DNA from: Phycisphaerales bacterium
Lineage (GTDB): Bacteria > Planctomycetota > Phycisphaerae > Phycisphaerales > UBA1924
Reading direction: 5' to 3'
DNA length: 32,088 nt
Assembly: GCA_029260475.1 (NCBI GenBank)
Contig: JAJDDE010000052.1
Coordinates: 1-32,088, forward strand
Positions 1 to 32,088 of the stretch are shown one piece after another. The notes beneath the pieces are model-generated. The model had not been told where the DNA came from, did not search any database, and worked only from the letters and a program-made list of their open reading frames with translations. How positions within the stretch are numbered: the stretch's first letter is position 1; each line of letters starts with the position of its first letter. Both the position numbers and the translations under genes were made by a program.

Positions 1-111
1 TCTGGTGGCTCGCGATCTTCCCCGGCTTCGCGATCTTCCTCACCGTCCTCGCGTACAACCTCATCGGCGAGGCCCTCCGCGACGGCATCGACCCCAAGCT
101 GAAGAAGGCCC

Positions 112-119
<8 letters not shown>
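1..119 (+). CDS. Peptide ABC transporter permease, DppC/OppC-like (C-terminal end only)
   Basis: Only the last 38 codons are present (reading frame from base 3, TAA at 117-119). The translation is a hydrophobic membrane segment with the [20 protein letters not shown] pattern, followed by [11 protein letters not shown]. This matches the last transmembrane helix and the conserved end of binding-protein-dependent peptide permeases of the DppC/OppC type. These form the inner-membrane channel with a second permease and two ATPases. The stop overlaps the following ATPase gene by 8 bases, so the two are translationally linked. The remainder lies to the left of the window. Confidence 0.85.
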
Positions 120-1278
<1,159 letters not shown>

Positions 1279-1295
1279 GCACGCTCCGCTCGGCG

Positions 1296-1301
1296 TAGGC
1301 T
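1296..1301 (+). promoter_or_regulatory. TANNNT box (TAGGCT) 6 nt before the glycosyltransferase start
   Basis: TAGGCT is followed by 6 nt and then the ATG at 1308. No Shine-Dalgarno sequence separates them, as expected for a -10 element giving a leaderless transcript. The gap to the upstream ABC gene is only 29 bp on the same strand, so co-transcription is also possible. No -35 element is recognisable. Confidence 0.35.
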
Positions 1302-1307
1302 TCTGCC

Positions 1308-2453
1308 ATGCGTGTCCTCCTGCTCGCCGACGCCAAGTTCTCCCGACGCGAGCACGCCTTCCTCGGGCGTCTCGAGATCGGCTTGCTCGGCGAGGGTACG
1401 CGCGTGCTGAGAGCCGTCCCCGAAGCCTCGCACGCCATCCAGTCCCATACGCTCTCGTACGTCGTGCCCTTCCGCGAGCACCCCTCCCGTTTCGGCAGAG
1501 CGGCGGCCTACAAGCGGTTCGCCAACGCCCTGCGTCAGAGCTCGCCCGCGATCACGACCGACAGCGACGGGGTGCTCTTCGAGATCATCCACGCCTTCGG
1601 CGGTGAGTGCTGGGACCGCGCGGTCGCGACCGCCGAGCTCACCGGCGCCGCGCTCGTCATCGAGCTCACCTCCGCCGATGACATCCGTCGAGCCAGAGCG
1701 CTCGAGCGCACGTACCGATCCAAATTCCCGAACCGCGACAGACCTACGTGGTGTACGCCCAACGCGCGCATCATGCGGGCCGCAGAAGACGCGGGGCTTC
1801 GCGGCACCCTCGCGCTCACGCCCTGGGGCGTCCACACCCCGCAACACGCGCACCAGCCGCACCCCGAAGGCCAACCCATCTCGATCAGTGTCGTCTGCTC
1901 CGGCGCCGAGCCGCGCGCGGTCCACCCTCTCCTCGAGGGCTTCGCAGCACTCGAAGGCGACAAAGATCGCATCATGCTCTTCATCGACTCGACCGCAGCC
2001 CAAGCCGACCACGGGCTCTGGTCCCGCGCCGAGAGCCTGGGCATCCTCGAGTACATCACCTTCGTCGCGGACATGGAGAGCCGACGCGATATCGTGCTCG
2101 AGACCGACGCGCTCGCGATCCCCGAGCAGATGGGCGAACTCCGCACCATCCTGCTGGACGCGATGGCCTCGGGCATGCTGATCCTGTCGCGCCGAGACCC
2201 GCTGATCGAAGCGACCGCCGCGGAGGGCGTGGCCCTTTTAATCGACGCGCCGACACGCGAAGCGTGGCTCGCCGCCTTCCGACGCGTGCTCGACGCAAAG
2301 TTCCTCGAGACCTGCGGGGTCCAGGCCCGCGAGCGCGTCCGAGAAGATCGGCCCGCCCACAAGCACATCGAAGCCGTCCTCAGTGCCTACCAAGGGGCCC
2401 TCACGCCCGCCCCGATGCCGATAGGCCAGATGACGCAACCCCCTGCCCTGTAA
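1308..2453 (+). CDS. Glycosyltransferase-like protein (GT4/group 1 type)
   Basis: A 381-residue protein with no signal peptide. The N-terminus (MRVLLLADAKFSRREHAFL) resembles the first beta-alpha unit of GT-B glycosyltransferases. The C-terminal half has a SISVVCSGAEPRAVHPLLEG segment, typical of the start of the nucleotide-sugar-binding domain. It then has a GELRTILLDAMASGMLILSR segment around residues 277-296, which matches the E-x(7)-E region of GT4 enzymes, although the first acidic residues are only partly conserved. A sugar-transfer role is therefore inferred from fold pattern, with donor and acceptor unknown. It follows the peptide transporter by 29 bp but shares no evident function with it. 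A degenerate, non-catalytic family member is the main alternative. Confidence 0.65.
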   Translation: MRVLLLADAKFSRREHAFLGRLEIGLLGEGTRVLRAVPEASHAIQSHTLSYVVPFREHPSRFGRAAAYKRFANALRQSSPAITTDSDGVLFEIIHAFGGECWDRAVATAELTGAALVIELTSADDIRRARALERTYRSKFPNRDRPTWCTPNARIMRAAEDAGLRGTLALTPWGVHTPQHAHQPHPEGQPISISVVCSGAEPRAVHPLLEGFAALEGDKDRIMLFIDSTAAQADHGLWSRAESLGILEYITFVADMESRRDIVLETDALAIPEQMGELRTILLDAMASGMLILSRRDPLIEATAAEGVALLIDAPTREAWLAAFRRVLDAKFLETCGVQARERVREDRPAHKHIEAVLSAYQGALTPAPMPIGQMTQPPAL

Positions 2454-2468
2454 GCGCATATGGTCCTA

Positions 2469-2485
2469 TGACGCTTCAGGCGTCA
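2469..2485. repeat. Small inverted repeat between two genes
   Basis: TGACGC, a 5-nt loop (TTCAG) and GCGTCA form a perfect 6-bp hairpin in the 63-bp gap between the glycosyltransferase and the small secreted protein. There is no T-run, so it is not a standard terminator. It could be an operator or mRNA hairpin. Confidence 0.35.
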
Positions 2486-2516
2486 CACCCCGCCCAGACA
2501 GTAGAGGAGCCACACC

Positions 2517-3080
2517 ATGCGCAACCTGATCGGCCTCGCAGCACTCTCACTCATCGCGAGTGTCGCCCTGGGTGCCCCGCGCCACGACCCGGTACTGCTC
2601 ATCACCCCGCCACGCGATGGCTCCCCTCTGCTCACGCGCATCACCAGCGACCGCCCCATCGCGCGCACGATCACGCGTGATCGCGGTGTCGTCGAATTCA
2701 ATGTGCCCACAACGGGCGTCCCCAATGAGGGGCCGCTCCGCTACGGCGTAGACCCCCAGAGCGCGAACGAACTCATCGCGGTACGCACGCGCGAGCCGCT
2801 CCCCACCGTGCTCATCAGCCCCTACGAAGAGATCAACGGGCGCACCCGGGACGAGATCCGGCGTCAGTTCCCCTACGCGCGACGCGTGGACACGATCACC
2901 AGCGACCTCCGCCAAGCACAGCGCCAGTACCTCAAGGATCGCGGCGTGATCCTCAGCGTCCGCAGTTTCAGCGGGGATCGATCAGTCCTCCGCAACAGCA
3001 GCGCTCCAGCGCCTCGGGTTGTGCGCGCAGATGAAGAGATCGCGATCCGCCCGACCCGCGTGCTGCCGCCCAACGATTGA
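2517..3080 (+). CDS. Small secreted protein of unknown function
   Basis: A 187-residue protein whose first ~19 residues form a signal peptide (MRNLIGLAALSLIASVALGA) with an Ala-x-Gly-Ala-type cleavage region, so it is probably exported. The mature part has no motif I recognise. It contains a PTVLISPYEEINGRTRDEIR stretch, then a basic segment and an Arg/Pro-rich tail. Codon usage matches its neighbours. A GAGGAG Shine-Dalgarno sequence at about 2504-2509 precedes the ATG and supports this start. The stop lies one base from the end of the convergent queD gene, so the two 3' ends are packed without a terminator between them. Confidence 0.7.
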   Translation: MRNLIGLAALSLIASVALGAPRHDPVLLITPPRDGSPLLTRITSDRPIARTITRDRGVVEFNVPTTGVPNEGPLRYGVDPQSANELIAVRTREPLPTVLISPYEEINGRTRDEIRRQFPYARRVDTITSDLRQAQRQYLKDRGVILSVRSFSGDRSVLRNSSAPAPRVVRADEEIAIRPTRVLPPND

Positions 3081-3081
3081 A

Positions 3082-3444
3082 CTACTTGCCCGCGTAGTGG
3101 CAGCGGCTGGTACACGTTTCGTGCACGACAACCTCGAACAGCATCGGGAGCGTCGGCAGCAGGCGATCCCACACCCACTTGGCGATCACCTCGCTCGTCG
3201 GATTCTCGAGACCCTCGATCTCATTGAGGCAGTCGTGATCGAGACGGTCCCGCACCGGCGCGATCGCCCGCTTGATGTCCGCGTAATCGATCAGGTACCC
3301 CCGCCCATCGGGGATCTCGCCCTCAACGACAACATCCACCTTGAATGAATGCCCGTGCATCCGCCGGCACTTGTGCCCCTCCGGGAAACAGGGGAGCCAG
3401 TGGGCGGCCTCGAAATCGAAGGATTTGACCAGTCGTACACGCAT
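3082..3444 (-). CDS. queD: 6-carboxy-tetrahydropterin synthase / PTPS family
   Basis: A 120-residue enzyme of the 6-pyruvoyl-tetrahydropterin synthase fold. QueD converts 7,8-dihydroneopterin triphosphate to 6-carboxy-tetrahydropterin, an early step toward queuosine. Zinc ligands are H15 in FEAAHWL and H30/H32 in MHGHSF; C26 in GHKCRRMHGH is the likely catalytic cysteine. LDHDCLN (68-74), NPTSEVIAKWVWD (81-93) and HETCTSRCHY (108-117) are all family signatures. The length is typical. I chose the ATG at 3444 because homology starts there; longer in-frame extensions run into the upstream TPR gene. It lies 25 bp after that gene on the same strand. The QueD subtype, rather than eukaryotic-type PTPS, is inferred from size and the Cys-x3-His-x-His arrangement. 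Confidence 0.9.
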   Translation of the reverse strand: MRVRLVKSFDFEAAHWLPCFPEGHKCRRMHGHSFKVDVVVEGEIPDGRGYLIDYADIKRAIAPVRDRLDHDCLNEIEGLENPTSEVIAKWVWDRLLPTLPMLFEVVVHETCTSRCHYAGK

Positions 3445-3452
3445 CGGGGCCC

Positions 3453-3458
3453 ATGGTA
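3453..3458 (-). promoter_or_regulatory. TANNNT box (TACCAT) 8 nt before queD
   Basis: On the minus strand TACCAT lies 8 nt before the queD ATG, with no Shine-Dalgarno sequence. This fits the leaderless -10 spacing seen before other genes here. It lies in a 25-bp same-strand gap, so queD may also be read from the TPR gene. Confidence 0.35.
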
Positions 3459-3469
3459 GGCCCCGTCGG

Positions 3470-4546
3470 TCAGGCGTCCAGTTCCTCGCGGAGTACCTCG
3501 ACCAGAGCCGCGGCACGCTGATCACCGAGCACCAGCGCCTGATTCGAGGCGGCGTACGCGAGTTCGATATCGCCCACCCGTTGCGCCCAGAGCGCGAGCT
3601 CGAAGTACAGGTTGGCGTCGTTCGGGCGTGTTTTGCTCGCCCGCTCGTACATCTCAACAGCCCGCTCGGGTTCACCCAAGGTGCCGAAGCACAGCGCGAG
3701 CTCGTTGAGCAATCCGTCATCCGCCAGCCGCCTGGGCTCGCTGATTGTGAGCAGCAGTTCCGCCGCTCGTTGCCCCTGCCCGAGACGCCGCCGGATCGTG
3801 GACTCGATGCGGATGTAGCCCTCGTCGGTCGGCCTGAGGCGACGGGCTCTCTCGATGTGCTGCAGCGCCGGGTCAAGATTGCCGGCGTCCATCGCGATCC
3901 CCGCGAGACCGACCCACGCCTTGTCGAGCGACGCGTCCAGCTTCGTCGCGATCACGAGCTGCACGCGGGCATCATCGTGCTGCCCGATCTGACGCAGCGC
4001 CTGCGCACGGCTGAGTGGGTACTTGGCGTTCGTGGGGTCCGTGTTCTGCGCAAGGGCCCAGTTGTTCGCCGCCTCGTTGTACCGACCCATCTCGTAGGCA
4101 ATACTCGCGGCGAGGTCTCGGTATGAAGCATTTTCACCCATTGAAAGAGCCGCCAGGAACGCGCCGAACGCTTCTTCCTTCTTCCCTTGTGAATACAAGG
4201 CCTCGGCGTACACGCCGTGAATCGCCTGGTCGCTCGGGTACTTCTTGATGCCCGCCTCGAGCATCGTCACCGCTTCTGCGTGCTGGCCCGCATTGAGCCG
4301 GTTCCGAGCCGCCGAGAGCAGCACCTCCGCTGTCTCAGGCGGCGCAACGCCATCGCCCGTGTCGGTCGATTGCTTCCCGGCGGTGGTCGTCGCGGGGTTC
4401 TGCTGCTGGTTCGTGTTCCCCCTCCGCGTGAGGATGTACAGGGTGCCGCAAGCGATGAGGACGACGGCGATCAGGATGACGACCGCGCGTCCGCCCCCCG
4501 TCGAACCGGCGGGCGCATTGGGGGTGGTCTTGGTCGAATCGGTCAT
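3470..4546 (-). CDS. Membrane-anchored tetratricopeptide-repeat protein
   Basis: A 358-residue protein. After a polar Thr/Pro/Gly-rich N-terminus, one transmembrane helix (AVVILIAVVLIACGTLYILT, residues ~21-40) anchors it, followed by a Gln/Thr-rich linker. From about residue 75 to the end it is built of TPR helices, for example AEAVTMLEAGIKKYPSDQAI, GRYNEAANNWALAQNTDP and GEPERAVEMYERASKTRPND. TPRs mediate protein-protein contacts; the partner is unknown. The bulk should face the periplasm if the N-terminus stays in the cytoplasm. The ATG at 4546 is chosen over an upstream in-frame alternative at 4570 because a GGGAG stretch precedes it at suitable spacing. It is divergent from valS and lies upstream of queD. 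Confidence 0.85.
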   Translation of the reverse strand: MTDSTKTTPNAPAGSTGGGRAVVILIAVVLIACGTLYILTRRGNTNQQQNPATTTAGKQSTDTGDGVAPPETAEVLLSAARNRLNAGQHAEAVTMLEAGIKKYPSDQAIHGVYAEALYSQGKKEEAFGAFLAALSMGENASYRDLAASIAYEMGRYNEAANNWALAQNTDPTNAKYPLSRAQALRQIGQHDDARVQLVIATKLDASLDKAWVGLAGIAMDAGNLDPALQHIERARRLRPTDEGYIRIESTIRRRLGQGQRAAELLLTISEPRRLADDGLLNELALCFGTLGEPERAVEMYERASKTRPNDANLYFELALWAQRVGDIELAYAASNQALVLGDQRAAALVEVLREELDA

Positions 4547-4626
4547 CGCGGGGCTCCCTTCGTCTACCATGGCCCTTTCCGTGCGTGGCGACCGCCACCC
4601 GGGTCACCCACTGTACACCGATCGCC

Positions 4627-4632
4627 AGGAGG
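4627..4632 (+). promoter_or_regulatory. Shine-Dalgarno sequence fixing the valS start
   Basis: AGGAGG lies 5 nt before GTG at 4638. This argues for that start rather than the in-frame ATG at 4569, which has no such sequence. It contrasts with several neighbouring genes that lack any ribosome-binding site. Confidence 0.75.
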
Positions 4633-4637
4633 CCCGT

Positions 4638-7600
4638 GTGTCGCCCTCGGATACCCCCTCGCCAACCACGTTGGATGCCAAGTACGTCCCCAGCGACCAC
4701 GAGCCGCGGATCGCCCAGCGTTGGCTCGACGCCCGCGCCTTCCACGCGGACCCCGCCCGGGTCCTCTCGGGTGATCGCGAGCCCTACTGCATCCTCATCC
4801 CGCCGCCCAACGTCACCGCCCGCCTGCACCTGGGGCATGCGCTGGTGAACAGCCTGCAGGACGTCCTCATCCGTGCGCACCGCATGAAGGGCTTCGAGAC
4901 CCTCTGGATGCCCGGCACGGACCACGCGGGCATCGCGACGCAGACGGTGGTGGACAAACGCCTCAAAGCAGCGGGCGAGCCCAGCCTCATCGACTACAAA
5001 CGCGAGGAGGCCGATGGCGGCCCCGGGCGCGAGAAATTCATCCAGAAGGTCCAGGACTGGAAAGACGACTACGAGGAACAGATCACCGACCAACTCAAGG
5101 CGATGGGCTGCTCCTGCGACTGGGACCGCCAGCGCTTCACGATGGACGAGATCTGCGCCCGCGCCGTCCGAGAGGCCTTCTTCCAGCTCTTCAAAGACGG
5201 CCTCATTTATCGCGGCAAGCGCCTTGTCAACTGGGACCCGGTTTCGCAGACCGCTCTCTCGGACGACGAGGTGGAGATGGAGGACGTCGAGTCCTTCTTC
5301 TGGTACCTCAACTACCCCGTCGTGGACGACAGCGGCAAGGAAACGGGCGAGCACGTCACCGTCGCGACCACGCGCCCAGAGACGTACTTCGGCGACACCG
5401 CGATCGCCGTGAACCCCGAGGACCCCGAGCGTGCGCGCTTCATCGGCAAGAAGGTAAAGCTCCCCTTCGTCGGGCGCATCATCCCGGTGCTCGGCGACGA
5501 CTACGTGGTCATGCCCGACCCCGAGTCCTCCGACAGCAAGGCGAAGTACGCCTCGGGCTTCCTCAAAGTCACCCCTGCGCACGACACCAACGACTACGAG
5601 ATCGGGCAGCGCCACGACCTCGAACAGATCAACATCATGGCCCCCGACGCCAGCATCTCCGACCAGCACGGCTGGTCCGACGTGGGCGACGCGAAGTGGG
5701 TGCTCGGCAAGAGCCGTGAGGACGCGCGAGAGCTCGTCGAACAGCACTTCCGAGACGCGGGCCTGCTCGCGGGCAAGAAGCCCTACGCGCACGCCGTGGG
5801 CCACAGCTACCGCAGCCACGTGCCCGTCGAGCCCTATCTGAGCGATCAGTGGTACTGCAAGGTGTCCGACGACCGCCTCGTCGGTAGCGCGCAACGTGCG
5901 CTGGCGTTGGACCAGCGGACGGAGCAGAGCCTCACGAGCTGGCCCGAATCTAGGCCTTCTGCCGGTGGGATGGGCTTCCAGCCCGTCCCGTTGGACTCCG
6001 ACACATCAAAGATCCCCGCGCGTCTCTCTATCCACCGCCGCCACCTGCCCCATTGGCAATCCGGTGGCAGCACCTATTTCATCACCTTCCGAGTGAAAGA
6101 CGGTGAGCTCTCTCCTGAGGAACGCGAGATGTTCCTCGACGCCTGTTTCCATTTTCATAACGACCGCTACACCTTGCACCTTGCGACCGTGATGCCGGAT
6201 CATGTCCATCTGCTCATCACGCCGAAGGAGCACAAAGACGGAGGCTGGTGGCCGCTTCAAGACCTGATCCACTCGATCAAGAGTTTCAGTTCCAACCAGA
6301 TCAACTCCACCCGCGGCACAGGCGGACCGCTCTGGCAGCAGGAGTATTACGACCGTCTTGTCCGCGACCATGACGAATTCGTTGAGAAGTGGAACTACAT
6401 GCTGATGAACCCGGTGCGAGCCGGTTTGGTGCCGCAGATCGGTGCCTACAACCACACACGCAGGGGCGATGCGGACGACCAACGGGACGGGCTGGAAGCC
6501 CATCCCACCGGGGAAGACACCGACGGCTCCCTCTGCTTCTCTCCTGCGCGTTATGCGAAGACCTACGAGGCTTGGCACGACGGCTTGCGCGATTGGTGCA
6601 TCAGCCGTCAGCTTTGGTGGGGGCATCGGATCCCGGTGTGGCGCATGACCGGTATGAGCCCGTCGGATGAGCAATACGGCGACCTGGGTTACCTACTGGA
6701 GCAGTGGGAATCAGAATCGCGCGTCGCTGTCCATCGCCGAGGCAAGGTTGGAGGTATCTCCGGGAAGGGGTTTGAAGGCCACTTCCAATCTGCGGGCAAT
6801 ATCTTTGTGTGCATCCGCGATCCGGCAGACACCGAAATTGCTGATTGGCTTCAAGCCAACGATCTCTTTACTCAAGACCCCGACGTCCTCGACACCTGGT
6901 TCTCAAGCGCACTCTGGCCGCTCTCCACCATGGGTTGGCCCAACGCAAACCTGCCTCGGGTCACACCCCGCCAGATCGATCCGGCGGACGCCTCGTCGAT
7001 CCGCGCCGTCTGGGTGAAGCGTGTCGGCACATGGAAAGAGTTCATCGGTTCCGCGGGCGACGAATCGGGCGAGCTCATCGACCGCCTGCTCCACATGCGC
7101 GACAACGCCACCACCGCCGACGGCGGACGCCCGCTTTCCTACCAGCTCTTCCGCGAGGCGGAGCTCCAGAGCGACGGCACGAAGGCCGACGCCCTCGCCG
7201 ACCCGAAAGACATCCAGGACGCTACCGACCTCATCTGTGCCGTGGGCATCAAGGAACAGGCCCCCGTCGAGTCCACCAAATACGGCGCGATCCACGTCGA
7301 GACCATGCTCCTCAAGCACGGATTCCAGGACACCGCCGGGCTCCTCGAAGCCTTCAACCCCTCCAGCGTCCTCTGTACTGGGCGCGACATCATCACCCTG
7401 TGGGTCAGCCGCATGGCGATGTTCAACCGCTTCTTCACCGGCGGCACGCTCCCCTTCACCGACGTCTACATCAACCCCATCGTGCAGGACGGGCACGGGC
7501 AGCGCATGAGCAAGTCGCTCGGCAACGGCGTGGACCCCCTCGACATCATCCATTCCCACGGCGCCGACGCGCTGCGCATGGTGCTCTGCCAGATCGCCAC

Positions 7601-8774
7601 ATCCACACAGGACGTGCGCATGCCCGTGGACACCGTCTGCCCGCACACCGGCGACGTCTTCGAGCCCGAGACGATCACCACCAGCGCCGGGCACGTCGTT
7701 GCGGCCCCGATCCAATCGTGCCCCTCTGACCCCTCCAAGAAGATGGTCACCGCCTACGGCGTCGCCTCGGGCCTCGCGAGCGCGACTGACGAGATGCCGC
7801 AGGCACGCAACACCTCTTCGCGCTTCGACATCGGGCGGAACATCTGCACCAAGCTGTGGAACGCCGCCCGCTTCGCGATGATGATCCTCGAAGAGTCGGA
7901 TGCAAAATCGAGCGATGCCGTGGACCCCGCATCCCTCGGGCTCGTTGATCGCTGGATGCTCGGTCGCCTGAGCAAGGCGGTCGCCGAGATCGACGAAGCG
8001 ATCGCGACGTATACGTTTTCGAAGTACGCCGAGCTGGTGTACGACCTGCTCTGGCGCGACTTCTGCGACTGGTACCTCGAAGCGATCAAGCCGACCGTGC
8101 GCACGAACCCGGGCCAGCAGGCGGTCCTGCACGCGGCCCTCGACACCATCCTCCGAGTGCTCCACCCGATCACGCCCTTCGTGACCGAGGTGCTCAGCGA
8201 ACGCCTGAACACGCTCCCCCGCCCGGGCTCGATCAACGGCGTGCAGCTCCCCCGCGCGGAGCTGCTCTGCGTCGGTGCATGGCCCTCCATCGAGGCGACG
8301 CTTCACGACGGCGCGACGGAGTCCCGTTGGGGCGAGGTGCAGTCGCTCGTCGAAGCGATCCGCCAGTCCCGTGCGCAGCAGAACGTGCCCAACCGGCAGA
8401 AGCTCACGCTCCACGGGCCGCGGGCGATTGTCGATCTCGTCGAGGCGTGTGGCCCCGTCGTCCCATCCCTCGCGGGCCTCGCAGCGGTCACGACGGACGC
8501 CCCCGAGGGCGCGAGCGTGGAGCTGCTCTACGAGGGCGACAGCCTGCGCCTTTCGGGTCTCGACGAGGGCATCGACCCCGAGAAACTCAAGGCCCAGCTC
8601 ACCGATCGCCAGAAAAAGCTCACCGGCGAGATCAGAGGGCTCGAGGGCCGACTGAACAACCCGGGTTACGTACAGAAGGCCCCCGCCAAACTGGTCGATG
8701 AGACCAAGGCCCAACTCGCCTCCAAGCAGGCGGAACTCGCTGACATCGAATCCCGCCTCAAGGAGCTCGTATGA
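4638..8774 (+). CDS. valS: Valyl-tRNA synthetase with an in-frame RAYT transposon
   Basis: This enzyme charges tRNA-Val with valine and edits mischarged threonine. The ORF encodes 1378 residues, against about 880-950 in most bacteria. The class I signatures are HLGH (64-67) and RMSKS (956-960). The editing domain contains TTRPETYFGDTAIAVNP. WCISRQLWWGHRIPVW and DVLDTWFSSALWPLSTMGWP belong to the second half of the catalytic core; the anticodon-binding domain and a C-terminal coiled coil (ending KQAELADIESRLKEL) follow. Three insertions explain the length. Residues ~442-625 are a Y1 transposase with its terminal repeats. Residues ~770-906 hold about 125 extra residues before NPSSVLCTGRDII. Residues ~993-1062 hold about 65 extra before FDIGRNIC. 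The frame stays open through all three. Whether the transposase-bearing protein is active is unknown. The stop overlaps the next gene by 4 bp (ATGA). Confidence 0.95.
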   Translation: MSPSDTPSPTTLDAKYVPSDHEPRIAQRWLDARAFHADPARVLSGDREPYCILIPPPNVTARLHLGHALVNSLQDVLIRAHRMKGFETLWMPGTDHAGIATQTVVDKRLKAAGEPSLIDYKREEADGGPGREKFIQKVQDWKDDYEEQITDQLKAMGCSCDWDRQRFTMDEICARAVREAFFQLFKDGLIYRGKRLVNWDPVSQTALSDDEVEMEDVESFFWYLNYPVVDDSGKETGEHVTVATTRPETYFGDTAIAVNPEDPERARFIGKKVKLPFVGRIIPVLGDDYVVMPDPESSDSKAKYASGFLKVTPAHDTNDYEIGQRHDLEQINIMAPDASISDQHGWSDVGDAKWVLGKSREDARELVEQHFRDAGLLAGKKPYAHAVGHSYRSHVPVEPYLSDQWYCKVSDDRLVGSAQRALALDQRTEQSLTSWPESRPSAGGMGFQPVPLDSDTSKIPARLSIHRRHLPHWQSGGSTYFITFRVKDGELSPEEREMFLDACFHFHNDRYTLHLATVMPDHVHLLITPKEHKDGGWWPLQDLIHSIKSFSSNQINSTRGTGGPLWQQEYYDRLVRDHDEFVEKWNYMLMNPVRAGLVPQIGAYNHTRRGDADDQRDGLEAHPTGEDTDGSLCFSPARYAKTYEAWHDGLRDWCISRQLWWGHRIPVWRMTGMSPSDEQYGDLGYLLEQWESESRVAVHRRGKVGGISGKGFEGHFQSAGNIFVCIRDPADTEIADWLQANDLFTQDPDVLDTWFSSALWPLSTMGWPNANLPRVTPRQIDPADASSIRAVWVKRVGTWKEFIGSAGDESGELIDRLLHMRDNATTADGGRPLSYQLFREAELQSDGTKADALADPKDIQDATDLICAVGIKEQAPVESTKYGAIHVETMLLKHGFQDTAGLLEAFNPSSVLCTGRDIITLWVSRMAMFNRFFTGGTLPFTDVYINPIVQDGHGQRMSKSLGNGVDPLDIIHSHGADALRMVLCQIATSTQDVRMPVDTVCPHTGDVFEPETITTSAGHVVAAPIQSCPSDPSKKMVTAYGVASGLASATDEMPQARNTSSRFDIGRNICTKLWNAARFAMMILEESDAKSSDAVDPASLGLVDRWMLGRLSKAVAEIDEAIATYTFSKYAELVYDLLWRDFCDWYLEAIKPTVRTNPGQQAVLHAALDTILRVLHPITPFVTEVLSERLNTLPRPGSINGVQLPRAELLCVGAWPSIEATLHDGATESRWGEVQSLVEAIRQSRAQQNVPNRQKLTLHGPRAIVDLVEACGPVVPSLAGLAAVTTDAPEGASVELLYEGDSLRLSGLDEGIDPEKLKAQLTDRQKKLTGEIRGLEGRLNNPGYVQKAPAKLVDETKAQLASKQAELADIESRLKELV
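5962..5994 (+). repeat. Left REP-type terminal inverted repeat of the RAYT element
   Basis: These 33 bases are the exact reverse complement of 6479-6511. The copy itself folds into a hairpin: GGGATGGGCT, a TCC loop and AGCCCGTCCC pair over 10 bp with one G-T wobble. That is the form of REP sequences that RAYT enzymes recognise. It translates in frame as GGMGFQPVPLD. Confidence 0.93.
6479..6511 (-). repeat. Right REP-type terminal inverted repeat of the RAYT element
   Basis: An exact inverted copy of 5962-5994. In the valS frame it translates as RDGLEAHPTG, with no stop, and so returns the reading frame to ValRS (DGSLCFSPARYAKTYEAW). Confidence 0.93.
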
Positions 8775-9868
8775 CCATCCCCCGACGCACGATGATGGCC
8801 CGCCTGACACTCCCGCTGCTCACGGGCGCGATCGTCCTCTCCGGTGGCTGCGCAAACGACACGATGCCCGAGCCCTCCTCGCGGAGCGATGCGGCGGCGG
8901 TGGATCGGGCGCTGGAGGCCTCGGGCTCGACGACCTCGGGCGTGCGCGCCACGCCAATCGTGCTCTCGCAGGAAGCCTGGACCTTTTCGGGGCGCGATGG
9001 GTACATCATCCGAACGCCTCACTACCGGCTCTTCACGACCGAATCCGATCAGGTGCTTCGCGAGCGGATGCCGCTCTTCCTGGAGCACGCGATCGCGCAC
9101 TACCGCAGCGCGATCGCCGAGCTCCCCACGCCGAGCCAGAAGCTCGACACCTACCTCATGGACAACCGCCCGCAGTGGGAGACGCTCTCAAAGCGTCTCG
9201 AGGGCGAGCGAGGCGCGAGCCTGCTCCAGATCCAGCGGGGCGGGTACGCCTCCCGTGGCGTCGGCGTGTACTTCGACATCGGCCTCTACGACACCCTCGC
9301 GATCGCCGCCCACGAGGGCTGGCATCAGTACACCCAGCGGACCTTCCGCGACCCGCTCCCGGTCTGGCTGGAGGAGGGTCTGGCGACCTACATGGAGGGT
9401 CACTCCTGGCGCGGCGGGATCCCCGTCTTCCGCTCCTGGCAGAACCTCGAACGCTTCAACGCCCTCACGCGGGTGACCGAGGCGAGCGAACTGCTGAGCG
9501 TCGAGACGCTGATGACCCAGCGCCCGACGGACCTGCTGACCGACGACCCCGATTCTGTCCTGCGGTACTACGCACAGGTCTGGGCGCTCACGCACTTCTT
9601 CATGCACGCCGAAGAGGGCCGGTACGCACCGGGGCTCAGGTCGCTCCTCAACGACGCGGTGGAGGGGAGCCTCAACCGGCGTCTCGTGGACGTGGTGGGC
9701 CAGGCCGAGGCCTCGCGCTCGATCGGCTCCCGGACCGGCGACGCGGTCGCTCGGGCGTATTTTGAGTCGGACGGCGCGGGGCTTGACGAGGCGTACCGGG
9801 CGTTCGTGGCGAATATCACCAGGTCGGGTGCCCGCGACGCGATCTCGACGGGGCGTAGCCCGCTCTGA
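8771..9868 (+). CDS. Lipoprotein with HExxH zincin motif (DUF1570-like)
   Basis: A 365-residue exported lipoprotein. Residues 1-27 form a lipoprotein signal with lipobox LSGGC (Cys27). The rest resembles the planctomycete DUF1570/peptidase-MA-like group: AAHEGWHQYTQR (HEGWH at 181-185, the two zinc histidines and catalytic Glu), then WLEEGLATYMEGH at about 199-211, where the Glu of EEGLATY would be the third ligand. A gluzincin metallopeptidase role is inferred; the substrate is unknown. YRLFTTESDQVLRERMPLFL upstream is also typical of the group. Its ATG overlaps the valS stop (ATGA), with AGGAG at 8761-8765, so it is translated with valS. No functional link to valS is obvious. It could be a non-catalytic binding relative, but all motif residues are present. 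Confidence 0.8.
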   Translation: MTIPRRTMMARLTLPLLTGAIVLSGGCANDTMPEPSSRSDAAAVDRALEASGSTTSGVRATPIVLSQEAWTFSGRDGYIIRTPHYRLFTTESDQVLRERMPLFLEHAIAHYRSAIAELPTPSQKLDTYLMDNRPQWETLSKRLEGERGASLLQIQRGGYASRGVGVYFDIGLYDTLAIAAHEGWHQYTQRTFRDPLPVWLEEGLATYMEGHSWRGGIPVFRSWQNLERFNALTRVTEASELLSVETLMTQRPTDLLTDDPDSVLRYYAQVWALTHFFMHAEEGRYAPGLRSLLNDAVEGSLNRRLVDVVGQAEASRSIGSRTGDAVARAYFESDGAGLDEAYRAFVANITRSGARDAISTGRSPL

Positions 9869-9964
9869 TCGGCCTTCGATTCTTCGGCGACGATCCCGCT
9901 GACTTGCCCGGACTTCCCAGTTTCGTGGAGCCGTCCGAAAGAAATCAGCGAATACGATCCCATC

Positions 9965-10184
9965 GCCCGCAAGTGCCTTGCTCAGTGCAGACTTATGGGC
10001 TACGTTTCTCCCGGTGTGGTCCCCCCCAAATTACGGGTTGGATCAAGCGCATCCCTTGTGGATGCATCTCAAGATCGCTTTGCCCCGTGGACATTCGTCC
10101 ATGGCGATGGCTGCGGTCCCTTAATCTGGCTTCCCTCTTACTCAACGCCCTAGACTCGCAGCAATGTGAGTCTGGGGTTTTTTT
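9965..10184 (+). ncRNA. Putative structured small RNA
   Basis: The 333-bp gap 9869-10201 holds no convincing protein gene. Four hairpins lie in a row on the plus strand. They are 9965-9973 with 9992-10000 (8 of 9 pairs), 10049-10054 with 10060-10065 (perfect 6 bp), 10085-10092 with 10097-10104 (8 bp, one G-U, loop ATTC), and the terminator at 10148-10184. The nearest upstream stop is about 280 nt from the terminator, long for a 3' UTR. A weak -10-like TACGAT at 9953-9958 would start an RNA near 9965, giving about 220 nt. I found no match to tmRNA, RNase P or SRP RNA signatures. A 6S-like RNA is conceivable on length but not shown. A long 3' UTR of the lipoprotein mRNA is the alternative. Confidence 0.42.
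10148..10184 (+). terminator. Intrinsic terminator
   Basis: CCCTAGACTC pairs with GAGTCTGGGG (one T-G wobble) around a 10-nt loop and is followed by seven T residues, then ATTG. The T-run is on the plus strand only, so it ends rightward transcription and does not serve the leftward MFS gene whose stop is at 10202. It is the only classic Rho-independent terminator I see in the window. Confidence 0.85.
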
Positions 10185-10201
10185 ATTGCGAGTGGGACAC
10201 G

Positions 10202-11422
10202 TCAGAACGACCGGATCGGGCGGATCGCTCGTCGCAGAATGAGCGCCGCGATGCCCACGCCTACGCCTCCCACCAGGACGAGCACCCACGCGTCCACGTT
10301 CTTCGCCTCGATCAGGCCGAAGTCCGCCGCCCCGATCGCGAAAAGGGCCACCAGCGGCCCGCCGGTATAGCCCAGACCGATCATCGCCTCGTGCGCCCCC
10401 CCCGCGTCCACCTGGGCGTTGCCGACCTCCATCGCGTAGTACAGCGCGGCGGCGTAAGCGGTCCCGATCCCGATCCCCAGCACCACCAACGCACCCACCG
10501 CCCACCACGGTGTTGTTGCCAGCAGGACACCCGCGAAACCGAGCGCCATCGCGCCTCCAGCCCAGATCAGGGTGCGCCGCCTCCCGTGCCAGCCGTGCCA
10601 CCGTTCAAGGACCACGAACGCGAGGACACGCGACCCCATCCAGGCTGAGGCGTAGAGCACGCGATCGGACTCCGCGACACCGAGCGCACTGAAACGGGCG
10701 GGGAGAATGGGTGTCATCGCGGCGTGGAGCACGTAGCTCCCCATCAGCAGCATCCGGAAGCAGGAGAGCAGCCGCCGATAGGTCACGGCCTCCTCCGGAT
10801 CATGCTCGTGGGCCGCTGAGCCGTGCCGAGGCGGAACAGGCGGGAGCGCCATCGCGAACGCGGCTCCAAGGGCGTGGACGATCGCGAGGCCGTAGAAGAC
10901 CTGGCCCGGGTCGCTCGCCAGCAGCGGGCGCATGAGCCAGTACGACGCGAAGGTGGCGCTCGCCCAGACGAGATTGAACTTGCCCGTCGCTCGGCGGAGG
11001 TCCTTGGCTCTTCGCCCGCCCGACACGAAGCCCTCGACCAGCGGCCACAGCATCCCCGTGAGCGGCCCGAAGAAGGCGACGAAGACCCAGATCGCCCAGG
11101 CATCCCGGATGTACCCCGCAAAGAGACAGACGAGCGCGATGCCGATGAACACGCCGACGAGCACGCCGCGCTCACAGAGCCCGGTCACCCGCTCGAGCTT
11201 TCGTGTAATCCGCCCGGAGAGGAACGCCGCGGGCACGAAGACCACACCAAAGAAAACCCCCAGCCACAGGTTCGCGGCCTTGCTGAACTCGTGCATCTGG
11301 TCGGCGATGAAATACACGCCGTTGGTCGCGGCCCCCGTGCCCACGGATCCGAACCACGTGATCACCAGCCCGAGCCAGAGCGGGGCTGCGGCAGAAACCT
11401 TGATGTCGCTCGATGTCTCCAC
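10202..11422 (-). CDS. Major facilitator superfamily transporter
   Basis: A 406-residue integral membrane protein with about 12 hydrophobic segments split by a charged central loop (RHGSAAHEHDPEEAVTYRR, residues ~205-225), the usual 6+6 MFS layout. Loop 2-3 (SGRITRKLERVTG) is a loose version of the MFS motif A. Substrate cannot be predicted; there is no neighbouring pathway gene to help. The start is GTG at 11422, with no good Shine-Dalgarno sequence, and the gene is divergent from tRNA-Arg, whose promoter lies immediately upstream. Length and hydropathy support a full-length gene. The RWHGWHGRRR segment is an unusually basic cytoplasmic loop. Confidence 0.8.
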   Translation of the reverse strand: METSSDIKVSAAAPLWLGLVITWFGSVGTGAATNGVYFIADQMHEFSKAANLWLGVFFGVVFVPAAFLSGRITRKLERVTGLCERGVLVGVFIGIALVCLFAGYIRDAWAIWVFVAFFGPLTGMLWPLVEGFVSGGRRAKDLRRATGKFNLVWASATFASYWLMRPLLASDPGQVFYGLAIVHALGAAFAMALPPVPPRHGSAAHEHDPEEAVTYRRLLSCFRMLLMGSYVLHAAMTPILPARFSALGVAESDRVLYASAWMGSRVLAFVVLERWHGWHGRRRTLIWAGGAMALGFAGVLLATTPWWAVGALVVLGIGIGTAYAAALYYAMEVGNAQVDAGGAHEAMIGLGYTGGPLVALFAIGAADFGLIEAKNVDAWVLVLVGGVGVGIAALILRRAIRPIRSF

Positions 11423-11431
11423 GGTTCGTGT

Positions 11432-11460
11432 TTGTCCACCCTCGTGCTGGCTCGTATGAT
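11432..11460 (+). promoter_or_regulatory. Sigma70-type promoter of tRNA-Arg
   Basis: TTGTCC (-35, 11432-11437), a 17-bp spacer and TATGAT (-10, 11455-11460) form the clearest housekeeping promoter in the window. Transcription would start near 11467, about 23 nt before the mature tRNA. Confidence 0.8.
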
Positions 11461-11489
11461 CGCGACCTTACGCCGATCCCCGGCGTCAG

Positions 11490-11563
11490 GTGTGTGTAGC
11501 TCAATTGGATAGAGCGCTGGCCTCCGAAGCCAGAGGTTGGAGGTTCGAGTCCTCCCACGCACG
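11490..11563 (+). tRNA. tRNA-Arg, anticodon CCG
   Basis: A complete cloverleaf folds over 74 nt. The acceptor stem is GTGTGTG with CACGCAC (one G-T pair), with discriminator G at 11563. The D stem is GCTC/GAGC with AATTGGAT in the loop, and the anticodon stem is CTGGC/GCCAG. The anticodon loop CTCCGAA carries anticodon CCG at 11524-11526, which reads the Arg codon CGG. The T arm is GGAGG-TTCGAGT-CCTCC. The 3' CCA is not encoded (GCT follows), so it must be added by the nucleotidyltransferase. No integrase or att-like repeat lies beside it. Confidence 0.97.
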
Positions 11564-11575
11564 CTTTCGGTGCCC

Positions 11576-12889
11576 TCAGAGGCGTTTGACGATGATCCCG
11601 GTGCGATCGTCGTCCGCAGGGGCTCCGCCGCTGAACCTGTCCAACGCCGCGGTGAGCGTCACGAGCATGTCGTCGGCCGTCTCGTGCCGCTGCTCGTGCA
11701 GCAGGTCCAGAACCCGTGTGATGCCGAAGAGCTCCCCATCGGGCGCAGCGGTCTCGAAGAACCCGTCGGACAGCACCGCGAAGAGGTCGCCCCGCTCCAG
11801 CACGAAGGGTGGAGCGGGATCGCCGATGAACTCGGGCATGATGCCCATCGGGCATCCGTTGGCCTTGAACGACTCGGCGTCCTTGTCCAATCGACCCGCC
11901 GCGTGGATGTGTAGCAACGGCGCCTGCCCGGCGCTCTGCCAGCGGATCTCGTGCCGGTCGCAATCCAGCTCTCCGATGAACGCGGTGACGAAACGGCCTG
12001 CGGGTAGGTCCTCACACGACTGCTCGTTCACGGCGCGGATGATGCTCTCGAGCGAGCCGCCGAGCCGGGCCGCGAGGCGGATCATCGCGAGCGTGCTGAC
12101 CGAGGAGATCGCGGGGCCAACGCCGTGCCCGGTCGCGTCGGCGAGGAAGAGCAGCGCGTCGGCCGGATAACCCTCACGCCCCTGGATCTGGCGCAGGTCG
12201 ATGACGTCGAAGGCGTCCCCGCCCGTCTCGTCCGCGGGGCTGAAGCTCGCGCCGATGTCGTACCCCTCGAGGCTCGGCATCTCGCTGGACTGGGCGGCGG
12301 ACTGGATCATCGCCGCGATCTTGAGGTCCGCCTGGTACCGCTCTTTCTCGCGCTCCGCCTCGATGAGAGAGGCACGCTTGATCGCGACCGCCGCGAGCTC
12401 GGCGAGGCGCATGGCTATCGCGTGGCAGCGCGGGGTGAACCCGTCGGCGCCGGTGGTGTTGAGCACCTGGGCGACTCCGACGAGTTTCTCTTCGGTATCG
12501 AGCAGCGGGACCGACAGGATGTCGCGTGTCCGGAAGCCCGTGGCCTTATCGATCGCCTGATTGAATCGGTCGTCGGCGTACGCATCGGGGATGTGAACGA
12601 TCCGGCGCGACTTCGCCGCCTCGCCCACGATCCCCGCATCGGCTGGCAGGCGCAGGTCTTCGGGCAAGCCGTGGGCCTTGGTCGCGAAGAGCTCGTGCGT
12701 TTTTTCGTCGTACTGGAAGACGCTCGCACGCTCGGCCCGCAGCACGTCGCGCATCCCGTTGATGACCTGTTCGAGGACGGGCTCGAGGGCCGCGGTCTGC
12801 GCGAGGCTCCGGGCGACGTCGAGGATCTGAACGTACGCCTCCGACGGGAGTTCGTCGTGGTGCTGAGATGGGGCGCCTGAATCGGGCAT
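11576..12889 (-). CDS. GAF domain-SpoIIE/PP2C serine phosphatase (RsbU-like)
   Basis: A 437-residue cytoplasmic protein. Residues ~20-175 form a GAF sensor domain (LEPVLEQVINGMRDVLRAERASVFQY, then AGIVGEAAKSRRIVHIPDAY and ILSVPLLDTEEKLVGVAQVLN). A short helical linker (~176-200) leads to a SpoIIE-type PP2C phosphatase: GGDAFDV (223-229), DATGHGVGPA (251-260), SDGFFE (374-379) and DDDRTGIIV (426-434) supply the metal-binding aspartates. Enzymes of this design dephosphorylate STAS-domain anti-anti-sigma factors in response to a signal sensed by GAF. A STAS protein and an RsbW-like kinase are encoded about 4 kb away at 16654-17530 and are plausible partners. It follows ftsY by 19 bp on the same strand and may be co-transcribed with it or have its own start. 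Confidence 0.92.
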   Translation of the reverse strand: MPDSGAPSQHHDELPSEAYVQILDVARSLAQTAALEPVLEQVINGMRDVLRAERASVFQYDEKTHELFATKAHGLPEDLRLPADAGIVGEAAKSRRIVHIPDAYADDRFNQAIDKATGFRTRDILSVPLLDTEEKLVGVAQVLNTTGADGFTPRCHAIAMRLAELAAVAIKRASLIEAEREKERYQADLKIAAMIQSAAQSSEMPSLEGYDIGASFSPADETGGDAFDVIDLRQIQGREGYPADALLFLADATGHGVGPAISSVSTLAMIRLAARLGGSLESIIRAVNEQSCEDLPAGRFVTAFIGELDCDRHEIRWQSAGQAPLLHIHAAGRLDKDAESFKANGCPMGIMPEFIGDPAPPFVLERGDLFAVLSDGFFETAAPDGELFGITRVLDLLHEQRHETADDMLVTLTAALDRFSGGAPADDDRTGIIVKRL

Positions 12890-12898
12890 CGCCCCGCG

Positions 12899-12904
12899 AG
12901 GATA
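12899..12904 (-). promoter_or_regulatory. TANNNT box (TATCCT) 9 nt before the GAF-SpoIIE gene
   Basis: Minus-strand TATCCT lies 9 nt before the ATG at 12889 in the short gap after ftsY. It is a possible -10 element for a near-leaderless transcript. No -35 is evident, and read-through from ftsY is equally possible. Confidence 0.3.
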
Positions 12905-12908
12905 CCGC

Positions 12909-13853
12909 TCAGCCGCGAGCGGCGGGCGCTTCGTCCTCGAACATCGCCTCGACGAAGGCCACGGGGTCGAAGGGCTCCACGTCCTCGGGTCTCTCGCCGA
13001 TGCCCACGAATTTCACGGGCACCCCCACCTCGTCGTGGATCGCGACGACGACGCCGCCCTTGGCGGTTCCGTCTAGCTTCGCGAGGAAGATGCCGGTGAC
13101 GTCTGTCGCCTCGGTGAAGCTCTTGGCCTGATTGACGGCGTTCTGGCCCGTGGTCGCGTCGAGGACCAGCAGCACCTCGTGCGGCGCGCCCTCGATCTTT
13201 CTGGTGGTCACGTCCCGGATCTTGGTGAGCTGGCGCATGAGCGAGGCCTCATTGTGCAGCCGTCCCGCGGTGTCGATCAGCAGCACGTCCACGTTGCGCG
13301 TGATCGCGGCCTCGCAGGCATCGAACGCGACAGCAGCCGGGTCGCCCCCCTCCTGCCCCTTGACCACCTGCACCCCGAGCCGCTCGGACCAGATCTCGAG
13401 CTGCCGGACCGCGCCTGCGCGGAACGTGTCGCACGCCGCGAGGAGGACCGTCTTGTTCTGGTCGCGCAGCGCACTCGCGATCTTGGCGACGCTGGTGGTC
13501 TTGCCGACGCCGTTGACACCCGCGACGAGGATCACCGTGGGCCCGCTCGTCGCGAACCGCAGCTCGCGGTCCTGGGCGGGCCACAGCGCCTTCAGCTCGT
13601 CCTTGAGGTACTCCAACACCTCATCGCCCGTGGTCATGGTGCCCGAGCGGTAGGCCTTCTTCACGCCCTCGATCAGCCGGAGCGTGGTCTTGACGCCAAC
13701 GTCCGACTGGATCAGACGCGCTTCGAGCTCGTTGATCAGCTCGTCGTCGAGCCTGCGACCGATGAGGATCGATCGGAGGCCGCCCACGAAGGTATCGCGG
13801 GTCTTCGCGAGGCCCTTTTTGACCTTGGCGATAGCGGACTTGAAGAGTTTCAC
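12909..13853 (-). CDS. ftsY: Signal recognition particle receptor
   Basis: A 314-residue SRP GTPase that docks ribosome-SRP complexes at the inner membrane. The N domain (residues ~1-95) starts VKLFKSAIAKVKKGL, a short amphipathic helix likely to bind lipid. The long acidic A domain of E. coli FtsY is absent. The G domain has GVNGVGKTTS (112-121), DTFRAGAVRQLE (142-153), DTAGR (194-198), TKLDG-type LAKLDGTAKGG (257-267) and FVGIGERPEDVEPF (282-295). I chose GTG at 13853 because it overlaps the nusB stop (GTGA) and begins the conserved N-terminal helix. The gene is the third of ribH-nusB-ftsY. Confidence 0.96.
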   Translation of the reverse strand: MKLFKSAIAKVKKGLAKTRDTFVGGLRSILIGRRLDDELINELEARLIQSDVGVKTTLRLIEGVKKAYRSGTMTTGDEVLEYLKDELKALWPAQDRELRFATSGPTVILVAGVNGVGKTTSVAKIASALRDQNKTVLLAACDTFRAGAVRQLEIWSERLGVQVVKGQEGGDPAAVAFDACEAAITRNVDVLLIDTAGRLHNEASLMRQLTKIRDVTTRKIEGAPHEVLLVLDATTGQNAVNQAKSFTEATDVTGIFLAKLDGTAKGGVVVAIHDEVGVPVKFVGIGERPEDVEPFDPVAFVEAMFEDEAPAARG

Positions 13854-14299
13854 GCGTGGTCCTCGGTCGGCTCGGTGCGCGTGGGCAAGGCCTTGTAGAC
13901 CTTGTCGAGCACGCCGTTGACGAACGCGGGCGAGCGATCCGTGGAATACGCCTTCGCCAGACGGACGGCCTCGGCGATCGCGACCTTGGGGGGTGCGGCG
14001 CCGCTCTCCATCTCGAACATCGCGAGGCGGATGATCGCCCGGTCCACCGCGGGCTGACGGTGGCTGGGCCACGAAGGCGCGAGGTCGCGGATCGTCGCGT
14101 CGTGCTCGCGCCGCTTGGCGAACGCGCCCATCGCGAGCCCGAGGGCCTTCTCGAGGTCGTTCTCTGTGAACGGCGTGGACAGGTCCTCGGCGGACTGCTC
14201 CATCGCGCTGCGGACCTCGCTTTCGTCGGGCTCGGTCTGTGCGTCCAACTGATAGAGCGCGAGGAACGCGAGACGCCGGATATCGCGGGGCTTGCTCAT
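13850..14299 (-). CDS. nusB: Transcription antitermination factor NusB
   Basis: A 149-residue all-helical RNA-binding protein that works with NusE at boxA to prevent premature termination of rRNA operons. RRLAFLALYQLDA (8-20) is the family N-terminal signature (RR-A-LALYQ-D). ILRLA-like AIIRLAMFEME (88-98), PPKVAIAEAVRLAKAYS (103-119) and SPAFVNGVLDKV (123-134) are also conserved. Length is typical. Its ATG overlaps the ribH stop (ATGA) and its stop overlaps the ftsY GTG, so all three genes should be translationally coupled. ribH-nusB adjacency is common in bacteria. Confidence 0.95.
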   Translation of the reverse strand: MSKPRDIRRLAFLALYQLDAQTEPDESEVRSAMEQSAEDLSTPFTENDLEKALGLAMGAFAKRREHDATIRDLAPSWPSHRQPAVDRAIIRLAMFEMESGAAPPKVAIAEAVRLAKAYSTDRSPAFVNGVLDKVYKALPTRTEPTEDHA

Positions 14300-14781
14300 G
14301 CCTCCACCTCGCTGATTTCGGTGAGCAGCGCGTCCGTCAGGCCAAGCATGGTGAGGGCCGCTTCTACGGCCTCGGCGCCCTTGTTGCCCATCGCGCCCCC
14401 GGCACGCGCCTCCGCCTGCTCGGCCTTCGAGACCGTCAGCAGCCCGAATCCGACCGGGAGTTCCGCGGAGAGAGCCGCGAGCGACTGGCTGACGCTCTGG
14501 TTGATGAAGAGGTCGTGCTCCGTCTCGCCCTTGATCACGCAGCCGAGGCAGACGACCACGTCGGCCCCCGACTCCGCCGCCGCCGATGCCCCGGCGACCA
14601 ACTCCCAAGCGCCCGGGACGGGGACGATCGAGACGTCGGCGTCCGGCGCGAGACGCCCGATCGCCTCGAGGGCACCCGCGCAGAGAGCGTCGGTGATCCA
14701 GCGGTTGTAACGGCTCACCACGATCGCGATCGCGGGGCGGGCGATCGGGGCGGGCTCGATGGTGCGGGGCGTGGGTGACAT
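14296..14781 (-). CDS. ribH: 6,7-dimethyl-8-ribityllumazine synthase
   Basis: A 161-residue riboflavin-pathway enzyme that condenses 5-amino-6-ribitylamino-uracil with 3,4-dihydroxybutanone phosphate. Signatures are VVSRYNRWITDALCAGAL (21-38, where SRYN binds the pyrimidine), VPGAWELV (55-62), CLGCVIKGETEHDLF (78-92, with the conserved His89), VGFGLLTVSKAEQAEARAG and NKGAEAVEAAL. There is no riboflavin (FMN) riboswitch element upstream: the divergent gap to the UbiA gene is only 63 bp. The gene heads the operon with nusB and ftsY. Confidence 0.96.
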   Translation of the reverse strand: MSPTPRTIEPAPIARPAIAIVVSRYNRWITDALCAGALEAIGRLAPDADVSIVPVPGAWELVAGASAAAESGADVVVCLGCVIKGETEHDLFINQSVSQSLAALSAELPVGFGLLTVSKAEQAEARAGGAMGNKGAEAVEAALTMLGLTDALLTEISEVEA

Positions 14782-14789
14782 GGGTCGGG

Positions 14790-14795
14790 ATCATA
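14790..14795 (-). promoter_or_regulatory. -10 box (TATGAT) 8 nt before ribH
   Basis: Minus-strand TATGAT, a 5-of-6 match to the -10 consensus, lies 8 nt before the ribH ATG. Transcription would begin at or within a base or two of the start codon, so the mRNA would be leaderless. No Shine-Dalgarno sequence is present and no good -35 element is visible. Confidence 0.6.
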
Positions 14796-14832
14796 GGGCG
14801 CGAATCGGAGGCGTCCCGCCCGTCTCTGCCCG

Positions 14833-14838
14833 TACGAT
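14833..14838 (+). promoter_or_regulatory. -10 box (TACGAT) 6 nt before the UbiA-family gene
   Basis: TACGAT is followed by CCGCCG and then the ATG at 14845. The spacing places the transcription start on the start codon. There is no Shine-Dalgarno sequence. It is divergent from the ribH box, 37 bp away. Confidence 0.55.
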
Positions 14839-14844
14839 CCGCCG

Positions 14845-15825
14845 ATGGATTCCCTTGTCGTCCGACTCTCGCCCGTCCTGCACCTCACCCGCATCACCCA
14901 CGCGGTCGCTGCGGTCGGCAACGTGTGGTTCGTCCTCCTCTGGACGCGGGCGGTGGAAGCCGATCGGTCGCCCCAGGACACCCGCATCATCAGCGAGCCT
15001 TTGTGGACCGTGCTCTCTGCGGGTGCCGTGCTCGGGGTCGCCCTCTTCGCCTTCGCGATGATCGTGCACGACGCCTACGACGAGCGGCGCGACCGCACGA
15101 TGAGCCCCGACCGCCCCCTGGCTTCTGGCGCCATCTCGCACGCCTCGGCGATCGCGATCGCGACGCTCTCCCTGCTCGCGAGCGTCGTCGCGGGGGCGTG
15201 GCTGGGGGACGAGTCGCTGTGGATCGTGTGCGCCGTCGCGGCGGGCGTGGTGATCTACCACAGCGCGTTCCGCGCCGTGCCATCGATCGGCCTGGTCTTC
15301 ATCGGGCTCATCTACGCGGGGCACATGGTCTCGCCCAACCCTCGGCTGGGTTTCATGTGGCCCGTGGTCTGGGCGATGACGCACGCGCTGCTCGTGGGGC
15401 TCATGGCCCACCGCCTCGCGGACCGCCGCCCCGCGCTCGACGGGCGTGCGCTCTTCGTCTCGGGCATGGGCTGGGGCGTGTGGTCCATGCTCCTCCTCTC
15501 TCTCGGGCGCCTGCGCACCGGCAGTTGGTGGCCCGAGGGCGTTCCGCCCTGGACCATCGGAGCCCAGTTGCTGCTCATCGGCGTCTTCGCGGGTGTCGCG
15601 TGGCGCAAGGCGTCACGGACGCGATCGCGAGCGCGCAGCGCCGAGAAAGTGCGCCGCTACGGAGCGCTGTGGCAGCCGCTGTACGCCGTCGTGTGGTGTC
15701 TCGGCGCCGCGCTCTGGGACGAAGCGATGGTGCTGGGCGTGCTCGCGGGCATCGGCTTCTTGACGCTGACGTTCCTGCGCGAGATCTACTCGCTCATCGA
15801 GCAGCCCGTGGGGTACCGGCGTTAG
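14845..15825 (+). CDS. UbiA-family prenyltransferase-like membrane protein
   Basis: A 326-residue polytopic membrane protein with about eight hydrophobic helices. HDAYDERRDRTMSPDRPLASG (75-95) matches the first aspartate-rich motif and following P-x-RP-x2-SG signature of UbiA-type aromatic or lipid prenyltransferases, where the aspartates bind Mg-diphosphate. I could not identify the second aspartate-rich motif with confidence; ADRRPALDG in the middle of the protein is a poor match. The acceptor substrate (quinone, heme, or a lipid) is therefore open. No other quinone or heme gene is adjacent. Its stop overlaps the convergent mlaE-like gene by 4 bp. The start ATG is supported by the TACGAT box. 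Confidence 0.72.
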   Translation: MDSLVVRLSPVLHLTRITHAVAAVGNVWFVLLWTRAVEADRSPQDTRIISEPLWTVLSAGAVLGVALFAFAMIVHDAYDERRDRTMSPDRPLASGAISHASAIAIATLSLLASVVAGAWLGDESLWIVCAVAAGVVIYHSAFRAVPSIGLVFIGLIYAGHMVSPNPRLGFMWPVVWAMTHALLVGLMAHRLADRRPALDGRALFVSGMGWGVWSMLLLSLGRLRTGSWWPEGVPPWTIGAQLLLIGVFAGVAWRKASRTRSRARSAEKVRRYGALWQPLYAVVWCLGAALWDEAMVLGVLAGIGFLTLTFLREIYSLIEQPVGYRR

Positions 15826-16643
15826 CCGAACCAGCCGAGGGCGTAGAACACGATCGTGAAGATCAGGTCCGCGATGATCACCGCGACGATGGACTGCACG
15901 ACGGTGAGCGTGGTCGCCCGACCGACCCCCGCGGCGCCGCCCGAGACTTTGAGCCCGTTGCCGCAGGCGATGAGGCCGATGAGCAGCCCGAAGATCGCGG
16001 CCTTCGAGATGCCGGTGAGGTAATCGGTGTGATCGACCTGTGCGAGCGTGTTCTGGTAATAGGTCGTCCAGCTGATCCCGAGGACGGTCTTGCTCATGAG
16101 CGCCGCGGCACTCAGCATCACGATGTTGGAGAGCACCGCGAGACACACGAGGCTGACCACCGAGGCGATCAATCTCGGGACCACGAGGAAACGCACCGGG
16201 TTGAGCGCGTGGGCTTCCAACGCCTCGATCTCCTCACCGACGACCATCGTGCCGATCTCTGCTGCGATCGCCGCCCCCGCGAACCCCACGAGCACGATGC
16301 CCGCCAGCAGCGGGCCCAGTTCGCGGAGCGACGCGACCGCGATGATGTTCGGCACACGCTCGACCTGCCCGAGTTCCGCGAGAGGAGGGGCCATCTGGAA
16401 ACCCAAGATGAAGCCGATCGCGCCCGATACGAGCGCGACGATCAGGATCGACTGGATACCGATGCGCACGATCTGCGACATGATCGCCGACTGCCCGACG
16501 CGGATGTTCCGATTGCAGAGCGAACGGAACATCCATGTCAGCGCCTGCATCAGCAGCAACCAGAGCCCGCCGATGTGCTCGAAGGTCCCGAGCGTGTGGG
16601 CACCGAGCTTCTCGACGGCTCTACGGGGTGCGTGAGAACTCAC
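15822..16643 (-). CDS. MlaE/YrbE-type ABC transporter permease
   Basis: A 273-residue inner-membrane permease of the MlaE family, which moves phospholipids or other lipids between inner and outer membranes with an MlaF ATPase and an MCE-domain protein. Signatures: GFILGFQMAPPLAELG, the PLLAGIVLVGFAGAAIAAEIGTMVVGEEIEALEA core, NPVRFLVVPRLIA, and GLLIGLIACGNGLKVSGGAAGVGRATTLTVV near the C-terminus. The start is GTG at 16643, 10 nt after the STAS gene stop. No MlaF-like ATPase or MCE gene lies in the window; they must be elsewhere. Adjacency to a STAS protein recalls MlaB of E. coli, a STAS protein bound to the Mla ATPase. Confidence 0.9.
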   Translation of the reverse strand: MSSHAPRRAVEKLGAHTLGTFEHIGGLWLLLMQALTWMFRSLCNRNIRVGQSAIMSQIVRIGIQSILIVALVSGAIGFILGFQMAPPLAELGQVERVPNIIAVASLRELGPLLAGIVLVGFAGAAIAAEIGTMVVGEEIEALEAHALNPVRFLVVPRLIASVVSLVCLAVLSNIVMLSAAALMSKTVLGISWTTYYQNTLAQVDHTDYLTGISKAAIFGLLIGLIACGNGLKVSGGAAGVGRATTLTVVQSIVAVIIADLIFTIVFYALGWFG

Positions 16644-16653
16644 GTCGAACGCC

Positions 16654-16986
16654 TCACGACGTCAGTGCCTCGTCCATCGAGGGCACGATGGTGAAGACTC
16701 GATCGAGACGCGCGATCTCGAAGATCGAGCGCACCTTGTCCTGCATCGAGCAGAGCACCAGCGACGACGATTGCTTGCGGGCGATCTGCATCGCCTCGAC
16801 GAGCGTCGCGACGCCCGAGCTGTCCATGTACGGGACCTTCTCGAGATCGACGATCACGCGCTGCGGCTTGGCCGACATCGCGTTCTTGAGCGCCATCTGG
16901 AGCTCGCGCGAGGTGGAGAGATCGACCTCGCCGTCCGGGCGGATCAGGGTTCCCTCGCTGCGTTGTTCCACACTGACCTCAAGCAT
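16654..16986 (-). CDS. STAS-domain protein (anti-anti-sigma RsbV-like or MlaB-like)
   Basis: A 110-residue single STAS domain. DGEVDLSTSRELQMAL (18-33) and VIVDLEKVPYMDSSGVATLVEA (44-65) are the family landmarks. DSSG at 55-58 includes the serine (S57) that RsbW-type kinases phosphorylate in RsbV/SpoIIAA. Its ATG at 16986 overlaps the kinase gene by 8 bases, and mlaE follows by 10 bp. The position after a HATPase kinase gene favours an anti-anti-sigma role; the position before mlaE favours an MlaB-like role. Both may be true. Upstream in-frame starts run deep into the kinase gene and are not needed. Confidence 0.9.
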   Translation of the reverse strand: MLEVSVEQRSEGTLIRPDGEVDLSTSRELQMALKNAMSAKPQRVIVDLEKVPYMDSSGVATLVEAMQIARKQSSSLVLCSMQDKVRSIFEIARLDRVFTIVPSMDEALTS

Positions 16987-17530
16987 CGGTCTTCGTCCCC
17001 TCGCCCGAGTCTTCGGGCTTTTCATTGGGCGTTTCGGTGCGTGGTCGCACCCATTTCGTCATATCCAGACGCATGCCGACTGTGCTCTCGGGACGGCGCT
17101 CGAACCGAGCCTCGTCCATCACCTCGCGGATAATGTACACGCCCAGCCCCCCAGGACGGATCTCGTCCAAGTCGCGGGGTTGGATCTGTTCAGGATCGAC
17201 CTGTTGGGCCTCGTCCTCGATCAGGATCCTGATCCCAGTCTTTGATTCATCGTCAGGATCGCGAGCCGGCCAGATATTGAGCCATATCTTCTGATCCTCT
17301 CGCCGGTCGTAACCGTGACGGATCACGTTGCACAACGCCTCATCCACCGCGAGCGCGATCTGCCCGCAGTCGTGGTCGGTGAAACCGAGGCGTTTGGCGA
17401 CCGCCGCGACCAAATCGCGTGCGCCCGAGAGGTATCGCGGCTGGCTGACCATCTCGACAACGACGTGCGCATCGGTCGTCCCGTTGATCGCGCTGGCTGG
17501 ATGCTGGGTCGGCACGGAGCCCTCCGTCAT
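16979..17530 (-). CDS. RsbW-like serine kinase / anti-sigma factor (HATPase_c_2)
   Basis: A 183-residue GHKL ATPase-fold protein of the anti-sigma kinase type. The N-box is IALAVDEALCNVIRHGYDRRE (Glu64, Asn68). The next box is IEDEAQQVDPEQ (104-115), where the usual D-x-G glycine is replaced by alanine. GGLGVYIIREVMDEA (127-141) is the glycine-rich lid. Such proteins bind a sigma factor or phosphorylate a STAS protein; the STAS gene overlaps its end. A low-complexity acidic tail (ETPNEKPEDSGEGTKTDA) extends beyond the domain. I used the ATG at 17530; an in-frame GTG at 17545 is also possible and neither has a clear ribosome-binding site. Confidence 0.88.
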   Translation of the reverse strand: MTEGSVPTQHPASAINGTTDAHVVVEMVSQPRYLSGARDLVAAVAKRLGFTDHDCGQIALAVDEALCNVIRHGYDRREDQKIWLNIWPARDPDDESKTGIRILIEDEAQQVDPEQIQPRDLDEIRPGGLGVYIIREVMDEARFERRPESTVGMRLDMTKWVRPRTETPNEKPEDSGEGTKTDA

Positions 17531-17570
17531 CGCACCCGCTGACACGCGGGCGGTGCAGCGAGTGTAGTCG

Positions 17571-17918
17571 TCACCCGCCAGATGCGTTGTCGTCGTCCAT
17601 TAATCGGACATGCGCGACCCACGTCTTCACCGCCGGCCCTCGGATCTCGGGCGGATCGGCGTAGTGATAGCCAAAGTCTTGACCCGTTCGCTGTTGGAGC
17701 GCGCGGACCGCGAGGAATCGGACCGCGGGGTCCGAACTGTCCAGGAGGCTCACGAGTTGGCGGTTCGAAATGTCTGGATCGAAATGTGCCCGGGCTGCGG
17801 CGAGCGCTCGCTCCGAGGGCAGATCCGAATCGTACGACGCGCGCAGCTGGGGCTGCGAGCACGAGGCCATCGCCACCAGGGGCACCACCAGAACCAGAGC
17901 AAGGGTCGTTGTTCTCAC
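17571..17918 (-). CDS. Small lipoprotein with a HEAT-like repeat
   Basis: A 115-residue protein that begins VRTTTLALVLVVPLVAMASC, a lipoprotein signal with lipobox AMASC, so it should be exported and lipid-anchored. The mature part has one HEAT-like helical repeat (NRQLVSLLDSSDPAVRFLAVRALQQRTGQDFGY) and ends with a WVAHVRL segment. No enzyme motif is seen. Long in-frame extensions upstream overlap guaA and are rejected; the GTG at 17918 places the signal peptide at the N-terminus. It is divergent from guaA (52 bp) and lies 40 bp upstream of the RsbW-like gene on the same strand, so it may lead that operon. Confidence 0.75.
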   Translation of the reverse strand: MRTTTLALVLVVPLVAMASCSQPQLRASYDSDLPSERALAAARAHFDPDISNRQLVSLLDSSDPAVRFLAVRALQQRTGQDFGYHYADPPEIRGPAVKTWVAHVRLMDDDNASGG

Positions 17919-17924
17919 GCTTCG

Positions 17925-17930
17925 ATCGTA
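17925..17930 (-). promoter_or_regulatory. -10 box (TACGAT) 6 nt before the small lipoprotein gene
   Basis: Minus-strand TACGAT, then CGAAGC, then the GTG at 17918. The same hexamer and spacing occur before the UbiA-family gene. This predicts a leaderless transcript for the lipoprotein-rsbW-STAS-mlaE operon. Confidence 0.5.
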
Positions 17931-17934
17931 ACCG

Positions 17935-17965
17935 TTGCCACGACGGCTCGCCCGCTTGCTACATT
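17935..17965 (+). promoter_or_regulatory. guaA promoter
   Basis: TTGCCA (17935-17940) and an extended -10 TGCTACATT (TACATT at 17960-17965), separated by 19 bp, lie directly before guaA. Only five bases separate the -10 box from the ATG at 17971, so the transcript should start at or near the start codon. The spacer is longer than the ideal 17 bp. Confidence 0.5.
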
Positions 17966-17970
17966 CCGGC

Positions 17971-19542
17971 ATGACCGGAGCGATCCCCAAGACGGCGTAC
18001 GAATCGGATGAGGTCATCCTCGTGGTGGACTTCGGTTCCCAGACCGCGCAGCTCATCGCGCGGCGTCTCCGTGATGCTGGCGTGCTGGCGTTTCTGGTGG
18101 GGCACGACGTGACCGCCCAGGAGGTGCGCAGCGTCGCGCCGAAGGGGCTGATCTTTTCGGGCGGGCCCGCCTCGGTCTACGAGATCGATGCCCCCCGCTT
18201 CGACCCCGAACTGCTCGATCTCGATATCCCGGTGCTCGGCATCTGCTACGGGCTCCAGGTCATCGCCAACACCATCGGTGTCCCGGTCGAGCACGCGGAC
18301 CACCGCGAGTTCGGACGCGCTTCGCTCACAACGCGCAACGACGACGAGCTGTTCAAGGCGATCCCGGACGAGACGGTTGTGTGGATGAGCCACGGCGATC
18401 AGCTCTCTGAGAACCAGGACATCTTCCGCGTCATCGGCTCGACGCCAACGTGCCCGCTCGCCGCGGTGCGTCACGTGAACCGCCCGCTCTTCGGGCTCCA
18501 GTTCCACCCCGAGGTCTCCCACACCGCGCACGGCACGGACATGCTCACAAACTTCGCGTTCTCGGTCTGCGGCTGCCACGGCACCTGGCGCATGATCGAC
18601 GTGATGGAGCACCAGATCGAACTCGTCCGCGAGCGCACGGGCGATCGACGCGTGGTGTGCGGGCTTTCGGGCGGGGTGGATTCATCGGTCGTCGCGGCGT
18701 TGCTCTCCAAGGCGATCGGCGACCGGCTTACCTGCGTGTTCGTCGATCACGGCCTGCTCCGCAAACGCGAGCGTGAGCTCGTGGAAACGACCTTCCGCGA
18801 TCACTTCGACTCGGAGCTGCGCGTGGTTGACGCGGAGGGGGCGTTCCTCGGCGACCTCGCGGGCATCGAAGACCCGCAGGAGAAGCGCCGGCGCATCGGG
18901 CACCGCTTCATCCAGACGTTCAAGGAGGCCACCGCCGACCTCGACGACGCCGAGTTTCTGGCGCAGGGGACGCTGTACCCCGACGTGATCGAGTCCGGAG
19001 GCGGGCACGCGGGCAAGGCCGCGAGCATCAAGCTGCACCACAACGTGGGCGGGCTCCCCGAGGAGCTCGGATTCGAACTGATCGAACCACTTCGGGACCT
19101 CTTCAAGGACGAGGTGCGTCGTCTGGGCGAGGTGCTCGGGCTGCCCGAGCAGATGGTCTGGCGCCACCCCTTCCCGGGGCCGGGCCTCGCGGTTCGGATC
19201 CTCGGAGAGGTCACCAAGGCGAAGTGCGATGTGCTCCGCGACTGCGACGAGATCGTGCTCGAGGAGCTCACCAGCGCGGACCTCTACCGCTCCACGAGCC
19301 AGGTCTTCGCCGTCCTGCTCCCGGTGAAGTCCGTCGGCGTGATGGGGGACGGACGCACCTACGAATCCTGCGTCGCGATCCGCGCGGTGACGACCAACGA
19401 CTTCATGACCGCCGACTGGGCACGCCTGCCCTACGAGGTGCTCGCCCGGATGTCATCGCGCATCATCAACCAGGTGCGCGGCGTGAACCGCGTGGTGTAC
19501 GACATCTCCTCAAAGCCACCGGCGACGATCGAATGGGAGTGA
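17971..19542 (+). CDS. guaA: GMP synthase (glutamine-hydrolysing)
   Basis: A 523-residue enzyme that converts XMP to GMP using glutamine and ATP. The class I glutamine amidotransferase domain has the catalytic triad C92 (GICYGLQVI), H179 and E181 (QFHPEVSHT). The ATP-pyrophosphatase domain has the PP-loop LSGGVDSSV (232-240). The C-terminal XMP-binding and dimerisation domain ends KPPATIEWE, the invariant family terminus. Length matches E. coli GuaA (525). The ATG at 17971 is preferred over 17935 because it fits the family N-terminus and the -10 box. The end overlaps the next gene by 10 bases. Confidence 0.97.
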
Positions 19543-20264
19543 TCACCCGGCTCATCTCGGTGCTCCTGTTGGTGTGCGTCTCGCAGCACGGTTTCGCGCA
19601 GGGCGAACTCCCGGCGCTCACCGAGGGCCAGGCGGAGGCGCTGAGCTACCCCGTCGAACCGGGCACCGGGCTCACCTCCGACAACCACTACGCAACGCTG
19701 ATCTCCAACATCGGCGGTTGGGGCAACCTCATGCCGCTGTGGAACGCGCAGCCCGAGCTGCGCCCTCCACTGGTCCCCGCGGCGGCCTTCAACGCGGTCG
19801 GTTCGAGCGTTTTCGCGGAGCCGGGCGAGCCCTTCGTGTTCAGTGCTCGGTTCATTCGGAAGGCGTCGCTCGCGGGGCGTCCGAACATCGAGCGGTGGGT
19901 CGTGAACCCCTATAGCGCGGACAGGGACGAACGCGGCGCCACCCCCGTGGTGGTCTTCGTGGATCGCCGCATCACGGGGCGTATCCGAGAACCGATGTCG
20001 GGCTGGTACATCCTCCTGGCGACGCGCGCCTACCGCCCCACCATGGTCGAGAGCGTTCGCGGCAACGCGTTGCCAACGCAATCCTTCGTCGGCGCGGTCT
20101 TCTTCAGCGGGCCGACCACCGAGGGTGATCTCGCCGGCTCCTTTGCCTGGATCGGCATCGCGATCGCCGTCGTGATCGCGATAGGTATCGTGCTCGGGAT
20201 CAGCCTCGCGGTGCATTTGCGCCGGCAGAAGGACCAGCAGCAAGAGGCGGGGACACCACCATGA
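19533..20264 (+). CDS. Exported membrane-anchored protein of unknown function
   Basis: A 243-residue protein with an N-terminal signal sequence ([24 protein letters not shown]), a ~170-residue exported domain, and a C-terminal transmembrane helix ([27 protein letters not shown]) followed by a short charged tail ([11 protein letters not shown]). That topology gives a periplasmic domain anchored at its C-terminus. Within the domain, [20 protein letters not shown] and [14 protein letters not shown] are distinctive, but I recognise no family. The ATG lies inside the guaA end (10-bp overlap), and its stop overlaps the aroB start (ATGA), so it is translationally coupled to both. No functional link to purine or shikimate synthesis is evident. 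Confidence 0.78.
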
Positions 20265-21454
20265 GCAAGACCATCCGCATCGAGCTGGGCGACCGTTCGT
20301 ACGACGTGATCGTGAGCGAGAACCTGCTCTCATCGCTGGGCCAGCGGGTGCGCACGCTCCTGCCCGGCTCGGGGCGCGCGTTCGTGATCGCCGACGGGAA
20401 TCTGCCCAGCGATACCGTCGATCGGGTCCACGCGTCCCTGCGAGACGCGGGATTCGAGGTGAGCGGTGACAGCGTGAACGCGCTGGAGTCCAACAAAACG
20501 ATCGCGACGGCGGACCGACTGCTCCACGAGATCGCGGAGACCCGTCACGAGCGCAACGATCCGGTGATCGCGCTGGGCGGCGGCATCGTCGGCGACATCG
20601 CGGGCTTCGTCGCGGCCTCCTTCAAGCGAGGCGTCCCCGTGGTCCAGTGCCCCACCACGCTCCTCGCGATGGTGGACGCTTCGGTCGGCGGAAAGACCGG
20701 TGTGAATATCTCCACACGCTCCGGGCTCAAGAAGAACCTCGTCGGCGCCTTCTGGCAGCCGAGGCTCGTGCTCGCGGACATCGACACGTTGCGCTCGCTC
20801 CCGAAACGAGAATTGACCGCTGGTCTGGGCGAGTGCCTGAAGCACGGCATGATCGCCTCCTCGCCCGGGGGGCCGGACAACGACACGCCCGGGGCGCTAT
20901 TTGATGACATCGCCGAGCGATCTGTCCGGCTCCGCATGGGTGAGTTGACAGAAGCGGTCGATCTCGTCGCTCAGAACGTGCGTGTGAAGGCGGCATTCGT
21001 CGCTGGCGATGAACGCGAAACCGCGCCGAGCGCCGCGGGTGGGCGCGCGTTGCTGAACCTCGGGCACACCTTCGCCCACGCGATCGAGACGATCCCGCAC
21101 CTCACGCCCGACGGCAACCCCGAGCACGCCCCCCTGCTCCACGGCGAATCGGTCGCCTTGGGGCTCGTCGCCGCGACGGGCGCTGCCCGAGCGTTGGGCC
21201 GCGTCGATGAGGCCTTCGAGGACGAGGTGCGTGTTGGCGTCGAACGACTGGGCATCGCGTCACGATTGATGGGGCTCCCGGACGACGAGAGCCTGCTCGA
21301 GCGGATGATGCACGACAAGAAAGTGCTCTCTGGGCGCCTCAGGCTCGTCTTGCCCGAGGGCCTTGGGCGCTGCACGGTGGTCGAGGACCCGTCACCGTCG
21401 GTTGTTCGAGCCGGCTGGGACGCCCTGCGCATCCACCCTGATCGAAGGGTCTGA
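20261..21454 (+). CDS. aroB: 3-dehydroquinate synthase
   Basis: A 397-residue NAD- and metal-dependent enzyme that cyclises DAHP to 3-dehydroquinate, step 2 of the shikimate pathway. Signatures: ALGGGIVGDIAGFVAAS (NAD-binding glycine-rich segment), PTTLLAMVDASVGGKTGVN, ADIDTLRSLPKRELTAGLGECLKHG (metal-ligand Glu in GLGE), LNLGHTFAHAIE (metal-ligand His) and LLHGESVALG (third metal-ligand His). The C-terminal DKKVLSGRLRLVLPEGLGRC is conserved too. It is slightly longer than the E. coli enzyme (362), mainly from inserts around ASSPGGPDNDTPG and LTPDGNPEHAP. It is coupled to the preceding membrane-protein gene by an ATGA overlap. Confidence 0.96.
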   Translation: MSKTIRIELGDRSYDVIVSENLLSSLGQRVRTLLPGSGRAFVIADGNLPSDTVDRVHASLRDAGFEVSGDSVNALESNKTIATADRLLHEIAETRHERNDPVIALGGGIVGDIAGFVAASFKRGVPVVQCPTTLLAMVDASVGGKTGVNISTRSGLKKNLVGAFWQPRLVLADIDTLRSLPKRELTAGLGECLKHGMIASSPGGPDNDTPGALFDDIAERSVRLRMGELTEAVDLVAQNVRVKAAFVAGDERETAPSAAGGRALLNLGHTFAHAIETIPHLTPDGNPEHAPLLHGESVALGLVAATGAARALGRVDEAFEDEVRVGVERLGIASRLMGLPDDESLLERMMHDKKVLSGRLRLVLPEGLGRCTVVEDPSPSVVRAGWDALRIHPDRRV

Positions 21455-21555
21455 ACGACGGTTATCAAGGTGAGCGCGAGGCGGGCCCGATACGCCTGTT
21501 AGGGACGGACGCGGTGGCCCCATCGGGGGGCGGCGCGAGCCGAACGAGGGCCCAC

Positions 21556-22608
21556 ATGCGAACACTGGCGGTTATGAACCAAAAGGGCGGCACGGGCAAG
21601 ACGACCACGTCGGTCACGCTCGCGACGCTCATCGCGCAGCGCGGCCAACGCACGCTGCTCGTGGACTTCGATCCGCAGGGCCACGCCGGGCTCGCCCTCG
21701 CGGTGCCCGAACGTCGCGTCAACGCGACCATCGCCGATGTGCTCAACGCGCCGCACGACGCCGACACGGCTCACCGTGCACGCTGGACCGTGCGACCCAA
21801 CCTCACCGTCATCCCCAGCGGCCCGTCGCTCGCGGCTCTCGAAGCGGGTGCCGGCGCCCTCGCCCAGACCAGTGGCCGAGAGCTGCGCCTCCGCAACTGG
21901 CTCGAGACGGTCCGCGAGGACTTCGACGTCTGCCTGATCGACTGCTCCCCCGCGATCGGCTTGCTCACCTTCAACGCGTTGGTCGCTTCCAGCGCGGTCT
22001 TGGTGCCCATCGAAACGAGCTACTTCGCGCTCCGCGGCGCCGAGCGCCAGGTCGCGATGATCGATGCCGTGGCGCGGCGCACGGGCGCGGAAATCGAAAC
22101 ATGGGTCGTGCCCACGATGCACACGCCGGGCGAGACGCCCGCGGAGCGCATTCTGAGTCTGCTCCAGCACCGCTACCGGAACAACGTCGCGCCAGTGCCC
22201 ATCCGTCGCGATCCGAGCGTTGGGGAAGCGCAGACGCTGGGCGTGCCGGTTCACGAGCACCGCCCGGACTGTCACGCCTCGCGTGACTACCAGGTGCTCG
22301 CAGACTGGGTGCTCGGGAGACTGCCGATGCTCAGCGACCAACCCCGTTCGATCGAACCCGTCCACGGCGCGGTCCAGGGCCCGATGAGCCGGGCCCAGGA
22401 ACTGGCAGAGCGAGCGCGGGACATGCACGCCAACGGCTCGCAACGGGCGGAGACGCGGTTCGGCGTGGATCCGGTGCGGACTGGTACCATCACGGAGATC
22501 AAGGCTCCAGAACCGGAGGCTGCCGAGGCCTCTTCAAACGGTTCTGGGTTCGACGACGCCGGCGGAGCCGGTGCCCATCGTCCAGGAGGGACCGATGAAC
22601 GACCATGA
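21556..22608 (+). CDS. ParA/Soj-family ATPase
   Basis: A 350-residue deviant Walker-type ATPase. KGGTGKTT (10-17) carries the signature lysine of the ParA/MinD class; LLVDFDPQGHAGLALAV is the Walker A' region, and FDVCLIDCSPAIGLLTFNALVAS is the Walker B region. LVPIETSYFALRGAERQ and the downstream Soj-like fold complete the domain by about residue 265. The last ~85 residues are an Ala/Glu/Gly-rich, probably disordered tail. ParA proteins position DNA or protein cargo by ATP-dependent dimerisation on the nucleoid. No parB lies in the window. Instead the next gene, overlapping by 14 bp, encodes a degenerate relative, so a cargo other than the chromosome origin is plausible. I chose ATG 21556, preceded by GAGGG, over 21514 because homology begins there. 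Confidence 0.9.
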   Translation: MRTLAVMNQKGGTGKTTTSVTLATLIAQRGQRTLLVDFDPQGHAGLALAVPERRVNATIADVLNAPHDADTAHRARWTVRPNLTVIPSGPSLAALEAGAGALAQTSGRELRLRNWLETVREDFDVCLIDCSPAIGLLTFNALVASSAVLVPIETSYFALRGAERQVAMIDAVARRTGAEIETWVVPTMHTPGETPAERILSLLQHRYRNNVAPVPIRRDPSVGEAQTLGVPVHEHRPDCHASRDYQVLADWVLGRLPMLSDQPRSIEPVHGAVQGPMSRAQELAERARDMHANGSQRAETRFGVDPVRTGTITEIKAPEPEAAEASSNGSGFDDAGGAGAHRPGGTDERP

Positions 22609-23902
22609 CCACACGCCCCTGACCTTTCCGAGACCGCCGGTCGTCGAGGGCACTTCGCCCTCCTCGTTCCCGCACGACGAGCCGGACGATGCGATGGTCT
22701 TCGACGCGCTTGCGGACATGTTCCTCGGCGCCGCCCCCGACGAGCACGCGCTCCCGGATGAGCCACACCAGGCGATCGGTTGGTCCGTAGAACTCCTCCT
22801 GATGGGGCACCTCCCCGTCCGTGCGCGTCCGTGGGCCTCGCAGTACGCCGCTGCCCGGGCGCATCAAGACGGCGTCCGCGTGGCGCTCGTCCGCATCGGA
22901 GGCGGGTACGGCTCCGTGGAACTCTTTGGTAGCGCCAAGGGCACGCTGAGCGTCGCGGCCGCCCCGTCGCTCGCGGGCGCGATCGAGCGTGCGCGGGAGC
23001 TCGCTTCGGTGTGCCTCGTGCAAGTCGATGACGCATCGCACGCGCCGCTGATCCAAACAGACCTCATCGACGCGATCACGCTCCTGATCGGCGCGAACTC
23101 CGCCGCGGTTGTGGACGCCTACCGCGCGCTCAAGTCGCTCGCGGCGCGCACGGGTGCCGAACTCCCGTCCCTCCGCATCGGCGTGATGGGCTCGGACGGC
23201 GACGACGCGCGGGAAGCCGTGCGAAAACTCTCCGACGCGACCGAAGCCTTCCTGGGCAGCCCGATTCATTCGAGCCTCCCGATCGAGCGCATGGGCCCGA
23301 CCGGCGCGGTGAGTCTGTACGGCGACCGCGTCAACCTGACCGCCCACGAGACGATCAGCATGATCGCGGGCGAAGACGTCGCGATCGCGTCCGAAGACGA
23401 TCGCGTGATCGAACCAGAAGCACAGCCTTCGGAATCGGAGTCGCAGCACATCGCCCACGCCGCTGCACCTACGCCCGAACCCAAGCCCTTTGTGCATCGG
23501 GGCGCGGCATTGGCCGGTGCCGGTGGTATCGGGTTCTCGAGCGAGCAGGAGCCGTCGCTCGTGTCGTTCGTTGAGGGCCTGATCTCCATCGATGTGGAAT
23601 GTCCCTACGACCGCGACACGGTTCTCGCGGCCGATCGGGACGGTGCGCTGCACGTGCTGCGTCGGGTCGATACCAACCCCGAGCCGCTGCTCATGGCCCT
23701 GGGCTGGGCCGAGGCGCACCGCGCGATCCTGTCACGCGCGACCAACGGTCGTGTGCGCAGCGACTCGGAGGTGCGAGCGCACGCGTTCGTGGACTCCGCA
23801 CAGACCGCTCGCGCGATGAAGGACGCCCACGCGGGTCGCCTCGTCGTACACGCGATCGTGCGCGTCCCCGAGGGCGCCCGCTGGTTGGGCCTCGAGTACT
23901 AA
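22595..23902 (+). CDS. Degenerate MinD/FlhG-like P-loop-less protein paired with ParA
   Basis: A 435-residue protein without a clear name. Residues ~60-230 read like a MinD/FlhG-type NTPase that has lost its Walker A. After GHLPVRARPWASQYAAARA and VRVALVRIGGGYGSVELF comes VCLVQVDDAS. Then DAITLLIGANSAAVVDAYRALKSL (159-182), RIGVMGSDGDDAREAVRKLSDATEAFLGSPI and SLPIERMG parallel the 'PEP-ALTDAY-LIK', 'VNMV-S' and 'FLG-LGYIP-D' regions of FlhG/MinD. The remainder includes an Ala/Pro/Glu-rich linker (~265-305) and a conserved-looking C-terminal domain. The ATG at 22595 has AGGAGG 5 nt upstream (22584-22589) and lies inside parA, so the pair is co-translated. A partner or regulator of the ParA protein is inferred. 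Its stop overlaps the convergent RND gene by 4 bp. Confidence 0.6.
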   Translation: MNDHDHTPLTFPRPPVVEGTSPSSFPHDEPDDAMVFDALADMFLGAAPDEHALPDEPHQAIGWSVELLLMGHLPVRARPWASQYAAARAHQDGVRVALVRIGGGYGSVELFGSAKGTLSVAAAPSLAGAIERARELASVCLVQVDDASHAPLIQTDLIDAITLLIGANSAAVVDAYRALKSLAARTGAELPSLRIGVMGSDGDDAREAVRKLSDATEAFLGSPIHSSLPIERMGPTGAVSLYGDRVNLTAHETISMIAGEDVAIASEDDRVIEPEAQPSESESQHIAHAAAPTPEPKPFVHRGAALAGAGGIGFSSEQEPSLVSFVEGLISIDVECPYDRDTVLAADRDGALHVLRRVDTNPEPLLMALGWAEAHRAILSRATNGRVRSDSEVRAHAFVDSAQTARAMKDAHAGRLVVHAIVRVPEGARWLGLEY

Positions 23903-26900
23903 ATCGCGAGCGCTTCTGCCCGTCGGTCGCGCCCTTCAACCGCGCCGAAGACACGCGCCATCCCGGCGGTCATCTCCAAGACGAGTGACAGCGTCAGCGG
24001 CACGAGCATCAGCGTGAAGACCGTGGACACCATGAGCCCTCCCACAACAACCGAACCGAGCCCACGGTAGAGCTCCGATCCCGCGCCGGGGAAGAGCACG
24101 AGCGGGAGCATCCCGCCGACGGATGTCAGGGTGCTCATGAAGACCGGGCGGATACGCGTGCGGACGGACTCGATCACCGCGTCGTGCATGCCGAGCTTGA
24201 TGGGGTTCCCCTCGTCGTCCTTATCGAAGCCGCGCAGGTAATTGAGCGACTGGTGAACGATGAGGATCGCGTTGTTCACCACGATGCCGACGAGGATCAC
24301 GAAGCCGAGCATGGTGAGCACGTCGAGGTTCTGCACCCCGATGAGCGGGTCGGCGAGGGTCTGCTTGTGCACGATCGACAGGCCCGCGAATCCCCCCACC
24401 ACCGCCAGCGGCACCGAGAACATCACGACGAACGGGTACACGAAGCTCTCGAAGAGCGCACACATCAGGAGGTAGGTCACGACGAGGGCCCAAATGAATC
24501 GCGCCGTGACGAGCTGGGGGTTCGTGCCGAAGCCGATCGCGAGTCCCGCGAGGATCGCGCCGAGGCAGAGGAACCCGATCGCGCCGTAGAGGAGCCGTGT
24601 CGGGTGCGCTTCGGCGCGGGTCGCCTTGACCGCGCTGAAAACGGAACAGCCCAAAGCGATGAGCATGACGAAGATGCCGAAGAAGTACACACCCGTGCGC
24701 ACGCTGGCGGACTTCGGGGTCGTCTTGTCTCCGAGGAGCGCGGAGTAGACCTGGTCGAGCTTCGCGGCGGTGCCCTCGTACCTCACCTGCATCGTCCGGT
24801 CGATCGCGCCCGAGGCGCGGAGCGGGGCGATGAACTGGCTCTCAAGCAGCTCCTGCCCCTCCGCGACGGGCATCCCGTCGGGGAGTGTGACGGCGAGGCG
24901 GATCGCGGGGAGCTCTTCCACGCGGACGATCTCCTGCGGCGCCGTCCCCTCGTCGAATCGGATCAGCGATTCCATCGGCACGATCGGGCCGGCGGGGGTG
25001 GCGATCGGGATGTCCGCGAGCTGCTGGAGATGCTCGAGACTCCCGCCCTTGGGCAGGAGACGGATGTCGATCGCCTTGTTCTCTGTCTGGAAATCGCCCG
25101 CGTAGGCGCCGTCGAAGAGCGCACGGACCGCGGTGCCCATGTCCGAGGGGCGCAGGCCGAGTTCGAGCCCGAGGTCAGAGACATGAACGCGCGTCTCGGG
25201 CTGGTCGAGGTTGAAGTTCGAGGGTGTGCCCCGGAGGCTCGTGTAGCCGAAATCGGGCGATCGCCCGAGCGCGTTGAAGAGCTGGTTCATCGCGTCGGTG
25301 ACCTTCGCGAGATCGGGGCCGAGGATCTCGACGTCGATCGCGGTGCCACCACCGAAGCTGCGCCCGAAAAGGGATGATTGTCCGGCACCGCCGTACGAGT
25401 CGGGCACCCCGGACATCGCTCCGCTCAGCAGGAAGCCGATGGGCTTCACACGCTCGGGGTTGATGCTCGTGCCGCCGCAGAACATCTGGGTACCGAAGGC
25501 CCCGATAAAGAAGTTATTGGCGCGGACGGGGTTGAAAGTGTGCCCGGTTTGTCCGTCCACGATGTCGGCGAGGGTGGACTCATCGATCGCGGGTAGATCC
25601 GGATCTTGTAGATAAGGGCCGACCTTGGCCTCGATGCGTTCGGCGATCATCTCGCGCTGCTCGACGGAGTATCCGGGCGGGATGAGCAGGCCGCCAAAGA
25701 CGAGGTTCTTATTACCCGCGGGCAGATAGTCGGCCGGGGGCATAAGCACCACCGCGCCCACGAGGCTGGCGATCGCCATGACCGCGATGATCGCGGGGCG
25801 CACCGTCCAGCCACGCCAGCCGGTCATCAGCCAACCGATGAGCTGGGCGTATCGATCGGTTAGGAAGGCCAGCGTAGGGGCGAGACCGAAGAGCGAAGTG
25901 ATCGCGTCGCGGATCGGGCGTTTCACGTGCGTCTTGCGTTCGCCGAAGAAGTGGGCGCAGGCGGCGGGGATGACCGTGATCGATACCAGCAGCGAGAGCG
26001 ATACGGAGGCGACGATCGCCAACGAGATATCACGGAAGAGCTGCCCGGCCTCCTCCTGGATCGTGAGGATCGGCACGAAGACGGCGACGGTGGTGAGTGT
26101 CGAAGCGAGGACCGCGCCCCACACCTCCTTGCCCCCCTCGTACGCGGCGCGCACCGGCGGCTTGCCCATCGCCCTGTGACGGTCGATGTTCTCGAGCACC
26201 ACGATCCCGTTGTCCACCACCATGCCCACCGCGAAGGCGAGCCCCGCGAGGGAGATGACGTTCAGCGTGCGCCCGAGCACGAGCAGCACGAGGAAGGTGC
26301 CGATCACCGAGATCGGGATCGCGAGCGCGATGACGCCCGTCGCGACGAAGGAGCGGAGGAAGACCAGCAGCACGAGGATCGCGATGCCTCCGCCGACCCA
26401 GAGGTTCTGCGTTACGAGAGAGATCGCGCTGTTGATATAGACCGTTTCGTCGTAGACCTGACGGATGCGGAGGTGCTTCCCTTGCACGGGGTGGAGCCCG
26501 GGGAGGACGTCCTCCTTGATGACGTCGAGCTTGCCGCGGATGCCTTCCATGACTTTCATGACGTTGGACCCCGAGCGCTGGATCGCGTTGATCGCGATCG
26601 CCTCGTTGCCCATCGACCGCACGAAGCCGCGCCGTTTGACATGGTCGAGGCGGACGACCGCGACGTCCTTCACGAAGACCGGGTCGCCGTCGCGGTAGGT
26701 GATGACGGTGTCGAGGATGTCCTGTTCGCTCGCGAACTGCCCGATCACGCGGACGCGATAGTCGCGCTTGCCCTCAGAGATGGTGCCCGCCGAGACGTTG
26801 CGGTTCTCGTTGCGCAGCGCCTCGAGGACTTGCAGGTGGTTGAGGTTCAGGAGCGCGAGCTTCTCGTTGTCGATCTCGACGCGCATCTCTCGTTCGCGCC

Positions 26901-27459
26901 CGCCGTAGACGTTCACGACCGCGACGCCGTCTACGCGCTCGAGCTCGGGCTTGAGGCGCCGGTCGATCGCGTCCAGGAGCGTCGTGATGTCGAAGCCCTC
27001 GGCGGCCTCGCGGTGCTTGGGGGCGATGTCCAGGATGATCCACGTGATCGCGCCGTCGGGCGTGTTCTCCGCGTCCTGGATGACCGGCTCGTCCACCTCG
27101 TCGGGATAATCGGGCACCTGACGGAGCGAGTCGGAGACCTCGGTGCGTGCTTTCTCGGGGTCGGTGCCGACGAAGAACTCGAGGGTGATCGTCGAGGCAC
27201 CCTCGGAGGCGGTCGCTGTCATCTTCTTGAGACCGTTGAGGTTCTTGAGAACCTCCTCCTGCTCCTTCACGATCTCATCGATGATCTCCTCGGGCGTGCG
27301 CCCGGTCCACCCGGTCTCGACGGTGATGATGGGCTCATCGACGTTGGGCGTGAGCTGGATCGGGATCGCGCCGAAGCCGATGAGCCCGAACATCACGATC
27401 AGGATGACGCCGACGGCGATCGTGACCGGGCGTGCGATGGAGTAGCGGACGATGTCCAT
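23899..27459 (-). CDS. RND-family efflux permease (HAE1-like)
   Basis: A 1186-residue inner-membrane drug/proton antiporter that exports hydrophobic compounds through a periplasmic adaptor. TM1 begins MDIVRYSIARPVTIAVGVIL. LTPNVDEPIITVETGWTG, GAITWIILDI and GREREMRVEID belong to the porter domain. TM4 carries GMVVDNGIVVLENIDRHRAM (about 410-430), with one Asp where AcrB has two. The TM10 region has GIVVNNAILIVHQS (about 1056-1070), without the AcrB lysine; this VDN/VNN pairing is usual in non-AcrB branches. Length exceeds AcrB by about 140 residues, largely from two extra hydrophobic segments before the FESFVYPFVVMFSVPLAVVGG helix. The adaptor gene precedes it by 27 bp. No TolC-like gene is present. 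Confidence 0.93.
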   Translation of the reverse strand: MDIVRYSIARPVTIAVGVILIVMFGLIGFGAIPIQLTPNVDEPIITVETGWTGRTPEEIIDEIVKEQEEVLKNLNGLKKMTATASEGASTITLEFFVGTDPEKARTEVSDSLRQVPDYPDEVDEPVIQDAENTPDGAITWIILDIAPKHREAAEGFDITTLLDAIDRRLKPELERVDGVAVVNVYGGREREMRVEIDNEKLALLNLNHLQVLEALRNENRNVSAGTISEGKRDYRVRVIGQFASEQDILDTVITYRDGDPVFVKDVAVVRLDHVKRRGFVRSMGNEAIAINAIQRSGSNVMKVMEGIRGKLDVIKEDVLPGLHPVQGKHLRIRQVYDETVYINSAISLVTQNLWVGGGIAILVLLVFLRSFVATGVIALAIPISVIGTFLVLLVLGRTLNVISLAGLAFAVGMVVDNGIVVLENIDRHRAMGKPPVRAAYEGGKEVWGAVLASTLTTVAVFVPILTIQEEAGQLFRDISLAIVASVSLSLLVSITVIPAACAHFFGERKTHVKRPIRDAITSLFGLAPTLAFLTDRYAQLIGWLMTGWRGWTVRPAIIAVMAIASLVGAVVLMPPADYLPAGNKNLVFGGLLIPPGYSVEQREMIAERIEAKVGPYLQDPDLPAIDESTLADIVDGQTGHTFNPVRANNFFIGAFGTQMFCGGTSINPERVKPIGFLLSGAMSGVPDSYGGAGQSSLFGRSFGGGTAIDVEILGPDLAKVTDAMNQLFNALGRSPDFGYTSLRGTPSNFNLDQPETRVHVSDLGLELGLRPSDMGTAVRALFDGAYAGDFQTENKAIDIRLLPKGGSLEHLQQLADIPIATPAGPIVPMESLIRFDEGTAPQEIVRVEELPAIRLAVTLPDGMPVAEGQELLESQFIAPLRASGAIDRTMQVRYEGTAAKLDQVYSALLGDKTTPKSASVRTGVYFFGIFVMLIALGCSVFSAVKATRAEAHPTRLLYGAIGFLCLGAILAGLAIGFGTNPQLVTARFIWALVVTYLLMCALFESFVYPFVVMFSVPLAVVGGFAGLSIVHKQTLADPLIGVQNLDVLTMLGFVILVGIVVNNAILIVHQSLNYLRGFDKDDEGNPIKLGMHDAVIESVRTRIRPVFMSTLTSVGGMLPLVLFPGAGSELYRGLGSVVVGGLMVSTVFTLMLVPLTLSLVLEMTAGMARVFGAVEGRDRRAEALAI

Positions 27460-27486
27460 GCGGATGTGCTCCTGAAGCGGTCGAAT

Positions 27487-28626
27487 TCAGCCACCCTGCT
27501 GAGCAGGCGCGGGCTGCTGCGGGTTGTCCAGGTCGTTGAGGGGCTGTGAGGGGAAGAGGCGTTCGTTGCCCTCGATCACGAACTGCGTGCCGGGCTTGAT
27601 GTTGGCACCACGCACGACGAAGCGGTCACCGACGCGCCAGCGGACCTCGAACCGGACGGGGATCGCGACGCCGCCCGCGTTCATGTAGGCGAAGGCGCCC
27701 CCGCCGTCGCGTAGGAGCGCGTCTTTATGGATCGTGACCGCCTCCTCGTTGCGGCTGGTCGGGACCAACGCGCGGACGGACATGCCCGGCTTCAACGCGC
27801 CGTCGGGGTTCTTCAGGCGCACGCGGATCGGGAACGTCCGAGCGAGTTGATCGCCCGAAGCGATCACGGTCACGTCGCTGGACTCGATGAGTTCGTTGAG
27901 CGCGGGGATCTCGAGCTGGACCGTGGTGTTCTCCGCGCGGAGCGTGCTCAGGTAGCTCTCGGGGACGCCGATGTACGCGTCGATCGTGTCGAGGCCCACG
28001 AGCTCGACGACCGTGCCGCCCACGCCAACCCACGCGCCGACCTCCGTGTGCTTCGCGACGATCTGCCCGTTGAAGGGCGCACGGATCGTGCGGTCTTCGA
28101 GCACCTGACGCGCGAATGCGAGCTCCTGCATCGCGGCGACGAGGTCCGCCTGCGCGACGCGGACGCGGGCCTCCATGCCTTGGATCGAGATCTGCGCGTC
28201 CTCGATCTCGCTGTCGGAGACCGAACCGGCGTTCTGCGCATCGGTGAGACGCGCGTAATCGCGTTCGGCCTGGCGGAGACTCGACTCGGCCACGCTGACG
28301 GACGCCCGCTTGCCGTCCTCTTCGGCTTCGAGCCGGTTCACCTCGATCTGCGCACGCCGGGGGTCTAGCGTCGCGATGACATGCCCCTCCTCGATGATGT
28401 CACCGACATCGATCGAGAGCGTGCGCACGAGGCCTTCCTCCTCGGCGGCCACCATGGAGCGGCGGGTCGCGAAGAGGCTGCCGCTGACCGAGCGCATGAT
28501 CATGACCTCCTGCTGCCTCGCCTCGTCGAAGCGGACGAGGGCCGGGGGCGGCCCGCCGCTCGGCTGGGCGAGCGTGAAGGGTGCGAGCACCATCGTCGCG
28601 ATGAGGCCCATGACTCGTGTGTTCAT
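27487..28626 (-). CDS. RND efflux periplasmic adaptor (HlyD/AcrA family)
   Basis: A 379-residue membrane-fusion protein linking the RND pump encoded next to an outer-membrane channel. The signal peptide is MNTRVMGLIATMVLAPFTLAQ; no lipobox follows, so it is probably not a lipoprotein. The lipoyl half-motifs are EGLVRTLSIDVGDIIEEGHVIATLD and RTIRAPFNGQIVAKHTEVGAWVGVGGTVVELV. Between them is a coiled-coil hairpin (about 108-180, for example EVNRLEAEEDGKRASVSVAE). The beta-barrel region contains FPIRVRLKNPDGALKPGMSVRA. The ATG at 28626 overlaps the MarR stop (ATGA), and the pump gene follows by 27 bp, so marR-adaptor-pump is a single operon. Confidence 0.93.
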   Translation of the reverse strand: MNTRVMGLIATMVLAPFTLAQPSGGPPPALVRFDEARQQEVMIMRSVSGSLFATRRSMVAAEEEGLVRTLSIDVGDIIEEGHVIATLDPRRAQIEVNRLEAEEDGKRASVSVAESSLRQAERDYARLTDAQNAGSVSDSEIEDAQISIQGMEARVRVAQADLVAAMQELAFARQVLEDRTIRAPFNGQIVAKHTEVGAWVGVGGTVVELVGLDTIDAYIGVPESYLSTLRAENTTVQLEIPALNELIESSDVTVIASGDQLARTFPIRVRLKNPDGALKPGMSVRALVPTSRNEEAVTIHKDALLRDGGGAFAYMNAGGVAIPVRFEVRWRVGDRFVVRGANIKPGTQFVIEGNERLFPSQPLNDLDNPQQPAPAQQGG

Positions 28627-29186
28627 GAATCGTCTCCGGTGTCGAGATCGGTGCGCGTCACATCGACGCGCCCCGCGTTGAGGTCGTGGCTGAGGAGGTC
28701 GAGATTGGCGACCAGATGGCTGAGGTTGGATCGGATGGACTCGATGTCCTTCGGCGAGAGGCCCTCGAGCAGGCGACCGACGAAGCCGTTGCCGCGCGCA
28801 CACGCGCGGTGCAAGCGGGCGCGTCCCTCATCGGTCAGGCGCACGAAAACAGAACGGCCCTTGCCCGGCACGTTGTACCGCTCAACGAGCCCCTCCTCCT
28901 CGACCGCCGCGAGCATGCGGCTGATGTTCTGCACGCTCAGCAGCAGCGCGTTCTGCGACAGCTCGGTGACGGTCGGGCATTCGCCGGCCTGCTCGTGGTC
29001 GTCGATCGCGCCGAGCAGCAGCCATCGCGAACTCGTGAGCCCGAGGTCACTGACGTACCGCTCGGAGGTCCGCATCATCAGGTTGCTGAGGACGAAGATC
29101 TCACGGCACAGCGGCGCATCGTCCCACTGCTCGAGGACGAAGGGCTGGTGCGCGGATTCGGATGGATCAAGGGCCCGGTCGTTCAC
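28623..29186 (-). CDS. MarR-family transcriptional regulator
   Basis: A 187-residue winged-helix repressor. Helices from REIFVLSNLMMRTSERYVSD precede LTSSRWLLLGAID. The recognition region is CPTVTELSQNALLLSVQNIS, and the wing is GLVERYNVPGKGRSVFVRLTDEG with the D-x-R-S-x(3)-LT pattern of the family. A long C-terminal helix follows. MarR proteins bind palindromic operators as dimers and are released by small phenolic or drug-like ligands. An 18-bp near-palindrome overlapping the likely -35 box lies 28 bp upstream, consistent with autorepression. The start is GTG at 29186, with a TAGCGT box 5 nt before it. The first ~25 residues are acidic and less conserved. Confidence 0.92.
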   Translation of the reverse strand: MNDRALDPSESAHQPFVLEQWDDAPLCREIFVLSNLMMRTSERYVSDLGLTSSRWLLLGAIDDHEQAGECPTVTELSQNALLLSVQNISRMLAAVEEEGLVERYNVPGKGRSVFVRLTDEGRARLHRACARGNGFVGRLLEGLSPKDIESIRSNLSHLVANLDLLSHDLNAGRVDVTRTDLDTGDDS

Positions 29187-29191
29187 GCCCG

Positions 29192-29220
29192 ACGCTAGAC
29201 GCGGGCGGGGACCAAGTCAA
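29192..29220 (-). promoter_or_regulatory. Promoter of the marR-efflux operon
   Basis: On the minus strand TTGACT (29220-29215), a 17-bp spacer and TAGCGT (29197-29192) form a plausible sigma70-type promoter. The -10 box is 5 nt from the GTG start, so the mRNA would be leaderless. Confidence 0.55.
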
Positions 29221-29231
29221 CGTGTTGATTT
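29214..29231. promoter_or_regulatory. Probable MarR operator palindrome
   Basis: AAGTCAAC-GT-GTTGATTT is an 18-bp inverted repeat with 7 of 8 arm positions matching; the core TCAAC-GT-GTTGA is perfect. It overlaps the -35 box of the marR promoter, where a bound repressor would block RNA polymerase. Length and symmetry suit a MarR dimer. Confidence 0.65.
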
Positions 29232-29258
29232 AACCCGACAGCGAAGTCCCCTGGGTGA

Positions 29259-30620
29259 TCAGGCCGACTCCTTGCGGACCACGCGGATCTCCGAGAGCGA
29301 CTTGGGGTTCTCGACGAACTCCTCATCGATCACGAACTGCACGTTCTCGCCCGAGGCGTCGGGGAGGTCGTAGAGCACCTGGAGCATCATGTCCTCCATG
29401 ACCGCGCGGAGGCCGCGAGCGCCCGTCTTGCGGGCGATGGCCTTCTTCGCGATCGCCTTGAGCGCGTTCTCGGTGAAGGTGAGTTCAGCACCCTCGAGCT
29501 GGAACATGAACTGGTACTGCTTGATCAGCGCGTTCTTGGGCTCGGTGAGGATCATGATCATCGTCTCGAGGTCCAGCGGCATCAGCGGGGTGACGACGGG
29601 GAGGCGCCCGACGAGCTCGGGGATCATGCCGTACTCGATGACGTCCTCGGTGGTGACCTCCGAGAGGATCTTCATGGACTCGGCGGGGTCCACGTACTGA
29701 TCGGGCTCGGCGGCGAAGCCGATGCGACGCTTGCCGACGCGCCGGCGGATGACATCCTCGAGGCCGACGAAAGCGCCGCCGCAGATGAAGAGAATGTTCG
29801 AGGTATCCAGCTGGATGTACTGCTGCTCGGGGTGCTTACGCCCGCCCTGGGGCGGGACGTTGGCGACGGTGCCCTCGAGCATCTTGAGCAGCGACTGCTG
29901 GACGCCCTCGCCCGACACGTCGCGCGTGATGCTGACGTTGTTCGAGGTCTTGCCGACCTTGTCGATCTCATCGATGTAGATAATGCCGCGCTGCGCGGAC
30001 TCGAGGTCGTAGTCGGCGGCCTGCAGGAGCTTGAGCAGCAGGTTCTCGACGTCCTCGCCGACGTAGCCCGCTTCGGTGAGCGTGGTGGCGTCGGCGATGG
30101 CGAAGGGCACGTTCAGGATGCGCGCCAGCGTCTTGGCGAGCAGCGTCTTGCCCGAGCCTGTGGGGCCGATGAGCAGGACGTTGGACTTGTCGAGCTCGAC
30201 GGGGGCCTCCTCGTTGTCGAGCTGCAGCAGACGCTTGTAGTGGTTGTGCACCGCGACGGAGATGGTCTTCTTGGCGAGGAGCTGACCGACAATGTACTGG
30301 TCGGAGAATTCCTTGATCTGACGGGGCGTGGGCACCTCGCCCAACGCGGCGCTGCCGGTGGAGACGCGTCGCTTCTCCTGCTTGAAGATGTTCTGGCAGA
30401 GGTCCACGCAATTGCAGCAGATGTAGACGTCGCTGGGGCCCTCGACCATGGGGCCCACCTCGCGTGAGGTCTTGCCGCAGAACGAGCAGGTGGTGACCTT
30501 GCGTCCGCGGAAGCCTCCACCCCCGGTGCCGGAAGAACCCGAGCCTCCGGAACCCTTGGAGCCTGAGCCGCCGCCGTTGGGGTTCGTGGGTCCGTTTCCG
30601 TCGTTTCGATTGCTAGACAT
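29259..30620 (-). CDS. clpX: ATP-dependent Clp protease ATP-binding subunit ClpX
   Basis: A 453-residue AAA+ unfoldase that feeds tagged proteins into ClpP. The zinc-binding domain has C45-x2-C48 and C68-x2-C71. Walker A is GPTGSGKT (151-158), pore loop GYVGED (184-189), Walker B IIYIDEID (211-218), and the RKH loop is in [16 protein letters not shown]. An IGF tripeptide in RRIGFAAEP is the ClpP-docking loop, so a ClpP partner should exist elsewhere. Residues ~10-40 are a Gly/Ser/Asn-rich low-complexity stretch before the zinc domain, longer than in E. coli ClpX (424 residues in all). The ATG at 30620 is preferred to GTG 30644 because a GAGAG stretch precedes it. It follows the SHOCT-like gene by 195 bp. 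Confidence 0.97.
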
Positions 30621-30686
30621 GGCTCTCTCTTCGTTCGGGGGCACGCTCGTGTTCGCGCCCGGAAAAGGCGACGCGGAGCCGTCCCG

Positions 30687-30692
30687 ATACTA
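30687..30692 (-). promoter_or_regulatory. Possible clpX -10 box (TAGTAT)
   Basis: Minus-strand TAGTAT lies 66 nt before the clpX ATG. No clear -35 element is found at 16-18 bp. It would give a leadered transcript, unlike several other genes in this window. Confidence 0.3.
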
Positions 30693-30743
30693 TCGTTCAT
30701 GACGGGGGGGCACTCCACCCCGCCCCGGTACTTCTTACGCCTT

Positions 30744-30787
30744 TCGCGTCCCTGCGAGGCCCATTATGGGCCTCATCGCGTGGGACT
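30744..30787. repeat. Strong hairpin upstream of clpX
   Basis: GAGGCCCA, a TTA loop and TGGGCCTC (30756-30774) form a perfect 8-bp stem. GCGTCCC and GTGGGAC flank it and can extend the structure with a small internal loop. No T-run follows on either strand, so it is not a standard terminator. It lies between the SHOCT-like gene and clpX and may limit read-through or stabilise an mRNA end. Confidence 0.5.
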
Positions 30788-30815
30788 CCCCGGTCTCAGC
30801 GGATGCGCGGCCTGA

Positions 30816-31175
30816 TCACGGTTCCCGTCCAGAAGGTTCTGATTCCGATGCATCCCGCTCACGAGCCCGCCGCTCGATCTCGTCCCGGAGCGGGTTGCTG
30901 CCGGGCGACATCGCGTTCAGGACCACCGCGGAGGCTTTTTGATATTCCTCCTCGGTGAGCTGCCCGTTGTCACGCATGGTCCGCAGCGTGTGGAGCGAGA
31001 CGGTATCTCCCGTACCCTCCAGCTCATCGTCTCCGATGAGTTTCTTGCGATAGCGCATGAGCACCAACGCACCGGCGAGGACCACGCCCACGAGGATCGC
31101 GACGTAGATCACCGCCTGACCGACGCTCTGCTGACGCGTCGATTGCTGCGCCACCAGAGCCGCCAGCGGGATCAT
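30816..31175 (-). CDS. Small membrane protein with SHOCT-like domain
   Basis: A 119-residue protein with one transmembrane helix (AVIYVAILVGVVLAGALVLM, residues ~21-40) and a basic RYRKK stop-transfer segment. It then has LHTLRTMRDNGQLTEEEYQKAS (about 62-83), which matches the short C-terminal SHOCT motif (L-x2-L-x2-G-xLT-xEEF-x-K) often found at the end of membrane proteins that oligomerise. The tail is charged and probably disordered. The ATG overlaps the trigger-factor stop (ATGA). It takes the place usually held by clpP between tig and clpX. Confidence 0.75.
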   Translation of the reverse strand: MIPLAALVAQQSTRQQSVGQAVIYVAILVGVVLAGALVLMRYRKKLIGDDELEGTGDTVSLHTLRTMRDNGQLTEEEYQKASAVVLNAMSPGSNPLRDEIERRARERDASESEPSGREP

Positions 31176-32088
31176 CCGACCTCGACCGCGTCCTGGTCAT
31201 CCGCTTGCTTGTTGAATTCCTCGACCGTGACGTCCTCGATCTTGGCCTTCTCCACGAGTCGATCCATGACCTTGTGCTCACGGATCTGTTGTGCGATGAA
31301 GCCGATCTGGTTCTGCTTCATGAGTTGGTCCGCCAAGTCCTGCGGCGCCATGCGACGCTGCGAGGCGATCGCGGCGATGCGTCCGGAGACCTCGTCCTGC
31401 GAGACCTCAACGTTGAACTCCTCGGCGGCCTTCGAGAGCACGAAGAAGAGCTTGAGCTCGTTGGCGGCCTGGTCGTCCGAGTTGTCGCGCATCTCGGCGA
31501 TGCGCTGCTCGACCTGCATCTCTTCCATGCCGCGATGCAGCAGGTCGAGACGGGTGCGTTGGAGGTTGCGCTCGGCCTGGCGGTGCGTGAGCTTCTCGGG
31601 GAGCTGGAACTCAACCTGATCGAGCAGCTTCTTGGCGACCTGACGACGCATCGCAGACTGCTGCTCGATGTTGGCCTGCTGGGTGAGGCGGAGCTTGAGG
31701 GACTCGCGGAGCTGGTCCTCGTCGGCGAGGCCCGAGGCCTGCACGATCTTGTCAATAGACGCGGGCACGATGCGCTCGACGCGCTCGATCTCGAAGTCGA
31801 TCACGATGTCGGCATCGCGAACACGCGGGTCCTCGTGCTGCTTGGGGCCCTTGGTTTTGACCGAAACGGAATCGCCCGGCTTGGGGCTGCCGATCTGCTT
31901 GGCGAAGTCTTCGACGTTGATGCCGAGGATCATGCCCTTGTCACCGTCATCACCCGCCGGGATCTGGATGACCGCGCCCTCGAGGTCGAGGACCGCTTCG
32001 TCACCCTCCTTGAGCTTCATGACGCCGTGACCGATGCAGTAGTCGCCCGGCACAGCCTTCTCCTGCGACTCGAGCTCGCCCTCGGCCT
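31172..32088 (-). CDS. tig: Trigger factor (3' part; start lies beyond the window)
   Basis: The frame is open to the right edge of the window, so the N-terminal ribosome-binding domain is missing. What is visible (305 residues) fits the later part of trigger factor, the ribosome-bound chaperone and peptidyl-prolyl isomerase. A divergent PPIase-like domain (GDEAVLDLEGAV, then ILGINVEDFAKQIGSPKPGD and IVIDFEIERVERIVPASID) leads to the helical C-terminal cradle (LRESLKLRLTQQANIEQQSA, LFFVLSKAAEEFNVEVSQDE, VMDRLVEKAKIEDVTVEEFN). The PPIase active site looks poorly conserved. The internal GTG at 32053 is not the start, because the coding sequence continues upstream. It is followed by the SHOCT-like gene with an ATGA overlap. 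Confidence 0.85.
   Translation of the reverse strand, partial: AEGELESQEKAVPGDYCIGHGVMKLKEGDEAVLDLEGAVIQIPAGDDGDKGMILGINVEDFAKQIGSPKPGDSVSVKTKGPKQHEDPRVRDADIVIDFEIERVERIVPASIDKIVQASGLADEDQLRESLKLRLTQQANIEQQSAMRRQVAKKLLDQVEFQLPEKLTHRQAERNLQRTRLDLLHRGMEEMQVEQRIAEMRDNSDDQAANELKLFFVLSKAAEEFNVEVSQDEVSGRIAAIASQRRMAPQDLADQLMKQNQIGFIAQQIREHKVMDRLVEKAKIEDVTVEEFNKQADDQDAVEVG

Follow-up and report, generated by a model that had tools for sequence, protein, structure and literature searches.

The window studied here, 32,088 nucleotides in length, is contig C52 of a planctomycete draft genome (3.43 Mb in 210 contigs, 96.96% complete). It carries a valyl-tRNA synthetase gene, valS, whose GTG start is preceded by AGGAGG at 4627–4632, as read from the letters, and whose frame is free of stops from 4638 through 8771, across the whole of an insert (Table 1). 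A preliminary description of this DNA had noted a frame open for 1378 codons through the insert and had placed the insertion between the editing domain and WCISRQLWWGHR, and both readings stand; the position corresponds to residues ~364–376 of the T. thermophilus enzyme (1gax). The ORF scores above the curated TIGR00422 threshold (cut-off 612 bits), and the ValRS signature motifs HLGH, MSKS and WCISRQLWWGHR are all intact in the fused gene. The possibility raised at the time that another valS exists was followed up by a search of the genome, in which no second valS exceeded the TIGR00422 cut-off; three single-contig relatives, G066, G098 and G118, likewise have the interrupted valS as their sole copy above that score.

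Table 1. Features of the interrupted valS gene and of the element that it contains (positions in the window).
Feature	Position	Strand	Basis or remark
valS, 1378 aa	4638..8774	+	TIGR00422 752 bits; GTG start; only valyl-tRNA synthetase of the genome
REPtron-like element, 550 bp, in frame in the valS loop	5962..6511	+	perfect 33-bp inverted repeats; loop empty in relatives
5' REP-type palindrome, foot GTGG, in-frame translation GGMGFQPVPLD	5962..5994	+	inverted match; near copies elsewhere
RAYT (TnpA_REP) domain, stretch used in alignment A1	6024..6458	+	NF047646 95.5 bits; 4er8
HUH motif H522-V523-H524	6201..6209	+	read from the letters; identical in all rows of A1
Catalytic tyrosine Y587 in WNYMLMNPVRAGL	6396..6398	+	sequence; 10/11 rows of A1
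3' REP-type palindrome, inverted copy, in-frame translation QRDGLEAHPTG	6479..6511	-	inverted match
Right flank, low GC3 (0.68–0.78 vs 0.91 beyond), possibly co-imported	6513..7019	+	composition; inference
WCISRQLWWGHR, conserved ValRS motif shortly 3' of the insertion	6594..6629	+	sequence and relatives

By its catalytic motifs, profile scores and flanking repeats, the insert is a RAYT/REPtron. The perfect 33-bp inverted REP-type repeats named in the preliminary description are the longest exact inverted match between the element ends (5962–5994 versus 6479–6511), the letter-shuffled upstream part giving at most 10 bp. The intact Y1 transposase described between them was found as well: the insert exceeds the cut-offs of both NCBIfam NF047646 (cut-off 80 bits) and Pfam Y1_Tnp (28.7 bits, cut-off 23), its nearest solved relative by sequence profile is TnpA_REP 4er8 (E 2.7e-9), and HVH at residues 522–524 and Y587 are present (numbered from the GTG at 4638). 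The tyrosine motif, YMLMNP from Y587, fits the YxxxNP of class 2 TnpA_Y1. Cognate REPs are dispersed in the genome, with four near copies (2–3 mismatches in 31 bases) and none for a reversed control pattern, and no close second RAYT was found elsewhere in the genome. The REP foot, for which GTAG is the form associated with RAYTs, is GTGG in the window and GTAG in the close relatives G191 and G299, and over the embedded class-2 copies GTGG was counted 31 times and GTAG six times; a GTGG substrate is still cleaved in one REP system (PMC8266576). Inspection by eye of the bases adjoining the REP tips gave no convincing motif. The compositional anomaly in valS extends beyond the element coordinates given in the preliminary description, with GC3 at 0.89–0.92 left of the element, 0.76 inside it, 0.68–0.78 from its end to ~7019 and 0.91 thereafter, and the right flank was possibly imported together with the element.

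The arrangement, seen at first as a single curiosity, proved to be widespread in related genomes and in many host proteins. Among 301 genomes of the order, the same ValRS loop holds an in-frame class-2 RAYT in 27 and a class-3 TnpA in 16; in the set of 112 valS sequences, 69 are without a transposase, 27 carry a class-2 RAYT and 16 a class-3-like TnpA (43/112 filled), the class labels being assigned by profile scores. The stretch from SDQW to WCISRQ measures 46–134 residues in most relatives and 229–333 in many, the latter because a Y1 transposase lies inside. The class-2 and class-3 transposases of this loop are deeply different in sequence. Class 3 TnpA_Y1 proteins are known from Planctomycetes by their NHVH, W[TA] and Y....Q signatures and their terminal palindromes, and have been described only as genes (PMC6006769); the class-3 copies found here share these signatures and palindromes but, unlike those described, 16 of them lie in frame in ValRS. 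Class-3 copies were seen embedded in ValRS only, and the others found are free, among them two in the window's own genome (G000:C56:4029-4475 and G000:C10:8198-8605) with one and two stops in the matched stretch, which are possibly decayed.

The same loop is thus filled, empty or differently filled across the order, by transposases of two classes. A comparison with relatives lacking the insertion, proposed in the preliminary description, found the loop empty in the sister genome G047 and, in genus g59, an empty 76-residue loop in five species and at least four kinds of filling in six species, all at one junction between WPES.P (or a variant) and TDG. On the ValRS tree, presence and absence of a transposase require at least 25 changes, of which well-supported branches force at least 10; switching from class 2 to class 3 or back is needed 10 times. 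Four transposase-free valS loops, L081 (G050), L090 (G012), L036 (G015) and L075 (G046), hold a REP-like palindrome alone, in frame, with arms of 21 bp in G050 and 13 bp in G012, which suggests either remnants in this slot or insertions of a non-autonomous kind. The ValRS proteins of the window's group also carry further large variable inserts besides the RAYT loop, and in the window a lineage-specific stretch of valS at 6960–7360, between TWFSSALWPLSTMGWP and GRDIITLWVSRM, has a full-length match in only ~8/117 relatives.

Other lineages of the same RAYT occupy fixed loops of other essential enzymes. A search of the 301 genomes with a profile of aligned embedded RAYTs (threshold 120 bits) gave 56 class-2 matches, a count for one subfamily and not a census of all RAYTs, since the profile was built from embedded copies. 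At least 51 lie inside proteins, with ValRS (27), RdgB (12), LeuRS (10), KBL (1) and MiaA (1) as hosts; of the rest, three are free-standing, one is at a contig edge and one has a masked host. The RdgB and LeuRS copies were absent from the profile and were recovered blind. The RdgB copies share one loop, and the LeuRS copies one loop of the editing region with a single exception at a second site; genome G024 has three RAYT copies, one each in ValRS, RdgB and LeuRS. When 84,980 named species were scanned, at least 80 loci were returned, about 39 of them in frame in proteins among the matches listed. Hosts among these listed matches are ValRS, RdgB, IleRS, RecG, AlaRS, PriA, PurH, ThrRS and MetH, and further an HscA-like chaperone and DUF1156 or other DNA-methylase-like proteins; several lie outside the window's phylum. 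For every kind of host, the identity of at least one member was confirmed by NCBIfam and Pfam. On these profile matches, RAYTs of the same kind are present in about a dozen further housekeeping enzymes of related and unrelated bacteria.

Both REPs and the transposase are read in the valS frame, and the catalytic residues of the RAYT are kept. The unit in the window is probably best read as an autonomous REPtron (REP-RAYT-REP) that resides in frame, and apparently without splicing, in a variable loop of the only ValRS. Transcription and translation of the element would be those of ValRS, so that a promoter, start and stop of its own would be unnecessary; a frameshift or stop in it would kill an essential enzyme, so that selection on the host gene would guard the element's frame. 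The RAYT domain would fold beside the synthetase and might still act on single-stranded REP DNA. Permissive loops would be reached repeatedly by transposition and by recombination between valS alleles, as inteins home but minus the splicing, and the element would persist in loops able to take some 150–250 extra residues. The preliminary description had offered, as one of its choices, that the essential enzyme tolerates a nuclease domain, and of its choices this has the most support, since dozens of copies, spread over many genomes, are without exception open and in frame. The structure prediction that it had proposed for the fusion succeeded in part. The AlphaFold model of ValRS residues 10–1100 is poor overall (pLDDT 47.8, pTM 0.32), so that tolerance of the insert by the fold is supported indirectly; its editing domain (pLDDT 75–88) and RAYT core (73–81) are fairly confident, and a Foldseek search with it recovered 1gax and 1wk9. 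The model of an RdgB fusion (L212; 60.6 overall) has better parts than that of the ValRS fusion, and in a Foldseek search its single chain matched RdgB over the whole length (3tqu, TM 0.76 by target; 1k7k) as well as TnpA_REP (4er8, TM 0.59). The models support, short of proof, the transposase being a separate domain on a loop.

Alternatively, the insert might be taken out before ValRS becomes active, through processing or splicing of the protein, through ribosomes bypassing it where the REPs pair, or through RNA excision, and the essential nature of the interrupted gene and the capacity of perfect REPs to pair in mRNA would suit such a step. RNA excision or bypass needs no open frame, yet no stop was seen in the embedded copies of either class, which disfavours removal at the RNA level. 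Among the non-embedded class-3 copies above 150 bits, by comparison, 19 of the 53 listed have a stop in the matched stretch, some of which may be their own terminators. Neither Pfam nor NCBIfam detected a Hint, splicing or intein domain in the valS ORF. Processing of the product had been among the choices of the preliminary description, and nothing found here speaks for it. Removal of the insert is considered unlikely.

It is also quite unlikely that domestication has turned the RAYT into a functional part of its host enzyme, for instance a nucleic-acid-binding or regulatory domain of ValRS, and that it is kept for the host's benefit. Several of the hosts handle nucleic acids (ValRS, LeuRS, IleRS, AlaRS, ThrRS, MiaA, RecG and PriA), and the RAYT sequence is under purifying selection: dN/dS of the RAYT domain is 0.06–0.33 in 12 unsaturated pairs (Nei-Gojobori), values that are rough because of a strong GC bias at synonymous sites, which are often close to saturation. 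This selection could partly predate insertion, in a free-standing ancestor. RdgB, KBL, PurH and MetH are hosts as well. The patchy distribution even between sister species, with its 25 or more presence/absence changes, and the swapping of two unrelated TnpA classes in the same slot make domestication less likely. The flanking REPs are, moreover, retained: inverted repeats, counted where at least 2 bases longer than in any of 20 shuffles, are kept in 87/93 distinct embedded copies (median 23 bp, perfect). The HUH motif is intact in 77/77 class-2 copies and the tyrosine motif, by a strict pattern, in at least 69/77. The embedded RAYT of the G003 ValRS (L126/L080) has an intact HUH and a still open frame, the catalytic tyrosine being replaced (LVSIAENP), and is apparently inactive; since the tyrosine is lost in a few embedded copies such as this, some are probably inert passengers.

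A third reading takes the present copies as relics: an ancient insertion would have descended vertically along with ValRS and since been lost from most lineages. It would account for the grouping of RAYTs by host protein: over 124 class-2 RAYTs (82 embedded, at least 14 host kinds) 25 host-label changes were needed versus 73 in shuffles, and 10 versus 28 in the order-only set. This clustering by host protein and not by genome indicates that each RAYT lineage keeps to one site, in the manner of intein alleles; prolonged vertical residence, with many losses, could also produce it in place of homing. Against the relic reading, RAYT and ValRS divergence are uncorrelated within the ValRS copies (Mantel r 0.15, p 0.13), different RAYT lineages occupy one slot within genus g59, the catalytic residues are mostly intact, and a near-identical element occurs in divergent valS alleles. 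In the congeners G066 and G286 (genus g67), 750 bp are shared with one mismatch, while the adjoining ValRS is only 55–70% identical. The shared tract opens with the first base of the 5' REP and ends 132 bp past the element in WWGHRIP, so that one end is the REP tip and the other a conserved motif; the drop in GC3 at the left end of the window's element and its long low right flank form an asymmetry resembling this tract. The two valS genes (L093 and L135) are mosaics, 97–98% identical near the N-terminus, 55–70% over the editing domain, essentially 100% within the element, ~57% just past it and then 90–97%, a pattern read as recombination within an essential gene. Judged by these comparisons of sequence, the data show turnover and horizontal transfer of the embedded elements, and the relic reading is very improbable. 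Reuse of the same loops can reflect targeted insertion, recombination between alleles, or survival only in permissive loops. An assembly artefact or a pseudogene is hardly credible even for a metagenome-assembled draft of 210 contigs, as ~90 distinct copies share the arrangement in many assemblies, single-contig relatives among them (on which misassembly is rejected), with the frame intact in all copies and the ValRS motifs intact.

The apparently unspliced, in-frame REPtron can be set beside several known systems. With RAYT/TnpA_REP proteins and REPtrons (4er8) the window element shares the HUH motif and tyrosine, the inverted REP pair around the gene and the dispersed REPs. As genes, RAYTs and their REP specificity are known (PMC8266576, PMC6006769, PMC8049555), and described RAYTs are free-standing, REP-flanked, single-copy, vertically inherited, domesticated genes (PMC8049555), whereas the window element has no stop of its own, lies within the frame of an essential protein and belongs to a set with fast turnover. 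Intragenic REPs and RPEs are translated palindromes of ~20–82 residues in housekeeping proteins, including tRNA synthetases, for which a transposase is not mentioned (PMC3733652), in agreement with the remark in the preliminary description that in-frame palindromic insertions usually carry none. The window insert is no such short palindrome, having a complete RAYT, and inserts of its type reuse the same loops across genera; given that intragenic palindromes usually lack a transposase, an insert that carries one is what appears to be new.

Inteins with homing endonucleases reside in frame in essential proteins at fixed, allele-like sites, spread horizontally and contain a nuclease domain. Embedded RAYTs share with them the residence in essential proteins, the fixed sites, the spread among alleles and a nuclease domain; they differ in that the nuclease is an HUH single-strand nuclease and the sites are variable loops, where inteins have a homing endonuclease and occupy conserved catalytic motifs. 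As a tentative generalisation, which we hold at somewhat less than even confidence, REP-family single-strand transposases may follow an intein-like cycle without splicing in several bacterial phyla, as autonomous elements homing to fixed, permissive loops in essential enzymes, translated there as domains and maintained in an open frame by selection on the host gene. The searchable literature, with most subscription papers and all preprints outside it, gave no description of full RAYTs in frame in essential enzymes, at sites that recur and with many hosts; such apparently unspliced, intein-like residence of a mobile element thus looks undescribed, though priority is not certain. A model of REPIN persistence assumes that insertion of a copy destroys a gene and, where that gene is essential, is lethal (PMC8049555). 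In the genomes compared here, the transposase itself is repeatedly found in frame within essential genes, and it moves between alleles. This would explain how an element of low mobility preserves its frame, the cell being unable to do without the protein that contains it, and it makes testable an old question, that of the size and activity of the foreign domain that a housekeeping enzyme can carry.

There is also a consequence for annotation, as such proteins, labelled as a long "transposase" or "tRNA ligase", have so far been filtered out or overlooked; one classification dropped proteins of unexpected length, taking them for fusions or errors of annotation (PMC6006769). Two of the hosts from the named-species scan deserve mention. 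At L233:3654-6695, a PurH with an embedded RAYT is followed by a long DHRRDACATP repeat, which corresponds to tandem REPs translated in frame. In RecG, seven in-frame RAYTs among the matches listed occupy one site, all in Verrucomicrobia-type MAGs (L249, L250, L256, L271, L272, L280 and L282), just before VGTHALLF..VIDEQHKFGV, making RecG of these genomes a second fixed-site host system.
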